Below are positions 1-61,676 of a stretch of 61,676 bases of DNA, piece by piece. Source of the stretch: Solirubrobacterales bacterium (lineage in GTDB: Bacteria; Actinomycetota; Thermoleophilia; Solirubrobacterales; 70-9). The stretch lies in NCBI GenBank assembly GCA_009379895.1, contig WHSW01000001.1:15064-76739 (forward strand). Reading direction: 5' to 3'. Position 1 is the first letter of the stretch. Each line of letters opens with the position of its first letter. A program made the translations under genes and the position numbers. The notes below the pieces were generated by a model. It did not search any database. It was given only the letters and a program-made list of their open reading frames with translations, and had not been told where the DNA came from.

Positions 1-135
1 ATCGTCGTAGCCGGGCGGCACGTAGACCCAGAGCGGGCGCTCGCGGGGATCGCCGAGCGCGTTCTCGCGCAGCGCCTCGCTCTCGAGCACGAGCTCGTCG
101 AAGCGGCCGGCCGGCTGATCGCCCCAGGGACGCAC
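1..135 (-). CDS. Putative esterase, N-terminal fragment (runs off the window)
   Basis: Only the first 45 codons are present. The reverse strand reads from a GTG at 135 (MRPWGDQPAGRFDEL...) and ends at the window edge with the phrase YVPPGYDD. That phrase is typical of the opening beta-strands of the esterase D/enterochelin-esterase (putative esterase) alpha/beta-hydrolase family, where the 'PPGY' loop precedes the oxyanion strand. A TAGGGT box (148-143) lies 7 bases upstream of the GTG without a Shine-Dalgarno sequence, so leaderless expression is likely. An in-frame GTG a few codons upstream is an alternative start. The catalytic residues lie outside the window, so the family call rests on one motif. 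Confidence 0.55.
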   Translation of the reverse strand, partial: MRPWGDQPAGRFDELVLESEALRENALGDPRERPLWVYVPPGYDD

Positions 136-220
136 GCCGACGACCCTACAGCGGCGCACCACCGGCTACGCGTACGAGCACCGGCAAGTCCGAGCCCGCC
201 GGCCCGGGCGATCTCCTCCC

Positions 221-1735
221 TCAGGCGGCCTCCGGGTAGGGCGTCTCGCCCGTCACCAGCTCGGGCCGGTCGTCTTCGGGCTCGGCGACCGCCGCCTCCG
301 GGCGCAGCACCGCCACGGCCACCGCGATCGCCGCGAGCACCAGGCCGGCCCCGATCAGGAAGGCGAGCTGATAGCCGCCGGTCAGCGAGGTCGCCGGCGA
401 GTCGCCCGTGGCGAGCAGGGTGTCGGTGCGCGTCGTCGCCAGCGTGGCGAGGGCCGCAAGCCCGAGCGCGCCGCCGACCTGGAGGCTGGTGTTGACCAGT
501 CCCGAGGCGAGGCCCGAGTCGCTCCGGGTGGCGCCCGACATCGCCAGCGTGGCCAGCGACGGGAACGAGAGCCCGGCCCCGACGCCGAACAGGACCATGG
601 TCGGCAGCAGGTCGGTCACGTAGGCGGCGTCGACCGGCGCCCTGGCGATCCACAGCAGCCCGAGGGCGACCAGGATGAGCCCCGGAATCAGCGTCGCACG
701 AGCGCCGAAGCGGGCGTTGAGCCGCGCCGAGAAGCCCAGCGAGAGGACCCCGATCAGCACCGCGACCGGCAGGAACGCGAGCCCGATCTCGAGCGCGCCG
801 TAGCCGAGCACCCGCTCGAGGTAGAGGCTGCCGAGGAAGAACATCCCGAACAGCCCGGCGACCATCAGCATCTGGATCAGGTTGGCGCCCGAGACGTTGC
901 GCGAGCGGAAGATCCGCAGCGGGATGAGGGGGTTGGCGGTGCGCGCCTCACGGACCAGGAACGCGGCCCCGAGCGCGATCGCCCCGGCGCCGAACCCGAG
1001 CGTGTGAGCCGATCCCCAGCCGTAGTTGACGGTCTCGACGATCGTGTAGACGAGGAGCATCAACGATCCGGTGACGAGCGCGGCGCCGAGCACGTCCGCC
1101 CCCTTTCCGAAGCCGATCCCCCGGTCGCGGTCGATCAGCCGCAGCGCGAGGATCGCGGTCGCGAGGCCGATCGGCAGGTTGACGAAGAAGATCCAGTGCC
1201 AGTTGATCGCCTCGGTCAGCACGCCGCCGGCGAGCAGTCCCATCGACGCCCCGGCGGCGGCGACGAAGCTGTAGATGCCGATCGCCTTCGCCTGCTCTCG
1301 AGGCTCGGGGAACATGGTGACGATCATCCCGAGGATCACCGCCGAGGTGAGCGCGCCGCCGATGCCCTGGGCGAACCGCGCCGCGATCAGCATCTCCTGG
1401 CTCTGAGCGACGCCGGCGAGCAACGAGGAGCCGGTAAAGACGGCGAGGCCGACCAGGAAGACCCCGCGGCGGCTGATCAGGTCGCCGAGCCGGCCGGCGA
1501 GCAGCAGCAGCCCGCCGAACGGGATCAGGTATGCGTTGACGACCCAGGCCAGGCTCGACTGCGAGAAGCCGAGATCGTCCTGAATCGACGGGAGCGCGAC
1601 GTTGACGATCGTCGAGTCGAGGATGATCATCAGCATCCCGACGCAGAGCACGTAGAGCGCGATCCAACGCGATCGCTCGCTCCCGCCCGCGTCCACCGTC
1701 GGGCCCGTGCCGATCGCTGCGGTGTTCTCGCTCAC
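221..1735 (-). CDS. MFS drug:proton antiporter, DHA2 (14-TM) family
   Basis: A 504-residue integral membrane protein, the usual length for 14-helix DHA2 exporters (EmrB/QacA type) that expel lipophilic drugs against the proton gradient. The first helix ends in the family signature DSTIVNVALP (residues 40-49), followed by motif A, GRLGDLISRRG (81-91). About fourteen hydrophobic stretches follow. The start is placed at GTG 1735 because GGGAGG lies just upstream; the open frame extends another 32 codons but that part is basic and non-conserved. The gene is downstream of and in line with a marR gene, and its promoter region carries a sequence resembling one in front of marR, so it is probably the repressed target. 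The substrate cannot be read from the sequence. Confidence 0.9.
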   Translation of the reverse strand: MSENTAAIGTGPTVDAGGSERSRWIALYVLCVGMLMIILDSTIVNVALPSIQDDLGFSQSSLAWVVNAYLIPFGGLLLLAGRLGDLISRRGVFLVGLAVFTGSSLLAGVAQSQEMLIAARFAQGIGGALTSAVILGMIVTMFPEPREQAKAIGIYSFVAAAGASMGLLAGGVLTEAINWHWIFFVNLPIGLATAILALRLIDRDRGIGFGKGADVLGAALVTGSLMLLVYTIVETVNYGWGSAHTLGFGAGAIALGAAFLVREARTANPLIPLRIFRSRNVSGANLIQMLMVAGLFGMFFLGSLYLERVLGYGALEIGLAFLPVAVLIGVLSLGFSARLNARFGARATLIPGLILVALGLLWIARAPVDAAYVTDLLPTMVLFGVGAGLSFPSLATLAMSGATRSDSGLASGLVNTSLQVGGALGLAALATLATTRTDTLLATGDSPATSLTGGYQLAFLIGAGLVLAAIAVAVAVLRPEAAVAEPEDDRPELVTGETPYPEAA

Positions 1736-1780
1736 TGGTTCCTCCCGGACTCGATCTCGATCACGGGTGGAACCGTAGCA

Positions 1781-1793
1781 GATCGTCTTGTAC
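1781..1793. promoter_or_regulatory. Candidate MarR operator upstream of the exporter
   Basis: On the reverse strand this reads GTACAAGACGATC, matching the ATACGAGACGATC found upstream of marR (2421-2433) at 11 of 13 positions. A second TTGTAC follows at once (about 1802-1807), giving a half-direct-repeat layout. Such AT-containing words are scarce in this GC-rich DNA. Assignment to MarR is inference from position. Confidence 0.45.
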
Positions 1794-1861
1794 GGGATGA
1801 TCTTGTACGAACGTACTGTGACGACCCGCACGGAGCGGCGAGCGCGCGCGTGTGTCTCGGA

Positions 1862-2377
1862 TCAGGCCGCTCTGGGCTCGCGCCGCCGCAGCGGCGGGCT
1901 GCACTCGACCTGCTCGGCGAGCCGGCCCCGGACCAGCGTCCCGAGGGCATCGAGGAGGGCGTCGCGCTCACGCGCCGGGAGCGTTGCCAGGACGTCATCC
2001 TGCACGCGGTCGATCAGCCGCCTGCCGTCGTCGACCACACTCTCGCCGGCCTTGGTGACGGCGATCACTCGGGCGCGCCGATCCGTCTTCGACGGGCGGC
2101 GCTTCGCGAGCCCGTCGCGCTCGAGCTCGTCGATCGTGACCACCATGGTGGTCTTGTCGAGCCCGAGGATCTCGACCAGCTCGGTCTGGGTGTGCTCGCC
2201 GTTGAGCGCGGCGGCGAGCACGTGGTAGCCGCGCGCCGAGACGCCGAGCGGCGCGAAGGCCGCCCGCACCTCGCTGGCAAGGGCGTAGTGCGCCTGGGCG
2301 AGCAGCCAGCTCAGGTTTCCGGCCAGGCAGTCCGGGCCATCGGCCGCTGCCGGAGGGCTTTTCTCGGGGGCGCTCAT
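1862..2377 (-). CDS. MarR-family transcriptional regulator
   Basis: A 171-residue winged-helix repressor. The DNA-binding part is visible as TQTELVEILGLDKTTMVVTID (helix-turn-helix) followed by LERDGLAKRRPSKTDRRARV, the wing with the D-R-R-A/R signature that MarR proteins share. Flanking helices provide the dimer interface. The start chosen is ATG 2377 (MSAPEKSPPA); longer readings run into a non-conserved basic stretch. Transcription runs toward the DHA2 exporter 126 bases downstream. MarR proteins usually repress themselves and a neighbouring exporter and are released by small phenolic or drug-like ligands, and the shared operator-like sequence fits that. Confidence 0.88.
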   Translation of the reverse strand: MSAPEKSPPAAADGPDCLAGNLSWLLAQAHYALASEVRAAFAPLGVSARGYHVLAAALNGEHTQTELVEILGLDKTTMVVTIDELERDGLAKRRPSKTDRRARVIAVTKAGESVVDDGRRLIDRVQDDVLATLPARERDALLDALGTLVRGRLAEQVECSPPLRRREPRAA

Positions 2378-2420
2378 GCGACAGATGCTACCAGCGATAG
2401 GTTGGTCCCAATACGATCTC

Positions 2421-2433
2421 ATACGAGACGATC
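2421..2433. promoter_or_regulatory. Candidate MarR operator upstream of marR
   Basis: ATACGAGACGATC lies 44 bases upstream of the marR start. A related word, ATACGATCTC, precedes it directly (2411-2420). It matches the word in the exporter promoter at 11 of 13 positions and probably mediates autoregulation. Confidence 0.45.
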
Positions 2434-2496
2434 GCCCCCGACCGATCGCCCGCCGGAGCCGTCCCGAGGTGTCAGCCACGGCGGCGGCCACGGCGA

Positions 2497-2502
2497 TAGG
2501 GT
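2497..2502 (+). promoter_or_regulatory. TAGGGT -10 box of a leaderless promoter
   Basis: TAGGGT is followed after exactly 6 bases by the GTG of the flavoprotein gene, with no Shine-Dalgarno sequence. This spacing places the transcript 5' end at or next to the start codon. The same layout recurs many times in the window. Confidence 0.6.
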
Positions 2503-2508
2503 CCGAGC

Positions 2509-3657
2509 GTGGGACGGCCCACGCCCCGGAGCGAGGACGTCGTCATCGCCGGCGCCGGCGCGGCGGGCCTCTCGGTGGCGGCGATGCTCGAGCGGCGCGG
2601 CATCCGGCCCCTGATGCTCGAGCGTGAGGCGGAGCTCGCTCGTCCCTGGGAGCGCCGCTACGAGAGCCTGCGACTCAACACGCCGCGCCCGCTCTCGACG
2701 ATGCCCGGCTACCGCATGCCGCGCCGCTACGGCCGATGGCCGACGAGGGGGGACATGGTCGAGTACCTGCGCGATTACCCGCGCCGGGTGGGTCTGCGCG
2801 TCGAACCGCAGACCGAGGTCACCGGCCTCGAGCGCGACGAGCTCGGCTGGAGGGTGCGCAGCTCGCGCGGTGAGCTGCGGTCGCGCTGCGTGGTCGTCGC
2901 AACCGGCCACGACCACGACCCGCGGACACCCGAATGGCCCGGGCGGGAGACGTACGGCGGCGAGCTGATCCACTCCTCGGCCTACCGCGAGCCGTCCTCG
3001 TTTCGCGGGCGCGACGTGCTCGTCGTCTCGGCCCGCAACAGCGGTTCCGAGATCGCCCTGGAGCTCTGCCGGTCGGGCGCCGCGCGGGTCCGCGTCTCGA
3101 TGCGAACACCGCCGAACGTCGTCCCCCGCGAGTGGGTCGGGGTGCCGCTCATGTACACGGGGCTGCCCATCGATCCGCTGCCCGACCGGGTCGGGGACGA
3201 GGCGGTCTGGGCCGTCCAGCGCCTGATCTACGGCGACCTCGCGCGCTGGGGGCTGCCCCGGTCACCCGTCGGGGTCCAGACCGACGCGCGCAGGCGTCAC
3301 AAGTCGACCCTGATCGATGCGGGATTCGTCGCCGCGCTGAAGGCGGGGGAGCTGGAGCTGGTCGCGGCGGTGCAGTCGTTCGACCGCCGCGAGGTGGTGC
3401 TCGCCGATGGCGCTCGGATCGATCCCGACGTGGTGATCGCCGCGACCGGCTATCGCGGCGGCCTCGAGCCGCTGGTCGGGCACCTGGGCGTGCTCGACGC
3501 GCGAGGGTGGCCCGACCTGCCGCGCGGGGGAGAGCATCCCGCCGCGGCGGGCCTCTACTTCAGCGGCTACTGGGCCTCGATGATCGGGCAGCTCGCCCAC
3601 ATGCGCCGTGACTCGCGCCGCATCGCGCGAGGGATCGCGCGGCGGCTGCGCCGATGA
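2509..3657 (+). CDS. FAD-dependent NAD(P)-binding monooxygenase-like oxidoreductase
   Basis: A 382-residue flavoprotein of the flavin-containing monooxygenase/YUCCA-like group. The FAD dinucleotide fold opens with GAGAAG (15-20), followed by the ribose-binding acid (LERE, near 37-40). The ATG motif VVVATGH is near 130 and VVIAATGY near the C-terminus. The second Rossmann motif is degenerate: VSARNSGSE (173-181) replaces the usual G-x-G-N-S-G-x-E, which might weaken NADPH binding. These enzymes oxygenate small organic substrates on N, S or carbonyl carbon; the substrate is unknown. The start is GTG 2509, preceded by a leaderless TAGGGT box. The stop overlaps the next gene's ATG by four bases, so the two are co-translated. 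Confidence 0.82.
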   Translation: MGRPTPRSEDVVIAGAGAAGLSVAAMLERRGIRPLMLEREAELARPWERRYESLRLNTPRPLSTMPGYRMPRRYGRWPTRGDMVEYLRDYPRRVGLRVEPQTEVTGLERDELGWRVRSSRGELRSRCVVVATGHDHDPRTPEWPGRETYGGELIHSSAYREPSSFRGRDVLVVSARNSGSEIALELCRSGAARVRVSMRTPPNVVPREWVGVPLMYTGLPIDPLPDRVGDEAVWAVQRLIYGDLARWGLPRSPVGVQTDARRRHKSTLIDAGFVAALKAGELELVAAVQSFDRREVVLADGARIDPDVVIAATGYRGGLEPLVGHLGVLDARGWPDLPRGGEHPAAAGLYFSGYWASMIGQLAHMRRDSRRIARGIARRLRR

Positions 3658-4055
3658 GTTTCGCGGCCGGCGGCGGTCACAGCACACAGAGCATGGCGCC
3701 GGCCCTCACCAATCCCGTCGTCCACCTCGAGCTGCAGACTCAGAATCTGCCGCGCGCGTGCGGCTTCTACACACGGCTGTTCGGCTGGCGCGCGGATCGG
3801 ATCGAGGTCCCCGCCGGGTCCTACCAGGCGCTGGAGCTCGGCGATCGGGTCGAGGGCGGCGTGGTCGAGCACGAGAGGGACCGCGCCCTCTGGCTTCCCT
3901 ACGTGGAGGTCGCCGAGATCGCCGAGGCGACGCAGCGCGCCCGCCTGCTCGGGGCCTCGGTGTGCCTCGAGCCCCGCGAGGGCCCCGCGGGTTGGCGCAG
4001 TGTCGTCGCCACGCCCGCCGGCGCCGAGATCGGGCTCTGGCAGGCGAAGCACTGA
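3654..4055 (+). CDS. VOC (glyoxalase/bleomycin-resistance fold) protein
   Basis: A 133-residue single-domain vicinal-oxygen-chelate protein. It shows the typical beta-alpha-beta-beta-beta order: PVVHLELQTQNLPRACGFYT RLFGW, then a loop, then VSVATPAGAEIGLWQ at the end. A metal-ligand-like His is in 'VHLEL' and a Glu in 'AEIGLW'. Single VOC domains of this size act as dimeric lyases, dioxygenases or resistance proteins, and the sequence does not say which. The ATG overlaps the stop of the upstream flavoprotein (ATGA), so the two form an operon and may act on the same substrate. Confidence 0.75.
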   Translation: MSFAAGGGHSTQSMAPALTNPVVHLELQTQNLPRACGFYTRLFGWRADRIEVPAGSYQALELGDRVEGGVVEHERDRALWLPYVEVAEIAEATQRARLLGASVCLEPREGPAGWRSVVATPAGAEIGLWQAKH

Positions 4056-4072
4056 CCCTGCCCGGCGGCCGG

Positions 4073-4078
4073 TAGGGT
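4073..4078 (+). promoter_or_regulatory. TAGGGT -10 box placed for a leaderless ATC start
   Basis: TAGGGT is followed after 6 bases by ATC at 4085, the same spacing used with ATG/GTG elsewhere in the window. The TAG of the box is itself an in-frame stop for the downstream decarboxylase, so translation must begin after it. Confidence 0.5.
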
Positions 4079-4084
4079 CGGCGG

Positions 4085-5485
4085 ATCGACGAGCGCTATC
4101 GAGTCCTCGACACCGCCGCCGGCCTCGCCCACGAGTTCCTCGACGGCCTGCCCTCACGCCCGGTCGGCTCGGGCGCGGACGTCGAGGAGCTGCGCTCGCG
4201 GCTGGCCCGGCCGCTGGGCGAGGAGGGCGAGGACGCGGGGCTGGTGATCGAGGAGCTCGCGCGCGACGTCGAGCCCGGCCTGATCGCCTCGGCCGGGCCG
4301 CGCTACTTCGGCTTCGTGATCGGCGGGGCGCTGCCGGTGGCGGTCGCCGCCGACTGGTTGACCTCGGCCTGGGATCAGAACGGCGGTGGTTACACGGCGG
4401 CCCCCTCGCTGTCGGTCGCCGAGGAGGTCGCCGCCGGCTGGGTGCGCGAGCTGCTCGGCCTGCCGGCGGGCTGCGGGGTCGGCTTCGTGACCGGGTGCCA
4501 GATGGCGCACTTCACCTGCCTGGCGGCGGCCCGCCACGCGGTGCTGCGCGACGTCGGCTGGGATGTGGAGGCGCGGGGTCTGCAGGGCGCGCCGGAGGTG
4601 CGCGTGATCGCGGGCGCGCAGGCCCACGTGACGGTCGGGGTCGCGTGCCGCATGCTCGGGCTCGGCGCCGAGCGGATCCGCGCGGTGGCCGCCGACGATC
4701 AGGGACGCATGCTGCCGGTCGAGCTCGTCGCCGAGCTCGACCGGTCCGACGGCCCAACGATCGTCTGTGCTCAGGCGGGCGAGCTGAACACGGGAGCGTT
4801 CGACCCGCTCGCCGAGATCGTCGACGCCTGTCGGGCGCACGGCGCCTGGTGTCACGTCGACGGCGCTTTCGGTCTCTGGGCGGCCGTCAGCCCGACCCGC
4901 CGCCGGTTGATCGAGGGCTTCGAGCGAGCGGACTCGTGGGCGACCGACGGGCACAAGTGGCTCAACGTCCCGTACGACTGCGGGATCGCCGCGGTGGCCG
5001 ATCGCTCAGTGCAGCGCGCCGCGATGACCTCGACGTCGGTCTACATCCCGGCACACGACGACGGCATCCCGTGGGGGTTCGACTGGACGCCGGAGTTCTC
5101 GCGCCGCGCGCGCGGCGTCCCGCTCTACGCCGCCCTGCGCTTTCTCGGCCGCGCCGGCCTCGCCGAGATGGTCGACCGCTGTTGCGAGCTCGCGGAGCGG
5201 ATGGCGACCCGCCTCGCGCGGGCCGACGGGGTCGAGGTCGTAAACGACGTCGTCCTCAATCAGGTCCTGGTCCGGTTCGCCGACGACGACGAGGCCACCG
5301 ACGCGGTGATCGAGCGCGTGCAGCGAGACGGCACCTGCTGGCTCGCGGGCAGCACGTTCGGCGGCCGGGCGGTGATGCGGGTCTCGGTCGTCGGCTGGCA
5401 GACGACGGCGGATGACGTCGACCGATCGGCCGCGGCGATCCTGGAGGCGGCTCGAGCGCAGGCGGCGGCGCCGTCGGGGCGCTGA
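4085..5485 (+). CDS. PLP-dependent group II amino-acid decarboxylase-like protein (probable ATC start)
   Basis: About 466 residues of the aromatic-L-amino-acid/glutamate decarboxylase family (fold type I PLP enzymes). The internal aldimine lysine is in TDGHKWLN (about residue 291) and the substrate-pocket Asp in HVDGAFG. Family-typical N-terminal sequence (AHEFLDGLPSRPVG) is encoded upstream of the first RTG codon at 4244, with an in-frame stop at 4073-4075 and no ATG/GTG/TTG between. The best start is ATC 4085, six bases after a TAGGGT box; a CTG is possible. Known members remove the carboxyl group from aromatic or acidic amino acids, but some relatives are aldehyde synthases, so the exact substrate is open. 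The 3' end lies in a short tandem duplication. Confidence 0.8.
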   Translation: MDERYRVLDTAAGLAHEFLDGLPSRPVGSGADVEELRSRLARPLGEEGEDAGLVIEELARDVEPGLIASAGPRYFGFVIGGALPVAVAADWLTSAWDQNGGGYTAAPSLSVAEEVAAGWVRELLGLPAGCGVGFVTGCQMAHFTCLAAARHAVLRDVGWDVEARGLQGAPEVRVIAGAQAHVTVGVACRMLGLGAERIRAVAADDQGRMLPVELVAELDRSDGPTIVCAQAGELNTGAFDPLAEIVDACRAHGAWCHVDGAFGLWAAVSPTRRRLIEGFERADSWATDGHKWLNVPYDCGIAAVADRSVQRAAMTSTSVYIPAHDDGIPWGFDWTPEFSRRARGVPLYAALRFLGRAGLAEMVDRCCELAERMATRLARADGVEVVNDVVLNQVLVRFADDDEATDAVIERVQRDGTCWLAGSTFGGRAVMRVSVVGWQTTADDVDRSAAAILEAARAQAAAPSGR

Positions 5486-5539
5486 CGCTCCCGGAGGTGG
5501 CTCGAGCGCAGGCGGCTGCCCTTCGGGGCGCTGACGCTC
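5443..5539. repeat. Imperfect tandem duplication (48 + 47 bp) over the decarboxylase stop
   Basis: Unit 1 (5443-5490) contains the last codons and TGA of the decarboxylase. Unit 2 (5493-5539) repeats it with a few substitutions and a one-base length change, including CTCGAGCGCAGGCGGC and GGGGCGCTGACGCTC. The second copy is non-coding and lies in front of the acetyltransferase. It looks like a recent local slippage or duplication event. Confidence 0.8.
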
Positions 5540-5601
5540 GCGGATCGGGTCGCCGGTTCGCGCCGCCGGGCCCGGCGCGACTTCGATTAGATCCCGGCCC
5601 G

Positions 5602-6165
5602 GTGTTTCGCCCCAGCTACCCGATCGAGACCGAGCGCCTGTCGCTGCGCCCGTTCGAGCCCGGCGACTTCGATGCCGTCTACGCGATCCACTCGCGCGCC
5701 GACGTCGCCCGCTACCTGCCCTGGCGGCCGCGCGACGCCGACGGGGTGCGCGGCGCCCTCGAGCAGAAGCTGACTCGAGCCGAGCTGATCGCCGAGGGCG
5801 ACGCGCTCAACCTGGCGGCGGTCCTGCGCGCCGACGGAGCGCTGGTCGGCGACTGCACCCTGTTCTGGCTCAGCCGCGAGCACCGCCGGGGCGAGGTCGG
5901 CTTCATCTTCCACCCCGACCACCACGGCAAGGGACTGGCGCGGGAGGCCGCGGAGGCGATGCTGCGGGTCGGGTTCGAGGGATTGGGCCTGCACCGGATC
6001 ATCGGGCGCCTCGACGCTCGCAACTCGGCCTCGGCACGAGTGCTCGAACGGCTCGGGATGCGCCGCGAGGCGCACCTGGTCGAAAACGAGCTGGTCAAGG
6101 GCGAGTGGTGCGACGAGCTCGTCTACGCGCTGCTGCGCGCCGAGTGGGAGAAGTCGAGAGGATAG
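5602..6165 (+). CDS. GNAT-family N-acetyltransferase (RimJ/RimL type)
   Basis: A 187-residue protein beginning ETERLSLRPFEPGDFDAVY, the standard opening of RimJ/RimL-like acetyltransferases. The acetyl-CoA pyrophosphate loop is visible as HHGKGLAREAAEAML (Q/R-x-x-G-x-A pattern), followed by LHRIIGRLDARNSASARVLERLGM, the conserved N-S-x-S-x-x-V-L-E-K-L-G-F-like segment. Such enzymes acetylate protein N-termini, antibiotics or small amines; the target here is unknown. I chose GTG 5602 over a longer reading because the longer part is the second copy of the upstream duplication. A TAGATC box 8 bases before the GTG could give leaderless expression. The methyltransferase follows after 6 bases. Confidence 0.85.
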   Translation: MFRPSYPIETERLSLRPFEPGDFDAVYAIHSRADVARYLPWRPRDADGVRGALEQKLTRAELIAEGDALNLAAVLRADGALVGDCTLFWLSREHRRGEVGFIFHPDHHGKGLAREAAEAMLRVGFEGLGLHRIIGRLDARNSASARVLERLGMRREAHLVENELVKGEWCDELVYALLRAEWEKSRG

Positions 6166-6171
6166 GCGCGA

Positions 6172-7074
6172 GTGGCCGACCGCAACGACCTGGAGTTCAC
6201 CTACTCGCTGATCGATCGCATCTTCCGGCTCAGCCTGGGAGAGCTCGCCGACTTCAGCGGCGCCAAGTACGACGGCGATTTCTCGCTCAGCCTCGAGCAG
6301 GCCCAGCGCCGAAAGCACGACTACGTCGCCGAGCAGATCGGGATCGAGCCCGGCCGGCGGGTGCTCGACCTCGGCTGCGGGTGGGGGCCGCTGCTCGCCT
6401 TCATCCGCGAGCGCGACGCCGACGGGGTCGGCGTCACCCTGTCCTCCGCGCAGGCGGCCGCGTGTCGGCGCCACGGCCTCGACGTGCACATCGCCGACGC
6501 GCGGCGCGTCGATCGCGAGAGCTTCGGCGACTTCGACGCGATCGCCAGCCTCGGCGCCTTCGAGCACTTCTGCTCGCCCGCCGACTACGAGGCCGACCGC
6601 CAGGACGAGGTCTACCGCCGGCTGTTCGAGCGGATCGCCACCGCGATCCCCGTCGACGGGCGCCTCTACCTGCAGACGATGGTCTTCGGGCGCAACATGA
6701 TCCCCTACGAGGAGATCTCGATCGATGCCCCGCGCGACTCCGACGCCTGGTACCTGGCGCTCATGGGCCGCCAGTTCCCCGGCTCCTGGCTGCCGTTCGG
6801 AAAGGAGCAGATCGTCAGCGCGGCCGAGCCGTCCCTGCGACTCGTCTCCGCGGTCAGCGGGCGCCTGGACTACATCGAGACGATCAAGCAGTGGCGCCGG
6901 CGCTTCGCCGAGCCGAGCCTGCGCAAGAGGCTGCTCAAGCTGCGGCTCGTCCCGCGCTGGCTGACCAGCTCGGACTTCCGGCTCGCGTTCACCTCGGGGG
7001 TGAGCGCGAACAGCGTCTGCTTCGAGCGCGAGCTGCTCGACCACTACCGGCTCGTCTTCGAGCGGGCCCGATGA
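6172..7074 (+). CDS. SAM-dependent methyltransferase, cyclopropane-fatty-acid-synthase-like
   Basis: A 300-residue class I methyltransferase. Motif I is VLDLGCGWGPLL (about 63-74), and the context LEQAQRRKHDYVAEQIGIEPG... and GAFEHF resembles cyclopropane-fatty-acyl-phospholipid synthases and mycolic-acid methyltransferases. These methylate or cyclopropanate unsaturated acyl chains, using a bicarbonate-binding pocket. It is shorter than full CFA synthase because it lacks the N-terminal domain. The C-terminal part is unlike the classical enzymes, so the substrate may differ. The start is GTG 6172, six bases after the acetyltransferase stop. A thiolase follows 16 bases downstream, suggesting a lipid-related operon. 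Confidence 0.75.
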   Translation: MADRNDLEFTYSLIDRIFRLSLGELADFSGAKYDGDFSLSLEQAQRRKHDYVAEQIGIEPGRRVLDLGCGWGPLLAFIRERDADGVGVTLSSAQAAACRRHGLDVHIADARRVDRESFGDFDAIASLGAFEHFCSPADYEADRQDEVYRRLFERIATAIPVDGRLYLQTMVFGRNMIPYEEISIDAPRDSDAWYLALMGRQFPGSWLPFGKEQIVSAAEPSLRLVSAVSGRLDYIETIKQWRRRFAEPSLRKRLLKLRLVPRWLTSSDFRLAFTSGVSANSVCFERELLDHYRLVFERAR

Positions 7075-7090
7075 CGGCCGGCGCGCGGAG

Positions 7091-8371
7091 ATGACGGCCG
7101 CCGACGGCACGCTCTCGGAGGCCTGGATCGTCGGCGCGGCGCGCACGCCCGTCGGTCGCCACGGGGGCGCCCTGGCCGCGGTGCGCCCCGACGACCTGGG
7201 CGCGATCGCGCTGCGGGCCCTGCTCGAGCGCACCGGCGTCCCGGCGGTCGAGGTCGAGGACGTCTACCTCGGCTGCGCCAACCAGGCGGGCGAGGACAAC
7301 CGCGACGTGGCGCGGATGTCGCTGCTGTTGGCCGGGCTCCCGGACGAGGTCGCCGGCGCGACGGTCAACCGGCTCTGCGGCTCGGGGCTGGAGGCCGTCG
7401 CGAGCGCCGCGCGCGCCGTGATGGTCGGCGAGGCGGACGTCTACATCGGCGGCGGGGTCGAGTCGATGAGCCGCGCGCCGCTGGCGATGGCCAAGGGCGA
7501 GCGCGGCTTTGCGAGCGGCAACCGCACCGCCTACGACACGACCCTGGGCTGGCGCTTCGTCAACCCGAGGATGGAGGAGCTCGGCCACACCGACCCACTC
7601 GGGATCACCGCCGAGAACCTCGCCGAGGAGCGCTTCGAGCTCTCCGCCGACGCCGGCGCGGCGGAGCGCGCCGCGGCCGCCTACGACATCTCGCGCTCGC
7701 GCCAGGACCGCTTCGCCCTGCACAGCCACCGCAAGGCGGTCGCCGCACAGGATGCCGGGCGCTTCGACGACGAGATCGTGCCCGTCACGGTCAAGGCCCG
7801 AAGGGAAGAGAAGGTCGTCGCGACCGACGAGGGCCCGCGCCGCGACACCTCGCTCGAGCGCCTCGCAAAGCTGCCGCCCGCCTTCAAGCCCGACGGCACG
7901 GTCACCGCCGGCAACTCGAGCCCGCTCAACGACGGCGCCGCGGCCCTGCTGGTGGTCTCCGAGCGCTACGCGCGCGCCCACGGCCTCGAGCCGCTGGCGC
8001 GGATTCGCTCGGTCGCCGTCGCCGGGGTACCGCCGCGGGTGATGGGCATCGGCCCGGTGCCGGCGACCCGCAAGGCGCTCGAGCGCGCCGGGGCGAGCCT
8101 CGACGACGTCGGCCTGGTCGAGCTCAACGAGGCGTTTGCCGCCCAGTCGCTGGCGGTGATCGGTGAATGGGGGATGGACCTCGACGACGACCGCCTGAAT
8201 CCCAACGGCGGCGCGATCGCGCTCGGCCACCCGCTCGGTTGCTCGGGGGCGCGCCTGCTGACCACGCTGGTGCACGAGATGGGGCGGCGACCCGACGTCC
8301 AGCTCGGCCTGGCGACGATGTGCATCGGCGTCGGCCAGGGAATCGCGATGGTGGTCCAGGCGCCGGGCTGA
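7091..8371 (+). CDS. Thiolase (acetyl-CoA C-acyltransferase)
   Basis: A 426-residue thiolase-fold enzyme of usual length. The acyl-accepting cysteine is in RLCGSGLEA (Cys96), the catalytic His in [16 protein letters not shown], and the second cysteine in TMCIGVGQG near the C-terminus, so all three active-site elements are intact. Thiolases either cleave 3-ketoacyl-CoA to acetyl-CoA in beta-oxidation or condense acetyl-CoA in the reverse direction; the PcaF/FadA-like sequence favours degradation. The start ATG 7091 follows GCGGAG. It is the last gene of a run starting with the decarboxylase/acetyltransferase; the gene beyond faces the other way. Confidence 0.9.
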
Positions 8372-8380
8372 GCCGCGCGA

Positions 8381-9568
8381 TCACCCGGCGCCCGAGCGCG
8401 CGGCCGACCCGGCCGGCGCCGGCGAGGTGGAGCCCACCGGCACGAGCTCCGAGAGGCCGTACGCCCCACCCTTCTGCGCCAGCGCCCCGAAGCGGCCGGG
8501 CAGCTCGAGCGTGGCGGGGATCGTCGCGAGCCCCTGCTCGTTCGTCTCCGCCACGCCGCCCGCGAAGCCGACCCGAGCCTTGCGCACCGGCCGGCCGTGA
8601 CGCGTGACGCGCACGGTTGCCCGCGCGGTTCCCGGCAGCGCCGGGACGTCGGCGTCGAGCATCTCGACCGCGAGCCGTGCGCGGCCCGACGTCGGGGCGA
8701 AGTGAAGCAGCGCGCTGGATGGCCCGAAGGTGAGCTCGCAGCCGGGGTCGAACGGCGCGATCAGCCAGTGGAGCTGGCCGCCGAGCGTGGGCACGACGTC
8801 GAGGCCCTCGGACTCGCCGCAGATGCTCATCTCGAGCTCGAGCCGACGCTGCCCGCTGTGTGGGTTGACGCCCCACACCCGGTAGGTGCCGCCCGCCTCA
8901 CCGGCGAGCAGCAGGCGATGATGTGAGAAGACGGCGCCGGTCACGCCGGTCGGCGGCACCGCGCCGTCGAGCCGGCGGACGGAGTGGATAGGCGGAGCGC
9001 CCGGCCCGGCGTTGGCCGGCGAGACGTCGCTCGAGCGATAGGCGAGCAGGTCGTCGCCGCTGCTGGTCCAGATCAGCGAGCCGTCCGGCGAGGTTTCCGC
9101 CCACATCGCCTTCGGGATCTCCGCCGGGTCGAGCTTCACGTAGTAGCGAAAGCCCAGGGTCCCGGGGTCGGCGACGCCGAACGCGCCGGTCCCGCAGGTG
9201 TTGCCGACCCGGGGGTCGAAGCACTCCATGGGCAGCAGCACGCGGCCGCCCTCGCCGGGATTCCAGGTCGGATCGCCGATGTGGTTGTAGCCCTCGCGCG
9301 CCTCGACCACGGCCGGAATCGCGTTCGACACCCCGGCGGTCTGGCGCAGCAGCGGCGTGGTCCGCCACAGCCCCTCGAAGACGCCCACGAAGTAGAGGTT
9401 CGCCCGCGCCGGGTCGGAGGTCAGCCCCTGCCAGTAGGTGCTCGGAACCGAGCTCGCCCCGGTGAGCAGCCAGCGTCCCGGATCCTGGGCGCCGGCGCGG
9501 GGAGCGGCGCCCAGGGCGAGCGCGGCGACGAGCGCAAGCACGACTCCGAAGGCCCGCACGCGCAGCAC
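8381..9568 (-). CDS. Secreted protein of unknown function with a C-terminal Ig-like region
   Basis: A 395-residue exported protein. Residues 1-27 form a signal peptide (hydrophobic [14 protein letters not shown], cut near AGA-Q). The middle part has several beta-rich segments ('[17 protein letters not shown]', '[20 protein letters not shown]') that look like irregular propeller blades. The C-terminal part ([21 protein letters not shown]) resembles a bacterial Ig-like/carboxypeptidase-regulatory domain. Four cysteines could form disulphides. I do not recognise a named family. The GTG at 9568 is preceded after 6 bases by a TAGGCT box (9580-9575), so it is leaderless. The stop lies 9 bases from the convergent thiolase stop. 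Confidence 0.65.
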
Positions 9569-9574
9569 GCGATC

Positions 9575-9580
9575 AGCCTA
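9575..9580 (-). promoter_or_regulatory. TAGGCT -10 box, leaderless promoter
   Basis: On the reverse strand TAGGCT is followed by GATCGC and then the GTG start of the secreted protein (6-base spacing). There is no Shine-Dalgarno sequence. Confidence 0.6.
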
Positions 9581-9639
9581 GTGCACGGCCCGCGGCGCCC
9601 ACCGCCAATCTCGGGGCCGGTGCCGAGGGTTCGACGGCC

Positions 9640-10254
9640 TCAGCCGGGCTCGAGCTGGCGCAGCAGCCAGGCGGCGTGCGCCAGCAGGCGCTCGCGCGGG
9701 TAGCGGCTCGGGTCGGTGAGCATCAGGCGCGCGCTCTCGTCGGCGACCGAGGAGAGCATCCGCGCGGTGAGCTCGGCGTCGGGCGACTCGCTGCCCGGTC
9801 CGAGGCCGGGGCGGACGACGTCGGCGAGCGCCGCGACGACGGCGTCGCGGCCGCGCGAGATCTGCTCGCGCAGCACCGGGGGCGCGCCCTCGGGCGGCAT
9901 CAGCACGAGCCGCCAGGTGATCGGGTCGGCCGCGACCGCGGCGAGGTAGCCGCTCAGGCCGGCGAGCAGGTCGTCGCGCGGGCTGCCGCCCTCGGCGAGC
10001 TCGGTGGGCAGGATCTCGGCGAGCTGCGCCAGGGCCCGCGTGCCCTCGCGCTCGACCATCGCCTCGAGCAACGCGCCGAGGTCGTCGAAGTGGCCGTAGA
10101 CGACCGGCCGCGTGATCCCGGCCCGGCGCGCCACACCCTCGATGCTGACCGCGTGAAACCCCTGCTCGCCGACCATCTCCTTGGTCACGTCGAGGAGCTG
10201 CTCGCGCCGCCGGTCGGCGCTCATCCGGGCTCGGGTCGGGGTCGGGGAGGGCAT
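9640..10254 (-). CDS. TetR-family transcriptional regulator
   Basis: A 204-residue repressor with an N-terminal helix-turn-helix (residues about 14-60): REQLLDVTKEMVGEQGFHAV, then GVARRAGITRPVVYGHFDDL, the recognition helix in the V-Y-x-H-F form. The C-terminal ligand domain is helical and not assignable. ATG 10254 and ATG 10224 (MSADRRREQ) are both possible starts. The upstream region carries GTTACAGCCG/TGTAAGTTGC (10271-10290). A close copy lies in front of the Baeyer-Villiger-type monooxygenase about 3.8 kb away (14043-14062), so this TetR probably controls itself and that enzyme. Confidence 0.88.
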   Translation of the reverse strand: MPSPTPTRARMSADRRREQLLDVTKEMVGEQGFHAVSIEGVARRAGITRPVVYGHFDDLGALLEAMVEREGTRALAQLAEILPTELAEGGSPRDDLLAGLSGYLAAVAADPITWRLVLMPPEGAPPVLREQISRGRDAVVAALADVVRPGLGPGSESPDAELTARMLSSVADESARLMLTDPSRYPRERLLAHAAWLLRQLEPG

Positions 10255-10270
10255 CGCGTGAAGGCCCGAT

Positions 10271-10290
10271 GTTACAGCCGTGTAAGTTGC
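10271..10290. promoter_or_regulatory. Candidate TetR operator upstream of tetR
   Basis: GTTAC, four variable bases, then GTGTAAGTTGC. It contains the inverted repeat TTACA-gccg-TGTAA (10272-10285). It is identical at 16 of 20 positions to 14043-14062. An 11-base exact AT-rich match is unlikely by chance in this GC-rich sequence. Confidence 0.6.
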
Positions 10291-10423
10291 CTCCCGATCC
10301 CGGCGCCGACCCGGCTGGCATTGGTGGACGGGGCGCTAGCTCAGGCGGCCGGTGGCGAAGCTGCTCGAGCCGCCGCGCCCCACGGCGTCTAGGGCGCCCA
10401 GCGGGGATCAGGGGGACACCGAT

Positions 10424-10449
10424 CGGCCCGGGGCCATGGCCCCGGGCCG
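10424..10449. terminator. 26-bp perfect palindrome, possible bidirectional transcription stop
   Basis: A perfect palindrome centred on CCATGG, with arms CGGCCCGGGGC/GCCCCGGGCCG. It lies 26 bases beyond the stop of the 103-residue protein, at the end of the cyclase operon. It has no U-tract, so it is either a GC-hairpin terminator of the kind common in actinobacteria or a protein-binding site. Confidence 0.45.
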
Positions 10450-10475
10450 TCGGCCTGCCGGGACGCCTCCGCCCT

Positions 10476-10787
10476 CTACTTCAGCTTGATCTCCTGACTC
10501 CAGAAGAAGACTCGCACGTCGTCTCCCATCGCGCAGACGATGCCGACGGCGTTCGCTGGACCGGGCCGGAACCGCCTCGCGTAGCCGGGCTCGATGTCGA
10601 GCGTCCAGTTCGTCGCCGGCCTCTTGAACTCGTCCGGCGAGGTCGCCATCCCGGCGACCCTCTCTCCCTTCTGCGAGATCGAGACGGAAACCAGGGCCTC
10701 CGTCTCGCCCGCTTCCCAGTTGAGCTCTCCCCGGGCCTTGATCGCGCCGTCGACGATCCGAAGATCCGACTCGAAGTTGGAGCGCAC
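10476..10787 (-). CDS. Conserved-looking 103-residue protein of unknown function, partner of the cyclase/ATPase
   Basis: I do not recognise the family. The protein has no signal peptide or membrane segment. It contains several beta-strand-like stretches (ALVSVSISQKGERVAGM, NAVGIVCAMGDDVRVFFWS) and reads like a small beta-sandwich. The start GTG 10787 has one of the strongest Shine-Dalgarno sequences in the window (AAGGAGG, 6 bases away), so translation is probably high. It lies 27 bases after the stop of the large cyclase/ATPase regulator on the same strand, so the two are co-transcribed. This protein could be the regulator's partner or output, but that is only inferred from position. Confidence 0.65.
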   Translation of the reverse strand: MRSNFESDLRIVDGAIKARGELNWEAGETEALVSVSISQKGERVAGMATSPDEFKRPATNWTLDIEPGYARRFRPGPANAVGIVCAMGDDVRVFFWSQEIKLK

Positions 10788-10814
10788 TGTATGACCTCCT
10801 TGGTTGGCGGTGCC

Positions 10815-13800
10815 TCAGGCCGGCACGTCCATGGCCAGCATCGAGTGTGCCCGGCGGACACCGATCTGATTGCCCTTCCGTTCGTAAAGTCCGATCGCCT
10901 CTCGCAGCGCGGCCGCCACCGCCCCCGCCGACCCGCCCGCGTGCCGGAGGACCTCCGCGCGCGAGACCAGCGCGTCCCCATGCTCGGCGAGCCAATCCGT
11001 GCGCGCCGCGATCCGCACCGCCTCCGCGCTGATCCGCTTCGCCTCGGTTGTGTCCCCGCGCCGAGCGAGCAATCGCGCCCGCTCCGAGCGCCAGCCGATC
11101 TGAGCGGAGAGATCGTCTGCCGCGGCGGTGTCCTCGGCGACCCGGGTGAACTCCCAGGCCTCCTCCTGGCACCCTTGCTCGTAGAGCGCATGCGCGAGCA
11201 TCGCTGCGGTCGACGACAGGAGCGCGCGCTCGCCCATCTGCACCAGGCGCTCGTAACCCGCGCGCAGGGTCGCCTCGGCGCCGACCGCATCGCCCGAGTT
11301 GAGCGCCACGAAGGCCTCCGGGTGAGAGACGGCGCTCTGCATCCCGCGGCCGAGCTCGGCGAGGATCGAGTTGCTGCGGGCGAGCAGCTCGCGTGCCCTG
11401 TCGAAGTCCCCGCGCATCGCGTGCAACCCGGCGAGCGAGTCGAGGACGACGGCCTGGGCGCGGCAATCCACGCTCATCCGAGCCCCGATGGCCTCGCAGC
11501 GCGCGATGCCCTCCGCGACCGGGGTCGGCCCGAAGTAGGCGGACGAGGCGAGCCAGGAGAGCGCCGCGGCCAGGCCGCGATCGTCTCCGGCGTCCCGGGC
11601 ATGATCGACCGCTCGCTCCCAGGCGGCGTCCGCGTCCGCCGAGCGGGCCGCGATCCAGTGGACGAGCGCGCGCAGCGACCAGAGCCGATGCAGCCCGAGC
11701 TGGTCGCCGGCGGCGTCGAAGATCGCTCTCAGCCAGTCGAAGCGGTCACGCACCTCGCGGCGGCTCGCCTCGGTGTCGACCTGCAGCCGGCCTGCGAGTC
11801 GGGCCACGATGGCGTGTGCCCGCGCGCGATCGTCGCCCCGTGCCGCGGCCTCCCGGGTCGCGGTCTCGAGGATTCGCTGAGCATCGTCCAATCGCCCCGC
11901 CTCGGTGAGCGCGGTGCCCAGGTCGGCGAGCAGCAGACCGCGGTCCGTGTCGGCCTCCGGCAGCAGCGCCGCGGAGCGCTCGAGCAGCCTGACGGCGGCG
12001 GGCAGGTCGTCGCGGCCGAGGGCCGCTCGGCCCGCCGCGCCCAGGTGCTGGCTGCCCATCGTCGCCAGTTGGGCGTAGGTCTCCCTCGCCGCCGGCTCGA
12101 CCTCGACGCGATAGCCGAACGACTGCTCGAGGTGGAAGCCGATCATCTCACCGGGCTCTGCGAGCCCGCGTTCGGCGTGGCGCTCGAGCCATCTCGCGAG
12201 CCGCTCGTGCAGCTCGGCCCGGCGCTGCTTCGGCATCAGCGCGTAGGTGGCGTCCCGGATCAGGATGTGGCTGAAGCGAAAGGCCCGCTCGCCCTCGAGG
12301 TCCGGCCTCGCGGGCCGGATCAGCTCGCGGCGGGCGAGCGCCGCCAGCGTCGGGTCGAGATCCTCTTCCCGCTCGCGGTCGAGCAGGTCGACCAGCACCC
12401 CGCGGTGGAACGTGCGGCCCTCGATCGACCCGTGCTCGAGGACCGTGCGCTCGGCCGGGGCGAGACGGTCGATGCGCGCCGTGAGCACGGCCTGGATCGT
12501 GGGAGACGCGGCCAGTGGCGCATCCGGCGTCTCGGCACGGTGCGCGAGCATCTGCTGGATGAAGAACGGATTGCCCTCGGCCGTGGTCAGCAGTTGGGTG
12601 CGTTCGTTCGCGCTCAGCTCCGTGCCACCAAGCTCGCCCAGCAGCGCGCGTCCCTCGTCGGTCGTCAGCGGGTCGAGCCGCACGATCGAGGCGCGCTCGC
12701 CGCCGACGGCGGACCAGCCCGGACGCCCCTCGAGCAGCTCCGGCCTGGCGAGGCAGACGATCAGCAGAGGAGCCCGGGACGCGAACTCCGCGAGATGCGC
12801 GATCAGGTCGAGCAGGGTCGGCGCGGCCCAATGGATGTCCTCGACCACGACGACCAGCGGTTTGTTGCGCGCCGTGCCCTCGAGCAACCTGCGGACCGTC
12901 CTCTGTGTTTCCTCGACCTGCGTCCGGCCGTTCGCGACGAGCTCGGCGAGGCCCGCCTCATCGGGGTCGCCCGGAAGCTGGCGCGCGATCTCGGCCAGCG
13001 GCCAGTAGGTGATCGCCTCGCCGTAGGGGAGGCAGCGACCGACGACCGCGGTCGTCGCGTCACCGATCTCGTCGAGCAGCTCCCGCACCAGCCGCGACTT
13101 GCCGATCCCTGCCGGACCGAGGGCCGTAACCAGCCTCGGCTCGCGCCGGGCAACGACCTCGTCGAAGGCGTGCCGCAGCGATCCCAGTTCCGCCGCGCGT
13201 CCGATGAGTGGCGTCGAGGCTCGCGCGGGCGGCTCGGGACCGTCCGTATCGACCGCCACCAGCCGCCGGGCGCGGACCGGCGCGGCCTTGCCCTTCACGG
13301 TCAGGTCGGCGACGGGATGAAGGCGAGCGGCCCCGCGCACCAGGCGCGCGGTTTGCTCTCCGATCAGCACTTGCCCGGGCTCGGCGGCGGACTCGAGTCG
13401 CTGGGCCACGTTGACCGCGTCGCCGAGGATCGACGGCTGACCGCCGGCGTCGTCGGAGACCACCACCTCACCCGTGTTGATGCCGGTGCGCACGCTGAGC
13501 CGCACGTCCCAGCGGCGGGTCAGCTCGCGGTTCAGCCCGTGGAGGGCCGCGCGCATCTCGAGCGCGGCGCGGGCCGCGCGCAACGCGTCGTCCTCGTGCG
13601 CGACGGGTACGCCGAAGACCGCCATCACGGCATCCCCGATGTGCTTCTCGACGGTCCCCCCGTGGTGGTGGATCGCTCGGTCGGCGCGCTGGAACCAGCG
13701 GCCGATGACCTGGTGCAGCGACTCGGGGTCGAGACGCTCGCCGAGGGCCGTGAACCCCGTGACGTCGGAGAAGAGCACGGTGACGACCTTGCGCGCCCGA

Positions 13801-13898
13801 GCGGCCACCGGGCTCAACTTCGCGAGCGGAGCGCCGCAGAGCGGGCAGTATCGCGCCCCCCGTTCAACCGGCCCGCCGCAACTGGCGCACGCCGACAT
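10815..13898 (-). CDS. Zinc-ribbon/class III nucleotide cyclase/ATPase/TPR signalling protein
   Basis: A 1027-residue multidomain regulator. Residues 4-21 form a zinc ribbon (CASC...CPLC). A class III adenylate/guanylate cyclase domain follows (about 38-215): VTVLFSDVTGFT with metal Asp45, and HIGDAVMAVFG with Asp89. Next is a STAND/AAA-type ATPase with Walker A GPAGIGKS (261-268) and Walker B LVVVVEDIHWA, then a long helical TPR-like half to the end. Such proteins sense peptide or protein ligands through the TPRs and either make cyclic nucleotides or act as ATP-driven switches. The ATG at 13898 is preceded after 6 bases by TAGACT, so it is leaderless. The 103-residue protein is downstream in the same transcript. 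Confidence 0.9.
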   Translation of the reverse strand: MSACASCGGPVERGARYCPLCGAPLAKLSPVAARARKVVTVLFSDVTGFTALGERLDPESLHQVIGRWFQRADRAIHHHGGTVEKHIGDAVMAVFGVPVAHEDDALRAARAALEMRAALHGLNRELTRRWDVRLSVRTGINTGEVVVSDDAGGQPSILGDAVNVAQRLESAAEPGQVLIGEQTARLVRGAARLHPVADLTVKGKAAPVRARRLVAVDTDGPEPPARASTPLIGRAAELGSLRHAFDEVVARREPRLVTALGPAGIGKSRLVRELLDEIGDATTAVVGRCLPYGEAITYWPLAEIARQLPGDPDEAGLAELVANGRTQVEETQRTVRRLLEGTARNKPLVVVVEDIHWAAPTLLDLIAHLAEFASRAPLLIVCLARPELLEGRPGWSAVGGERASIVRLDPLTTDEGRALLGELGGTELSANERTQLLTTAEGNPFFIQQMLAHRAETPDAPLAASPTIQAVLTARIDRLAPAERTVLEHGSIEGRTFHRGVLVDLLDREREEDLDPTLAALARRELIRPARPDLEGERAFRFSHILIRDATYALMPKQRRAELHERLARWLERHAERGLAEPGEMIGFHLEQSFGYRVEVEPAARETYAQLATMGSQHLGAAGRAALGRDDLPAAVRLLERSAALLPEADTDRGLLLADLGTALTEAGRLDDAQRILETATREAAARGDDRARAHAIVARLAGRLQVDTEASRREVRDRFDWLRAIFDAAGDQLGLHRLWSLRALVHWIAARSADADAAWERAVDHARDAGDDRGLAAALSWLASSAYFGPTPVAEGIARCEAIGARMSVDCRAQAVVLDSLAGLHAMRGDFDRARELLARSNSILAELGRGMQSAVSHPEAFVALNSGDAVGAEATLRAGYERLVQMGERALLSSTAAMLAHALYEQGCQEEAWEFTRVAEDTAAADDLSAQIGWRSERARLLARRGDTTEAKRISAEAVRIAARTDWLAEHGDALVSRAEVLRHAGGSAGAVAAALREAIGLYERKGNQIGVRRAHSMLAMDVPA

Positions 13899-13904
13899 GC
13901 CGCC

Positions 13905-13910
13905 AGTCTA
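13905..13910 (-). promoter_or_regulatory. TAGACT -10 box, leaderless promoter of the cyclase
   Basis: Reverse strand: TAGACT, six bases, then ATG at 13898. No Shine-Dalgarno sequence is present. Confidence 0.6.
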
Positions 13911-14042
13911 TGCCGCGTGGTCGGTAATCGGAAGGGCCGAGATCGTGCCAAGGCGGCCGCTGGACCCCGCCGGAGGCCAGGACCTGCGGCGCGCAGTCGC
14001 GCGATGTCGGGGCCTGGCCGAGGCTATGTTGCGGTGCTGTAA

Positions 14043-14062
14043 GTTACGAGAGTGTAAGTTGC
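14043..14062. promoter_or_regulatory. Candidate TetR operator upstream of the monooxygenase
   Basis: GTTAC, four bases, GTGTAAGTTGC, matching the tetR upstream site at 16 of 20 positions. An extra TGTAAGTT half-site at 14038-14045 gives two direct half-sites 15 bases apart. It ends 43 bases before the monooxygenase ATG. Confidence 0.6.
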
Positions 14063-14104
14063 ATTCACCCGGCGCCCCGATCGGGGTCGGGCCGAAAAGT
14101 CGAG

Positions 14105-15705
14105 ATGAGCGAGATCGCGAACACCCAGCCGGCCCGGCCGCTCGGCGGCCGAGTGCGCATCGACGCCGCGCAGGGCGGCGAGGGGCGGCCGGCCTCGCAG
14201 GTCGACGTGGCGATCGTCGGGAGCGGCTTCTCCGGACTTGCGATGGCGGCGGCGTTGAAGCGCTCCGGCGACGAGGACTTCGTCGTGCTCGAGCGCGCGC
14301 ACCGGGTCGGCGGCACCTGGCGCGAGAACACCTACCCCGGCTGTCGCTGTGACGTGCCCAGTCACGTCTACTCCTTCTCGTTCGCGCCCAACCCGGATTG
14401 GAGCTCACGTTCTCGCGACAGCCCGAGATCTGGGCCTACCTCGAGCGGGTCGCCGCCGAGCGGGGGCTGCTCGGACACATCCGGTTCGGCTGCGAGCTCC
14501 AGGAGGCGAGCTGGGATGCCGACGCGCGGCGCTGGCGGCTGGGCACCTCCGACGGCCCGGTCAGCGCCCGCGTGCTGATCGCCGGGGCCGGCCCCCTGCA
14601 CGAGCCCTCGATTCCCGACATCCCGGGACTGGCCGAGTTCGAGGGCGAGCTGTTTCACTCGGCGACCTGGGACCACTCCCACGACCTCGCCGGGGAGCGG
14701 GTGGCGGTCGTCGGCACCGGTGCGAGCGCGATCCAGGTCGTGCCGCAGATCCAGCCGATGGTCGAGCGCCTGCACCTGTTCCAGCGCACGCCGCCGTGGG
14801 TCATGCCGCTCGCCAACCGCCGGCTGACCTCCGTCGAGCGGCGCGTGTACCGGCGTGTTCCGGCGGCGCAGCGTTTGATGCGCTCGGCGATCTACTGGGC
14901 GCGCGAGGCCTTCGCGATCCCGATGCTCCGCGTCGCGATTGCCCCGCTGCTGAAGCGGATCGGCGAGGGGCACCTGCGGCATCAGGTCCCGGACCGCGAG
15001 CTGCGCGCGAAGGTGACCCCCGACTACCTGCCGGGTTGCAAGCGGATCCTGATCTCCGACGACTACCTCCCGGCGCTCACCCGGCCCAACGTGGAGGTCC
15101 TCTCCGAGGGCCTCGCCGAGGTCCGCGGGCGGACCGTGGTCGGCGGCGACGGCAGCGAGCGCGAGGTCGACACGATCATCCTCGCGACGGGCTTTCACGT
15201 CACCGACCTGCCGATCGCCGAGCGGATCCGGGTCGCCGGCGGCCCCTCCCTGGCCGAGCTCTGGCAGGGCAGCCCGCAGGCCCACCGCGGGACCACCGTG
15301 GCAGGCTTTCCGAATCTGTTCTTCCTGCTCGGCCCGAACACGGGGCTGGGCCACAACTCGGTCGTCTTCATGGCCGAGGCCCAGGTCGACTACGTACTCG
15401 GCGCTCTGGCGCACATGAGGGCGCAGCGAATCGAGGCGATCGAGCCCCGCGACGACGTGCAGCGGGCCTGGAACGCCGAGATCCAGCGGCGGATGAAGGG
15501 CACCGTGTGGACCGAGGGCGGCTGCTCGAGCTGGTACATCGACCGCAACGGCCTGAACACGACCCTGTGGCCCGACTTCAGCTACCGCTTCCGCCGGGTG
15601 CTGCGGCGCTTCGATCCCGCCGAGCACGTGGCGATCGGCGCGCCCGCCCCCGGGTCGCCCACCCCCGGGCCGCCGGCGCCGGAGCCGAGCGCGGTGTCTG
15701 CGTGA
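14105..15705 (+). pseudogene. Baeyer-Villiger-type flavin monooxygenase, interrupted by a single-base frameshift
   Basis: The two halves of one flavoprotein (about 530 residues) are in different frames. The first frame (14105 onward) encodes VAIVGSGFSGLAMA and GGTWRENTYPGCRCDVPSHVYSF, which is FAD binding. The second frame (from about 14398) continues with TFSRQPEIWAYLERVA, the fingerprint FEGELFHSATW (F-x-G-x3-H-x3-W) and the NADPH motif VVGTGASAIQ. The switch falls at about 14398-14406 (GGAGCTCACGTT), where one missing base explains it. If intact it would insert oxygen next to a ketone or oxidise a heteroatom. The frameshift could be real or a sequencing error; the reading is otherwise clean to the end. 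A TetR operator copy lies upstream. Confidence 0.8.
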
Positions 15706-15800
15706 CCGGCGAGCACCTCCGCGTGAAGCCTCGGACGGCGGATCACCGGCCGGCGTAGGGCCCGCCCGCTCGCGCCGCCGGGAGGCGGCGAGGGGACCAT

Positions 15801-15806
15801 TAGACT
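15801..15806 (+). promoter_or_regulatory. TAGACT -10 box for the small secreted protein
   Basis: TAGACT lies 38 bases before the ATG at 15845. Unlike most promoters here, this transcript has a leader with a proper Shine-Dalgarno sequence (GGAGGTG, 15834-15840). Confidence 0.45.
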
Positions 15807-15844
15807 GCCGCCGCGAACCGGGGAATCTCGAACGGAGGTGGGCG

Positions 15845-16255
15845 ATGAGGGTAGGACTGACGACGGGGGCACTGGCGGCGCTGGCGCTCGCGGCGCTCGC
15901 GGTGGCGGCGATCCCCGCGACCGGCAGCGGCGGCGCCGCCGACTCGACCGCCAAGCGCGCCGATGCGGCCAAGCGCAGCACCTGCTTCAAGGAGACGCGC
16001 ACGGATCTCGGCGCCGACTACGTGACCTCGCTCAAGGTCAAGCGCACGAGCTGCAAGAAGGGCGAGAAGGTGATCAAGGCCTACCACGAGTGCCGCAGGG
16101 CAAACGGCGGCTCCGACGGGCACTGCCGGTCGCGGGTCAAGGGCTACAAGTGCAAGGAGGGCAAGCGCGAGTCGACGCCCGCCCAGTTCAACGCCAAGGT
16201 GCGCTGCAAGAAGGGCGGTAAGAAGATCGTCAGCACCTACACCGAGCAGACCTAG
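15845..16255 (+). CDS. Small secreted, basic, cysteine-containing protein of unknown function
   Basis: A 136-residue protein with a clear signal peptide (residues 1 to about 25, LAALALAALAVAAIPATG). The mature part is very rich in lysine and arginine and has six cysteines (STCFKE, TSCKKG, HECRR, HCRS, KCKEG, RCKKG), mostly next to basic residues. The even number suggests three disulphides in a compact extracellular protein. It could bind cell-wall polymers, nucleic acid or membranes, but no family is recognised. The start is set by GGAGGTG four bases upstream. It ends 17 bases from the convergent SGNH gene. Confidence 0.75.
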   Translation: MRVGLTTGALAALALAALAVAAIPATGSGGAADSTAKRADAAKRSTCFKETRTDLGADYVTSLKVKRTSCKKGEKVIKAYHECRRANGGSDGHCRSRVKGYKCKEGKRESTPAQFNAKVRCKKGGKKIVSTYTEQT

Positions 16256-16271
16256 CGGCACGACCTGGCGC

Positions 16272-17291
16272 TCAGCGCGTGAAGTCCTGGTCGATGCGCT
16301 CCAGCACGGCGTCGGCGGCGATCCCGGCGCCGGTCTCGTTGAGGTGGATCCCGTCGGACTCGCGGACGATGGTCTCGGTCCCGTCGACGTCGATCGCGTC
16401 GCGGTAGCGCTCGCCGGGGGTGAAGATCGGGACCGTGTCGACCACCCGGACCTGGCTGCGCCAGGGCTCGGCGGCGACCTCGATCGCCGCGTTGACCATC
16501 TTGATCACCATCGCCGCGTCGCGGTCGCGGGGCGTCATCACGGTCAGCCAGTAGACCTTCGTCTCGCCGCCCTGGCGGAAGGTGTCCATCACCTGGCGCA
16601 CCCGGTTGGCGTAGGCGGCGGCGTAGTCGGTACCGCAGCACTCGATCTCCTCGCCGTCGGGGCCGGGGATCGCATAGCCCTCGTTGGCGCCGATGAAGAC
16701 GACGACCGCGTCGGGGTCGTCGCGGCGCATCTGGCCGGCCGAGAGCCGGCCCCAGTCGACCAGGTCGGGGTTCGAGATCCCGGTCGCCAGATGGGGATCG
16801 CGAATCACCCGCACGCCGTCGGGGGCGAGGCGGCGGGCGAGCTCGGTGTCGAGCGGGGTCGCGAGTGAGTCGCCGGTCACGAGCACCGTCTCGAGCGGGC
16901 GCTTCGGGGGCGCCGGCGCACCGATCGCGACCGGGTCGAAGGCCTCGGGCGTGATCGGCGGGATCCGCGCACCGGCGACCGCGCCCGCCGCGTCGAAGCC
17001 GCCCTCGCCGAGCTCCTGGTCGGGCGACAGCCCTGCGGTGAGCTCGGACTCGGCCTCGTCGAGCGGCAGGCGGTCGGCCACCCACTCGGTCGGCTCGCCG
17101 ACCGCGGAGACCAGGTCGCGACCGATGCCCTGGTCCATGCGCGCGGCCGAGCTGCCGATCGAGCCGCCCGCGAACAGGATCAGCAGCCCGACGATGATCA
17201 CCATCGCCTTGACCGCGTCGCGCGCCGTGTAGCCGCGCGCGCCCTCGCGGTCGAAGCGGCTCATCAGGCTGTCGTCTCGGTGTCGCGCCAC
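16272..17291 (-). CDS. Membrane-anchored SGNH (DUF459-like) hydrolase/acyltransferase
   Basis: A 339-residue protein with one N-terminal membrane anchor (about 28-44, VKAMVIIVGLLILFAGG) and a large exported domain. SGNH blocks are visible: VTGDSLATPL (nucleophile Ser near 142), VFIGANEG (block III) and DGIHLNETG (block V, D-x-x-H) near the end. It resembles the periplasmic partners of MBOAT acyltransferases (AlgX/AlgJ/DUF459), which finish transfer of acetyl groups to polysaccharide. It lies 9 bases after the MBOAT gene in the same transcript, which supports a joint role. The region between anchor and SGNH domain (45-130) is proline- and acid-rich and probably a linker. Confidence 0.82.
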   Translation of the reverse strand: MARHRDDSLMSRFDREGARGYTARDAVKAMVIIVGLLILFAGGSIGSSAARMDQGIGRDLVSAVGEPTEWVADRLPLDEAESELTAGLSPDQELGEGGFDAAGAVAGARIPPITPEAFDPVAIGAPAPPKRPLETVLVTGDSLATPLDTELARRLAPDGVRVIRDPHLATGISNPDLVDWGRLSAGQMRRDDPDAVVVFIGANEGYAIPGPDGEEIECCGTDYAAAYANRVRQVMDTFRQGGETKVYWLTVMTPRDRDAAMVIKMVNAAIEVAAEPWRSQVRVVDTVPIFTPGERYRDAIDVDGTETIVRESDGIHLNETGAGIAADAVLERIDQDFTR

Positions 17292-17300
17292 GGGCTAACC

Positions 17301-18698
17301 CTAGAACTGGAAGTAGATGAACGGGGGCACTCCCTGGCTCGGCACGGTGGCGCCGACGAGCAGGATCACGAACGCCAGCGCGACCGCGAGCAGCGCCGGG
17401 CGCAGGCGCTCGATGCGCAGCTGCAGGCGCTCGACCGGCCGCGGGGGCAGGACCTGCATCCCGATCACGACCAGGATCGCGAGCAGCACCGGCACCGTCC
17501 ACAGGGTCGCCGGTCCCGGGTCGACGAGGCGGCCGAGGAAGGTGCCGAACAGATCGAGGTCCTGGGAGCGGAACAGGATCCAGCCGAAGCAGACGAGGTT
17601 GAAGGTGGCGAACCAGCGCAGCCAGGCAGGGGTTTGGCGGCCGATGCGCCCGCCGAGCGCGTGCTCGGAGACGAGCCCGACGCCGTGGAAGGCGCCCCAG
17701 AGCACGAAGGTCCAGGCGGCGCCGTGCCAGAGCCCGCCGAGGACCATGGTGATCAGCAGGTTGCGGTAGGTGAACAGGCGCCCGCCGCGGCTGCCGCCGA
17801 GCGGGATGTAGAGGTAGTCACGCAGAAAGCGCGACAGGGTCATGTGCCAGCGTCGCCAGAAGTCGCGAAAGCCGGTCGCCCGGTAGGGGCTGTTGAAGTT
17901 CTGCGGGAAGACGAAGCCGAGCAGCAGCGCGAGCCCGATCGCGATGTCGGTGTAGCCGGAGAAGTCGCAGTAGATCTGCGCCGCGTAGGCGTAGGCGGCG
18001 AGGATCGCGTCGGGCGTGAAGTAGGCCTCGGGCACCCCGAAGACGGGGTCGACCACCTCGCGGGCCAGCGTGTCGGCGATCGCGACCTTCTTGATCAGCC
18101 CGAGCGCGACCAGCGCCAGGCCGGCGCCGACCGCGACCCGATTCGGGTCGCGCGGGGCCTGCAGCTGGGGCAGGAACTCGCTCGCGCGGACGATCGGGCC
18201 GGCGACCAGGTGGGGGAAGAAGCTGAGGTAGATCGCGGCGTCGATCAGCGACGCGGGCTCGGCGTCGCCGCGCTTGACGTCGACCACGTAGGTGATCGCC
18301 TGGAAGGTGAAGAAGCTGATTCCGATCGGCAGCGCGATCGTCAGTAGGGGAAACGGCAGGCCGAGCGAGACCGCGTCGAGCACCTCGTCGACGTCGGTGA
18401 CGAAGAAGCCGTAGTACTTGAAGACCCCGAGGGTGAGCAGGTCGCCGGCCACGGCGATCCCGGTGATCCACTTGCGCCGGCGCTCGTCGTCGCTGCGGTG
18501 GATGAGCCAGACGGCGAGTTGGTTGCCGACCGTGATCCCGCCCAACAGCAGGCAGAAGAGCGGGTCGGCGGCGGCGTAGAAGACGTAGCTGGCGACGACG
18601 ATGAACGGCTTCCACAGGGGCTGGCGCGACATCAGCGCCCAGGAGAGGACGAGGACGATCGGAAAGAAGATCGCGAACTCGATCGTCGGGAAGAGCAT
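17301..18698 (-). CDS. MBOAT-family O-acyltransferase (AlgI/DltB-like)
   Basis: A 465-residue polytopic membrane protein with about ten to twelve hydrophobic helices. It carries both MBOAT histidines: RRWHMTLSRFLRDYLYIPLG (His285) and LGGLWHGAAWTF (His325, the catalytic one). AlgI-like proteins pass an acetyl group across the membrane to an extracytoplasmic SGNH partner for O-acetylation of cell-wall or exopolysaccharide. The gene is followed by such a partner (16272-17291), and another SGNH gene (18810-19418) diverges from its promoter. The ATG at 18698 has no Shine-Dalgarno sequence; a TAG-containing AT island just upstream suggests a leaderless start. Confidence 0.9.
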   Translation of the reverse strand: MLFPTIEFAIFFPIVLVLSWALMSRQPLWKPFIVVASYVFYAAADPLFCLLLGGITVGNQLAVWLIHRSDDERRRKWITGIAVAGDLLTLGVFKYYGFFVTDVDEVLDAVSLGLPFPLLTIALPIGISFFTFQAITYVVDVKRGDAEPASLIDAAIYLSFFPHLVAGPIVRASEFLPQLQAPRDPNRVAVGAGLALVALGLIKKVAIADTLAREVVDPVFGVPEAYFTPDAILAAYAYAAQIYCDFSGYTDIAIGLALLLGFVFPQNFNSPYRATGFRDFWRRWHMTLSRFLRDYLYIPLGGSRGGRLFTYRNLLITMVLGGLWHGAAWTFVLWGAFHGVGLVSEHALGGRIGRQTPAWLRWFATFNLVCFGWILFRSQDLDLFGTFLGRLVDPGPATLWTVPVLLAILVVIGMQVLPPRPVERLQLRIERLRPALLAVALAFVILLVGATVPSQGVPPFIYFQF

Positions 18699-18809
18699 CT
18701 AGGTTCTAAGCGCGCCTGGGCCGCGTCCGTCGGGTGGTGGGATCGCTCATCTGTGCGACTCGGCGCGTCGGGCGGTACGTGTAGGTTTCCCCCCCTGAGG
18801 CGAGCGGCG

Positions 18810-19418
18810 ATGCTATCGGCGAGGGGGGTTGTGGCCCGGGGCGCGGTGTTCGGGCTGGTGCTCTGTGCCCTGCTCGCGCCCGCCGTGGCGAGCGCCGCCT
18901 GCGGGCACGCCTACCAGGAGAGCCCGAAGAAGAACGTCAGCCGCGGCCGGGCCCCGCTCGCGATCGGCGACTCGCCGATGCTCTTCGCGCTGCCCAACCT
19001 CGCCGACGAGGGCTTCCGCGCCAACGCGCGCGGCTGTCGCCAGTGGCCCGAGGGCCTGGCGCTGATCCGCGCCCTGAAGCGAAAGGATCGCCTCCCGAAG
19101 CTGGTTGTCGTCGCGCTCGGCTCGAACGGCACGGTGACCAAGGGCGACATCCACGAGGCGCTGGACCTGATCGGCAAGCGGCGGACCCTGGGCCTGGTGA
19201 CCCCGCGCGAGTCCGGGGGAGGGGCGGGCCACGACGCCGCCCTGGTGCGCTCGGAGGCCCGCAAGCACAGGCGCGCTCGGCTGCTCGATTGGGTCAAGCT
19301 CAGCGCCGGGCACTCGGGCTGGTTTCAGCCCGACGGGCTGCACCTGACCTTCGACGGCGCCGAGGCGATGGCGCGCCTGTTCGGCAAGCTGCTCAAGGTG
19401 CTGCCGCCGCCGCGCTAG
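18810..19418 (+). CDS. Small secreted SGNH-hydrolase-like protein
   Basis: A 202-residue protein with a signal peptide (1 to about 29, FGLVLCALLAPAVASA-A) and a compact SGNH fold: AIGDSPMLF (Ser55), VVVALGSNG (block III) and PDGLHLTFDG (D-x-x-H near 183). The canonical GDSL is GDSP, but the Ser/His pair and the oxyanion Gly/Asn are present, so it should be active. Two cysteines (31 and near 76) may form a disulphide. It is divergent from the MBOAT gene and shares its 111-base intergenic region. It may be a second acyl-transfer partner or a deacetylase that removes the modification. Start ATG 18810 follows a GAGG-containing leader, with TAGGTT at 18782-18787 as a possible -10. Confidence 0.78.
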   Translation: MLSARGVVARGAVFGLVLCALLAPAVASAACGHAYQESPKKNVSRGRAPLAIGDSPMLFALPNLADEGFRANARGCRQWPEGLALIRALKRKDRLPKLVVVALGSNGTVTKGDIHEALDLIGKRRTLGLVTPRESGGGAGHDAALVRSEARKHRRARLLDWVKLSAGHSGWFQPDGLHLTFDGAEAMARLFGKLLKVLPPPR

Positions 19419-19620
19419 CGGGCGACAGCGCGGCCGGGGGCTCCGCACGCGGCCAGCCCTCGGCGAGCTCGACCGGACGCCTCACCGCGCGCGGTTGGTC
19501 GCTTGCGTCCCGAGCAGGAACCCCACATCCGGCGGAGTGGAAAGCTGCTGGGATCCGGCGCGAGCCTCGCCGGGGTATGGGCCGATTGTACGCCCGGGGG
19601 CGGGCAGGGCAAGGGGCACG

Positions 19621-19662
19621 ACGGCGCGGCTCGGCGGATCGACGGCGCGGCTCGGCGGATCG
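19621..19662. repeat. Exact 2 x 21-bp tandem repeat in a non-coding gap
   Basis: The unit ACGGCGCGGC/TCGGCGGATCG occurs twice without a mismatch (19621-19641, 19642-19662), followed by a partial third copy. It lies in the 272-base gap between the SGNH gene and the acyl-CoA dehydrogenase stop. I see no gene in that gap. Confidence 0.85.
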
Positions 19663-19690
19663 GCGCGGAGGTCGGCGCGCCGGGCGCGGC

Positions 19691-20971
19691 TCAGCGGACC
19701 TGGACGCCGGAGATCGCCCGCGAGATCACCAGCCGCTGGATCTCCGCGGTGCCCTCGAAGATGTCGTAGATCTTCGCGTCGCGGTGCATGCGCTCGACCG
19801 GGAACTCGCGCGTGTAGCCGTTGCCGCCGAGGATCTGCATCGCGCGCTCGGTGGCCCAGACCGCGACCTCGCCGGACTTGACCTTCGACATCGAGCCCTC
19901 GGCGTTGGTGAACGGGATCTGGTTGCGCCCCATCCACGCCGCCCGCCAGACGAGCAGCCGGGCCGCGTCGATCTCGGTCTTCATGTCGGCGAGCGTGAAC
20001 GCGATCGCCTGGTTCTCGACGATCGCGCGGCCGAACTGGCGGCGCTCCTTGGCGTAGCCCAGCGCGTACTCATAGGCGGCGCGGGCGATCCCGATCGCCT
20101 GCGAGCCGACCATCGGCCGGGTTGCCTCGAAGGTCTGCATCGCCGCCTGCGACCCCGAGCTCTTGCCCTCGCGCGCGCGGGCGAGACGCTCGTCGAGCTG
20201 CTCCTTGCCGCCCAGCAGGCACGAGCCGGGGACCCGGCAGTCGTCGAGGTGGATGTCGGCGGTGTGCGAGGCGCGCAGGCCGTGCTTGCGGACCTTCGCG
20301 CCCTGCTCGCAGCCCTCGGTGCCGGGCGGGACGATGAAGGCCGCGTGCCCGCGCGAGCCGAGCTCGCGGTCGATCGAGGCGATGACCACGTGGACGTCGG
20401 CGATCCCACCGTTGGTCGCCCACGCCTTCTGCCCGTTGATCACCCACTCCTCCTTCGCCTCGTCATAGCGGGCGTTGGTGCGGATCGCCGAGACGTCCGA
20501 GCCGGCATCGGGCTCCGAGGAGCAGAAGGCCGCGACCTTGGGCTCCTCGGGGGTGCCGAAGCACTGCGCGATCCACTCGCCCATCTGCTCGGGCGTGCCC
20601 TGGCCGAAGATCGCGGCGACCGCGAGCGAGGTGCCCATGATCGAGAGCCCGATCCCGGCATCGCCCCAGAACAGCTCCTCGTTGACGATCGGCAGGGTGA
20701 GGCCGGACTGGTCGAACCAGAACTGGGCCAGGCCCTCGTAGCCGTAGAGGCCGATCTTGGCGGCCTCGGCGATCACCGGCCAGGGCGTCTCCTCGCGCTC
20801 GTCCCACTCGGCGGCGGCGGGGCGGACGACGTCGGCGGCGAAGCCGTGCACCCAGTCGCGGATGTCCTGCTGGTCCTGGCTCAGCTCGAGCGAGAAGGGC
20901 GGCTCCGGGGAGCCGTTGTCGCCGACGCCGGCGGCCTGCTCGACGAGGTCCTCTGTGCTGCTCGAGTTCAA
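19691..20971 (-). CDS. Acyl-CoA dehydrogenase
   Basis: A 426-residue FAD enzyme of standard length. Substrate and FAD contacts are seen in AAFCSSEPDAGSDVSAIRT (signature 1, with the S-E-P-x-A-G-S-D core), KAWATNGGIAD, RRQFGRAIVENQAIAF and the C-terminal ILGGNGYTREFPVERMHRDAKI (signature 2). The Glu of IFEGTAEIQ is the usual catalytic base position. It oxidises acyl-CoA to the 2-enoyl form and passes electrons to ETF. The start is probably TTG 20971, with AGGAG about 12 bases upstream; no ATG or GTG is nearby. Its promoter contains the dyad ACATCGGCTGATGT, nearly identical to a site in front of the merR gene at 25.2 kb. Confidence 0.92.
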   Translation of the reverse strand: MNSSSTEDLVEQAAGVGDNGSPEPPFSLELSQDQQDIRDWVHGFAADVVRPAAAEWDEREETPWPVIAEAAKIGLYGYEGLAQFWFDQSGLTLPIVNEELFWGDAGIGLSIMGTSLAVAAIFGQGTPEQMGEWIAQCFGTPEEPKVAAFCSSEPDAGSDVSAIRTNARYDEAKEEWVINGQKAWATNGGIADVHVVIASIDRELGSRGHAAFIVPPGTEGCEQGAKVRKHGLRASHTADIHLDDCRVPGSCLLGGKEQLDERLARAREGKSSGSQAAMQTFEATRPMVGSQAIGIARAAYEYALGYAKERRQFGRAIVENQAIAFTLADMKTEIDAARLLVWRAAWMGRNQIPFTNAEGSMSKVKSGEVAVWATERAMQILGGNGYTREFPVERMHRDAKIYDIFEGTAEIQRLVISRAISGVQVR

Positions 20972-21017
20972 GGTGGTCGCACTCCTGTCGGGGATGATCG
21001 GGGGCGGGACCGATTCT

Positions 21018-21031
21018 ACATCGGCTGATGT
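21018..21031. promoter_or_regulatory. Candidate MerR operator between the dehydrogenase and hydrolase genes
   Basis: ACATCGGCTGATGT, an inverted repeat (ACATC/GATGT). It matches ACATCGGGCGATGT upstream of merR (25261-25274) at 12 of 14 positions. It lies between two divergent genes and may control both. Confidence 0.55.
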
Positions 21032-21063
21032 AACACCGGTGGGGGTAGGGGTTAAGCTCGGGC

Positions 21064-21990
21064 ATGACCAATCTTGACATTCGCCCGGGCGCCGGCCCCG
21101 GTATCCACGAGATCGAGCTCCACGGACACCGCGTCCGCTTTCGCTACGAGGGGCGGGGGCCGGTGATCGTCCTGATCCACGGGATCACGGGGCGCTGCGA
21201 GCAGTGGCAGCCGGCGATCGAGGCGCTCGGCGACCGGCACGCCGTGATCGCGCCCGACCTGCTCGGCCACGGTGAGTCGGCGAAGCCGCGCGGCGACTAC
21301 TCGCTCGGCGCCTACGCGAGCGCGGTCCGCGACACCCTGGTCGCGCTCGGCCGGGACCGCGCGACGATCGTCGGCCACTCCCTGGGCGGCGGGATCGCGA
21401 TGCAGTTCGCCTATCAGTTCCCGGAGCGCTGCGAGCGCCTGGTGCTCGTCTCCAGCGGCGGCCTGGGGCGCGAGGTGCACCCCCTGCTGCGCGCCGCGAC
21501 GCTGCCCGGGTCGGAGCTGGTCATGCCCCTGCTCACGCATCCGAGCGTACTCGGCGCCGGGGAGGCGGTCGGGCGCCTGATCGGCTTGCTGCGCCTGCGC
21601 GCCGGGACCGACCTGGCCGAGTTCGCGCGCGGCTACGCCTCGCTCGGCGACGCGGAGGCGCGCTCGGCGTTCATCGAGACGATGCGCGCGGTCCTGGACC
21701 CGGGCGGCCAGCGGGTCAGCGCGCTCGACCGGCTCTACCTCACCGAGGCGCTGCCCTCGCTGCTGGTCTGGGGCGCCGGCGACCCGATCATCCCGGTCGA
21801 GCACGGCCGCGCCGCCCACGCGGCGATGCCCGGCAGCCGGCTCGAGGTGCTCGCCGGAGTCGGCCACTTCCCGCAGCTCGAGCGCCCGCTCGAGTTCGCC
21901 CGGCTGGTCGCCGACTTCGTCGCCAGCACCGAGCCCGCCGAGCTCGACACCGAGACGATGCGCGAGCGCCTGCTCGCCGGCGCCCGCTGA
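21064..21990 (+). CDS. Alpha/beta hydrolase
   Basis: A 308-residue hydrolase with VIVLIHGITG (oxyanion loop), the nucleophile elbow VGHSLGGG (Ser near 108), the acid in WGAGDPIIPVEH and the His in LAGVGHFPQLE, so the triad is complete. It is closest in style to haloperoxidase/meta-cleavage-product or lipid esterase families; the substrate is unknown. A TAAGCT box (21053-21058) 5 bases before ATG 21064 indicates leaderless expression. It diverges from the acyl-CoA dehydrogenase and shares the ACATC dyad, so a role in the same fatty-acid or ester catabolism is plausible. Confidence 0.88.
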   Translation: MTNLDIRPGAGPGIHEIELHGHRVRFRYEGRGPVIVLIHGITGRCEQWQPAIEALGDRHAVIAPDLLGHGESAKPRGDYSLGAYASAVRDTLVALGRDRATIVGHSLGGGIAMQFAYQFPERCERLVLVSSGGLGREVHPLLRAATLPGSELVMPLLTHPSVLGAGEAVGRLIGLLRLRAGTDLAEFARGYASLGDAEARSAFIETMRAVLDPGGQRVSALDRLYLTEALPSLLVWGAGDPIIPVEHGRAAHAAMPGSRLEVLAGVGHFPQLERPLEFARLVADFVASTEPAELDTETMRERLLAGAR

Positions 21991-22094
21991 GCGGCGCTCG
22001 GATCGCCCGCGGAGCGGCGATCGGCAACTGGCGCGGCGTCTCACCGTCGCGGGTTAGCGCCGCACGCGGTCCGGGGAGCCGATAGCGTCCGCCT

Positions 22095-22113
22095 CAAATC
22101 GTTCACCGATTTG
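22095..22113. promoter_or_regulatory. Perfect dyad CAAATCG-N5-CGATTTG upstream of the TasA/SipW cassette
   Basis: A 7-bp perfect inverted repeat with spacer TTCAC. It lies just after a possible TAGCGT -10 (22083-22088) and 67 bases before the first gene of the secretion cassette. A GGTGAG/CTCACC hairpin (22127-22145) follows in the leader. It is likely a repressor site; no regulator is adjacent. Confidence 0.5.
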
Positions 22114-22179
22114 GAGGAGGCGCCGGGGTGAGCCAGTCCCTCACCTCGGTGGAAGACAAGGGGGAGCGAAGGAGAGGCC

Positions 22180-22755
22180 ATGTCTCGCATCCAGGCCCTG
22201 GCCCGGCATCCGAAGCGGACCCTGGGCGTGCTGGCGGCCGTGCTGGTGGCGGTGGGGATCGCGATCGGCTCGGGGGCGCAGTTCACCGCCCAGAGTGCCA
22301 ACCCCAACAACGTGTTCAGCGCCGGCGCGCTCTCGATCGACAACTCGAAGGAGGGTGCGGCGATCCTCACCGCCTCGGGCATGACGCCGGGCCAGACGGT
22401 GAACGGCACCGTCGATATCGCGAACAGCGGCACAGTGGCGGGCACCTTCTCGCTCAGCCGCACGAATCTCGTCGACACGCCACCCACCCCGGCGCTCTCG
22501 ACGCAGCTCAACGTGGTGGTCAGCGACTGTGGCGAGTTCGTGGGGACCACGCCGCCGACCTGCGGCGACGGCGACGACACCAACGTCTACACGGGGACGC
22601 TCGCGGCGATGAACGCCTCGTTCGGGCTCGGTAGCTACGCGCCCGACGAGCAGCACCGCTTCGACTTCGCGGTCACCCTTGCAGCAGGCACCGGTGATCA
22701 GTTCCAGGGCGGTGAGAGCAGCGCGACGTTCCAGTGGAATGCCGTCAGCGCCTAG
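22180..22755 (+). CDS. TasA/CalY (camelysin)-like secreted protein with SipW-type signal
   Basis: A 191-residue exported protein. The N-terminus has a hydrophobic helix (about 15-32) ending in the pattern GSGAQFTAQSANPNNVFSAGAL, typical of SipW-processed CalY/TasA proteins. The rest is a beta-sandwich, with the usual ending QFQGGESSATFQWNAV. Two cysteines may pair. In Bacillus, TasA forms matrix fibres after cleavage by the dedicated peptidase SipW; here the peptidase gene follows immediately and overlaps the end of this gene. The start is set by GAAGGAGAG before ATG 22180. A surface or biofilm role is inferred from the family. Confidence 0.8.
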   Translation: MSRIQALARHPKRTLGVLAAVLVAVGIAIGSGAQFTAQSANPNNVFSAGALSIDNSKEGAAILTASGMTPGQTVNGTVDIANSGTVAGTFSLSRTNLVDTPPTPALSTQLNVVVSDCGEFVGTTPPTCGDGDDTNVYTGTLAAMNASFGLGSYAPDEQHRFDFAVTLAAGTGDQFQGGESSATFQWNAVSA

Positions 22756-23309
22756 CCAGGTTCGCGCCTAAGGCGGTCGGGACCGCGATCGTCGCGGCGG
22801 GGCTCTGCCTGGCCGCGACGATGCTCGTGCCTGCTCTGCTCGGATTTGACCGCTACGTGATCACCGGCGGCTCGATGAGCGGCGCGTACGATCGCGGCTC
22901 GCTGCTCTACGCCGACGAGGTGCCGGTCGCCGAGCTGCGGGTCGGCGACGTGATCACCTACACGCCGCCATCCGACGCCGGCCCCGACGGGCCCGTCACC
23001 CACCGCATCGTTGCGATCCGCGACACCGGCCGCGGCGGGCCGGTGTTTCGGACCAAGGGCGACGCCAACCCCTCACGCGACCCGTGGACGTTTCGGCTCG
23101 ACGGTCCGACGCAGGCGCGGGCGGCGTTCGCGATCCCGTACCTCGGTTACGCGTTCTCGGCGCTGGCGATTCGCGAGGTGCGGATCGCCGTGATCGGCGT
23201 CCCTGCGGCCCTCGTCGCGGTCGGCCTGCTCGTCGGCCTCTGGCGAGAAGCCGGGGAGGACGCGCGCAGCGCGCACGCGGACTCCGGCGCCCATTCCGGG
23301 GAGACCTAG
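22734..23309 (+). CDS. SipW-type signal peptidase I
   Basis: A 191-residue membrane peptidase of the ER/archaeal-like class. It has an N-terminal membrane helix (about 14-36), then VITGGSMSG with nucleophile Ser47, VGDVITYTP, the catalytic His90 in VTHRIV (these enzymes use Ser/His in place of Ser/Lys), and FRTKGDANPSRDPW, the conserved G-D-x-N block. A second hydrophobic helix lies near the C-terminus (about 155-172). The best start is GTG 22734, overlapping the upstream TasA-like gene by 22 bases, consistent with translational coupling. It should process the TasA-like protein and the neighbouring repeat protein, both of which carry SipW-type signals. Confidence 0.85.
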   Translation: MECRQRLARFAPKAVGTAIVAAGLCLAATMLVPALLGFDRYVITGGSMSGAYDRGSLLYADEVPVAELRVGDVITYTPPSDAGPDGPVTHRIVAIRDTGRGGPVFRTKGDANPSRDPWTFRLDGPTQARAAFAIPYLGYAFSALAIREVRIAVIGVPAALVAVGLLVGLWREAGEDARSAHADSGAHSGET

Positions 23310-23311
23310 GT

Positions 23312-24274
23312 GTGGCCACCCATCGTCCGAGCGCAAGGTCCACGTGGGTGCCCGCGCGGGGTCTGCTTGCGCTCGGTCTGGTGGTGATGCTCGCCGCGAC
23401 CGCGGTCGCGGTCGCGGCGTTCACGGCGACGAGTACGAACCCGTCAACCGCGTTTCGGGCGGCGTCGTCGTTCCCGGGGATGCGGGTCGCGACCGGCGCC
23501 TACGTCGGCAACCTCCTCGACGACCGCGCAATCACCACGGTCGGATTCCGCCCCGACGTGGTGATCATCAAGGGCCACGGCCTGGTGCCCGGGGCGATCC
23601 GCAGCTCGACGATGAGCGGTGATGCGACCAAGGAGGTGGCGCCCGCGAGCGCAACCGGGCTGGCGGCGAACCTGATCCAGTCGCTCGACTCGAACGGCTT
23701 CACGCTCGGGTCCAGCGACCGCGTCAACGCGCTCCTCGTCACGTACTCCTGGATCGCGCTTCGAGCCCAGCAGAACAAGCTCAAGGTCGGCTCCTACACT
23801 GGCAACGGCACGTCGCGGGCGATCACCGGCATGGGCTTCTCGCCGGAGTACGTGGCCGTGCTCGGCGCCGGAGCGCAGCGGGCGGTCGAGCGGTTCGCGG
23901 GGATGGGGCGGACCTACCAATTCGACAGCGACAACGGCTCGACCACCCGGATCACCTCGCTCGACTCCGACGGCTTCACGGTCGGATCCGACGCGACCAC
24001 GAACTCCAACGGCGCCACGTACCACTACGTCGCCCTCAACGACGCCGCGGGCAACGTCAAGGTCGGGTCCTACTCGGGCAACAACGTCGACAACCGCAAC
24101 GTCACGGGCGTCGGCTTCGCACCCGACTACGTGACGATCCGCGCCGGCAACACGACCGGGAGCCCGAGGATCGCCATGCATCGTGCGCGACGAGCGTGGG
24201 TCGTTTCGCGGCCGGCTCAGCCGTGCGACGCGGATCCGCGTCGTGCGCATACGGCCCGTGATCGAGGGCCGTGA
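23312..24274 (+). CDS. Secreted repeat protein of the SipW cassette, C-terminus apparently disrupted
   Basis: A 320-residue protein starting at GTG 23312. A signal region (18-45) ends in FTATSTNPSTAF, the same SipW-type pattern as the TasA-like protein. The body contains three copies of a module of about 95 residues that starts near 59, 158 and 249: VATGAYVGN...ITTVGFRPDVV, LKVGSYTGN...ITGMGFSPEYV, VKVGSYSGN...VTGVGFAPDYV. Each copy continues with a SLDSxGFTxGS strand. The third copy breaks off after about 40 residues, and the last 30 residues are basic and unlike the module. This suggests loss of the 3' part or a frameshift near 24170-24185. The protein is probably a surface adhesin or matrix component. 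Confidence 0.7.
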   Translation: MATHRPSARSTWVPARGLLALGLVVMLAATAVAVAAFTATSTNPSTAFRAASSFPGMRVATGAYVGNLLDDRAITTVGFRPDVVIIKGHGLVPGAIRSSTMSGDATKEVAPASATGLAANLIQSLDSNGFTLGSSDRVNALLVTYSWIALRAQQNKLKVGSYTGNGTSRAITGMGFSPEYVAVLGAGAQRAVERFAGMGRTYQFDSDNGSTTRITSLDSDGFTVGSDATTNSNGATYHYVALNDAAGNVKVGSYSGNNVDNRNVTGVGFAPDYVTIRAGNTTGSPRIAMHRARRAWVVSRPAQPCDADPRRAHTARDRGP

Positions 24275-24488
24275 GATTGTCTACGAAGGGCGGCTCAGGA
24301 AGCTGCGCCGCGTCCGCGTCGGCACGTGGCCGGCGGGCGGCACGCGTTACTTCCGGCTGCGGGCGACGCTGGCGCCGGCGGGGGACAATCCCGCCGATCG
24401 CTATCAAGGGGCCAGACTCTCGTTCGGCTTCGTGTGGACGGCGCGAGCTCGCGCGTGGACGGCGAAGGCTGACCGCGGCGACGCGTAG
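24183..24488 (+). pseudogene. 3' remnant of a TasA/CalY-like gene
   Basis: This frame overlaps the end of the repeat protein and encodes about 101 residues. The final part (GREIVYEGRLRKLRRVRVGT, then RYFRLRATLAPAGDNP ... YQGARLSFGFVW) matches the last strands of TasA/CalY-like proteins, including the Y-Q-G block also present in the 22180 gene. It has no signal peptide, so it cannot be a complete exported protein. It seems to be the tail of a second TasA-like gene joined out of frame to the truncated repeat gene, or the true C-terminal domain of that protein put out of frame by an indel. Confidence 0.5.
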
Positions 24489-25232
24489 TCAGCCGCGCCG
24501 CTGGATCCGCTCGATCTCGCGCCCCATGCGGTCCTCGACCGCCTCGGTCATGACCAGCTGGAACATCGCCAGCAGGGCATCGGAGGCGAGCGGGCGCAGG
24601 CGCTCGAGGGCGTCGCGCACGGCGGGCAGGCCGTGGTCAGGGCGACCCTGGTCCTCGAACGGCTTCCAGACCTGCTTGATGAACAGGTCGACGAACGTCT
24701 TCGCGACGGCGGCCGATTGCTTGCGCAGCTCGATCGCGACGTCGAGCGCGGCCGAGGCGGGGATCCCGAGCGAGGCCAGCTCGGCGCTCGCGCGGGCCAG
24801 GCGCGGGCTGAGCTCCTCGAAGTTTCCGTCGGGCAGCGGGCGCAGGATGCCCAGCTTCTCGGCCTTGCGGATCAGCCCCGGCGCCGCCTGGTCGCCGCCC
24901 CAGCGCTCGGCGAGCTCGGCGGCGCTGACGATCTGCGGCTGCTCGTCCTCGAACGGGGCCTTGACCGCGCGGGTGAAGCGCAGCACCTCGTCGCTCGAGC
25001 CGCCGGCGCTGTCGAGCAGGCGGCCGATCGCCTCGAGCTTGAAGCCGTCGGCCTGGAGCTCGCGGATCAGCCCGATTCGCGCCTCGTGCTCGGCGTCGTA
25101 GAAACCGGTTCGGCCCCGAACCTGGGGTGGGGGGAGCAGCCCGCGCGACTGGTGGGCGCGGATGTTGCGCACGGTCATCCCCGTGCGCCGGGCGAGCTCG
25201 TCGATGGTCAGGTCCTCGGTCACCGCGGTCAT
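24489..25232 (-). CDS. MerR-family transcriptional regulator
   Basis: A 247-residue regulator. The N-terminal MerR domain (about 8-75) is clear: LTIDELARRTGMTVRNIRAHQSRGLLPPPQVRGRTGFY, then LIRELQADGFKLEAIGRLL. The C-terminal 150 residues are helical, with no metal-binding cysteines, as in regulators of fatty-acid or acyl-CoA metabolism. The start ATG 25232 is preceded by a TACAAT box after 8 bases, so it is leaderless. The dyad at 25261-25274 overlaps the -35 region and recurs in front of the acyl-CoA dehydrogenase at 21.0 kb. The regulon is thus likely autoregulation plus the dehydrogenase/hydrolase pair. Confidence 0.88.
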   Translation of the reverse strand: MTAVTEDLTIDELARRTGMTVRNIRAHQSRGLLPPPQVRGRTGFYDAEHEARIGLIRELQADGFKLEAIGRLLDSAGGSSDEVLRFTRAVKAPFEDEQPQIVSAAELAERWGGDQAAPGLIRKAEKLGILRPLPDGNFEELSPRLARASAELASLGIPASAALDVAIELRKQSAAVAKTFVDLFIKQVWKPFEDQGRPDHGLPAVRDALERLRPLASDALLAMFQLVMTEAVEDRMGREIERIQRRG

Positions 25233-25240
25233 CCGGGGCG

Positions 25241-25246
25241 ATTGTA
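25241..25246 (-). promoter_or_regulatory. TACAAT -10 box of the merR gene
   Basis: Reverse strand TACAAT, 8 bases before the ATG at 25232, without a Shine-Dalgarno sequence. Confidence 0.5.
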
Positions 25247-25260
25247 GGTGCGCGGATGAC

Positions 25261-25274
25261 ACATCGGGCGATGT
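25261..25274. promoter_or_regulatory. Candidate MerR operator upstream of merR
   Basis: ACATCGGGCGATGT, an inverted repeat located 15 bases upstream of the -10. It matches the acyl-CoA dehydrogenase promoter dyad at 12 of 14 positions. Confidence 0.55.
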
Positions 25275-25364
25275 GCCATGCGAGTCGCGGTCGCGCGTCT
25301 CAGCGGGCCGCCGTCCGCCCGCGCCGCGTTTCCGACCGTCGCGGGAGCGACCATTGACCGAACG

Positions 25365-26371
25365 ATGGCACCGCCGCCCGATCGCCCTCCGCGCCGGCGG
25401 CCCCTGCCCGGGCTGTTGGGGATCGGCGCCCGCGGGGCCGGCCGGGTCGCGTCGGCGACCGGCATCGACGACGCGGTCGAGCGCACCACCGAGGAGGCGA
25501 TCGTGCGCGCGCTCGAGAGCCCGGCGGTCGAGCGAGCGATCGTCCGGGTGCTCGAGGGAGACGAGGCCCAGGCCGCGATCGAGCGCGCGCTCGCCAGCCC
25601 GGCGGCCGAGCGCACCGCCGTCCAGGTGCTCGACTCCGAGCTCGTCGACCGCGTCTGGGAGCGCCTGCTGGCGAGCGACGAGGCGCAGAAGCTGGTCGAG
25701 CGGATCGCCGAGGCGCCCGAGGTGCGGGCCGCGATCGCCTCTCAGGGCGTCGGCCTGCTCTCCGATCTCGGCCGCGGCCTGCGCGAGATCGCCGACCGCC
25801 TCGACGCGGGGATCGATCGGATCGTGCGCCGGCTGCGCGGCCTCGGCCCGCGCACCGAGCCGGTCGTCTGCGTCGGGCCCGTGGTCCGCGCGATCGCGCT
25901 GGTCATCGACGGCGCCCTGCTCAATCTCTCCTACCTCGCAATCTCGGCGATCTTCGGGTTGACGGTCTCGGGCACGTTCGGTGACGACGGCGGCCTGTCG
26001 GCCTCCGAGTTCGCCGTCGGCGGGACGCTGTGGATCATCGCGGCGGGTACCTATCTGGGGCTGCTCTGGTCGCTCGCCGGGCAGACGATCGGCATGCGCT
26101 TCCTCTCGATCCGCCTCGACGTCGACGGTGGCCGCCTGATCGGTGCCCGTCGGGCGACGCGCAGGGTGATCGGCACCGCGCTCTCGGTGCTCACCCTCGG
26201 GATCGGGTTCGTGATCGCGCTCTTCGCGACCGCCGCCGCACGCTCGCCGATCGGATGGCGGGCACGACCGTGGTCGAGGACGACCGGCCCGAGGTCGCGC
26301 CCTGGGCGCAACCCTCGCCGCCGGATGGGCCGGCGCGGGCCCGGGCCCCGAGCGCGATCGGGCGCCGCTAG
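25365..26371 (+). pseudogene. RDD-family membrane protein, frameshifted near its C-terminus
   Basis: From ATG 25365 the frame encodes a helical, acidic N-terminal half (repeated phrases such as ALESPAVERAIVRVLEGDEAQ and ALASPAAERTAVQVLDSE, residues about 40-130) and then an RDD domain: VVRAIALVIDGALLNLSYL, WSLAGQTIGMRFLSIRLDVDGG, ATRRVIGTALSVLTLGIGF. The usual RDD ending (DRRRRTLADRMAGTTVV) is encoded one frame over, from about 26225 to the TAG at 26371. A single missing base near TTCGCGACC restores one protein of about 335 residues. In the sequence as given the first frame runs on with a meaningless tail across the start of the next gene. RDD proteins are small integral membrane proteins of uncertain role. 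Confidence 0.7.
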
Positions 26372-26410
26372 CGAGGCGCCGATCCGGTCGGCCGGGTCGG
26401 GCATCGAGGC

Positions 26411-26416
26411 TAGACT
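26411..26416 (+). promoter_or_regulatory. TAGACT -10 box, leaderless promoter
   Basis: TAGACT, six bases, then the ATG of the hydrolase at 26423. Confidence 0.6.
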
Positions 26417-26422
26417 CGGCTC

Positions 26423-27394
26423 ATGGCCGGCGCGGAGCTCTGCGACTCGGGGCCGCCGGGTACCGCCGGATGGAGCGAGGAGCGCTTCGCCGAGGTCGGC
26501 GCGATCGAGCTCTGCTATCAGGAGATGGGCGACCCGGCGGGCGAGCCGATGGTGCTCGTGATGGGCCTGGGAATGCAGATGATCGCCTGGGAGGACGGCC
26601 TCTGCGAGCTGCTCGCCGGCGCGGGCTTCCGGGTGATTCGCTTCGACAACCGCGACACCGGTCGCTCGACCGCGGTTCGCGCCCCGGCGCCGACCCGGGT
26701 CGCGATGCTGGCCGGGCTGCGGCGCGGGCTCGCCTACACGCTCGACGACCTCGCCGACGACGCGGCGGGGCTGATCGACGCGCTCGAGCTCGACTCGGCG
26801 CACGTGGTCGGCGCATCGATGGGCGGGATGATCGCCCAGGTGGTCGGCTACAGAGCCCCCGACCGGGTGCGCTCGCTCGGGCTGATCATGACGGGCAGCG
26901 GCAAGCGAACCGTCTCGATGCCGCGGCTGCGGGCGCTCGGCGCGCTGCTCCAGGATGCCCCCGAGGGCCGCGAGGCACAGGCCGAGCACGCGGTGCGGCT
27001 CTTCCGGCTGATCGGCTCGCCGACCTTCGCGGCGAACGACGAGCGCATCCGCGCCCACGCGCTCGCGGCCTATGACCGCGGGCGCAACCGCGCCGGGGCG
27101 GCTCGCCAGCTGCACGCGATCACCGCCTCCGGCGACCGCAGGCGCCGGTTGCGCTCGGTGCGCGCGCCGACCGTGGTCATCCACGGCAGCCGCGATCCGC
27201 TGGTCCGACCAGCGGCGGGGCGCTCGGTCGCGGCGGCGATCCCGGGCGCGCGCCTGGTGATCGTGCCCGGTATGGGCCACGACCTGCCGCCCGAGGTTTG
27301 GCCCACGGTGGCCGGCGAGGTCCTCGCCAACGCGCGGCGTGCCCCGGCGGTGCGGCCCGGCGCCCCGCGTCGGCGGCGGGTCGCGAGCGCCTGA
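26423..27394 (+). CDS. Alpha/beta hydrolase (RdmC/EstC-like)
   Basis: A 323-residue hydrolase: MVLVMGLGMQMIAW (oxyanion region), IRFDNRDTGRST (typical of aclacinomycin-methylesterase-like hydrolases), nucleophile elbow VVGASMGGMIAQ (Ser near 134), Asp in VIHGSRDPLV and His in VPGMGHDLP. The complete triad supports an active esterase. The last 25 residues are a basic, proline-rich tail. Leaderless expression is indicated by TAGACT six bases before ATG 26423. It shows no close link to its neighbours. Confidence 0.88.
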   Translation: MAGAELCDSGPPGTAGWSEERFAEVGAIELCYQEMGDPAGEPMVLVMGLGMQMIAWEDGLCELLAGAGFRVIRFDNRDTGRSTAVRAPAPTRVAMLAGLRRGLAYTLDDLADDAAGLIDALELDSAHVVGASMGGMIAQVVGYRAPDRVRSLGLIMTGSGKRTVSMPRLRALGALLQDAPEGREAQAEHAVRLFRLIGSPTFAANDERIRAHALAAYDRGRNRAGAARQLHAITASGDRRRRLRSVRAPTVVIHGSRDPLVRPAAGRSVAAAIPGARLVIVPGMGHDLPPEVWPTVAGEVLANARRAPAVRPGAPRRRRVASA

Positions 27395-27526
27395 GCGGTC
27401 GCCCCGGCCGACCGGCGGGCCGGACCGTCGCGACCCGGTCGAGTCTCCGCGGAGGCGACTCGCGGACAGGTCGCCGGCCGCGGTCGAGCGGCCCCGGCCC
27501 AGTCAGCGGCCGCCGCGAGATCGCTG

Positions 27527-27751
27527 ATGCTCAACCAGTGGGCGGACGTGTTCCCGCCCCGAGCCGGGGCCAACCCGCCGTTTCAGACCAGGCGTGCGAT
27601 CATCGACCGCGCGCACCAGTGCGCCCGCCGCCGGGGCCTGCCCGTGGACCTGATCGCGGTGGACTACTACGACCAGGGTGAGCTGGTCGGGGCCGTCGCG
27701 AAGCTCAATCGTGAAAGGATCCGGGCCGCGCGACGCCAGACGAGGAGGTGA
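27527..27751 (+). pseudogene. C-terminal remnant resembling a PI-PLC-domain protein
   Basis: A 74-codon frame beginning SLMLNQWADVFPPRAGANPPF and ending DLIAVDYYDQGELVGAVAKLN followed by a basic tail. Both phrases resemble the last strands and helices of bacterial phosphatidylinositol-specific phospholipase C-like proteins, where an N-x-W segment and a final V-D-[FY]-Y ... V-x-x-L-N block occur. The catalytic histidines of the N-terminal barrel are absent, and the upstream sequence (27395-27526) does not show them in any frame. It is probably a degraded gene end, though a short expressed protein ahead of the glycosyltransferase operon cannot be excluded. Confidence 0.4.
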
Positions 27752-27757
27752 GGGCAA

Positions 27758-28909
27758 GTGCGGATTCTGTACGGAGTAAACGGTGAGGGAATGGGCCACG
27801 CAACCCGCTCGCGGGTGGTGATCGAGTCGCTGCTCGAGCGCCACGACGTGCGGGTCGTCGCCTCGGGCGCCGCGTTTCGCTACCTCGAGGGCCTGCTGCC
27901 GGTCGTCGACGAGGTGCTCGGGCCGACCTTCGCGATGCGCGACGGGGAGATCCAGCGCTGGGCGACCGTGCGCCAGAACGTGCAGAGCATCTCGCTCGAG
28001 GCCCCCGAGGCGATCCGCCACTGGATGAAGCGCGCCCAGGAGTGGCGCCCCGAGGTCGTGATCACCGACTTCGAGCCCCTGGCCGGGATGTACGCGCGGG
28101 CGACCCGCACGCCGCTGATCGCCGTCGACAACATCAACATGCTCGATCGCTGCCGCCACGACCGCGAGATCGTCGACGGTCATCGCGAGGCCTTCATGGT
28201 CGCCCGCGCGGTGACCAGGTCGATGGTCCCCGGCGCGATCGAGTACATGGTCACCACCTTCTTCTACCCGCGGCCGTCGAAGCGCCAGACGCGGCTGGTC
28301 CCGCCGATCCTGCGCCCGGAGATCATCGCCGCCGAGGGCGAGCGCGGGGACCACCTGGTCGTCTACTCGAGCGGCGAGGAGAGCGCGCTCGCCGCGCTGC
28401 GGGCGAGCGGCGTGCGTTGTCGCGTCTACGGCATGCGGGGCGGCCCGACGGAGGGGACCGTCGACGGCAACCTAGAGTTTCGACCGCGTTCGAACGAGGG
28501 CTTCGTTGAAGATCTGCGCACCGCGCGCGCCGTCGTCGCGGGCGGCGGATTCTCGCTGATGAGCGAGGCCGTCTACCTCGGCAAGCCGATGCTCGCGCTG
28601 CCCCTGCACGGCCAGTTCGAGCAGATGATGAACTCGCGCTACCTCGAGCGAGAGGGCTTCGGCATGGCCAGCACCGAGTTGACGCCCGAGGTGCTTGACC
28701 GCTTCCTCTCCGGGCTCGACGGCTTCGAGACCGCGCTGGCCGGATACGAGCAGGAGGGCAACATGGTCACCCTGCGTGAGGTCGAGGAGCGCGCGGTGGC
28801 GGCGGCCGGGGCGGCGCGACGGGACCTGCGGCGCGAGCGGCGCGGGGCGAGACGGCGGGTTCGACGAGACCGATCGTCGACCGACGACCAACGAAGGGAC
28901 AGATCTTGA
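27758..28909 (+). CDS. MJ1255/VC2487-like glycosyltransferase
   Basis: A 383-residue GT-B-like protein that starts MRILYGVNGEGMGHATRSRVV, the hallmark of the MJ1255/VC2487 family (related to MurG/UGT enzymes). The nucleotide-sugar half carries ARAVVAGGGFSLMSEAVYLGKPML, the G-G-x-S-x-x-x-E-A donor-binding motif. The last 40 residues are strongly basic. Start GTG 27758 follows GGAGGTGAGGG. The gene overlaps the deacetylase by four bases and begins an operon of glycosyltransferase, polysaccharide deacetylase and membrane protein, so it likely adds a sugar to a lipid or envelope glycan that is later deacetylated. The acceptor is unknown. Confidence 0.85.
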   Translation: MRILYGVNGEGMGHATRSRVVIESLLERHDVRVVASGAAFRYLEGLLPVVDEVLGPTFAMRDGEIQRWATVRQNVQSISLEAPEAIRHWMKRAQEWRPEVVITDFEPLAGMYARATRTPLIAVDNINMLDRCRHDREIVDGHREAFMVARAVTRSMVPGAIEYMVTTFFYPRPSKRQTRLVPPILRPEIIAAEGERGDHLVVYSSGEESALAALRASGVRCRVYGMRGGPTEGTVDGNLEFRPRSNEGFVEDLRTARAVVAGGGFSLMSEAVYLGKPMLALPLHGQFEQMMNSRYLEREGFGMASTELTPEVLDRFLSGLDGFETALAGYEQEGNMVTLREVEERAVAAAGAARRDLRRERRGARRRVRRDRSSTDDQRRDRS

Positions 28910-29631
28910 ACAAGCGCTTCCTCGCCGGGGCCGGGGCGGCCGCGGGCGCGATCGGCTTCGCCATCTACAACGGCCAGTACCCGACCGCGCAGCTCTACGG
29001 CGCGACGATCTGTCGCAATCCGGGGGCGGGCCGCAGGATCGCGCTCACCTACGACGACGGGCCGAACCCCACCTACACCCCGCGGCTGATGGAGGTCCTC
29101 GACCGCCACAACGCCAAAGCGACCTTCTTTACGATCGGGCGCTGGGCGGAACGTGAGCCGGGACTGCTGCGCGAGCTGACGGCGGCCGGGCACGCGCTCG
29201 GCAATCACACCCACACGCACCCGACCATGCCGCTGTGCTCCGCGGCGCGGGTGAGCGATGAGCTGCGGCGCTGCCGCGCCGCGGTCGAGGCGGCCGGCAT
29301 CGAGTTCTCGCGAGCCGAGGGCGGGATGCTGATGCGCCCGCCGTACGGCCGGCGCCGCCCCGGCACCCTGAGGACGATGCGCGCCGACGGCTACGTCCCG
29401 GTGACCTGGTCGATCACCTGCTACGACTGGCGGCGCACCGCGACCGAGGCCAAGATCGCCGAGCGCGGGGAGCGGGCGGCCGAGGGCGACATCATCCTGC
29501 TCCACGACGGCTCGAACCTCGTGCCGGCCGCCGACCGGGGGAACTCGGTGGCGGCGACCCAGGAGCTCCTGGGCCGCTTCGGCGCCGAGGGCTACGAGTT
29601 CGTCACCGTGCCCGAGCTGGTCGCTGCGTGA
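28906..29631 (+). CDS. Polysaccharide deacetylase (carbohydrate esterase family 4)
   Basis: A 241-residue NodB-fold enzyme with an N-terminal hydrophobic stretch (6-20) that may be a signal or anchor. Motif 1 TYDDGP (Asp50/Asp51), motif 2 HTHTHP (metal His pair), motif 3 RPPYGRRRP, motif 4 CYDWRRT and motif 5 ILLHDGS are all intact, so a metal-dependent N- or O-deacetylase is expected, acting on envelope glycan or a GlcNAc-containing lipid. The start is TTG 28906, with AAGGGA upstream and a four-base overlap with the glycosyltransferase stop. It overlaps the next gene by GTGA, so the three are translationally coupled. Confidence 0.9.
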   Translation: MNKRFLAGAGAAAGAIGFAIYNGQYPTAQLYGATICRNPGAGRRIALTYDDGPNPTYTPRLMEVLDRHNAKATFFTIGRWAEREPGLLRELTAAGHALGNHTHTHPTMPLCSAARVSDELRRCRAAVEAAGIEFSRAEGGMLMRPPYGRRRPGTLRTMRADGYVPVTWSITCYDWRRTATEAKIAERGERAAEGDIILLHDGSNLVPAADRGNSVAATQELLGRFGAEGYEFVTVPELVAA

Positions 29632-30431
29632 CCACCGCGGCCTTCTTCCTCACCGACTTCTGGAACGACCAGCTCGTCGCGCACGACCGCCAGTGGGTGT
29701 TCCTGGTGCTGGTCGGGTTCCTCGGCTCGTTCGGCTTCATCCGTCTCTCGACCCGGCTCATGCGCAGCCCGAAGGTCCCGTGGTGGCCGGGCAGCATCGT
29801 CAGCGACGGCGGCGTGCACGTCCACCACCTGGTCTTCGGGATCGTGCTCATGATGCTCGCCGGGACGATCAGCTTCGCGGGCTTCGCGACCAGCCCGATC
29901 TACGAGATCTGCGCCGCCCTGTTCGGGGTCGGGATCGGCCTGACGATCGACGAGTTCGCGCTCTGGGTCTACCTCGACGACGTCTACTGGGCAAAGGAGG
30001 GCCGCAGCTCGGTCGACGCGACCGTGATCGCGGTCGGGCTGATGGGCCTCGTCCTGCTCGGGGTGCGGCCCTTCGACATCGCCTCCGACACCGCCGCCGA
30101 CCTGATCTTCAGCGTGGTCGTGATCTTGATCGCCGTCGCCGTGATCGGGATCTGCATCGCCAAGCAGCGGATCTGGCACGGCCTGATCGGCATCTACCTC
30201 CTGCCGGTGGCGATCTACGCGGCATCGCGGCTCGGCAAACCCGGATCGCCGTGGGCCCGGCGCTACTACGGCGAGCGCCACCCGTCCAAGCAGCAGCGGG
30301 CGGAGGCGCGCTTCCGTCCCGACCGGCGCACCGAGCACCTCAAGGAGGGCTTCCGCGACCTCGTCGGGGGCAGCACCGAGGAGATCTACGTGGCCAAGGT
30401 CGAGCGCCACGGCGGCGGGGAGGGCGCCTGA
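29628..30431 (+). CDS. Polytopic membrane protein of unknown function
   Basis: A 267-residue protein with about six hydrophobic helices (starting near residues 23, 62, 82, 127, 157 and 190) and a basic, acidic-mixed cytosolic tail of about 70 residues (HPSKQQRAEARFRPDRRTEH). A V-H-V-H-H-L motif lies between helices 1 and 2, and LTIDEFALWVYLDDVYW follows helix 3; such His and Asp clusters could bind metal or take part in catalysis. I do not recognise the family. Start GTG 29628 overlaps the deacetylase TGA, so it is the third gene of the glycan operon and may transport or modify the same product. Confidence 0.75.
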   Translation: MTTAAFFLTDFWNDQLVAHDRQWVFLVLVGFLGSFGFIRLSTRLMRSPKVPWWPGSIVSDGGVHVHHLVFGIVLMMLAGTISFAGFATSPIYEICAALFGVGIGLTIDEFALWVYLDDVYWAKEGRSSVDATVIAVGLMGLVLLGVRPFDIASDTAADLIFSVVVILIAVAVIGICIAKQRIWHGLIGIYLLPVAIYAASRLGKPGSPWARRYYGERHPSKQQRAEARFRPDRRTEHLKEGFRDLVGGSTEEIYVAKVERHGGGEGA

Positions 30432-30491
30432 CGGTGACGTGACGCCGCAACGGCGCCCCGCTTGCAGGCGAGGGCTCGCCGTGGCGGCTTA

Positions 30492-30497
30492 TACGGT
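30492..30497 (+). promoter_or_regulatory. TACGGT -10 box in front of two short leader ORFs of the antiporter
   Basis: TACGGT is followed after six bases by GTG 30504, the leaderless layout used elsewhere in the window. That GTG opens an 8-codon frame. Confidence 0.45.
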
Positions 30498-30503
30498 TCG
30501 CGC

Positions 30504-30589
30504 GTGTCCAGGCAGGCTCCGTGCGCATGACGACGCAGAGGCCCGCGGGCGAGTCGCGTAGGCGCGGAGCCGTCCGGCTCGGCGCCTGA
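30504..30589 (+). other. Two overlapping short leader ORFs upstream of the antiporter
   Basis: GTG 30504 opens an 8-residue frame (MSRQAPCA) ending TGA at 30528-30530. Its stop overlaps ATG 30527 (ATGA), which opens a 20-residue basic frame ending at 30589, 17 bases before the antiporter ATG. The spacing and coupling suggest translated leader peptides that could control the antiporter. Chance cannot be excluded at these lengths. Confidence 0.3.
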
Positions 30590-30606
30590 CGAGTGGGGAC
30601 CGCGAG

Positions 30607-31884
30607 ATGATCGCGGTGATCGCGATGCTGGCGATCCTCCTGGGCTGGGCGCTGGTCTCCGGGCGGCTCGCCCGCTGGAACATCACCCCGGCGGTCGCGA
30701 TGATCGCGGCCGGCGCCCTCCTGACCCTGGGGTCCGACCCGGCCGTGGAGCTGAACCTGGACGGCAGGGTCGCGGAACGCATCGTCGAGGTGACGCTGGC
30801 CGTCGTCCTGTTCGTGGACGCGACCGAGGTACCGGCCGGCATCCTGGGCCGCGAGCCACGGATCACCGGGCGGCTGATCGGGATCGCCCTGCCGCTCAGC
30901 CTGCTGCTCGCCTGGGCGGCCGGCTTTCTCGTCCTCCCCGAGCAGGGGGCGTGGATACTGGCGCTCCTGGCGACGATCGTCGTGCCCATTGATCTCGCCC
31001 CGGTGGCGGCGGTCGTCCGCGATCGGCGCGTTCCGGGCCGGCTGCGAGACCTCCTCAACGTCGAGGCCGGGCTCAACGACGGCGTGATCTCGCCGCTGTT
31101 CTTCTTCTGCCTGGCGGGGGCGGGAGCCGATCTGGGCGATCGCCCCGTGGGCGATGCGCTGCTCGATGCGGTTCCGGCGGCGCTCGTGGCCCTTGGGGTG
31201 GGCGCGGCGCTCGGCTTCGTGAGCGCCCGCCTGCTCGGTTGGGCGTGGTCGCGGGGCTGGACCCGGGCGCCCGGCCTGCGCCTCGGGGTGCTCGCCGTGC
31301 CGCTCCTCTCCTACGCGGTGGCGGGGGTCCTGGACGGGAACGGGTTCGTCGCCGCCTTCGTCGCGGGCGTGCTCTTCAACTCCTCGGCGCGACTGCTGCC
31401 CGACGATGCCGTGCACCTCGTCGAGGACGCCGGCAGCCTGCTCAGCCTCGCCATCTGGTTCGGATTCGGTCAGGTGGTCAACGAGGTGTTCACGGATCGG
31501 ATCGGGCTCGACGTGGTCGTCTACGCGATCCTCGCCCTGACGGTGGTGCGGGTCGTCCCGGTGCTGCTCTCGCTGGCCGGCAGCGGCATTGGGCGCCGCG
31601 ACGCTCTCTTCCTCGCCTGGCTCGGTCCCCGCGGGCAGGCGTCGGTCGTCTTCGGGCTGCTCGCCTTCATCCATCTGTCCGACCCCGAGGAGTCGTTCGT
31701 CCTCGAGGTGATGACGATCACGGTCCTGCTCAGCGTCGTCCTGCACGGGCTGAGCGCCGGGCCGCTCGCCGCGGCATACGGCCGGCGGCCGGGAACGGAC
31801 GCGCTTGCGAGCGCCGGTGGGTCCCCTCCCGTCGTCACCGCTCGGCGCGCCGCGCCTCGTCGACCACCCGGCGGATCGCCCTGA
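30607..31884 (+). CDS. Monovalent cation:proton antiporter (CPA1/NhaP-like)
   Basis: A 425-residue membrane protein with about twelve hydrophobic helices. The ion-binding helix carries LLNVEAGLNDGVISPLFFF, the N-D form of the CPA1 active site, and an earlier helix has AVVLFVDATEVP. A conserved Arg/Gly segment WLGPRGQASVVFGLLA is near residue 340. The NhaP/KhaP-type exchange of Na+ or K+ for protons is the likely function (pH and salt homeostasis). The C-terminus is a 25-residue basic tail overlapping the 3' end of the convergent hydrolase by 50 bases. ATG 30607 follows GGACCGCGAG, a weak ribosome site. Confidence 0.88.
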   Translation: MIAVIAMLAILLGWALVSGRLARWNITPAVAMIAAGALLTLGSDPAVELNLDGRVAERIVEVTLAVVLFVDATEVPAGILGREPRITGRLIGIALPLSLLLAWAAGFLVLPEQGAWILALLATIVVPIDLAPVAAVVRDRRVPGRLRDLLNVEAGLNDGVISPLFFFCLAGAGADLGDRPVGDALLDAVPAALVALGVGAALGFVSARLLGWAWSRGWTRAPGLRLGVLAVPLLSYAVAGVLDGNGFVAAFVAGVLFNSSARLLPDDAVHLVEDAGSLLSLAIWFGFGQVVNEVFTDRIGLDVVVYAILALTVVRVVPVLLSLAGSGIGRRDALFLAWLGPRGQASVVFGLLAFIHLSDPEESFVLEVMTITVLLSVVLHGLSAGPLAAAYGRRPGTDALASAGGSPPVVTARRAAPRRPPGGSP

Positions 31885-32761
31885 TCACCATCCGCGGCTG
31901 GTCGAACATCACGTAGTGGCCGCTGCGCCGGGCGGTCCAGTGGCGGGCGTCAGGCAGCAGTGCGGCGAGCATGCGCTGGCCCCTCCGCCAGGCCCGTTCC
32001 GTGTCGGCGATGAAGCCCGCGCCGAGCTCGGGCGGCAGCCCGAAGGGCTTGCCCCTGGAGATCACCACCAGCGGAATCTCGCGCAGCGGCGCGCGGCGCT
32101 TGGCGCGCCGCATCTGGCGGAAGCTCGCATGGAAGTCGATGATCTCGAGGTCGGTGTAGGTCTCGAGGCCGGGCAGGGTGCCGGCGTTGAGCTCGTAGTA
32201 GCGCGCGAAGTCCTCGCGGGTCATCGCGCGCTGGATCCCCTCGGCCAGCGCGTCGACCTCGACCATGCCCGCGATCCGGCGCGGGTAGTGGCTCGCGTAC
32301 AGGCGCACGATCAGCCCGCCGGTGGAGTGACCGACGAGCACGATCGGGCCGCGGATCGGCGCGGCGCGGATCAGGGCGTGCAGGTCGGCGACCGCGTCCC
32401 TGGCCGTGCGCGGCATCGGCACCGGGGTGCTGCGGCTGAGGTTCTCGGTGCCCATGGTGGTCCCGGGGCGGTCGTACTCGCAGACCCGGGTGAAGCGGGA
32501 GACCGACCCGAGGACGGTCATCGTCTGGCTCGACCACGCCCTGGTGCTCCAGTAGTCCCCGCGGCTGCGCAGCCCCGCCTCGAGCATGACGGTGGGCCGG
32601 CCGCTTCCGCGGCATTCCATGTACAGGCTGCGACCGCCCCCGATCGCGACGTCCCCCGCGAACGGGGGGGCGGCCGCGGCGGTCGGCACCCCCGCGGCGC
32701 CGAACGCGATCAGCAGGCCGGCCGCGAGCGCGCGCTTCGTCCCCCCGTCCACGCCCGGCAT
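31835..32761 (-). CDS. Secreted alpha/beta hydrolase
   Basis: A 308-residue exported hydrolase. The signal peptide (1 to about 31) ends near AAAAPPFAG. The nucleophile elbow is LVGHSTGGLIVRLYASHYP (Ser near 146), the oxyanion region VMLEAGLRSRGDYW, and a C-terminal His in SGHYVMFDQP. Such proteins are extracellular esterases or lipases of unknown specificity. Start ATG 32761. The gene begins 4 bases after the stop of the membrane protein 32766-33590 on the same strand and forms an operon with it. The last 50 bases overlap the convergent antiporter gene. Confidence 0.82.
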   Translation of the reverse strand: MPGVDGGTKRALAAGLLIAFGAAGVPTAAAAPPFAGDVAIGGGRSLYMECRGSGRPTVMLEAGLRSRGDYWSTRAWSSQTMTVLGSVSRFTRVCEYDRPGTTMGTENLSRSTPVPMPRTARDAVADLHALIRAAPIRGPIVLVGHSTGGLIVRLYASHYPRRIAGMVEVDALAEGIQRAMTREDFARYYELNAGTLPGLETYTDLEIIDFHASFRQMRRAKRRAPLREIPLVVISRGKPFGLPPELGAGFIADTERAWRRGQRMLAALLPDARHWTARRSGHYVMFDQPRMVIRAIRRVVDEARRAER

Positions 32762-32765
32762 CCTC

Positions 32766-33590
32766 TCATGGCCCCGGCCGCGGAGCTCGCCTCGGAGTCG
32801 CCGGCTCGGCCTGCGCCGCGGCGGGCTGGGGATCCGCCCGGGCCGCTCGCTGCGCGCCCAGGTCGCGCAGCTCGTGAAAGCAGACGACGATCGCGAGCGC
32901 GAAGAAGGGCGCCGTGATCAGGTTGCTGAGGGTGGAGCCGAGCCAATCGCCGAGGAACGTGTCGCCGATCGAGAGGATCGATCCCGACTGGATCGCGCCG
33001 CTGAGCAGCCCCTGCACGACCATGATCGGCAGTACCAGCGCGAGCACGCGCAGGGCGTGGCCGCGGGTAAGACGCCAGCTCCGCCGCAGCGCCCCGCGCA
33101 CGGTCAGCCCCTCCTTCTCGACGGCGGGCGCGAGCACCAGTCGGGCGAGCAGGAACAGTCCCGGGACGATCAGCAGCACGAGCCCGACCGCGACCGCGAG
33201 CGTGATCACCACGTCGATGACCAGCAGCCTCCAATAGGGGAGCGTCCTGGCGACGTGTGCGAGCGAGTGGTCGCGGCCCTCCCTGATCGCCACGACCACC
33301 GCCGCGATCACGCCGCCGTAGAAGATGTTGCCGAGCGTGGCGACCGCGGCGTCGACCGCCGCCAGGCCGGTGATCGCGAGCAGCTGTAGCACCGCGAAGT
33401 CGTCGGAGTCGATGTTCTGAAGCGGCCGCTGGACCGTGTGGTCGAGCGCCCCGATCAGCCCGACCGGGACGAAGACGAGCGCGGCGGCGCCGATCAGCAG
33501 CGCCTGCCGGCGGCGGTAGATGCGGGCGATCTCGCGCCACACGCGCGCGACGCTCAACTTCGGCTCGGCGGAGTCCCTGCGGCGCGCGAT
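32766..33590 (-). CDS. YciC/GDPD-membrane-domain-like integral membrane protein (probable ATC start)
   Basis: A protein of about 274 residues with six hydrophobic helices and the typical core LLIVPGLFLLARLVLAPAVEKEG...GALRRSWRLTRGHALRVL found in YciC/UPF0259 and glycerophosphodiesterase-membrane-domain proteins, whose function is poorly known. The C-terminal 40 residues are alanine/proline-rich. No ATG precedes the conserved part. ATC 33590 lies six bases after a TAGGAT box whose TAG is an in-frame stop; the alternative TTG 33557 has no Shine-Dalgarno sequence. The same geometry is seen at 4085, which supports an ATC start. The downstream hydrolase is co-transcribed. Confidence 0.65.
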   Translation of the reverse strand: MARRRDSAEPKLSVARVWREIARIYRRRQALLIGAAALVFVPVGLIGALDHTVQRPLQNIDSDDFAVLQLLAITGLAAVDAAVATLGNIFYGGVIAAVVVAIREGRDHSLAHVARTLPYWRLLVIDVVITLAVAVGLVLLIVPGLFLLARLVLAPAVEKEGLTVRGALRRSWRLTRGHALRVLALVLPIMVVQGLLSGAIQSGSILSIGDTFLGDWLGSTLSNLITAPFFALAIVVCFHELRDLGAQRAARADPQPAAAQAEPATPRRAPRPGP

Positions 33591-33596
33591 GGCGCG

Positions 33597-33602
33597 ATCC
33601 TA
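33597..33602 (-). promoter_or_regulatory. TAGGAT -10 box placed for a leaderless ATC start
   Basis: Reverse strand TAGGAT, six bases, ATC at 33590. This is the second instance of a TAnnnT-N6-ATC arrangement. Confidence 0.5.
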
Positions 33603-33707
33603 GTTCGCCCACGACCCGCGGCGCTTGCGTTCGCGGCCCCGGGATGAGAGGTTCCCGCCAGCCAAGTCACCCGGGTGGCGCCCGCGCGCCGAGAAGGGAA
33701 GCCTCCA

Positions 33708-34109
33708 TTGCCGATCGCCGCTGATTACCCATTCCTCGACGTCGTCGGGACGATCATCGTCTTCTTTGCCTGGATCGCCTGGTTCTGGGCGGTGGTCACC
33801 GTCCTCGGCGACGTCTTCCGACGTCACGACATCTCCGGCTGGGGCAAGGCTGCGTGGGTCCTGCTGGTGATCGTCGTGCCGTTCGTCGGCGTCCTGATCT
33901 ACCTCGGCGCCGAGGGCAGGCACATGGCCGAGCGCAGCGCCGAGCAGGCACGAGCTCAGAAGGCGGACTTCGACGCATACGTTCGTGACGCTGCCGGGGG
34001 CGGCGGAGGTGCCACCGCCGAGATCGCGCAGGCGAAGCAGCTGCTCGACGACGGGGCGATCGACCAGGCGGAGTTCGAGCGGCTCAAGCAGAAGGCGCTG
34101 GGCGGTTAG
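33708..34109 (+). CDS. PLDc_N/SHOCT-domain membrane protein
   Basis: A 133-residue protein with two hydrophobic helices (about 12-34 and 48-66: TIIVFFAWIAWFWAVVTVLG, then AAWVLLVIVVPFVGVLIYLG), the N-terminal domain of phospholipase D-like anchors, but no catalytic domain. The last 30 residues (EIAQAKQLLDDGAIDQAEFERLKQKAL) form a SHOCT motif, a short C-terminal helix pair seen in many membrane stress proteins. The start is TTG 33708, chosen because AAGGGAAG lies 6-7 bases before it. An upstream frame is longer but basic and unconserved. Function is unknown. Confidence 0.78.
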   Translation: MPIAADYPFLDVVGTIIVFFAWIAWFWAVVTVLGDVFRRHDISGWGKAAWVLLVIVVPFVGVLIYLGAEGRHMAERSAEQARAQKADFDAYVRDAAGGGGGATAEIAQAKQLLDDGAIDQAEFERLKQKALGG

Positions 34110-34153
34110 CCCGGCCAGTCCGGCAGGCATAAGCCGTCGGCCACCGAGTGACC

Positions 34154-35242
34154 TCAGCCCCGCGTGGCGGCGAAGTGCTCGCTGACCAGCTCGCGGATCT
34201 CGTCCAGGTCCGGCCACTGCGTGGGGGGACCGTCCGGACGGCAGACGCGGCGCGGGTCGCCGGGCGGCAGCTCGGCGAGCAGATCGCGGTGCTCCGGCCG
34301 GCGCAGCTGCTCGGCGACGGTTCGGCGCGCCGTCTCGATCACCAGGTTGCGGTTTCTTGCGCTCATCAGGTTTCGGCTGATCACCCCGAGATCCTCGCCG
34401 ACGGGCTGGATCAGGACGGCCTCCGTCCCGCCGGCCCGCAGCTTCTTCGTCTCGCTCCCCAGGCGCCGGCCCGAGGCGCGCCGGAACGCGAGGGTGGGCC
34501 ATTCGCGGGGATCGAGGGCGCGGACGGGATGCAGGCTCGAGGTCGGGTTGAGGCAGATCACCAGGTCGAGCTCGTGGTCGCGCAGCAGGTCGAGGTTGGA
34601 GGTCGAGTAGATGCCGCCGTCGACGTAGCTGCGGCCTCCGATCGAGACCGGGTAGTAGAAGGCCGGGATCGCGCACGAGGCGGCGACCGCGTCGGGCAGA
34701 TCGGCGGGCGGGGCGTCGTCGCGGCCGAACGCCACCCGGCGACCGGTCGCGTAGTCGCACGCGATGACCCAGTGCGCGGGGTGACCGGACCAGCCGTTCG
34801 GCACGACGCTGCGGATGATCTCCTTGATCGGCTCGGTCGAGATCAGCCCCCGCGGCGCCCAGCCGCTCAGGGCGGTGGCCGGCGTGTAGCGGCGCGGCTC
34901 GCGCAGCGCACGCAGCGCCAGAGGCCACGAGCCGGGCCCGATTCGAGGCCAGGCCCGCTCGAGGCGAAAGCGCGCGCCGCCCGCGCGGTCGGCCTCTTGC
35001 TGGGGCCTGCCGCGGGCGTCGACGACGCCGTCGAAGGTCTCGCCGGCCGAGTGGGCGACCATGAACCAGGGTGGGGTCCCGGCGACGCACAGCGACGCGA
35101 TCACCGACCCCGCCGAGGTGCCGACGACGACGTCGGCGGTCGCGGGATCCCATCCGGTCTCGGACGCCAGCGCGTCCAGCCCACCGGTCAGCCAGGCGCC
35201 ACCCTGCACGCCACCGGCTCCGAGGACGAGCCCGACCCTCAC
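34154..35242 (-). CDS. Patatin-like phospholipase
   Basis: A 362-residue cytosolic or membrane-associated lipid acyl hydrolase. The oxyanion loop is VLGAGGVQGGAW (7-18), the nucleophile elbow VVGTSAGSV (Ser43) and the dyad Asp is in YVDGGIYST (D-G-G). These complete the Ser-Asp dyad of patatins. Patatin-like enzymes release fatty acids from phospholipids or acylglycerols. GTG 35242 is preceded after 7 bases by TAACGT (35255-35250), suggesting a leaderless transcript. The stop is 45 bases from the SHOCT gene's stop. Confidence 0.9.
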   Translation of the reverse strand: MRVGLVLGAGGVQGGAWLTGGLDALASETGWDPATADVVVGTSAGSVIASLCVAGTPPWFMVAHSAGETFDGVVDARGRPQQEADRAGGARFRLERAWPRIGPGSWPLALRALREPRRYTPATALSGWAPRGLISTEPIKEIIRSVVPNGWSGHPAHWVIACDYATGRRVAFGRDDAPPADLPDAVAASCAIPAFYYPVSIGGRSYVDGGIYSTSNLDLLRDHELDLVICLNPTSSLHPVRALDPREWPTLAFRRASGRRLGSETKKLRAGGTEAVLIQPVGEDLGVISRNLMSARNRNLVIETARRTVAEQLRRPEHRDLLAELPPGDPRRVCRPDGPPTQWPDLDEIRELVSEHFAATRG

Positions 35243-35252
35243 CCCCGAGACG

Positions 35253-36074
35253 TTACCCGGGGCGTCGGAGCCGTCCGCGCCCCCGCGCCTCTGCGCCCGC
35301 GCGACTGACGATCACGAACGCGATCGTGCCCGCCGCCAGCGCGGCCGCGGTCAGCCCGTAGGCGAAATCGGCGTCCTCGCCCGCGAGCAGCAGGCCGCCG
35401 AGCACGGGCCCGATCGCGTAGCCGCCCGCGTAGAGAAGGTTCTGGACCCCGTAGGCCAGCCCGCGCTCGCGCTCACCGAAGGCCTCGTCGAGCCACGGGA
35501 CCGCGGCAGAGAAGGCGAGGCTGAAGCCGGCGCCGTAGACGGCCAGGGCGACCGCCGTCCCCCCGACTCCGGGCAGCACCGCGAGCAGCAGGACCGAGAG
35601 CGCGCTCAGGACGAGCCCCGCGACCGCGGGTCCGAGGCGGCCACGCCGATCGCCCCAGCGGCCGCCGAGCGGCGCGAGCACGGCGTCGACCGCGATCGAG
35701 GCGGCGAACAGGAGTCCGATCGCCGAGCTCGAGAGGCCCAGGCGGGCGTCGAGGTCCAGCGGGGCGACCACCTCGATCAGGCCGAGCACGCAGGCGCTGG
35801 CGAGGATGATGGCCGCCGCCCAGGCACCGATGCCCGACCGCGTGGAGCGAACGATCGCCGGCAGCGCCGGCACGGAGCGCCCGGCCCGCGGCGCCTCGCG
35901 CGGCAGCACCACGAGGGTGGCGACGAGCAGCGCGAGCGCGATCCCGCCGAAGATCAGAAACGGAGCCTCGAACGAGAGCAGGTCGGCGGTCACCCCGCCG
36001 AGCGCCGGCCCGGCGATCGAGCCCGCGCCGGTCGCCCCGAGCGCCAGGCCGAGCGAGCCCCCGCATCGAGCGCG
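35253..36074 (-). pseudogene. C-terminal half of an MFS transporter, lacking the N-terminal helices
   Basis: About 270 codons that read GATGAGSIAGPALGG (the motif at the end of MFS helix 5), then PFLIFGGIAL and a second six-helix bundle to the end (GLIEVVAPLDL, DRRGRLGPAVAG, AYGVQNLLYAGGYAIGPVLGG). The first four or five helices, normally about 130-150 residues, are absent. The frame continues directly from the TAG stop of the TMEM175 gene without a start codon before GTG 35993. A deletion that fused the two regions, or an assembly error, is likely. A six-helix half-transporter starting at 35993 is conceivable but unlikely to work alone. Confidence 0.7.
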
Positions 36075-36746
36075 CTACGCCTCGACCGTGGCGCCGCGGG
36101 CCCGCGCCGTGAGGCGACCGACCACCGGACCGATGACGGCCAGCGAGAGCCAGACGAGCCGCGCGGCTCCCGGTGAGGCGAGCGCCGCGACCGGCACGGA
36201 GGCGAGGAAGACCGCCGCGGGGGTGAGGATGTCGACGAAGTCCGCCCGCAGCTGGCGGCGGCTGGGGCGCGACGCCAGCAGGCCGCGGCGGACGGCCATC
36301 GCGTAGATCAGCGCGTAGCACGCGGTGGCGGCGGCGACGTTGACGGCCATCAGGATCGTGGGCAGGGCGAGGTCCTCGACCGCGGGATCGCCGACCGACG
36401 CGGTCGTGAACGGAAGCAGCACGATGGCTGCGATCAACCCGAGGTTGGCGACGATCACCGGAACGTCGAGCGCGGTGAACGAGCCGATCAGCCGGTGGTG
36501 GGCGAGCCAGTAGCTCGCGATCACGATGAACGCGATCACGAAGGCGCCGAACTGCTGGCCGACGGCGTCGGCCAGCGTTGCCACGTTCCGCCAGGCCTCG
36601 GCCGGGTCGTCGATGTCGAGCGTGGTGACGAGCAGCGTCAGGGCGAGCGCGAAGGTGGCGTCGACGAACGCGATCGCGCGATCGAACTCGGCTCCGTCGC
36701 GGGCGTAGCGCGGGCGATTGGGTTTGTTGAGCGAGCCGTCCGCCAG
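36075..36746 (-). CDS. TMEM175-family (DUF1211) ion-channel-like membrane protein, start uncertain
   Basis: About 223 residues with six hydrophobic helices, the first containing the family motif as RAIAFVDATFALALTLLVTTL (canonical F-S-D-G-V-F-A-I-x-x-T-L-L-V). Bacterial TMEM175 proteins form potassium-selective channels as tetramers. No ATG, GTG or TTG occurs between the upstream gene's stop and this motif. A CTG at 36746, nine bases after a TACGGT box (36761-36756), is the best candidate start. The stop is immediately followed in frame by the truncated MFS gene. Confidence 0.72.
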   Translation of the reverse strand: MADGSLNKPNRPRYARDGAEFDRAIAFVDATFALALTLLVTTLDIDDPAEAWRNVATLADAVGQQFGAFVIAFIVIASYWLAHHRLIGSFTALDVPVIVANLGLIAAIVLLPFTTASVGDPAVEDLALPTILMAVNVAAATACYALIYAMAVRRGLLASRPSRRQLRADFVDILTPAAVFLASVPVAALASPGAARLVWLSLAVIGPVVGRLTARARGATVEA

Positions 36747-36841
36747 TCCGCGGCAACCGTATTGGCCGCCGCGGACGGCGAGGGGCTGCCGGCACGCGGC
36801 GCCGAGCCGCTCGCGCTCGGCCCCATTCGGCAGCGCCCGCG

Positions 36842-38416
36842 CTAGCCGGCCCGCTCCGCCTCGCGCAGCTCGATCCGGCGGATCTTGCCGGTCAGGGTCT
36901 TGGGCAGCTCGTCGGTGAACTCGATCCGCCGCGGGTAGGCGTAGGCGGACAGCCGCTCGCGCACGAAGCCCTTGATCTCGTCGGCGAGCTCGTCGGAGGG
37001 CTCGGCGCCCTCGGCGAGGACGATGAACGCCTTGACCACGTTGCCCCGCACCTCGTCGGGCGAGGCGACAGCCGCGGCCTCGCGCACCGCCGGGTGCTCG
37101 ATGCAGGCCGACTCGACCTCGAACGGGCCGATCCGGTAGCCGGCCGCGATGATCACGTCGTCGGCGCGCCCGGCGTACCAGTAGTAGCCGTCGGGATCCT
37201 CGCTGGCGGCGTCCTTGCTGTGAAACCACTCGCCGCCGAAGGCCTCCTCGCCGGCCTCCGGCTGGTTCCAGTAGCCGAGCGGGTAATGCGGGTTCGAGCG
37301 CGCCCGCAGGCAGATCTCGCCGCGCTCCCCCGCCGCGACCGGCCGCTCGTCCTCGTCGAGGATCGCCACGTCCCAGCCGGGCATCGGCCGTCCCATCGAC
37401 CCCTCGCGCACCTCCATGAACGGGTAGTTCCCGCACAGCGGATAGGACTCGGTCAGCCCGTAGTAGTCGAGCACCGTGACCCCGTACTGGTCGCGAAACC
37501 AGCGGATCGCCTCGGGGTTGAGCGGCTCGCCCGCGCTGCACACGATCCGCAGCTCCTGCGGGTAGCGCCGTCCGGCATCCTCGACCGCCATCATCGCCCG
37601 CATCGCGGTCGGGGTCGTGAACACGTTGGTGACCCGGTGGCGGGAGAGGAAGTCGAGCTGCTCGGCGGGATCGAAGCCGCCCTCGCGCTGGTAGACGCAC
37701 TGGGTGGCACCGAGGCGCCACGGGCCCAGCAGCGGCGCGATGCCGGCGGCCCAGGCCCATTCGCCCATCCCGTGGAAGCGCTCGGAATCGCGGATCTCGT
37801 GGCAGTAGACGAACTCCTCGTGGGCGAGGACGTAGCGGTGGGCGTGGACGATGCCCTTCGCCGCGCCGGTCGTGCCCGAGGTGTAGTAGAGCTGCGCGGG
37901 GTCGTCGGCCGCCGTGTCCTCGCAGATGTGGTCGGCCGGCCGGCCGGCGAGCAGAGCGTCGTCGACGACCAGCAGCGCGTCGACCAGCGAGGCGTCGAAG
38001 CGCCGTGCGTTGGCGGCGTCGGTGACCAGCACCTTCGGGGTCGAGTCGGTGAGCCGGTGGCGGATTCCCTCGTCGCCGTAGAGGACCGACATCGAGAGCA
38101 GGATCGCGCCCAGCTTCCAGGTGCCGAAGAAGATCGCGGCCGCCTCGGGCGTGGGGGGCAGGACGACGGCTACCCGATCGCCCCGCTCGATCCCCTGCTC
38201 GCGCAGCATGTGCGCCGCTCGGTTGGAGAGGTCCTGAAGCTCCCCCCAGTCGAGCTCGCGGCTCGCCCCGTCATGGCGCTCCCAGACCATCGCCGGCTTG
38301 GCGCGCGGGTGCTTGTCGCAGACGTCGGCGGCGATGTTGTAGCGGTCGGGGACGCGCCACTCGTGCTCCGAGCGCGCCTGCTCGTAGGACTCGATCCGCA
38401 GATCCTCGGTGGTCAT
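36842..38416 (-). CDS. Acyl-CoA synthetase (AMP-forming, acetyl/medium-chain type)
   Basis: A 524-residue adenylating enzyme. It shows the P-loop-like LYYTSGTTGAAKGIVHAH (A3), DYYGLTES (A5), a GYRIGPFEVESACIEHP hinge region (A8) and the catalytic Lys in PKTLTGKIRRIEL (A10). It activates a carboxylic acid with ATP and joins it to CoA; the sequence resembles medium-chain/benzoate-type ligases more than acetate-specific ones, which needs a pocket comparison. Start ATG 38416 has GGAAGGAGAG upstream; a TAACGT box (38450-38445) gives a leader of about 30 bases. The longer open frame upstream is antisense noise. Confidence 0.9.
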   Translation of the reverse strand: MTTEDLRIESYEQARSEHEWRVPDRYNIAADVCDKHPRAKPAMVWERHDGASRELDWGELQDLSNRAAHMLREQGIERGDRVAVVLPPTPEAAAIFFGTWKLGAILLSMSVLYGDEGIRHRLTDSTPKVLVTDAANARRFDASLVDALLVVDDALLAGRPADHICEDTAADDPAQLYYTSGTTGAAKGIVHAHRYVLAHEEFVYCHEIRDSERFHGMGEWAWAAGIAPLLGPWRLGATQCVYQREGGFDPAEQLDFLSRHRVTNVFTTPTAMRAMMAVEDAGRRYPQELRIVCSAGEPLNPEAIRWFRDQYGVTVLDYYGLTESYPLCGNYPFMEVREGSMGRPMPGWDVAILDEDERPVAAGERGEICLRARSNPHYPLGYWNQPEAGEEAFGGEWFHSKDAASEDPDGYYWYAGRADDVIIAAGYRIGPFEVESACIEHPAVREAAAVASPDEVRGNVVKAFIVLAEGAEPSDELADEIKGFVRERLSAYAYPRRIEFTDELPKTLTGKIRRIELREAERAG

Positions 38417-38595
38417 CGACTCTCCTTCCCGCGACGTCGCACGGACGTTACCCGGCCGCGCTCGACGCCAAGCGGACCCGCCCTGAGGCGGCCGCACCGC
38501 TCCACGCGCCGGCGCGCCCTGATGCGGTGCGCCGCCGCGGGCGCCCCCGGGGCCACCGCCGCGAGCACCCCCGACGGTGGGGCGAATCAGCCGTC

Positions 38596-38637
38596 GCTGA
38601 AGGCTTTGTCGGGTATGGAGTGCCCAATCCCTCAGCC
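38596..38637. repeat. Left 42-base hairpin direct repeat flanking the AbiEi/DUF559 gene
   Basis: It begins GCTGAAGGCTTTGTCG and ends CCCAATCCCTCAGCC. It is identical at 35 of 42 positions to the repeat at 39576-39617. The ends are complementary (GCTGAAGG against CCCTCAGC, one mismatch), so it can fold as a hairpin. The ATG of the gene (38615) lies inside it. Confidence 0.8.
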
Positions 38638-39580
38638 GTTGGCCCGTGAGCTGTGGGCGCTTGCGGCGCTGCAGCACGGCGTCGTGACCAGGCAGCAGCT
38701 GCTCGAGCTCGGCTTCAGCTCGCAGGCGATCAAGCGCCGGATCGCCAACGGGCGCCTGCACCCGATCTGGCGGGGCGTTTACGCCGTCGGCCGACCCCGG
38801 CTGACCCGCCACGGCCGCTGGCTCGCCGCCGTGCTCAGCTGCGGGCCCGACGCCGTGCTCAGCCACGAGAGCGCCGCGGCGCTGTGGGGCATCCGCGCCG
38901 GGTGGCGACTCGAGGGCGGGCGGTCCGAAGCGGCGCCGAGGTGGCCGCACGGCGCCGCGGTCGACGTCTCCGTGCCCGCCCACGTGGATCGACGTCGCCC
39001 CGGCATTCGAGTGCATCGTCGGGTGGCCCTGGGACCCGGGCTGGTCGGTCGCCGCGATGGCATCCCGGTCACGACGCCCGCCCTCACGCTCGTGGATCTG
39101 GCCACCCGCCTTCCGCGCGATCAGCTGGAGGCGGCGGTCAACGAGGCGGACCGGCGGGACCTGATCGACCCCGAAAGGCTGCGTTCGGTGCTCGACGAGA
39201 TGCCGCGCTGGCCCGGCGCCCGAGCGCTACGCGAGATGCTCGACCGCCGCACGTTCACGCTCACCGACTCACAGCTCGAACGACACTTCCTGCCCATCGC
39301 CCGTGCGGCGGGCCTTCCCCCACCGCGGACGGGCGAGCGGGTGAACGGGTTCAAGGTCGACTTTCACTGGCCCGAGCTGGGACTCGTCGTCGAGACCGAC
39401 GGCCTGCGCTATCACCGGACCCCGGCCGAGCAGGCCCGGGACCGGCTGCGCGACCAAGCGCACACCGCGGCCGGGCTGACCCAGTTGCGCTTCACGCACG
39501 CGCAGGTCCGCTTCGAGCCGGCGCACGTCCGGGCCACGCTGGTCGCGACCGCGCGCCGCCTCCGCAACCGCGATCGCTGA
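38615..39580 (+). CDS. AbiEi-like antitoxin/DUF559 endonuclease-fold protein in a repeat-flanked cassette
   Basis: A 321-residue protein. Residues about 8-65 form a winged helix of the type IV antitoxin AbiEi kind (ARELWALAALQHGVVTRQQL, then RRIANGRLHPIWRGVYAVG). The last 110 residues have the DUF559/VSR-like nuclease pattern: HFLPIARAAGLPPP, FKVDFHWPELGLVVETDGLRYHRTPAEQ (with the D-x-[18]-E-x-D core) and DRLRDQAHTAAGLTQLRFT. No partner toxin is adjacent. The ATG is inside the left 42-base repeat and the TGA opens the right one, so the gene exactly fills the space between them. Such solitary genes are common in actinobacteria; their function (defence, mobility or gene control) is not established. 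Confidence 0.8.
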   Translation: MECPIPQPLARELWALAALQHGVVTRQQLLELGFSSQAIKRRIANGRLHPIWRGVYAVGRPRLTRHGRWLAAVLSCGPDAVLSHESAAALWGIRAGWRLEGGRSEAAPRWPHGAAVDVSVPAHVDRRRPGIRVHRRVALGPGLVGRRDGIPVTTPALTLVDLATRLPRDQLEAAVNEADRRDLIDPERLRSVLDEMPRWPGARALREMLDRRTFTLTDSQLERHFLPIARAAGLPPPRTGERVNGFKVDFHWPELGLVVETDGLRYHRTPAEQARDRLRDQAHTAAGLTQLRFTHAQVRFEPAHVRATLVATARRLRNRDR

Positions 39581-39617
39581 AGGGTTAGTCGCGTATGCCG
39601 TACCCAATCCTTCAGCC
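39576..39617. repeat. Right 42-base hairpin direct repeat flanking the AbiEi/DUF559 gene
   Basis: It begins GCTGAAGGGTTAGTCG and ends CCCAATCCTTCAGCC, with a perfect 8-bp terminal stem (GCTGAAGG/CCTTCAGC). It includes the stop codon of the gene. Its inner ATG would encode MPYPILQP, parallel to MECPIPQP in the left copy. Confidence 0.8.
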
Positions 39618-39670
39618 ATCGCCGCCCCGCCGGGCTCAGGCCGGCCCGAGGGCCGGGCGGGAAGGGCACC

Positions 39671-39684
39671 GGATACATTATTCA
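39671..39684. promoter_or_regulatory. ATAATGTA-type box (copy 1) upstream of the decarboxylase-fold gene
   Basis: GGATACATTATTCA, ending 6 bases before ATG 39690. It is identical over 14 bases to the box at 43313-43326. The core TACATTAT (ATAATGTA on the other strand) recurs at 48655 and 55566. Confidence 0.6.
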
Positions 39685-39689
39685 GAGAG

Positions 39690-40484
39690 ATGCTGAGAGG
39701 CTATTCAGCGCCGCGATCCCCGGAGGGCCGCTCGAGCCTCGTCCCGGCTCCGCCCTGGCACTACGTGGGCACGATGCTGGTCGTCGAGTACTGGGCCGAG
39801 CCCGCCGCCGCGGCCGCCGTCTTGCCGCCGCCGCTCGAGCCGCACCCCGACGGCGGTCGGGCCGCCGCGATGTTCATCGACTGGCAGTCGTGCACCGACG
39901 GGCGCGACCAGCTCCTCGACCCGTCCCGCGCGCAGTACAAGGAGTTCTTCGTCACCGTCAACGCGCTCCACGGCGGCGAGGAGGTCGCCTACTGCCCCTA
40001 CATCTGGGTCGATCGCGACTTCGCCCTCGCGCGGGGCTGGATCCAGGGCTTTCCGAAGAAGCTCGGCTCGATCTGGATCACGCGCAGCTTCGGCCTCGAG
40101 ACGCGGGCCGACCCCGGTGTCGGCCCCGGCTCCGCCTACGGCGGCACCTGCGCCGCCTATGAGCGCCGGCTCGCGCAGGCGACGGTGACGCTCGAGCGCC
40201 GCAGCCAATCCGGCCCGACCCACAACGACCCTCCGATCGTCAACGTGCGCCACTTCCCGCGCCTGACCAAGGGACAGCACGACGACCCCGCCGTGCACGA
40301 GCTCGTCCGCTCGCGCGCCTACGACCGCAGCGCCTCGGAGATCTGGGAGGGGGCCGCGACCCTCGAGCTCTTCGACGCGCCCGGCGAGGAGGTCGCCGCG
40401 CTCGCCCCGGCCCGGCTCGGCAAGGGCTATCGCTTCACGATCGGCTACTCGGTCGACGACCTCGAGACGCTCGCCGAGCTGTGA
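39690..40484 (+). CDS. Acetoacetate decarboxylase-family protein
   Basis: A 264-residue protein of the ADC superfamily. The Schiff-base lysine region is intact as WIQGFPKKLGSIW (Lys123/Lys124), with the preceding Glu/Arg-rich strand VAYCPYIWVDRDFALARG. True ADC removes CO2 from acetoacetate, but many actinobacterial homologues catalyse aldol, hydration or decarboxylation steps on other keto acids. Start ATG 39690 has an AGAGAG leader and directly follows an ATAATGTA box. An aldehyde dehydrogenase lies 55 bases downstream on the same strand. The location suggests a role late in a ring-cleavage or side-chain pathway. Confidence 0.85.
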   Translation: MLRGYSAPRSPEGRSSLVPAPPWHYVGTMLVVEYWAEPAAAAAVLPPPLEPHPDGGRAAAMFIDWQSCTDGRDQLLDPSRAQYKEFFVTVNALHGGEEVAYCPYIWVDRDFALARGWIQGFPKKLGSIWITRSFGLETRADPGVGPGSAYGGTCAAYERRLAQATVTLERRSQSGPTHNDPPIVNVRHFPRLTKGQHDDPAVHELVRSRAYDRSASEIWEGAATLELFDAPGEEVAALAPARLGKGYRFTIGYSVDDLETLAEL

Positions 40485-40539
40485 GACCGGAGCGCCCGCA
40501 AGGGAGCGGTGTCCGACGCGATGCGCGCGCCGAGGGCCC

Positions 40540-42006
40540 GTGACCGACTCCTTCGCCGAGGTCGCCGGGGTCCGGGTCTCGACCGACCACCTGATCGGCG
40601 GCGAACGGGTCCCCTCCGCCGAGCGCTTCGACGACCTGAGCCCGATCGACGGTCGCGTGCTCGCCCGGGTGTCCGCCGGGGGCGCCGACGAGGCCGACGC
40701 CGCGGTCCGCGCCGCCGCCGAGGCCTTCGCTGGCTGGGCCGAGCTCGGCCCCGAGGGCCGCCTGACCCATCTGCTGCGGCTCGCGGAGCTGATCGACGAC
40801 AACGTCGAGCGCCTGGCCGCGGTCGAGTGCGAGGACATGGCGATGCTGCTCGAGTCGCTGCGCGCGCGGGTGATCGCCCGCGGCGCGCGCAACTACCGCG
40901 CCTACGCCGAGCTCGCCGCCCAGCATGCCGAGCGCGCCTGGAGCTCGAACGGGACCGACAACCGCGTCGTGCGCATGCCCGCGGGGCCGGCGGTGGTGAT
41001 CACGCCGTGGAACGCCCCGTTCATGCTCTCGACCTGGAAGACGGCGCCGGCGCTCGCGGCCGGCTGCACGGTGGTCCTCAAGCCGGCTGAGTGGTCGCCC
41101 CTCTCCTGCTCGCTGCTCGCCGACCTGACGGTCGAGGCCGGCCTGCCGCCCGGCGTCTTCAACCTCGTCCAGGGGAGCGGCGAGGCCGCCGGCGCGGCGC
41201 TCGTCTCCCACCCCGGGGTGCGGCGGATCTCGTTTACCGGCTCGCCCGAGACGGCGCGCGCGATCGGCCGGGCCGCGGCCGAGAACCTGGTCCCGTTCAC
41301 CGGCGAGCTGGGCGGCAAGGGGCCGCTGCTGGTCTTCGCCGACGCCGACCTCGACGGCGCCGCCTCGCGCGCCGCGCAGATGTATGACGACGCGGGCCAG
41401 GTCTGTCTGGCGGGCACCCGGCTGCTGGTCGATGGCGAGGTCGTCGACGAGTTTCGCGAGCGCTTCGACGCGGCGGTCGACGCGCAGGTGCTCGGCGACC
41501 CGCGCGAGGCCGAGACGACGATCTCGCCGCTCATCCACCCCGACCACCTGGACCGCGTCGAGGGCTTCGTCGAGCGCGCCCGCGAGCGCGGCGACCGCAT
41601 CGTGCGTGGCGGGCGGCGGGCGGAGATCGGCGGGCTCTTCTACGAGCCGACCCTGATCGAGCCGGCCTCCAACGACTCCGAGATCGTCCAGCGCGAGGTC
41701 TTCGGCCCGGTCCTCACCCTGCAGACCTTCGCCGGCGAGGCAGGGGGCATCGAGCTCGCCAACTCGACCGCGTACGGGCTCTCGGCGGTGATCTGCACAC
41801 GCTCGGCCGCGCGCGCCGAGCGGGTCGGTCGCGCGGTGCGCGCCGGCACCACCTGGGTCAACGCCTTCCTGGTTCGCGACCTGACCGCCCCCTTCGGGGG
41901 CATGGGGATCAGCGGCATCGGGCGCGAGGGCGGCGATTACGCGCTCGACTTCTACTCCGACCTGAAGACGCTGCAGATCAAGCAGGGCTCGACACCGTTG
42001 GACTAA
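40540..42006 (+). CDS. NAD(P)-dependent aldehyde dehydrogenase (hydroxymuconic-semialdehyde-dehydrogenase-like)
   Basis: A 488-residue ALDH with ITPWNAPFMLSTWKTAPAL (substrate/cofactor region), FTGSPETARAIG (NAD binding), catalytic Glu256 in ELGGKGP and nucleophile Cys289 in AGQVCLAG. The G-G-K-G/N-P-L-L-V-F-A-D-A-D-L block and overall style resemble 2-hydroxymuconic- or 5-carboxymethyl-2-hydroxymuconic-semialdehyde dehydrogenases, which oxidise the product of extradiol ring cleavage. An extradiol-type dioxygenase and an FAH-family enzyme are encoded 3 kb away, which supports this reading. An amine-derived aldehyde is also possible. GTG 40540 has no strong Shine-Dalgarno sequence. Confidence 0.9.
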   Translation: MTDSFAEVAGVRVSTDHLIGGERVPSAERFDDLSPIDGRVLARVSAGGADEADAAVRAAAEAFAGWAELGPEGRLTHLLRLAELIDDNVERLAAVECEDMAMLLESLRARVIARGARNYRAYAELAAQHAERAWSSNGTDNRVVRMPAGPAVVITPWNAPFMLSTWKTAPALAAGCTVVLKPAEWSPLSCSLLADLTVEAGLPPGVFNLVQGSGEAAGAALVSHPGVRRISFTGSPETARAIGRAAAENLVPFTGELGGKGPLLVFADADLDGAASRAAQMYDDAGQVCLAGTRLLVDGEVVDEFRERFDAAVDAQVLGDPREAETTISPLIHPDHLDRVEGFVERARERGDRIVRGGRRAEIGGLFYEPTLIEPASNDSEIVQREVFGPVLTLQTFAGEAGGIELANSTAYGLSAVICTRSAARAERVGRAVRAGTTWVNAFLVRDLTAPFGGMGISGIGREGGDYALDFYSDLKTLQIKQGSTPLD

Positions 42007-42018
42007 CGTCGCGCGCTG

Positions 42019-42294
42019 GTGCGACCCACGGCATCCCTGCTCGTAATCGCAACGGCCGTCGTGGTCGCGCTTTTGGCGGCGAGTGGGGGATACGGGTACC
42101 ACCGCGACGAGCTCTACTTCGTAGCCGCCGGCGACCATCTCGCCTGGCGGTCGTTCAGCGGCTGTCGGATCGAGGCGACGATCGCCAACGACGACGGCGT
42201 CGACAACCAGGAGCGCGGCGAACCGGTGTGGCTGTGTGACGCCACGCGCCGCCCCTGGTCGGAACTCTGGCCGCGCTTTCGCGAGCTTGGTTAG
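42019..42294 (+). pseudogene. Family-39-like glycosyltransferase with a large in-frame internal deletion
   Basis: A 91-codon frame whose first half (LLVIATAVVVALLAASGGYGYHRDELYFVAAGDHLAW) matches the N-terminus of ArnT/PMT-like membrane glycosyltransferases, with the Y-H-R-D-E-L-Y motif at the active-site loop. The second half (CRIEATIANDDGVDNQERG, WSELWPRFRELG) matches their extreme C-terminus. About 400 residues of helices and soluble domain are missing, and the frame is kept across the join near residue 45. Only one membrane helix remains, so the enzyme cannot work. GTG 42019 with TAACGT nine bases upstream might still be expressed. Confidence 0.6.
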
Positions 42295-42329
42295 GCGGGC
42301 CTTGCGCCTGAGACCGTGGGGCCGCCGGC

Positions 42330-43070
42330 TCAGTCCTCGAAGATCAGCTCCATCGCGCGCTCGAGATGGCCGCGCGTCAGCCGCTCGGCCTCGGCGCCGT
42401 CGCCGCGCTCGATCGCCGTCGCGATCGCGCGGTGCGCGTCGTGGTCGGCACGCAGCCCACTCGGGTCGAGGCGGTCCTCGTACAGGGTCGCCCCGATTCG
42501 CCCGATCCAGACGTGCTCCATGAACTGGACCAGCTGCTGGTTGCCGGTCGCCTCGACCAGGGCCAGGTGGAAGTCGCGATTGGACTGAAAGTGCTTCGCC
42601 GACGAGCGGCCGGCCCGCGACTCCGCCCGGATCGCGGCTCGCATCCGCTTCAGCGGACGCTCGAGGTGGCGGTCGGCCGCGAGCCGCGCCGCGCCCGGCT
42701 CGACCACCAGCCTGGTGTCGTAGCTCGAGCGCAGCTGCTCGTCGGTCGCCGTCGCGACCCGCGCGCCGCGGTTGGCGTACAGGTCGACCAGGCCCTCGGC
42801 GGCGAGCCGGCGCAGCGCCTCGCGCACCGGGGTTCGCGAGACGCCGAACTCGGTCGCCAGATCCTCCTGGTGCAGGCGCGAGCCGCGCTCGATCTCGCCG
42901 CCCGCGATCCGGTCGCGGAGCACGCCGTAGACCTGGTCGGCGACGCTCTGGACCTGAAAGCTCGCCCCGTCGGCGGGAGCGGCGTTGAGCGCGCCGGCGA
43001 CGGGCGGGTCGGTGGGCGCGCGAGTGGTTCGGCGTGCGTCGTTGGCGGCGCGCGTGGGTTCGGCGGCCAT
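42330..43070 (-). CDS. GntR-family regulator, FCD (FadR-like) subfamily
   Basis: A 246-residue repressor. The winged helix (about 45-110) reads VADQVYGVLRDRIAGGEIERGSRLHQEDLATEFGVSRTPVREALRRLAAEGLV, the diagnostic GntR segment. The FCD ligand domain follows, with its metal-binding Asp/His residues (RDFHLALVEATGNQQL, HDAHRAIATAIERGD). FCD proteins sense carboxylic acids or sugar acids. Start ATG 43070 is preferred; ATG 43097 would include the dyad. It diverges from the gamma-glutamyl hydrolase gene, and its upstream region holds ATGGATTTCGTATCCAT. It is the best candidate to bind the ATAATGTA boxes in this island; FCD regulators often bind GTATAC-containing dyads. Confidence 0.88.
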   Translation of the reverse strand: MAAEPTRAANDARRTTRAPTDPPVAGALNAAPADGASFQVQSVADQVYGVLRDRIAGGEIERGSRLHQEDLATEFGVSRTPVREALRRLAAEGLVDLYANRGARVATATDEQLRSSYDTRLVVEPGAARLAADRHLERPLKRMRAAIRAESRAGRSSAKHFQSNRDFHLALVEATGNQQLVQFMEHVWIGRIGATLYEDRLDPSGLRADHDAHRAIATAIERGDGAEAERLTRGHLERAMELIFED

Positions 43071-43095
43071 CTCGTTAGCGAGGGTAACAGCGACC

Positions 43096-43119
43096 ATGGA
43101 TTTCGTATCCATTCGAATG
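43096..43119. promoter_or_regulatory. Nested dyads in the gntR promoter
   Basis: ATGGAT-TTCGT-ATCCAT (43096-43112, perfect 6-bp arms) overlaps the perfect palindrome CATTCGAATG (43110-43119). GTATCC recurs in the ATAATGTA boxes (AATGTATCC). This is probably the autoregulatory site. Confidence 0.55.
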
Positions 43120-43166
43120 TTTGCCGAACCGAGCGCCGTCGCGCGCATCGGGAGCGCGGCGTGGGG

Positions 43167-43193
43167 CCGCTTGCGCTACCTCAGGTGGCGCAA
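43167..43193. repeat. 27-base near-perfect inverted repeat between gntR and the hydrolase gene
   Basis: Arms GCTTGCGC and GCGCAAGC with an inner ACCT/AGGT pair, centred on C. The rest of this 258-base intergenic region contains no gene. It may be a transcription-insulating hairpin between divergent units or a protein-binding site. Confidence 0.6.
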
Positions 43194-43312
43194 GCCGCCC
43201 AACGCGGCGCCACCGCCCCGGAACGCCGCCACGGCCCGAACGTCGCCAGCACATGGCGCTCCGAACGCCCGACCCCATACGGCGCCATGGCCGCGAGCCC
43301 GCCCCGCGATTC

Positions 43313-43326
43313 GGATACATTATTCA
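43313..43326. promoter_or_regulatory. ATAATGTA-type box (copy 2) upstream of the gamma-glutamyl hydrolase
   Basis: GGATACATTATTCA, three bases before GTG 43329. TACATT (43316-43321) also fits a leaderless -10 with a 7-base spacer, so a repressor bound here would cover the promoter. Confidence 0.65.
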
Positions 43327-43328
43327 CC

Positions 43329-44069
43329 GTGCGCGATCGAGTCAGGATCGGGATCGTCGGTGATCGGCGCGCGGCGAGCTTCGGGGCCTGGAACGAGGTC
43401 GAGCTGAGCCTCGTCTGGAACGACTACGTCGAGGCGCTCACGCGGGCCGGCGCCGCCCCGATCGTCTTCCCGGTCGCCGAGTGCTTCGCCGACGCGCCCG
43501 AGCTGGCGCTCGACGTCGTCGACGGGCTCGTGCTCAGCGGCGGCCGCGACCTCGACGCGGGCTCATACGGCGAGGACCCCGATCCGGCCAACGAGCTCGG
43601 CGACCCCCTGCGCGACCGGGTCGAGCTCGCGATCGCGCGCGCCGCGCTCGAGCGCGACCTGCCGACCCTCGGCGTCTGCCGGGGCATGCAGATTCTCAAC
43701 GTCGTCCTCGGCGGCGGCATCGAGCAGCACCTCGCCGACCCCGAGCGCACCCACCGCGGCGACCCGGGCACCTTCGTCGGCCACGGGGTCGAGGCGGTGA
43801 GCGGCACCCGGCTCGCGGCGATCCTCGGCCCCGGTCGCAGCGAGGTGCGCTCGCACCATCACCAGGGCGTCGAGCCGCTCGCCGGACCGCTGAGGATCGC
43901 GGCACGCTCTCCCGACGGGGTCGTCGAGGCGGCCGAGGACCCGGCCCGCAGCTTCTGCGTGGCGGTGCTCTGGCACCCCGAGGAGGACCTCGACGGTGGC
44001 GGTCTCGACATCTACGAGGCGCTCGTCGCCGCGGCGCGATCCCACCGCGAGGCTGAGGTAGCCGCGTGA
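43329..44069 (+). CDS. Gamma-glutamyl-gamma-aminobutyrate hydrolase-like (peptidase C26, PuuD type)
   Basis: A 246-residue class I amidotransferase-fold hydrolase. The catalytic triad is complete: Cys117 in GVCRGMQILN, His216 and Glu218 in VLWHPEED. FVGHGVEAVSG and EVRSHHHQGVEPL are typical of PuuD. PuuD cleaves gamma-glutamyl-GABA to glutamate and GABA in putrescine breakdown; homologues free other acids from their gamma-glutamyl form. It diverges from the GntR gene, carries the ATAATGTA box, and complements the GS-like ligase encoded at 54-55.5 kb. The start is GTG 43329 (leaderless). Confidence 0.88.
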   Translation: MRDRVRIGIVGDRRAASFGAWNEVELSLVWNDYVEALTRAGAAPIVFPVAECFADAPELALDVVDGLVLSGGRDLDAGSYGEDPDPANELGDPLRDRVELAIARAALERDLPTLGVCRGMQILNVVLGGGIEQHLADPERTHRGDPGTFVGHGVEAVSGTRLAAILGPGRSEVRSHHHQGVEPLAGPLRIAARSPDGVVEAAEDPARSFCVAVLWHPEEDLDGGGLDIYEALVAAARSHREAEVAA

Positions 44070-44105
44070 ACGCCGCGCGAGCGAGGTCGAGGCAGCGGCG
44101 ATGAG

Positions 44106-44984
44106 GTGGCGGTGGTGAGGCGGGCGCGGGTGATTCGCGACGGCGAGGTGACCGATGCCGGGTTCGAGGGCTCTCGGCTCGTGCTCGCCGACGGGACCCG
44201 CATCGACGAGGCCGACGCCGAGTGGCTGGCCCCGGTCGAGCCCGGGAAGATCGTCGCCACGCACCTCACGTACCGCTCCCGTGTCACCGAGTACGCGATG
44301 GCGGCCCCGCCGGCCGAGCCCTCCTACTTCCTCAAGCCGCCGAGCTCGCTCTCGGCCCACCGGGCGGCGGTCGCCCGCCCGCGGGGCTGTCAGTTCCTCA
44401 ACTACGAGGGCGAGATCGCGGTCGTGATCGGCGAGCGATGCGTCGGCGTCAGCGAGGCCGACGCGCTGAACCACGTCGCCGGCTACACGGTCGCCGACGA
44501 CTTCGGGGTGCACGACTTTCGCCACGCCGACCGCGGCTCGATGCTGCGCGTCAAGGGTCAGGACGGGTTCTGCCCGCTCGGCCCGGCGATCGTCGATGCC
44601 GCCGAAGTCGACCCCGAGGACCTCACCGTACGCACCTTCGTCGACGGCGAGCTCGCCCAGGAGGGCCACACCGGCACCGACCTGATCTTCTCCTTCGCCT
44701 ACCAGATCGCCGACGTCTCGCGCCTGATCACCCTCGAGCCCGGCGACGTGCTGCTCACCGGCACCCCGGCGAACTCGCGCCCCGTCGCCCCGGGGGCGGT
44801 GGTCGAGGTCGAGGTCGAGGGCATCGGGCGCCTGCGCAACCACATCGTCGAGCTCGACCGCGAGCTCGAGGAGGTCGGCGTGGCGCCGCAGGTCACCGCC
44901 CAGACCCTGCACGTGGCGCTCGCGATGCCCGAGGACGAGGCCGAGGCCCGGATCGCGGCCGGGGACTACCGTTCGAGCGAGTGA
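44106..44984 (+). CDS. Fumarylacetoacetate hydrolase (FAH)-family protein
   Basis: A 292-residue FAH-fold enzyme. The metal-binding acids are in LNYEGEIAVVIGERC (E-x-E) and VADDFGVHDFRH (Asp), with KGQDGFCPLGPAIV and the C-terminal LLTGTPANSRPV, the usual G-T-P loop. Members hydrolyse or decarboxylate beta-diketo acids such as 2-oxohept-3-ene-dioate or 4-oxalocrotonate, late steps of meta ring cleavage. GTG 44106 is the likely start (three GTGs cluster there). The stop overlaps the GTG of the extradiol-type gene (GTGA), so the two proteins are made together. Confidence 0.88.
   Translation: MAVVRRARVIRDGEVTDAGFEGSRLVLADGTRIDEADAEWLAPVEPGKIVATHLTYRSRVTEYAMAAPPAEPSYFLKPPSSLSAHRAAVARPRGCQFLNYEGEIAVVIGERCVGVSEADALNHVAGYTVADDFGVHDFRHADRGSMLRVKGQDGFCPLGPAIVDAAEVDPEDLTVRTFVDGELAQEGHTGTDLIFSFAYQIADVSRLITLEPGDVLLTGTPANSRPVAPGAVVEVEVEGIGRLRNHIVELDRELEEVGVAPQVTAQTLHVALAMPEDEAEARIAAGDYRSSE
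44967..44972 (+). promoter_or_regulatory. TACCGT box inside the FAH gene
   Basis: TACCGT lies 8 bases before GTG 44981 and may provide an internal leaderless promoter for the dioxygenase-like gene. Coincidence is possible because it is within a coding region. Confidence 0.3.
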
Positions 44985-45901
44985 TCCTGCGTGTCCATCA
45001 CGCGACGCTGCGCGTCCACGACCCGGTCGAGGCGCGCGAGCGCTGGGCGCGGCTGCACGGCCTGAGCGGTGAGGGGGACGCCGAGCGGGCGCTGCTGCGC
45101 TGCGCCTACGAGGACTTCTGCCTCGAGCTGCGCCGCGACGACGCCGACCCGGGGGTCGAGCACGTCGCCTACGAGCTGCGCTCGGGCGTCTCGCTCGCCG
45201 AGGCGGCCGAGCGGGTGGCCGAGGCGGGGGAGGCCTTCGAGGAGGTCGAGGTCCCGATCCGGGGTCGCGGGCTGCGGCTCTCCGACCCCGACGGCAACCG
45301 CATCGTCCTCGTCGAGCGGGTGATCGCCGACGATCGCAAGCCCGCGGTGGCGCGCTTCACCGATCAGCTGCCCGGGTATCACCCGCGCCGCCTCCAGCAC
45401 GTCAACTACCTGACCGCCGACACGCCGCGGCTCGCCGACTGGTATGAGGGCGTCCTCGGCCTGCGGGTCTCAGACTGGGTCGGCGACGGCGCGGTGTGGC
45501 TGCACGCCGACCGCGACCACCACGTGGTCGCCTTCCTCGACAAGGGCTACGCCCATGTCCATCATCTCGCCTTCGAGCTCACCGACTGGGGGGAGATGCG
45601 AGTCGCGCTCGACCACCTCGCGCAGCACGGCCGGCCGCTGGCCTGGGGCCCCGGCCGCCACACGATGGCCCAGAACCTGTTCGCCTACTGCCGGATGGTC
45701 GAGGAGGAGATGTTCGTCGAGCTCTTCTGCGATATGGAGCAGCTCGAGCCCGACCACCAGCCGCGCCACTTCGCCGACGACCCCCACGGCGCCAACGCGT
45801 GGGGGATCCTGCCCCCACGCTCCTATTTTCGCTTCGACGCCGCGGCGATCGACGCCGAGCGCGAGCAGCTCGAGGCGCAGCAGGGGCTGCCGGAGGGCTG
45901 A
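44981..45901 (+). CDS. Extradiol-dioxygenase-like two-domain VOC protein
   Basis: A 306-residue protein of two VOC domains (about 1-115 and 135-255), the architecture of type I extradiol ring-cleaving dioxygenases. The C-terminal domain keeps the 2-His-1-Glu iron site: His140 in RRLQHVNYL, His194/195 in HVHHLAFEL and Glu247 in MFVELF. GPGRHTMAQNLFAYCRM matches the active-site strand of homoprotocatechuate and catechol 2,3-dioxygenases. The C-terminal helix is acidic. Cleavage of a catechol next to the hydroxyls is expected, but some relatives cleave other diols. The start is GTG 44981, overlapping the FAH stop. Confidence 0.87.
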   Translation: MILRVHHATLRVHDPVEARERWARLHGLSGEGDAERALLRCAYEDFCLELRRDDADPGVEHVAYELRSGVSLAEAAERVAEAGEAFEEVEVPIRGRGLRLSDPDGNRIVLVERVIADDRKPAVARFTDQLPGYHPRRLQHVNYLTADTPRLADWYEGVLGLRVSDWVGDGAVWLHADRDHHVVAFLDKGYAHVHHLAFELTDWGEMRVALDHLAQHGRPLAWGPGRHTMAQNLFAYCRMVEEEMFVELFCDMEQLEPDHQPRHFADDPHGANAWGILPPRSYFRFDAAAIDAEREQLEAQQGLPEG

Positions 45902-45925
45902 GCGGTCCGCGCGCCCGGGCCCGGC

Positions 45926-48535
45926 TCAGCCGCCGAGCTTGCCGCGGGCGGCCGGGTAGGCGTCGACCATGAGGTAGACGCGCAGCGGGCCCGTACCCGT
46001 GCCCGCCGTCAGCGGGACGCTCACCCGCCGGAGGTTGCCGGCCGCGTCGGTTGTGCGCGTGGTCTGAGTGCCGTAGTCCAGCGGGAGCGGCGCGCCACTG
46101 CGCGCGTCGACCGCCAGCAGCGCGACGCTGCGCTCGGAGGGCTTGAGCCGCGAGCCGGTCAGGTCGGCGACCAGCGTCTCGCCCTGGCGGGAGAAGCTCA
46201 CGGCGCCCACGCCGCCGGGAGGGCGCTGAACCCCGCCCTCATAGGGGGCCATCGCGGCGCCGCCGAAGATCCTCAGTGGCCGGCCCTGCGCGCAGAGGCC
46301 GAGTTGCTCGAGGAAGGGCCCGTAGACGGCGACGTCCGCGCAGTTGACCGTGATGTCCGTCTCGGGCGTCCCGAGCACACGGCCCGATGAGTTCGTGCGG
46401 GCATCGATGCGCCAGTCCTCGGTCTGGATCCCGAAGCCGTTGAGCACGAAGGTCGCGCCGCCGCTGTTCGACAGGGTCAGCAGCCCGTGGTCGTACTTGG
46501 CCACGAACGGCACGAGGTACGTCGTCGACGGGTCGGGCACGACGCGGCTGCTGTCGGTGCCCGCCGCGTGCGCTCCGACCATCCACACGATCGCCTGCCC
46601 CGGCCGCGAGGACTCGACCATCCCCAAGAGGAAGTCGAGGCTCTCGAAGCCGATCTGGTTGTAGCTCGGCAGCAGGTCGGGCAGCGGCAGCGCGAGCTGG
46701 TTGAGCAGCCACACCCCCGACCGGTCCCCGGGCGCGCGCGGGACGCGCAGCGGGAACTTGCGGCCGGCGCCGCCCCCCCGCACGCGGAAGCGGTGCGTCT
46801 CGTGGATGCGGCCGCCCACCCGTCCGCCGGTGAAGTCGAGGCCCTTGCGCTGCGGGTGGACGACGTAGGTGCCGTCGATCGAGACCTCGACCGACCGCCC
46901 GGTCGGGAGCCTGGGGTCGGGAACGATGACCAGATAGCGACGGTCGCCCGAGACGAAAACCTCGGGTCGCCGGGCACGCTTGCTCAGCGTCGTGCGGCCG
47001 CGGCCGCCGTCCTGCCCGCCGCCGCGCCGCTCACCGTCGCGCCCGCCGCCGACCGACCGCACGCGCACCCGCAGCCCCTTCGGATTGATGAACGCGAGTC
47101 GCGAGCGCCCCTTGCGCACGAACAGCCACAGCGCGAGCGGCTGGTTGGCGTCGAGCGTGCGCGGCTGCTTCTTCTTGAGGATTCCGAACGGCGAGACCGA
47201 GTACAGATGCGCGCCCGGCCGCGGCTGCGGCGGCGGGCCACAGCGCTTGTCGCGCCGTCCCTTGGGGCGCAGGCAGTAGTCGTAGGGGACGCTGAAGATG
47301 TTGCCGTTGGAGTCGGCGGCGACGATCACGTCCTCGCCGAGCGCCGGCGAGGAGTTGATCGTCGCGCGCCTCCCGGGCGAGAGCTTCATCGCCCAGCGCA
47401 GCGTTCCATCGGCGTTCAGAACGTAGAGCCGGCCGTCGCCGCCGCCGATGTAGCTGTTGCCCTTGCCGTCGACGGCCGGCGAGGAGCGGATCGGGTTGAG
47501 CGTGTCGTACTGCCAGACCTTGCTGCCGTCGTCGGGGTCGATCCCGTATACCGAGCCGTCGGTGGAGGGCTGCACGATCGTCCCGTTCGGGAGCTGCGCC
47601 GGGCTGGAGTAGATGTGATCGCGCGTCGGGAACTCCCACAGCCCGCGACCAGTGGCCTTGTCGTAGGCGTGGACGAAGCCGTCGAAGGCGCCCACGATCA
47701 CCTTGCCGTCTCCGGTCAGCAGCGGGCTCGCGACGACGCTGCCCGGAATGTCGGCCGACCACTGGGTGGCGCCCGTGGCGCCGTCGATCGACCACAGGTT
47801 GGGCGCGCCGCCGAGGAAGAAGTTGTTGCCGACGAAGAGCGAGTTCGTGGCCGTGTCCACCGCGGGGAGCGACCAGTTGTTGTCGCGGGTCGGGAACGCC
47901 CAGTCCGTCGTCGCGGTGTCGCGGTTGATCCCGTAGATGCGGAAGTTGTCGTCCGGGACGACCAGCGTCCCGTCGCCCTCGATCGCGACGTTGCCCTCGA
48001 ACCAGTTCAGCAGGCCGCCCGTCTCGGAGGCCGGCTGGGCGGCGTAGGTCCACACCGGGCGTCCGGTCGCCGCGTCGCGCGCGTAGAGGTGACCGTCGCC
48101 GGATGGCACATAGACGCGACCGCGATCGTCGAGCAGCGCCGCCGAGTCGATGATCTCGCGCGTGGGAAGCTTCCAGCGCAACTTCCCGTCGCGCCCGATC
48201 GCGTAGAAGTTCTGGTCGGCGGAGCCGACGAAGACCGTGCCGTCACCGCCGATCACGGGGGAGCTGAAGATGCCCTCTCGCGCCTTGAAGGTCCACAGGC
48301 GCCCGCCCTTGCGGCGCGGGCGCACGGGGCTGCGCGCGGTCTGTGCCGCGTCGCGGCGAAACTTCGGCCAGGGGCTGTGCGGGTCGAGGGGAACGTCGTA
48401 GGTGTACGGGGCCGTTCCCGTGTCGGGCGCGGCCGCCGACGCCGGCGTCGCGAGCGCCGCCAGCGCGAACACCGCGCACGCGAGCGCGGTGCACTCGGCG
48501 ATCGGACGCACCCGCTCCCTAGCCATGACCCGCAC
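45926..48535 (-). CDS. Large secreted PQQ-like beta-propeller protein
   Basis: An 869-residue exported protein. A signal peptide (residues about 8-35, ALACAVFALAALATPASA-A) precedes a propeller of repeated W-x-F/Y-T blades (residues about 55-400: GGRLWTFKAREGIFSSPVIGG, GKLRWKLPTREIIDSAALL, GRGLWEFPTRDHIYSSPAQL, GSKVWQYDTLNPIRSSP). The pattern is that of PQQ/BamB-type propellers but without evident PQQ ligands. The C-terminal half contains a basic loop rich in Gly/Arg (about 480-520) and beta-rich segments of unknown type. It may be a surface binding protein. It is opposite in strand to the catabolic genes and shares no box with them. ATG 48526 is an alternative start. Confidence 0.8.
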   Translation of the reverse strand: MRVMARERVRPIAECTALACAVFALAALATPASAAAPDTGTAPYTYDVPLDPHSPWPKFRRDAAQTARSPVRPRRKGGRLWTFKAREGIFSSPVIGGDGTVFVGSADQNFYAIGRDGKLRWKLPTREIIDSAALLDDRGRVYVPSGDGHLYARDAATGRPVWTYAAQPASETGGLLNWFEGNVAIEGDGTLVVPDDNFRIYGINRDTATTDWAFPTRDNNWSLPAVDTATNSLFVGNNFFLGGAPNLWSIDGATGATQWSADIPGSVVASPLLTGDGKVIVGAFDGFVHAYDKATGRGLWEFPTRDHIYSSPAQLPNGTIVQPSTDGSVYGIDPDDGSKVWQYDTLNPIRSSPAVDGKGNSYIGGGDGRLYVLNADGTLRWAMKLSPGRRATINSSPALGEDVIVAADSNGNIFSVPYDYCLRPKGRRDKRCGPPPQPRPGAHLYSVSPFGILKKKQPRTLDANQPLALWLFVRKGRSRLAFINPKGLRVRVRSVGGGRDGERRGGGQDGGRGRTTLSKRARRPEVFVSGDRRYLVIVPDPRLPTGRSVEVSIDGTYVVHPQRKGLDFTGGRVGGRIHETHRFRVRGGGAGRKFPLRVPRAPGDRSGVWLLNQLALPLPDLLPSYNQIGFESLDFLLGMVESSRPGQAIVWMVGAHAAGTDSSRVVPDPSTTYLVPFVAKYDHGLLTLSNSGGATFVLNGFGIQTEDWRIDARTNSSGRVLGTPETDITVNCADVAVYGPFLEQLGLCAQGRPLRIFGGAAMAPYEGGVQRPPGGVGAVSFSRQGETLVADLTGSRLKPSERSVALLAVDARSGAPLPLDYGTQTTRTTDAAGNLRRVSVPLTAGTGTGPLRVYLMVDAYPAARGKLGG

Positions 48536-48650
48536 GAACCCATGCCTATCACAGCCTGGATAGTCGTGTCAGTTCCCCATCCGAGCGCACCACAACCATC
48601 GGGGAAACGGCGCTCGGCGGGCCCGGTGGCGGGGAGTTGACTCCGCTGCC

Positions 48651-48670
48651 TTACATAATGTATACATCCG
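48651..48670. promoter_or_regulatory. ATAATGTA-type box (copy 3) with GTATAC palindrome upstream of the permease
   Basis: TTACATAATGTATACATCCG. It contains the interrupted dyad TACAT-a-ATGTA (48652-48662) and the perfect palindrome ATGTATACAT (48658-48667), a form typical of FCD-type GntR operators. It lies 58 bases before the permease ATG. Confidence 0.65.
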
Positions 48671-48727
48671 CCGAACGCACGGAGAGAATGGCCCGCGCCG
48701 TTCGCGCCGGGCCGGGGAGGAGAGCAC

Positions 48728-50266
48728 ATGGAAGCGACGCGCGCACCCGCTTCGGCGGCCACGGCGGGCCGCGAGGGAGGCCTTCATCGGCGGGCCCTCG
48801 GCGTTCCCGACCTCGTCTTCTTCATCGTCGCCGCCTCGGCGCCGCTGACCGTCATCGCGGGCGGGGTCGCCTCCACCTACCTGGTCACCGGCAACGCCGG
48901 CGTCCCGCTGCTCTTCCTCGTGCTCGGCGCGATCCTGGCCCTGTTCGTCTCCGGCTACGCGGCGATGAGCCACCACATCACCAACGCCGGCGCCTTCTAC
49001 GCCTACGTCGCCAAGGGCATCGGCAGGATCGCGGGCGTCGGCACGTCCTTCGTCGCCCTGATCGCCTACAACTCGATGCAGATCGGGATCGGGGGCCTGT
49101 TCGGCGTCGCCTTCGGCGGCTTCATGCTCGACAAGACCGGGATCGACATGGAGTGGTACGTGTGGCTGTTCATCGCGATCGGGGTGATCGGACTGCTCGG
49201 CCAGCTGCAGGTCGACCTGAACGCGAAGGTGCTCGCAGTCTTCCTCACGCTCGAGATCGTCGTCGTCGCGATCTTCGACATCGCGATCGCCGCCGACCCG
49301 GGCCCGCAGGGGATCGTCGCCGACGGCTTCGACCCGTCGATCGCCTTCGGCACCGCGCTCGGCGCCGCGCTCACCTTCACGATGGCCGCCTTCGTCGGCT
49401 TCGAGTCGGCCGCGATCTACGGCGAGGAGGTCAAGAACCCTCGTCGCACCGTCGCCCGCGCCACCTACATCGCGCTCGGGATCACGGCGCTCTTCTACGC
49501 GCTCTCCGCCTGGATGCTCGGCAACGCCGCCGGGCCGGACACGGCCACCAACCCCGAGGCGCTGGTCGAGGCAGGCTTCGTCGGCGCGAGCGGCGGTCCG
49601 GACCCGACCACGATCGTGTTCATCTCGCTCAACGAGCGGATCAGCGCCACCTTCGCCGACATCGCGACGCTGCTCTTCTGCACCAGCCTGTTCGCGGCGA
49701 TGCTCTCGTTCCACAACGCGGTCTCGCGCTACGCGTTCTCGCTCGGCCGCGCCAAGGTGCTGCCTTCGGTCTTCGGCCGCGTCCGGCCCTCGACCGGAGC
49801 TCCCTACGTCGGCTCGCTGATGCAGACCTCGCTCGCGGTGGTGATCGTCGCGCTCTTCGCGCTCTCTGACTCCGACCCGGTGCTGCAGCTGTTCACCTGG
49901 CTGACCAACCTCGGCGCCCTCGGGGTGATCCTGCTGCTGGCGCTGGCGTCGTTCTCGGTGGTCGGCTACTTCGCCAGGCACCCGCACTCCGAGAGCGCCT
50001 GGACGAGCCGGATCTCGCCGGCGCTCGCCGGCGTCCTGCTGAGCGCCGTGTTCGTGATCGCGCTGCTCAACTTCAACGTCCTGATCACCGGCCTCCAGGA
50101 CGCGCCGACCGACGACCGGACGATCATCCTGCCGGCGATCCTGATCGGCGGGGGCTTGATCGGCGTCGGGGTGGGCGCCTGGCTGCGCGCGAAGCGGCCG
50201 GAGGTCTACGCGCGGATCGGCGAGGGCGGGGAGGAGGTCGCCGGCGAGGCGCCGGCGGCGCGCTGA
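48728..50266 (+). CDS. APC-superfamily amino acid/amine permease
   Basis: A 512-residue transporter with about twelve to fourteen hydrophobic helices. The first contains VFFIVAASAPLTVIAGGV (APC signature with the unwound G-x-x-x-G segment), followed by ITNAGAFYAYVAKGIGR and a conserved FVGFESAAIYGEEVKNPRRTV loop typical of amino-acid and polyamine permeases (PuuP/ethanolamine/aromatic type). ATG 48728 has GGGGAGGAG six bases upstream. It carries the ATAATGTA/GTATAC operator and heads a run with a P450 and a PLP decarboxylase, so it is the probable uptake system for the substrate of the island. Confidence 0.9.
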   Translation: MEATRAPASAATAGREGGLHRRALGVPDLVFFIVAASAPLTVIAGGVASTYLVTGNAGVPLLFLVLGAILALFVSGYAAMSHHITNAGAFYAYVAKGIGRIAGVGTSFVALIAYNSMQIGIGGLFGVAFGGFMLDKTGIDMEWYVWLFIAIGVIGLLGQLQVDLNAKVLAVFLTLEIVVVAIFDIAIAADPGPQGIVADGFDPSIAFGTALGAALTFTMAAFVGFESAAIYGEEVKNPRRTVARATYIALGITALFYALSAWMLGNAAGPDTATNPEALVEAGFVGASGGPDPTTIVFISLNERISATFADIATLLFCTSLFAAMLSFHNAVSRYAFSLGRAKVLPSVFGRVRPSTGAPYVGSLMQTSLAVVIVALFALSDSDPVLQLFTWLTNLGALGVILLLALASFSVVGYFARHPHSESAWTSRISPALAGVLLSAVFVIALLNFNVLITGLQDAPTDDRTIILPAILIGGGLIGVGVGAWLRAKRPEVYARIGEGGEEVAGEAPAAR

Positions 50267-50268
50267 CC

Positions 50269-51456
50269 GTGGGCGCCACGCTCGGCGAGCGGATCACGGC
50301 CGCGGAGCTGGAGGCCGACCCGTACCCGATCTATGAGCGTCTGCGCGCGGAGGCGCCCGTCGCCTGGGTGCCGGCGGTCAACATGTGGCTCGCGACGAGC
50401 TGGGAGGCGGCCGCGCGGGTCGCCTCCGAGCCCGAGCTGTTCGCCGCCGACATGCCCGGCTCGCCGATCGACCGCAGCTTCGGTAGCCCGACGATCCTGA
50501 CCTGCGACGGCGAGCCGCACCGCGAGCTGCGCCGCGCCGTCGACCCGAAGCTGCGCCCGCACGCGGTCGAGGAGTACATCGACGAGCTCGTCACCCCGAT
50601 CGTCGACGCGCGGCTCGATCGGCTCCACGCTGCGGGCGAGGCCGAGCTGATGGCCGACTTCTTCGAGCCGGTCTCCGTGCTCAGCCTGGGCGCGGTGCTC
50701 GGCCTCGCCGAGCTCGACGCCGACACCCTGCGGCGCTGGTTCGCCGCCCTCGCCGACGGGGCGACGAACTTCGAGCGCGACCGCGCCAAGCAGGCGGTCA
50801 GCGACGCCGCCTGCGCGGAGATCGATCGGCGCCTCGAGCCGGTCCTCGAGCGGCTCGAGCGCGAGCCGGACGAGAGCACGATCGCGCACATGCTGCACGC
50901 CGGGATGGACGGCGGCGAGACTCGGCCGCGCCAGGCGATCATGCCCTCGCTGAAGGTGATCCTGCTCGGTGGCATGCAGGAGCCGGGGCACGGCGCGGGG
51001 TCGGTGCTCTACGCGCTGCTGCGCCACCCCGAGCAGCTCGCCGAGGTCGTCGCCGACCCCGAGCGTCTGGTGGCGCCCGCGATCGAGGAGGGAATGCGGT
51101 GGGTCGCGCCGATCGGCACCCAGGGAAGGCGGACGACGCGCGCGCTGGAGCTCGCGGGCGCCAACCTGCCGGCGGACGCGCCGGTCGCGGCGGTGATCGC
51201 CTCGGCCAACCGCGACGAGGCCCGCTTCCCCGAGCCGGATCGCTTCGACATCCACCGCGACCGGGGGCGGGTCGCGACCTTCGGCTTCGGCCGCCACTTC
51301 TGCTCCGGGCACGCCTTCGCGCGCGCCCAGGAGGGGATCGCGCTGCGCCGCCTGCTCGCGCAGCTGCCCGCGCTCGAGCTCGTCGCCGGCGAGCGCCCCG
51401 AGCTGCGCGGCTGGGAGTTTCGCGCCCCGCGGAGCCTGCGCGTCCGCTGGGCTTGA
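50269..51456 (+). CDS. Cytochrome P450 with an atypical I-helix
   Basis: A 395-residue soluble bacterial P450. The heme-binding loop is FGFGRHFCSGHAFARA (axial Cys345), and E-x-x-R is EEGMR. The I-helix reads LLGGMQEPGHGAGS, where the usual acid-Thr pair is E-P, so the oxygen-activating threonine is missing. Such variants can still act, sometimes as peroxygenases or with water-mediated proton transfer. It follows the permease stop by 2 bases and precedes the PLP decarboxylase by 29 bases, so it is likely co-transcribed with the permease. No ferredoxin gene is adjacent; the redox partner is unknown. Confidence 0.88.
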   Translation: MGATLGERITAAELEADPYPIYERLRAEAPVAWVPAVNMWLATSWEAAARVASEPELFAADMPGSPIDRSFGSPTILTCDGEPHRELRRAVDPKLRPHAVEEYIDELVTPIVDARLDRLHAAGEAELMADFFEPVSVLSLGAVLGLAELDADTLRRWFAALADGATNFERDRAKQAVSDAACAEIDRRLEPVLERLEREPDESTIAHMLHAGMDGGETRPRQAIMPSLKVILLGGMQEPGHGAGSVLYALLRHPEQLAEVVADPERLVAPAIEEGMRWVAPIGTQGRRTTRALELAGANLPADAPVAAVIASANRDEARFPEPDRFDIHRDRGRVATFGFGRHFCSGHAFARAQEGIALRRLLAQLPALELVAGERPELRGWEFRAPRSLRVRWA

Positions 51457-51472
51457 CCCGGCCGGGCACGGG

Positions 51473-51478
51473 TACGGT
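51473..51478 (+). promoter_or_regulatory. TACGGT -10 box, leaderless promoter
   Basis: TACGGT lies 7 bases before the GTG of the decarboxylase at 51486. It provides an internal promoter in the permease-P450-decarboxylase run. Confidence 0.5.
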
Positions 51479-51485
51479 TGAGCAC

Positions 51486-52928
51486 GTGACCGGCAGCCAA
51501 CAGGCCGATCGGCCGTCGGGCTACGCGTCGCTCGCCGACCGCGACGCCGTGCTCGCGGCGCTCACCCGATTGATCGCCGAGGCCTGGGAGTCGTTCGAGC
51601 GCCCGCGCCCCGAGGAGCCCGCGATCGACGACGAGGTGCGCGAGCGGCTGGCCCTGCCGCTCCCCGAGCTGCCCGCCGACCCGAGTCAGGTGCTCGGCGA
51701 CGCCGCCCGGATCCTCGACGAGTCGGTCTCGCCATCGCGCCCCCTCTACCTCGCCTACGTCGGCTCGACCGGGCTCGAGGTCGGGGTCCTGGCCGACGCG
51801 CTGACCGCGACCTACGACGTCAACCTGGCGGTCACCGCGCGCGCGGCGGACCTCGTCGAGCGCCAGGCGGTCGAGTGGGTGGCCCAGTTCGTCGGCTTTC
51901 CGTGCGCCGAGGGGGCGTTCACGAGCGGGGGCATGACCTCGAACCTGACCGGGCTGCTGGCCGCCCGCGAGCGGGCCCTGCCGGGCTGTCGCGTCGACGG
52001 TTTCGCCGGGCGCCAGGGCACGGTCTACTGCTCGGCCGAGTCGCACCACTCGGTCGTCCGCGGCGCCGAGGCCGCCGGGATCGGCTCGAGCTTCGTCCGC
52101 TCGCTGGCCTTCGACGAGCGGCGGCGGATGCGCGTCCCAGAGCTCGACCGGGCGCTCGGCGACGACCGCGCCACCGGCCTGATCCCGGTCGCGGTGGTCG
52201 CCAACGGTGGAACCACGCTGACCGGGGCCGTCGACCCGCTGGCCGCGATCGCCGACGTCTGCGAGCGCCACGGCGTTTGGCTGCACGTCGACGGCGCCTA
52301 CGGGCTGCCGGCCGCGGCGACCGAGGTGGCTGGGCCGCTGTTCGCGGGGCTCGAGCGGGCCGACTCGGTGACCCTCGACGCGCACAAGTGGCTCGGCCTG
52401 CAGAAGGCGTGCAGCCTGGTGCTGGTCCGCGAGCCGGGCGCGCTCGAGGCGACCTTCGGCCACGAGGAGGCCTACATGCGCCGCGACGAGGTCCGCAACG
52501 CGGTCGAGCGCACGCTCGAGTACTCCCGGCCGCTGCGCTCGCTGAAGCTCTGGCTCGCCTTTCGCACCCACGGCGCCGCCGCCTTTCGCGGCTGGATCGA
52601 GAACACGGTCGAGCTCGCCCGCGAGCTCGCCGCCGAGATCCGCGCCGACCCCGAGTTCGAGCTGCTCTGCGAGCCGACGCTGTCGACCGTCTGCTTTCGC
52701 CACCTGCCCGCCGACCGCGCCGACCTCGACGACCACAACACCGAGCTCGCCGCCGCGGCGCAGCGCGACGGCCGCATCTACCTCGCCTCGGCCGTGCTCG
52801 ACGATCGCGTCTGCCTGCGGGCCTGCTTCGTCAACTTCCGCACCCGTCGCGAGGACCTGGGCCTGGTGCTGGCGACCCTGCGCGAGCTCGCCCTCAGGCC
52901 GGCGTCAGGCGGACCGGCATCCGCTTGA
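51486..52928 (+). CDS. PLP-dependent group II decarboxylase (aromatic-amino-acid-decarboxylase-like)
   Basis: A 480-residue fold type I PLP enzyme. The PLP lysine is Lys301 in LDAHKWLGL. HVDGAYGLPAAA carries the Asp that contacts the pyridine nitrogen, FTSGGMTSNLTGLLAAR is the phosphate-binding region, and SAESHHSVVRGA the stacking His. Aromatic-amino-acid decarboxylases convert tyrosine, phenylalanine or dopa to amines, which would feed the gamma-glutamylation route proposed here; aldehyde synthases share the fold. The GTG at 51486 is leaderless. The last 35 bases overlap the 3' end of the convergent P450. It is the second such enzyme in the window (see 4085). Confidence 0.9.
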   Translation: MTGSQQADRPSGYASLADRDAVLAALTRLIAEAWESFERPRPEEPAIDDEVRERLALPLPELPADPSQVLGDAARILDESVSPSRPLYLAYVGSTGLEVGVLADALTATYDVNLAVTARAADLVERQAVEWVAQFVGFPCAEGAFTSGGMTSNLTGLLAARERALPGCRVDGFAGRQGTVYCSAESHHSVVRGAEAAGIGSSFVRSLAFDERRRMRVPELDRALGDDRATGLIPVAVVANGGTTLTGAVDPLAAIADVCERHGVWLHVDGAYGLPAAATEVAGPLFAGLERADSVTLDAHKWLGLQKACSLVLVREPGALEATFGHEEAYMRRDEVRNAVERTLEYSRPLRSLKLWLAFRTHGAAAFRGWIENTVELARELAAEIRADPEFELLCEPTLSTVCFRHLPADRADLDDHNTELAAAAQRDGRIYLASAVLDDRVCLRACFVNFRTRREDLGLVLATLRELALRPASGGPASA

Positions 52929-54162
52929 CGCCGTTGAAGAAGTTCGACTGCAGGCGCTCGACCGGCCCGGTGAGCTCGAACTCGGCGACCCGGCGGACCA
53001 GCTCCGCGAAGACGATCTCGACCTCGAGCCGGGCGAGGTAGGCGCCGAGGCAGAAGTGCACGCCGCCGGGCCCGAAGGTCATCTCCGGGTTCGGCTCGCG
53101 GCCGACGTCGAAGCGCTGCGGGTCGTCGAAGACGAGCTCGTCGAAGTTGCCCGAGATGTACCAGGTCGCGAGCTTGTCGTTCTCTTGGATCCGCTGGCCG
53201 CGCAGCTCGAGGTCGCGCGTCGCGGTGCGCCGGAAGTGGTGGACGGGGGTGGCCCAGCGCAGGATCTCGCCGGCGGCGGTGCCGATCAGGTCGGGCTCGG
53301 CGCGCAGGCGCTGAAGCTGATCGGGGTGCTCGATCAGGGCGAGCAGGCCGTGTGAGATCGAGTGCCGGGTGGTCTCGTTGCCGGCCACCGCGAGGAGCAG
53401 GAAGTAGACGTCGTACTCGCGCTCGCTCAGCGGGCAGCCGTCGATCTCTGCCTCGACGAGCTTGGTGACGATGTCGTCGCGCGGGCACTCGCGCCGCTCG
53501 CCGGCGAGCTTGCGACCGAAGTCGAACATCTCGAGCGCGGTCGGGTTCGAGAACGGCAGGTGGCGATTTGCCTCGACCACCTGCGGGTCGAGCGCGTACT
53601 CGGGGTCGTCCTGGCCCAGCATCCGGTCGCCGAGCTCGACGAGCAGGCGGTGGTCGGACTCCGGCGCCCCGAGCATCTCGGCGAACACGCGCATCGGCAG
53701 CGCGGCGGCGACATCGGCGACGAAGTCGACCTCGCGCCGCTCGAGCGCGGCGTCGAGGACGCGATCGAAGAGCTCGCGGATCCGATCGGAGAACTCGCGC
53801 ACCGCGCGCGGGGCGAAGTCGCGGTTGACCAGCGCCCGCAGCTGGTTGTGGCGCGGCGGGTCCATGTCGATCATCGACTTGCGCGCCTCGAGCTGGTCGG
53901 GGTCGAGGTCCTGCAGCGAGCTGCCCCCGCGCTCGGAGGAGAAGCTGCGCCAGTCCTTGGCCACCGCGGTGATGTCGTCGTGGCGGGTGATCGCCCAATA
54001 CCCCGGCCCCTCGGGCTCGGGCTGCCAGTACACCGGGTCCTCGCGGCGCAGCAGCGCGAACATCTCGTGGGGTACGCGCTCGGCGAACCGCGCGTGGTCG
54101 TTGAGGTCGACCTCGGCGAGCGTCGACGGCTCGGCGTCCGGAGCTTTCGCCCGTGCGCTCAT
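52894..54162 (-). CDS. Cytochrome P450 (CYP124/125/142-like)
   Basis: A 422-residue P450. The I-helix is LLLAVAGNETTRHSISHGLLA with the normal acid-Thr pair, the E-x-x-R is EILRW..., and the heme loop is FGPGGVHFCLGAYLAR (Cys371). The sequence style (SMIDMDPPRHNQLRALVNRDF, and PVHHFRRTATRDLELRG) matches the actinobacterial CYP124/125/142 group, which oxidises terminal carbons of sterols and branched fatty acids; here the island suggests another substrate. ATG 54162 overlaps the stop of the glutamine-synthetase-like gene by one base (TGATG), so translation is coupled. It converges with the PLP decarboxylase. Confidence 0.9.
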   Translation of the reverse strand: MSARAKAPDAEPSTLAEVDLNDHARFAERVPHEMFALLRREDPVYWQPEPEGPGYWAITRHDDITAVAKDWRSFSSERGGSSLQDLDPDQLEARKSMIDMDPPRHNQLRALVNRDFAPRAVREFSDRIRELFDRVLDAALERREVDFVADVAAALPMRVFAEMLGAPESDHRLLVELGDRMLGQDDPEYALDPQVVEANRHLPFSNPTALEMFDFGRKLAGERRECPRDDIVTKLVEAEIDGCPLSEREYDVYFLLLAVAGNETTRHSISHGLLALIEHPDQLQRLRAEPDLIGTAAGEILRWATPVHHFRRTATRDLELRGQRIQENDKLATWYISGNFDELVFDDPQRFDVGREPNPEMTFGPGGVHFCLGAYLARLEVEIVFAELVRRVAEFELTGPVERLQSNFFNGVKRMPVRLTPA

Positions 54163-55511
54163 CAGAGGTGGTGCAGGTACTCGGCCAGGTCCCACTCGGA
54201 GACGTGCTGGCGGTAGCGCTCGACCTCGAACCGCTTCATGGCCAGGAAGGTGTCGACGATCTCGGCACCGACCGTGGCGCCGAGCGCGGTGTCGGCCTCG
54301 AGCGCATCGAGCGCGTCGGAGAGCGACATCGGCAGCGGCGCCCCCTGCTCGTCCTCGGGCAGCGTGTAGGTGTCGCCGGCGAGCAGCGCCGGCGGCTCGA
54401 GCTCGCGGCGCAGGCCGTCGATGCCGGCGAAGATGACCGCCGCGGTGACCAGGTAGGGGTTGGCGGCCCCGTCGCCGACGCGGAGCTCGATCCGGCAGCC
54501 AGGCCCGCGGTCGGGGGGGATGCGGACGAAGGTGGTGCGGTTGTCGAGGCCCCAGTTGGCGTGCGTCGGCGCCAGGCTGTCGGGCAGGATGCGCCGGTAG
54601 GCGTTCACGGTCGGGTTCAGGAACGCCATCAGAGCCGGGGCGTGGTCGAGGACGCCGGCGGTGAACCGGCGCAGGTCGACGGAGAGCCCGTCGCCGCCCG
54701 CGGGGTCATCGAAGCAGTTCGCCCCCTCGCTCTCGAGCGAGAGGTGGACGTGCGTCCCGGACCCGCCCTGGTCGTTGAACGGCTTGCCCATGAAGGTCGC
54801 CAGCAGGCCGCGTTGCGCGGCGTAGTCCTTGACCGCGGCCTTGAGGCGGAAGGCGTTGTCGGAGGCCTCGAGCGGGGCGCACTCCGCGAGGTTGATCTCG
54901 TACTGGCTGTTCATGTACTCGTGGTTGGCGGCGATCGCGCCGATGCCGAGCGCCGCGCAGCCGTCGAGCATGCCCTTGAGCACCCCCCGCGGGTCGGCCT
55001 GCGGGCCGACCGTGTAGACCATGCTCAGGTTGTCGACGTGGCGCCGCCAACCGCCCTCGCCGTCGGGCTCGAGGACGAAGAACTCGAGCTCGGGCCCGAT
55101 CTTCGCCGTGCGGCCGAGCTCGGCCAGCGCGGCCTCGGCACGGCGGACGAGGCCCCGCATGTCGGTCGGCTCGGGCTCGCCGTCGCGCTCGAGGTCGGCG
55201 AGGCAGGCGGCGACGTCGGGCTCCCAGGGCAGCTCGACGAGGGTCGAGAGGTCGGGCCGGGCGAGCATGTCGGGGTAGCCGCGCTCGCCGCCGACGACCG
55301 GCGTGTGGCGCAGGTCAGTTCCCATCACCGCCCAGCAGAAGGCGAGCCCGTGCTCGCGGGCTCGCTCGAGCTCGCCCAGCGGCACGTCCTTGCCGCGCTG
55401 GCTCCCGTGCAGGTCGGAGTAGGTGGTGCGGATCGTGCTCACCGCGGGCGAGAGGGACTCCAGCGCGCCGCCCGCGGCGGGCGCCGCGCGTGTGGCGGCT
55501 TCGAGGTTCAC
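54162..55511 (-). CDS. Glutamine-synthetase-like gamma-glutamyl ligase
   Basis: A 449-residue protein with the catalytic barrel of GS: IGPELEFFVLE (metal E-x-E), NHEYMNSQYEINL, GSGTHVHLSLE (His for metal and ATP), NAYRRILPDSLAP and RIELRVGDGAANPYL. The adenylylation loop and the usual ammonia-site features of housekeeping GlnA are not evident, and the divergence is as in PuuA, GlnA3/4, IpuC and AtdA1, which join glutamate to an amine. Start GTG 55511 has AGGAGGAGGAG 5 bases away. The operator box at 55564-55577 lies upstream. It is coupled to the P450 and follows the amidotransferase gene, a pairing like aniline (AtdA1/AtdA2) and polyamine pathways. Confidence 0.88.
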   Translation of the reverse strand: MNLEAATRAAPAAGGALESLSPAVSTIRTTYSDLHGSQRGKDVPLGELERAREHGLAFCWAVMGTDLRHTPVVGGERGYPDMLARPDLSTLVELPWEPDVAACLADLERDGEPEPTDMRGLVRRAEAALAELGRTAKIGPELEFFVLEPDGEGGWRRHVDNLSMVYTVGPQADPRGVLKGMLDGCAALGIGAIAANHEYMNSQYEINLAECAPLEASDNAFRLKAAVKDYAAQRGLLATFMGKPFNDQGGSGTHVHLSLESEGANCFDDPAGGDGLSVDLRRFTAGVLDHAPALMAFLNPTVNAYRRILPDSLAPTHANWGLDNRTTFVRIPPDRGPGCRIELRVGDGAANPYLVTAAVIFAGIDGLRRELEPPALLAGDTYTLPEDEQGAPLPMSLSDALDALEADTALGATVGAEIVDTFLAMKRFEVERYRQHVSEWDLAEYLHHL

Positions 55512-55563
55512 GTGCTCCTCCTCCTTCCGGGCCCGGCGCCTCGTCGGCCCGTTCGGACAGCTT

Positions 55564-55577
55564 GGATAATGTACCCA
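55564..55577. promoter_or_regulatory. ATAATGTA-type box (copy 4) upstream of the GS-like gene
   Basis: GGATAATGTACCCA, read as GTACATTATCC in the direction of the GS-like gene. It shares ATAATGTA with the other three boxes. It lies directly beyond the stop of the amidotransferase gene (55579), 53 bases before the GTG of the GS-like gene. Confidence 0.65.
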
Positions 55578-55578
55578 T

Positions 55579-56262
55579 TCACGGGCGGGCGAGGCGCGTC
55601 CACCAGGTGTCGAAGAGCCGCTTCGCGGCCACCTCCGCGGACGCCGCGACGCGCGCGCCGTCCTCGGCGAGCGCATCCGGATCGACCCCCAGCGCCACCA
55701 GCCGCTCCCCGTCCTGGCGCGCCCACTCGGCGGCGATCGCCGGCGTCGACTCGGGATGGAACTGCAGCCCGAGCGAGCCGTCGAGGGTGAACGCCGCGGG
55801 TCCCGCGGGCGAGCGCGCCACCGTCCGCGCCGCCCGCGGCGGCACGAGCAGGTCGTAGTGGTAGTGGAGCCAGGGGCCGGGCGGAACGAGCTCCGGCTCG
55901 AGGGTCTCGACCTCCATCCACTCGATCTCCGGCGGGTCGGAGGGCGCGACCTCGCCGCCGGCGGCCACCGCAAGCGCCTGCCCGCCGAAGCAGAGGCCGA
56001 GCACCGGGACGCCGGCGTCGAGCGCATCGCGCAGGAAGTCGACCTCGGCCTCGACCCAGTCCGGCGCGCCGGCTCCTCCGGGCGTGTGCTGGGAGCCCAG
56101 CGAGGCGATCCACCCGAACTCGCCCGGGGCGGGGGGCAGGGGCGCGCGCCAGACCGGGCAGGTCTGATGCTCGATCCCCCGCTCGCGCAGCCAGTCGCCG
56201 AGGATCCCCGGCGGCCCGCTGTCGCCGTGCTGGAGGATCAATCCGCGTCTGGCTTCTCCCAT
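55579..56262 (-). CDS. Class I glutamine amidotransferase-like hydrolase (AtdA2-like candidate)
   Basis: A 227-residue single-domain class I amidotransferase with an intact triad: Cys91 in VLGLCFGGQALA, His169 and Glu171 in LQFHPES. No synthetase domain is attached. Free-standing proteins of this type hydrolyse gamma-glutamyl amides (AtdA2 and its relatives for gamma-glutamylanilide) or serve as glutaminase subunits. Here it precedes the GS-like ligase on the same strand by 67 bases, so a gamma-glutamyl hydrolase is the favoured reading. ATG 56262 is leaderless (TAACCT 7 bases upstream, 56275-56270). Confidence 0.8.
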   Translation of the reverse strand: MGEARRGLILQHGDSGPPGILGDWLRERGIEHQTCPVWRAPLPPAPGEFGWIASLGSQHTPGGAGAPDWVEAEVDFLRDALDAGVPVLGLCFGGQALAVAAGGEVAPSDPPEIEWMEVETLEPELVPPGPWLHYHYDLLVPPRAARTVARSPAGPAAFTLDGSLGLQFHPESTPAIAAEWARQDGERLVALGVDPDALAEDGARVAASAEVAAKRLFDTWWTRLARP

Positions 56263-56269
56263 CGAGGCG

Positions 56270-56275
56270 AGGTTA
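56270..56275 (-). promoter_or_regulatory. TAACCT -10 box, leaderless promoter of the amidotransferase
   Basis: Reverse strand TAACCT, 7 bases, ATG 56262. There is no Shine-Dalgarno sequence and no ATAATGTA box here, so the amidotransferase may be expressed separately from the GS-like gene. Confidence 0.5.
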
Positions 56276-56393
56276 GCGGCGCTTCGCGGCGAACCGGGAC
56301 CGAGAACCGGCTGCCCGATATTGGCCCACAACCGGCACGCATTCGGCACATTCGGCGCACCACGGATCACGGTTCGCCCCGCAAGTTGCCGGA

Positions 56394-57170
56394 GTGCATC
56401 CACCCGAGGTCAAGGCCGAGGCGCTCGAGCTGATCGCCGCCGGCCTCAACGACTGCGAGGTCTCGCGGCGGCTGGGGGTCCCGCGGCGCACGATCATGGA
56501 CTGGCGTCGGCCCACTTATGCGCCCCGCAACGGAAGGCCACGCGAACGCGAGTGTTGCCCCCGCTGCTGGCGAGATGCGAAGGAGATGAGCTTCACGCCG
56601 GCCGACTACGCAGAGCTGCTCGCGACCTACCTCGGCGACGGGGTCCTGTCCGCGACGGCGCGCACCTGCCGACTGCGGATCGCACTCGATGCCAAGTACC
56701 CCCGGCTGATCGAAGAGGTTCGAGAGCTGATCGGCCGGTGTCTTCCAGAGAATCGCGTGGACATCGTCCAGCGAAAGGGCTGCGTGAACGTCTCGGTCTA
56801 CTCCTGTCATCTTCCCTGCCTGTTCCCCCAGCATGGGCCTGGCAAGAAGCACGAACGGCCCATCGTTCTCGAGCCGTGGCAGCGCAATCTCGTCGCCGCG
56901 GCGCCCTGGGCATTCATCCGCGGGTGCATCAGAACCGACGGCTGCGCGTTCATTAACCGCACCGACATCCACCGCGCCGAGCCGTACGAGTACCTGAGCT
57001 ACGAGTTCTCGAACATGTCGAAGGACATCGTCGATCTCTTCCTCGAGGCATGTGATCGCGTCGGGGTGTTCACGCGCGCTAACTGCAATCCGAGGGGACG
57101 GTGGAGCGTGCGCATCAACCGACGCGACAGCGTCGCCGCGATGCTTGAGCACGTCGGTCTGAAGACCTGA
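56394..57170 (+). CDS. HTH plus LAGLIDADG-endonuclease-like protein beside tRNA-Leu
   Basis: A 258-residue protein. Residues about 5-40 are a resolvase-like helix-turn-helix (EALELIAAGLNDCEVSRRLG VPRRTIMDWRR). CCPRC (54-58) is a possible zinc knuckle half. Two LAGLIDADG motifs follow, ELLATYLGDGVL (motif 1, Asp82) and AFIRGCIRTDGCAF (motif 2), as in monomeric homing endonucleases. The codon use is less GC-skewed than in neighbours, a sign of acquisition. It is not in an intein or intron; it is free-standing and ends 22 bases before tRNA-Leu. Start GTG 56394 is weakly supported (CCGGA upstream). Role unknown: nuclease, or a regulator using the fold. Confidence 0.75.
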   Translation: MHPPEVKAEALELIAAGLNDCEVSRRLGVPRRTIMDWRRPTYAPRNGRPRERECCPRCWRDAKEMSFTPADYAELLATYLGDGVLSATARTCRLRIALDAKYPRLIEEVRELIGRCLPENRVDIVQRKGCVNVSVYSCHLPCLFPQHGPGKKHERPIVLEPWQRNLVAAAPWAFIRGCIRTDGCAFINRTDIHRAEPYEYLSYEFSNMSKDIVDLFLEACDRVGVFTRANCNPRGRWSVRINRRDSVAAMLEHVGLKT

Positions 57171-57192
57171 TCGCTACATTTGAGGCGCTTAC

Positions 57193-57276
57193 GCGGCTGT
57201 GGTGAAATTGGCAAACACGCGGCGTTCAGGTCGCCGTGGGCGCAAGCCCTTGGAGGTTCGAGTCCTCTCAGCCGCA
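57193..57276 (+). tRNA. tRNA-Leu (anticodon CAG)
   Basis: Acceptor stem GCGGCTG/CAGCCGC with discriminator A (57276). D-arm TGGTGAAATTGGCA, anticodon stem CGGCG/CGCCG around loop TTCAGGT (CAG, reads CUG), a long variable arm (GGGCGCAAGCCC) that marks a class II tRNA, and T-arm GAGGTTCGAGTCCTC. The CCA is not encoded. A TACATT box (57175-57180) lies 12 bases upstream as a possible -10. Confidence 0.95.
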
Positions 57277-57461
57277 CTGTCCAGTTCTGTCCCGGGGTCG
57301 CCTCGCCGCGCTGGCCGAGGCGGTGCGCTCGGGGGCGGCGGCGATGGTCACCGGCAGGCCTCGCAAGGCTGTCAAGGCCCGGGCTGGGTTGGTTCATCCC
57401 TCGTCTGGGCACACCCGGAGCAAATCGGCACGCTCGCCGCCCGCTAGAATCGCCGCCGCGC

Positions 57462-57534
57462 GCCGCTATCGTCTAGGGGACTAGGACGCCGCCCTCTCAC
57501 GGCGGAAACCCGGGTTCGAATCCCGGTAGCGGTG
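57462..57534 (+). tRNA. tRNA-Glu (anticodon CTC)
   Basis: Acceptor GCCGCTA/TAGCGGT (G-U at the first pair), anticodon stem CCGCC/GGCGG with loop CTCTCAC (CTC, reads GAG), T-arm CCGGGTTCGAATCCCGG, discriminator G. CCA is not encoded. TAGAAT at 57445-57450 is a good -10 placed 11 bases upstream. The 185 bases between the two tRNAs hold no gene that I can see. Confidence 0.95.
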
Positions 57535-57543
57535 CCTCGGAAT

Positions 57544-57564
57544 CCGCTTGGTCAAGCGGGTTTT
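57544..57564 (+). terminator. Intrinsic terminator after tRNA-Glu
   Basis: CCGCTT-ggtc-AAGCGG stem-loop followed by G and TTTT. It begins 9 bases after the tRNA. This is one of few classical terminators in the window. The remaining 185 bases to 57750 hold no gene. Confidence 0.8.
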
Positions 57565-57749
57565 CGCATATCCTCGGACCGCTGTGGCCAATGGCCGCGC
57601 CAAGGCGCGGAGTCTCGTGCACGAAAAGCGTCGCTGATCGGGCCGCCGTCGGCAGACAGCCGGTGTCGTCGCCCAACCGGCCCACTCGGCCTGCGTGTCG
57701 GGCCGTTGAAGGAGGAGCTCACGCACGACGTCCCGTCGGCGATGGGGCC

Positions 57750-58184
57750 CTAGGCGTGATGACGCTCGAGCTCGGCGAGGGCGTCGGACCAGCCCTCGGT
57801 GTGGCCGGCGCGGGACTCCTCGTCGGGTAGGCCGACCTGGTGGATCTCGACCATCGTCGAACCGCTTCCCAGGGGCTCGAAGGTGACGGTGACGACGGAG
57901 TCCCGGTGGTCGGTCTCGGGCGAGGACCAGGTGAAGACGAGCCGGCTGGGCCGGTCGATCTCCCGGTAGGTCCCCTGGTGGAGGATGTCGCTTCGGTCGC
58001 GGACCATGACGATGCGGAACTCGCCGCCCTCGCGCGGGTCGGTTTCGGCCCGGGTCTCGCTGATCACCCGCGGCCGCATCCAGGTGCCGAGGCTCCCGGC
58101 GTCGAGCCAGGCGTCGAAGAGCGTCTCGGCCGGGGCGGCGATCTCGCGCCGCACGGTCACGGCGAACTCGCCGGCGGCGCTCAT
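57750..58184 (-). CDS. SRPBCC/AHSA1-domain protein
   Basis: A 144-residue START/Bet v1-like (AHSA1) protein: FAVTVRREIAAPAETLFDAWLDAGSLGTWM at the front, DPREGGEFRIVM and IHQVGLPDEESRAGHTEGWSDALAELERH at the end, the canonical activator-of-Hsp90-like pattern. It binds small hydrophobic ligands, and in this context is typically co-encoded with ArsR. Start ATG 58184 overlaps the arsR stop (ATGA). It is the last of four tightly overlapping genes. Confidence 0.9.
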   Translation of the reverse strand: MSAAGEFAVTVRREIAAPAETLFDAWLDAGSLGTWMRPRVISETRAETDPREGGEFRIVMVRDRSDILHQGTYREIDRPSRLVFTWSSPETDHRDSVVTVTFEPLGSGSTMVEIHQVGLPDEESRAGHTEGWSDALAELERHHA

Positions 58185-58519
58185 TTCGACCCCTTCCCGG
58201 CCTCGCGGGCGGTGACGAAGCGGTCGAGCGAGGCGAGCTGGTCGCTCCAGAAGCGGCGGTAGTGCTCGATCCATGCGGCAGCTTCCGCGAGCGGCTCCGC
58301 CTCGAGGCTGAGGATGTGCTCGCGCCCACGGACCTCGCGGCGCACCAGACCCGCACCCTCGAGCACGCGGATGTGCTTCGAGGTCGAGTTGAGTGAGATC
58401 GGGAAGTCGCCGGCGAGGTCCGTGACGCGGGCGTCCGAATCCGCGAGCCGCGCGAGGATCGCGCGGCGCGTCGGATCGGAGACCGCGGAGAACACGCGGT
58501 CCAGTGTCGCTGTTGTCAC
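58181..58519 (-). CDS. ArsR-family transcriptional regulator
   Basis: A 112-residue winged-helix repressor: LDRVFSAVSDPTRRAILARLADSDARVTDLAG, the recognition helix FPISLNSTSKHIRVLEGAGLV and the wing RREVRGREHILSLEAEPL. It has no metal-binding cysteines, so it belongs to the non-metal ArsR group paired with SRPBCC proteins. Start GTG 58519, overlapping the stop of the 45-residue membrane protein (GTGA). The dyad at 59414-59437 in front of the operon is the likely autoregulatory site. Confidence 0.92.
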   Translation of the reverse strand: MTTATLDRVFSAVSDPTRRAILARLADSDARVTDLAGDFPISLNSTSKHIRVLEGAGLVRREVRGREHILSLEAEPLAEAAAWIEHYRRFWSDQLASLDRFVTAREAGKGSK

Positions 58520-58653
58520 GCCGGCCCGCCCCGGCGCCCTCGCAGGCGCAACGACAGCCAGGTGCGGGCGACGAGGAGCGCGGTGCCGGCGCCGGCGGCC
58601 GTGAGCGCCAGCTCCTCGACCGGGACGCCGGCGATGTGGGCGAGCGGCGTCAT
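58516..58653 (-). CDS. Small (45-residue) single-helix membrane protein in the DUF899-ArsR operon
   Basis: ATG 58653 to TGA 58516-58518. The protein begins MTPLAHIAGVPVEELALTAA, has one predicted membrane helix (about 12-30, LALTAAGAGTALLVARTWL) and a strongly basic tail (RLRGRRGG), so the N-terminus would be outside. The ATG overlaps the DUF899 stop (ATGA) and the TGA overlaps the arsR GTG (GTGA). These four-base overlaps on both sides strongly support a translated gene even though it is short. The function is unknown; it may anchor or signal to the neighbouring proteins. Confidence 0.75.
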   Translation of the reverse strand: MTPLAHIAGVPVEELALTAAGAGTALLVARTWLSLRLRGRRGGPA

Positions 58654-59390
58654 GTCGCGCTCCCGGCCGCGCTGCGCGCGTGCTCATCGGCGGCGATCAG
58701 CGTCTCGTCGTCGAGCGGCAGCGGGGGCGGGTCGGATTCGTACTCGTTGTGGCGCCGCCACCACGAGCTGTCGCCCTGTGGGTAGCCCTCGGGCGAGTCC
58801 TCCCAGTCCTCCTGGCGCCCGAGCGGCGCGATGTCGAGGCAGCTGAACGTGCTGCCGACGGCCTCGTCGCCGCGTCCGTCGACGAAGTAGGTGCGATAGA
58901 TCCGATCTCCGACCCGCAGGAAGACGTTGGTGCCGTGCCACTCGCCGACCCCGAAGTCCTTGTCGAAGTCGTCGATCACGGTGTACCAGGGGATGTGCTC
59001 CCAGCCCATCTTCTCCTGCAGCCGCTGGATGTCCTCCTGGGGCGCCCGCGAAACGTGCGCGAACATCGTGTCGCGCGCGTTCAGGTGCGCCGGATGAGCG
59101 CGCTGGTCGGCCACCATCGAGCAGCCGGGGCAGCCCTTCTCCGGCCAGCCGCTCACACCGGGCTCGTAGAAGAAGATGATCAGCTGCCGGCGGCCCTCGA
59201 ACAGGTCGAGCAGGCTCACCCGCCCGTCCGGGCCGTCGAGCTCGTACTCCTTCTCGACCAGCATCCGCGGCATCCGCCGGCGCTCGGCCGCGATCGCGTC
59301 GCGCGCGTGGGTGAGCTCCTTCTCCTTCACCAGCAGCGCGTCACGCGCCTGCTGCCACTCCTGCTCATTGACGATCGGCGTTAGCTCCAT
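58650..59390 (-). CDS. DUF899-family thioredoxin-like protein
   Basis: A 246-residue protein of the DUF899 group, which has a thioredoxin-like fold. Visible features are EWQQARDALLVKEKELTHARDAI (N-terminal helices), RRQLIIFFYEPGVSG followed by WPEKGCPGCSMVADQ (a C-x-x-C active site), and YRTYFVDGRGDE. The C-x-x-C pair suggests redox activity. Start ATG 59390 has CGAGGAGGAG just upstream. It is the first gene of the operon with the 45-residue protein, ArsR and the SRPBCC protein. Members often act as predicted detoxifying or peroxiredoxin-like proteins, not proven. Confidence 0.88.
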   Translation of the reverse strand: MELTPIVNEQEWQQARDALLVKEKELTHARDAIAAERRRMPRMLVEKEYELDGPDGRVSLLDLFEGRRQLIIFFYEPGVSGWPEKGCPGCSMVADQRAHPAHLNARDTMFAHVSRAPQEDIQRLQEKMGWEHIPWYTVIDDFDKDFGVGEWHGTNVFLRVGDRIYRTYFVDGRGDEAVGSTFSCLDIAPLGRQEDWEDSPEGYPQGDSSWWRRHNEYESDPPPLPLDDETLIAADEHARSAAGSAT

Positions 59391-59413
59391 GGCTCCTCCT
59401 CGAGTTGTTGAGA

Positions 59414-59437
59414 ATATTCACCCTATTGGATGAATAT
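59414..59437. promoter_or_regulatory. Candidate ArsR operator of the DUF899 operon
   Basis: ATATTCA, ten bases, TGAATAT: perfect 7-bp arms (the inner CC/GG also pair, with one mismatch between). It is one of the most AT-rich dyads in the window, placed 24 bases upstream of the first ATG, and includes TATATT/TAGGGT -10-like words. ArsR binding is inferred from operon membership. Confidence 0.6.
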
Positions 59438-59572
59438 AGCAAACGGTCCCGCTCGGGCCAGGACGACCGATCGCGCGGGGCGGCGACCTCGACCACGTAG
59501 GGACGCGGGACCCGGAGGCGTCGAGGCATCGAGAGTGGGGCCACCTCCCTGGGCGGGCAAGCGCCAATGAGG

Positions 59573-60844
59573 TCAGCCGCCGCGCGGCGCCTTCAGGGTC
59601 ACTTTCTCGACCAGCCTCTCGCCGCCCGCGGTGCGCAGCTCGACCTTGACCTTCTGCTTGGGCGAGCGGCTCAGCACGCGCTTGCCCTTGCGCTTGATCC
59701 GGACCTTGACCTTGCGCGACTGCCCGGCCGCGATCCGGTACTTGGCCTTGCCGAGCCGCACCCGCTTTCGCTTCAGGGTGAGCTTCCCCCGGCAGGCGTC
59801 GACGCCCTCGCAGGCGAGCTTCACCTTGACCTTGCCGGCGCGGTAGCGCAGCGACTTCGACGCCAGCAACGGCGGCCCGCTCGATCGGCCCCCGGGGACC
59901 GGGGCCGCGCCCGCGCCCCAACTCGGCGAGCTGCCCTGGACGAGGCGGCGTGGATTGCCGCCCGAGGTTGGCACGACATAGATCCATCCGTCGGCGGCGC
60001 CGTAGGCGACCTGCTTGCCGTCGGGCGAGAACGTCGGTGAGCCCGCGTTGTCGGCGAGCTTGCGTACGGGAGCGCCCGACGCTGCGGCGTAGAGGTTGAC
60101 CGAGGTTGCATCGGAGCCGGCGGTGCCGACGGCGATCGCCAGCAGCGTCCCGTCCGGCGATCCGGTCGGCGAGCTCAGCGTCGCGGCGTCGGTCACCCGG
60201 TCCACGCACGGAGGGTCCTCGGCGAACGGGTCGGCGATGACGCAGATCCTGTTCGTGTCGGTTGGGTAGTCGTAATAGGAGCTCAGGAGCCCGCCGTTGG
60301 CGGCGAACCCGACGCCTCCGCCGCCGTCGTGCACGCGGGTGTTGTCGTCGGGCGGCGCGCCGAGCCGGGTGTAGGAGGTCGCGCTGCGGTCGACCAGCTG
60401 CAAGCCGCAGCCGATGTAGGGACTGCACTGGAACACGTTGTCGACGTAGGAGTGACTCTCGCCGACGCCCGAGCCGTCGGGCGCGATCGCGGCGTCGTTG
60501 ATGTCACGGCTGGTCGCCACCGGTTGGGTCAGGTTGGTGCCGAAGCCCCCGACGGCGACGGCATCGCCGCGGACCGCCGCCACCAGCGTCCCATCGTGGC
60601 TGACGCTCGGATATTGATAGGCGTCGGTCGCGCCGTCGGTCGTGATCGGCGTCGACGCGCCGGACTCGGGGTCGGCGACGCAGAGGTTGGGCACACAGGC
60701 GTAGACGATCCTCGACGCCTCGGCCGCGGACGCCGCCGGCGCGAGCACGGCGGCGATCGCTGCCGCCGCGGCGAGCCAGACGGCGAGATGACCGGCGGCG
60801 CGCGAGCCGGACCACGCCTGGCGATCGATTTTTGAAGTCCTCAT
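59573..60844 (-). CDS. Secreted TolB-like beta-propeller protein with a basic C-terminal domain
   Basis: A 423-residue exported protein. The signal peptide (about 17-40) ends near ASAAEAS. A six-bladed propeller follows (residues about 45-320), with TolB-like phrases VSHDGTLVAAVRGD, SPDGTLLAIAVG and SPTFSPDGKQVAYGAADGWIYVV. Two disulphides are suggested by CVPNLC and CSPYIGC. The C-terminal 90 residues (VKVKLACEGVDACRGKLTLKRKRV, ... KVKVRIKRKGKRVLS) are very lysine/arginine-rich beta strands found at the ends of many Thermoleophilia surface proteins. It may bind a polyanion such as teichoic acid or DNA. The 135-base gap to the DUF899 promoter is without genes. Confidence 0.8.
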   Translation of the reverse strand: MRTSKIDRQAWSGSRAAGHLAVWLAAAAAIAAVLAPAASAAEASRIVYACVPNLCVADPESGASTPITTDGATDAYQYPSVSHDGTLVAAVRGDAVAVGGFGTNLTQPVATSRDINDAAIAPDGSGVGESHSYVDNVFQCSPYIGCGLQLVDRSATSYTRLGAPPDDNTRVHDGGGGVGFAANGGLLSSYYDYPTDTNRICVIADPFAEDPPCVDRVTDAATLSSPTGSPDGTLLAIAVGTAGSDATSVNLYAAASGAPVRKLADNAGSPTFSPDGKQVAYGAADGWIYVVPTSGGNPRRLVQGSSPSWGAGAAPVPGGRSSGPPLLASKSLRYRAGKVKVKLACEGVDACRGKLTLKRKRVRLGKAKYRIAAGQSRKVKVRIKRKGKRVLSRSPKQKVKVELRTAGGERLVEKVTLKAPRGG

Positions 60845-60890
60845 CTGCCTTCCCCGTTGCGGCTCGAAGGAGCTGATCGTCCGGCGCTAC

Positions 60891-61286
60891 TCACGGCCCG
60901 GCGGCCTCGAGGGCGTCAGCTCGGGAGGTAAAAGAGCGCGCGCGAACCGCCCTATCGCCGTCGAACGTCCAGACGGCTGCGAGCTGCTGGGCGACCGGCA
61001 CCCCGCTGCCAACGCCCTGCGCCGAGATGCCGAGCACGACCACCACGTTCTCTCCCAGATCGATGATCTCCTCGATTTCCTGTTTGTAGTCGTTCCAGGT
61101 CTCGCGCGTGTCTGAAAGCCAATCCATCGTCCCTTCGAAGCCCTCGAAGACGCGGCCGTCCCAGACGTGATGGAACTCGAACTTGGGATCGAGGCGCTCG
61201 CGCGCCAGTGCCTCGAAGGTCTCCAAGTCACCTCGCTCCAGGGCCTCGTAGCCTCGACGCAGGAATTCGACGTTCTCGGATGACAT
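60891..61286 (-). CDS. SnoaL-like/NTF2-fold protein
   Basis: A 131-residue cone-fold protein: NVEFLRRGYEALERGDLETFEALARERLDPKFEFHH at the N-terminus, then a VFEGFEGTMDWLSD loop and the strand VVVVLGISAQGVGSGVPV. This is the usual pattern of small SnoaL-like or ketosteroid-isomerase-like proteins, which bind hydrophobic ligands or perform isomerisation. Asp or His catalysts cannot be placed. ATG 61286 has no strong Shine-Dalgarno sequence. Confidence 0.8.
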   Translation of the reverse strand: MSSENVEFLRRGYEALERGDLETFEALARERLDPKFEFHHVWDGRVFEGFEGTMDWLSDTRETWNDYKQEIEEIIDLGENVVVVLGISAQGVGSGVPVAQQLAAVWTFDGDRAVRARSFTSRADALEAAGP

Positions 61287-61371
61287 GTCCTCGGCAGTAT
61301 CTCGCTCCGGACGCCTCGCCGAGTCGTTCTCCAGTCACGGCTCCCAGGAGGACGGCACCGATCTTTACGGC

Positions 61372-61676
61372 ATGCCGGCACGGGCTCCGCGCGCTCGCAG
61401 TCTGGGGCCCGGAATCGGCCGCCACGATTCGATCCCGGCCGGGATCGAGACGATCCGCCGGCTCGGTCAGGCGAACCGCTTCGCCGTCGACGCGACGGAG
61501 GAGGCGAGCGCCTTCAGGAGCAACAACCTGCGCCGCTACGACGCCGTCATCTTCCTGAGCACCACCGGCGACGTGCTGGGCAAGCGCCGCCAGTCCGACT
61601 TCGAGCGCTACATCCGCGACGGCGGCGGCTACGTCGGCATCCACTCCGCCGCCGACACGGAGTACGACTGGCCGTT
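61372..61676 (+). CDS. ThuA-like protein, 5' region (continues beyond the window)
   Basis: The open frame from ATG 61372 reads to the window end. It contains RHDSIPAGIETIRRLGQANRFAVDATEE, then NNLRRYDAVIFLSTTGDVLG and DFERYIRDGGGYVGIHSAADTEYDWP, the ThuA (trehalose-utilisation/sugar-binding) pattern with the G-x-V-G-I-H-x-A-A-D motif. The usual first strand (VLVFTKTAGFRHDSIP) is replaced by an Arg-rich stretch before RHDSIP, so the true start may be elsewhere or the 5' end damaged. ThuA-like proteins relate to class I amidotransferase-fold sugar enzymes; the role here is unknown. Confidence 0.7.
   Translation, partial: MPARAPRARSLGPGIGRHDSIPAGIETIRRLGQANRFAVDATEEASAFRSNNLRRYDAVIFLSTTGDVLGKRRQSDFERYIRDGGGYVGIHSAADTEYDWP

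Follow-up and report, generated by a model that had tools for sequence, protein, structure and literature searches.

When a gene is bounded at both ends by a short repeat, the repeats may be the ends of a mobile cassette or sites through which the gene controls itself, and we asked which of these applies to a locus of a Solirubrobacterales bacterium. The window, i.e. the whole stretch of DNA that was analysed, comprises 61,676 nt of contig WHSW01000001.1 (GenBank assembly GCA_009379895.1). A first-pass annotation, made from the letters alone, had proposed that an AbiEi/DUF559 gene fills a repeat-gene-repeat unit that is either mobile or self-controlling. Such a unit is borne out, in that the layout recurs elsewhere and an empty site of a solo palindrome was found; the two halves of the proposal, moving and self-controlling, do not yet separate.

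Recomputation reproduced the identity reported for the repeat pair, 35 of 42 bases (38596-38637 and 39576-39617). The copies lie 980 bases apart around a 321-codon frame and are the strongest repeat within the 2.4-kb region examined. Each unit is an imperfect palindrome of ~41 nt in which two arms of ~19-20 nt enclose a short centre (Table 1). As described earlier, the start codon lies in the left repeat and the stop codon opens the right one: the left centre, 38616, is the middle base of ATG 38615-38617, and TGA 39578-39580 falls at the beginning of the right copy, which has a central ATG of its own (39595-39597). Both copies had also been thought able to fold into hairpins. In single-stranded DNA folding this held for the right copy (z -3.2) and failed for the left, which hardly folds (z -0.71), so that "palindrome" or "dyad site" fits the two better than "hairpin". 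A model built from the repeat gives E ~1e-12 for each of the two window copies, which were among its training members, and matches further copies in the genome.

Table 1 Features of the window
Feature	Position	Strand	Remark
Left palindrome, 41 nt	38596..38636		Start codon at centre; 42-nt repeat extends to 38637
Right palindrome, 41 nt	39576..39616		Starts within the stop codon of the gene; 35/42 identical to left over 42 nt
AbiEi-DUF559 gene, 321 aa	38615..39580	+	Product a predicted site-specific nuclease
AbiEi_4 winged-helix domain	38657..38788	+	Residues 15-58
AbiEi C-terminal-type domain	38864..39244	+	Residues 84-210; AbiEi_1 match weak
DUF559 / EDxHD-type nuclease domain	39263..39568	+	Residues 217-318
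AMP-binding acyl ligase gene, neighbour	36845..38419	-	Outside the element
Acetoacetate decarboxylase-like gene, neighbour	39690..40484	+	Outside the element
Two tRNA genes (Rfam match)	57193-57276, 57462-57534		Unrelated to the palindrome finding

The window gene is flanked by the ligase and decarboxylase genes, with no AbiEii nucleotidyltransferase toxin gene next to it. Its protein had no match among plasmids, phages and viral contigs, and an Rfam search of the window returned the two tRNAs and no other match. The acetoacetate decarboxylase gene was located at seven places in six other genomes, and the DUF559 gene is absent beside all seven. Since the ligase is absent beside them too, these places provide no clean empty allele of the window cassette.

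The gene identity given by the first-pass annotation was confirmed by Pfam, in which AbiEi_4 (E 1.9e-8) and DUF559 (E 6.2e-6) both pass the cut-off. An AlphaFold model of the protein (mean pLDDT 89.6) was compared with known structures using VIA and Foldseek, and the nuclease domain was additionally compared by profile search. In the model, residues 8-215 resemble the AbiEi antitoxin 6y8q (VIA Z 12.1, rmsd 3.9, 184 residues aligned) and also Mycobacterium tuberculosis Rv2827c, and for residues 217-318 the matches are 3hrl and the homing endonuclease I-Bth0305I (3r3p; Z 13.4 each), followed by Vsr (Z 11.1). The I-Bth0305I profile matches the nuclease domain at E 6e-4. The acidic residues are conserved: across 53 homologues E222, D249, E260 and H267 show no variation, and D262 and D276 almost none. 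The window protein is thus predicted to be an AbiEi module fused to an I-Bth0305I-like catalytic domain.

Sequence comparison ties genes of this family to palindromes of their own, and many relatives carry theirs at both ends. Among loci fetched with the palindrome, seven further sites hold homologues of the window protein that start in or beside a palindrome, and at two of these (G224 and G174) the homologue sits between two palindromes; such genes occur in other genera, with other palindromes. For the converse test, 110 homologous genes from 16 genomes were fetched by protein alone; they came for the most part from genomes in which palindromes had already been found, so the rates that follow are not a frequency for Thermoleophilia at large. 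With a threshold of 14 of 19 pairs, a palindrome was found around the gene start in 68 of 110 genes versus 43 of 546 background windows, and with a threshold of 16 pairs in 33/110 versus 0/546. An in-frame start codon lay within 4 nt of the palindrome centre in 46 of 81 cases (control 67/405). The start region was repeated at the gene end (at least 30 of 43 positions) in 31 of the 110 genes, the window gene included, and in neither control (mismatched loci 0/110, gene interiors 0/110). The repeat-gene-repeat layout thus does recur at other loci, with different repeats, a recurrence that had been named at the outset as support; 18 of the 31 right copies are direct and 13 inverted. Paralogues within one genome carry different palindromes, and four genes of the host genome, including that of the window, show the start/end pair. 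Most homologues are 31-65% identical, and shared function is therefore assumed.

Palindromes are also dispersed without a gene. Searching the host genome (G000; 4.09 Mb, 610 contigs) with the repeat, as the first-pass annotation had recommended, revealed about five more gene-less copies, which places the repeat beyond this locus: two lie on contigs C499 and C599, a 48-nt form lies on C601, and weaker copies lie on C299 and C14. A weak copy in this genome (L021, 1501-1541) is situated between ybeY and era, and its terminal GCTGA supplies the TGA stop of ybeY, as the right copy does for the window gene. The order and class were scanned with models built from palindrome copies, and 41-42-nt palindromes of the same kind were found in ~30 genomes. 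Their sequence differs by lineage, for example GCTGAAGCATTTTGG..CCAAAATGCTTCAGC in G063, AGGGAGCCGTTTGGG..CCCAAACGGCTCCCT in G141 and AATGAAGGTTCAGGG..CCTGAACCTTCATT in G174. In G141, three copies identical over 41 nt lie in unrelated flanks, one of them beside a gene. The type GCTGTTCCTTNNGG..CCNNAAGGAACAGC (hereafter the GCTGTTCC type) has 53, 28, 7 and 7 copies in four congeneric species and is absent from 228 other genomes of the order; a reversed-pattern control gave 0. Genes starting in a palindrome of this type were found in three of the four carrier species (G059, G061 and G063), the fourth, G060, lying outside the protein search. In two congeners with zero GCTGTTCC-type copies (G058 and G018), related genes start in GCGTGGTTCC or ACGTGGTTCC palindromes.

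The solo palindromes are mostly intergenic and sometimes lie inside genes. By crude gene calls, 62 intergenic sites separate tandem genes in 29 cases, convergent genes in 22 and divergent genes in 11; the same crudeness makes the "coding" class of solo sites (30) unreliable. No constant flanking tetranucleotide, such as a CGTC or GTAG tag, was observed around 108 copies: CGTC, the commonest, occupies 13 of 216 sides and adjoins just 11 of the 108 copies. The palindrome copies sampled are not followed by a T-run.

Several observations concern how individual solo types relate to genes and to other repeats. Many GCTGAAGGG solos occur in G059, and no gene with a GCTGAAGGG palindrome was among the genes found there, which implies either loss of such a gene or movement of these solos by some other factor. 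Many palindromes of G059 (L022, L040, L041, L069, L113-L122) lie within a longer conserved repeat, e.g. AAACCCACG-palindrome-GGGCGCC or GCTCC-palindrome-GGAAGGGAC, and some copies may accordingly have spread within a larger unit. Genes tied to abundant solos are decayed, with an in-frame TGA or partial deletion, at L083 and L144 (G224) and L130 (G063), which suggests that solos outlive the gene. The palindrome model also matched a ~33-bp inverted repeat in L050 (G445) and L059 (G391), consisting of CCCTTAGACAGGGTT-GTTGGGGGGTTGGGG and following bases plus the complement, which is probably a different long-hairpin repeat. A similar 43-nt palindrome, GCTGATGGATTGG...CCAATCCATCAGC, lies on a Verrucomicrobia contig (L018, 7446-7488) with no homologous gene within the 8 kb of that locus, and may be a chance match.

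Comparison of congeners provided an empty site. A solo palindrome of G018 (L034) lies inside a putative EcfT-like reading frame, so named from its sequence alone, and the orthologue in G061 (L088) is shorter by exactly 42 nt. The solo adds 14 codons, encoding residues SAEGSWGRSRHKSF, and the filled and empty forms differ by no net duplication; insertion in G018 is the simpler explanation, deletion in G061 a less likely one. This lone empty site came from a looser scan; a strict scan of the loci yielded no more. The empty-site check put forward at the outset has thus succeeded for a solo palindrome, at exact element length and between congeneric species, and not for the window cassette itself; no empty allele of any whole cassette was found.

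The two arms of the palindromes change symmetrically. Within the GCTGTTCC type, 115 of the 130 cells at positions that the search pattern did not fix are complementary, as compared with a shuffled mean of 82.6 and maximum of 101 (2000 shuffles), and such retained pairing at inner positions free to vary may hint at a fold-back intermediate. At one orthologous locus in three congeners the palindrome reads GCTGAAG..CTTCAGC in G061 and G063 and ACCGGTG..CACCGGT in G059, in nearly the same flank. At an orthologous locus represented by L086, L130 and L174, the upstream flank is ~87-90% identical and the gene ~70-78%, with the palindrome of one species being of another type, as if gene and palindrome changed together and faster than their surroundings. 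In a comparison of palindrome copies 12 of 18 pairs had changed on both sides, a count biased in favour of pairing, as a paired model had been used to find the copies. Stem covariation was at first read as RNA structure. That reading is countered by the mismatches of gene-linked palindromes on the sense strand, where G.T (26) is rarer than A.C (53). What has been maintained is therefore not an mRNA hairpin, and the arm symmetry is better matched by a dyad in the DNA or by a copying process acting on DNA.

The arrangement extends beyond Thermoleophilia. In the cultured host Tsukamurella tyrosinosolvens NCTC13231, a DUF559 gene, annotated on the record named plasmid 12, lies between GTGCGGTGGAT..ATCCACCGCA-type palindromes, one 83 nt before the annotated start and the other 43 nt after the stop. 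Two solo copies lie on other records, one of which (L274) fills a 58-nt gap between convergent genes. On Streptomyces plasmids, AbiEi genes that lack the nuclease have an adjacent AbiEii toxin gene and a palindrome just upstream.

The reading we favour, and judge on sequence grounds to be moderately probable, is that the window carries a small selfish element in its autonomous form, with the AbiEi-DUF559 nuclease gene set between two palindromes, and that this nuclease drives dispersal. The N-terminal AbiEi module would bind the palindrome as a pair of monomers, each on one arm, in the manner of AbiEi antitoxins on their operators, and the C-terminal EDxHD/Vsr-type domain would nick or cut there. 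Such an action would repress the gene, the operator covering its start codon, and would also place palindrome copies elsewhere, either alone or with the gene; the solo palindromes would be its non-autonomous counterpart, comparable to REPs in relation to RAYT genes. Binding of the protein to its own palindrome is highly probable, and cleavage at that site may be presumed from the domain; that this nuclease, rather than another factor, spreads the palindromes we consider somewhat better than an even bet. Against a mobile element, a right copy is detectable in only 31 of the 110 genes, and vertical retention at orthologous loci is also compatible with a regulatory gene kept by the host.

The main rival is autoregulation alone: the palindromes would serve purely as operators through which the AbiEi part represses its gene, the 3' and dispersed copies would be regulatory and the nuclease would have another purpose, e.g. 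defence. AbiEi proteins do autoregulate via inverted repeats, the palindrome covers the start codon, and the Streptomyces AbiEi genes without DUF559 also have a nearby palindrome, just upstream. We nevertheless regard operators alone as unlikely, since they leave unexplained the right copies at 3' ends, the solos between convergent genes (22 of the 62 intergenic sites, and L274), those inside coding sequence, and a type with 53 copies in one genome and none in most relatives. Alternatively, the palindromes could be REPs spread by an HUH RAYT transposase encoded elsewhere, with the DUF559 gene merely using one as an operator. Their size, intergenic position near 3' ends and lineage-specific amplification agree with REPs, but each gene has its own palindrome type, found at both ends in 31 cases, which is the arrangement of a RAYT with its REP, and the constant GTAG tag is absent from the ends. 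This explanation is distinctly improbable.

Covarying stems would also be expected of an mRNA hairpin acting as a terminator or in translation control. The mismatch counts run opposite to selection on such a hairpin, the sampled copies have no T-run after them and the left window copy folds poorly as DNA, leaving this a very slight possibility. Least credible of all is the alternative raised in the first-pass annotation, in which a tandem paralogue was lost and the right repeat is what is left of its 5' end. It derives from the MPYPILQP that the right copy encodes in the same phase, yet the ATG belongs to the palindrome itself and a coding remnant is unnecessary. As solos lie far from any such gene and the right copies occur in both orientations (13 of 31 inverted), we reject it.

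Returning to the selfish element proposed above, its layout, which recurs at dozens of related genes, suggests a type of small mobile DNA that carries its own enzyme and has not been described before. There is a little better than an even chance, in our estimation, that it represents a second class of REPtron, one without an HUH enzyme, in which EDxHD/Vsr-type nucleases guided by AbiEi have made their operator palindrome the mobile unit. Each gene would have a rapidly changing palindrome of its own, and the class would extend across Thermoleophilia and at least to Mycobacteriales. To our knowledge, the spread of palindromic repeats in bacterial genomes is understood only where an HUH RAYT partner exists, and here a palindrome family is paired with a candidate enzyme of unrelated fold. 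A literature search, with most subscription papers and preprints outside its coverage, returned no paper that connects dispersed palindromes with DUF559 or AbiEi. What would set the element apart is its non-homologous enzyme together with a palindrome of operator-like origin; if every palindrome-plus-enzyme pair counts as a REPtron, it would be a variant of one. A possible role is also suggested for many proteins annotated as "AbiEi antitoxin / DUF559". The many natural palindrome-protein pairs and a cultured host make a direct test of this new mobilisation route possible.

Among known systems, the REPtron (REP plus RAYT) shares short, dispersed, intergenic palindromes, often near 3' ends, with lineage-specific amplification, and a dedicated nuclease gene flanked by palindromes that are dispersed in the genome. 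The window enzyme differs in being an AbiEi_4 plus DUF559 protein of EDxHD/Vsr type rather than an HUH/Y1 tyrosine transposase, the flanks of the 108 copies carry no constant GTAG end tag, the start codon lies at the palindrome centre, and the palindrome differs per gene within a genome. CGTC-tagged REPs and Rickettsia palindromic elements are likewise dispersed palindromes, some of them in frame within coding sequence. A dedicated enzyme is not known for either, the CGTC class being described as without a dedicated transposase (PMC3733652), and CGTC is found beside only a small minority of the copies studied here. Integron attC cassettes have core sites GTTRRRY/RYYYAAC, in contrast to the window ends, which by inspection read GCTGAAGG...CCTTCAGC.

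The EDxHD homing endonuclease I-Bth0305I appears, from the predicted fold and conserved residues, to share the catalytic fold and acidic active site, and the window gene is also selfish-looking. It lacks an intron or conserved target gene, however, and its DNA-binding part is AbiEi; moreover, a homing gene splits one site, whereas the window gene is flanked by two whole palindromes. AbiE type IV toxin-antitoxin systems share the AbiEi antitoxin fold and an inverted-repeat operator at the promoter, but the window gene has no AbiEii toxin neighbour and carries an extra nuclease domain, and its palindrome is also found 3' of the gene and dispersed. The operator of Streptococcus agalactiae AbiEi, located in its own promoter, consists of two 23-bp inverted repeats with a 3-bp spacing and is bound by two AbiEi monomers (PMC7319586); the window palindromes are similar to it in size and geometry.
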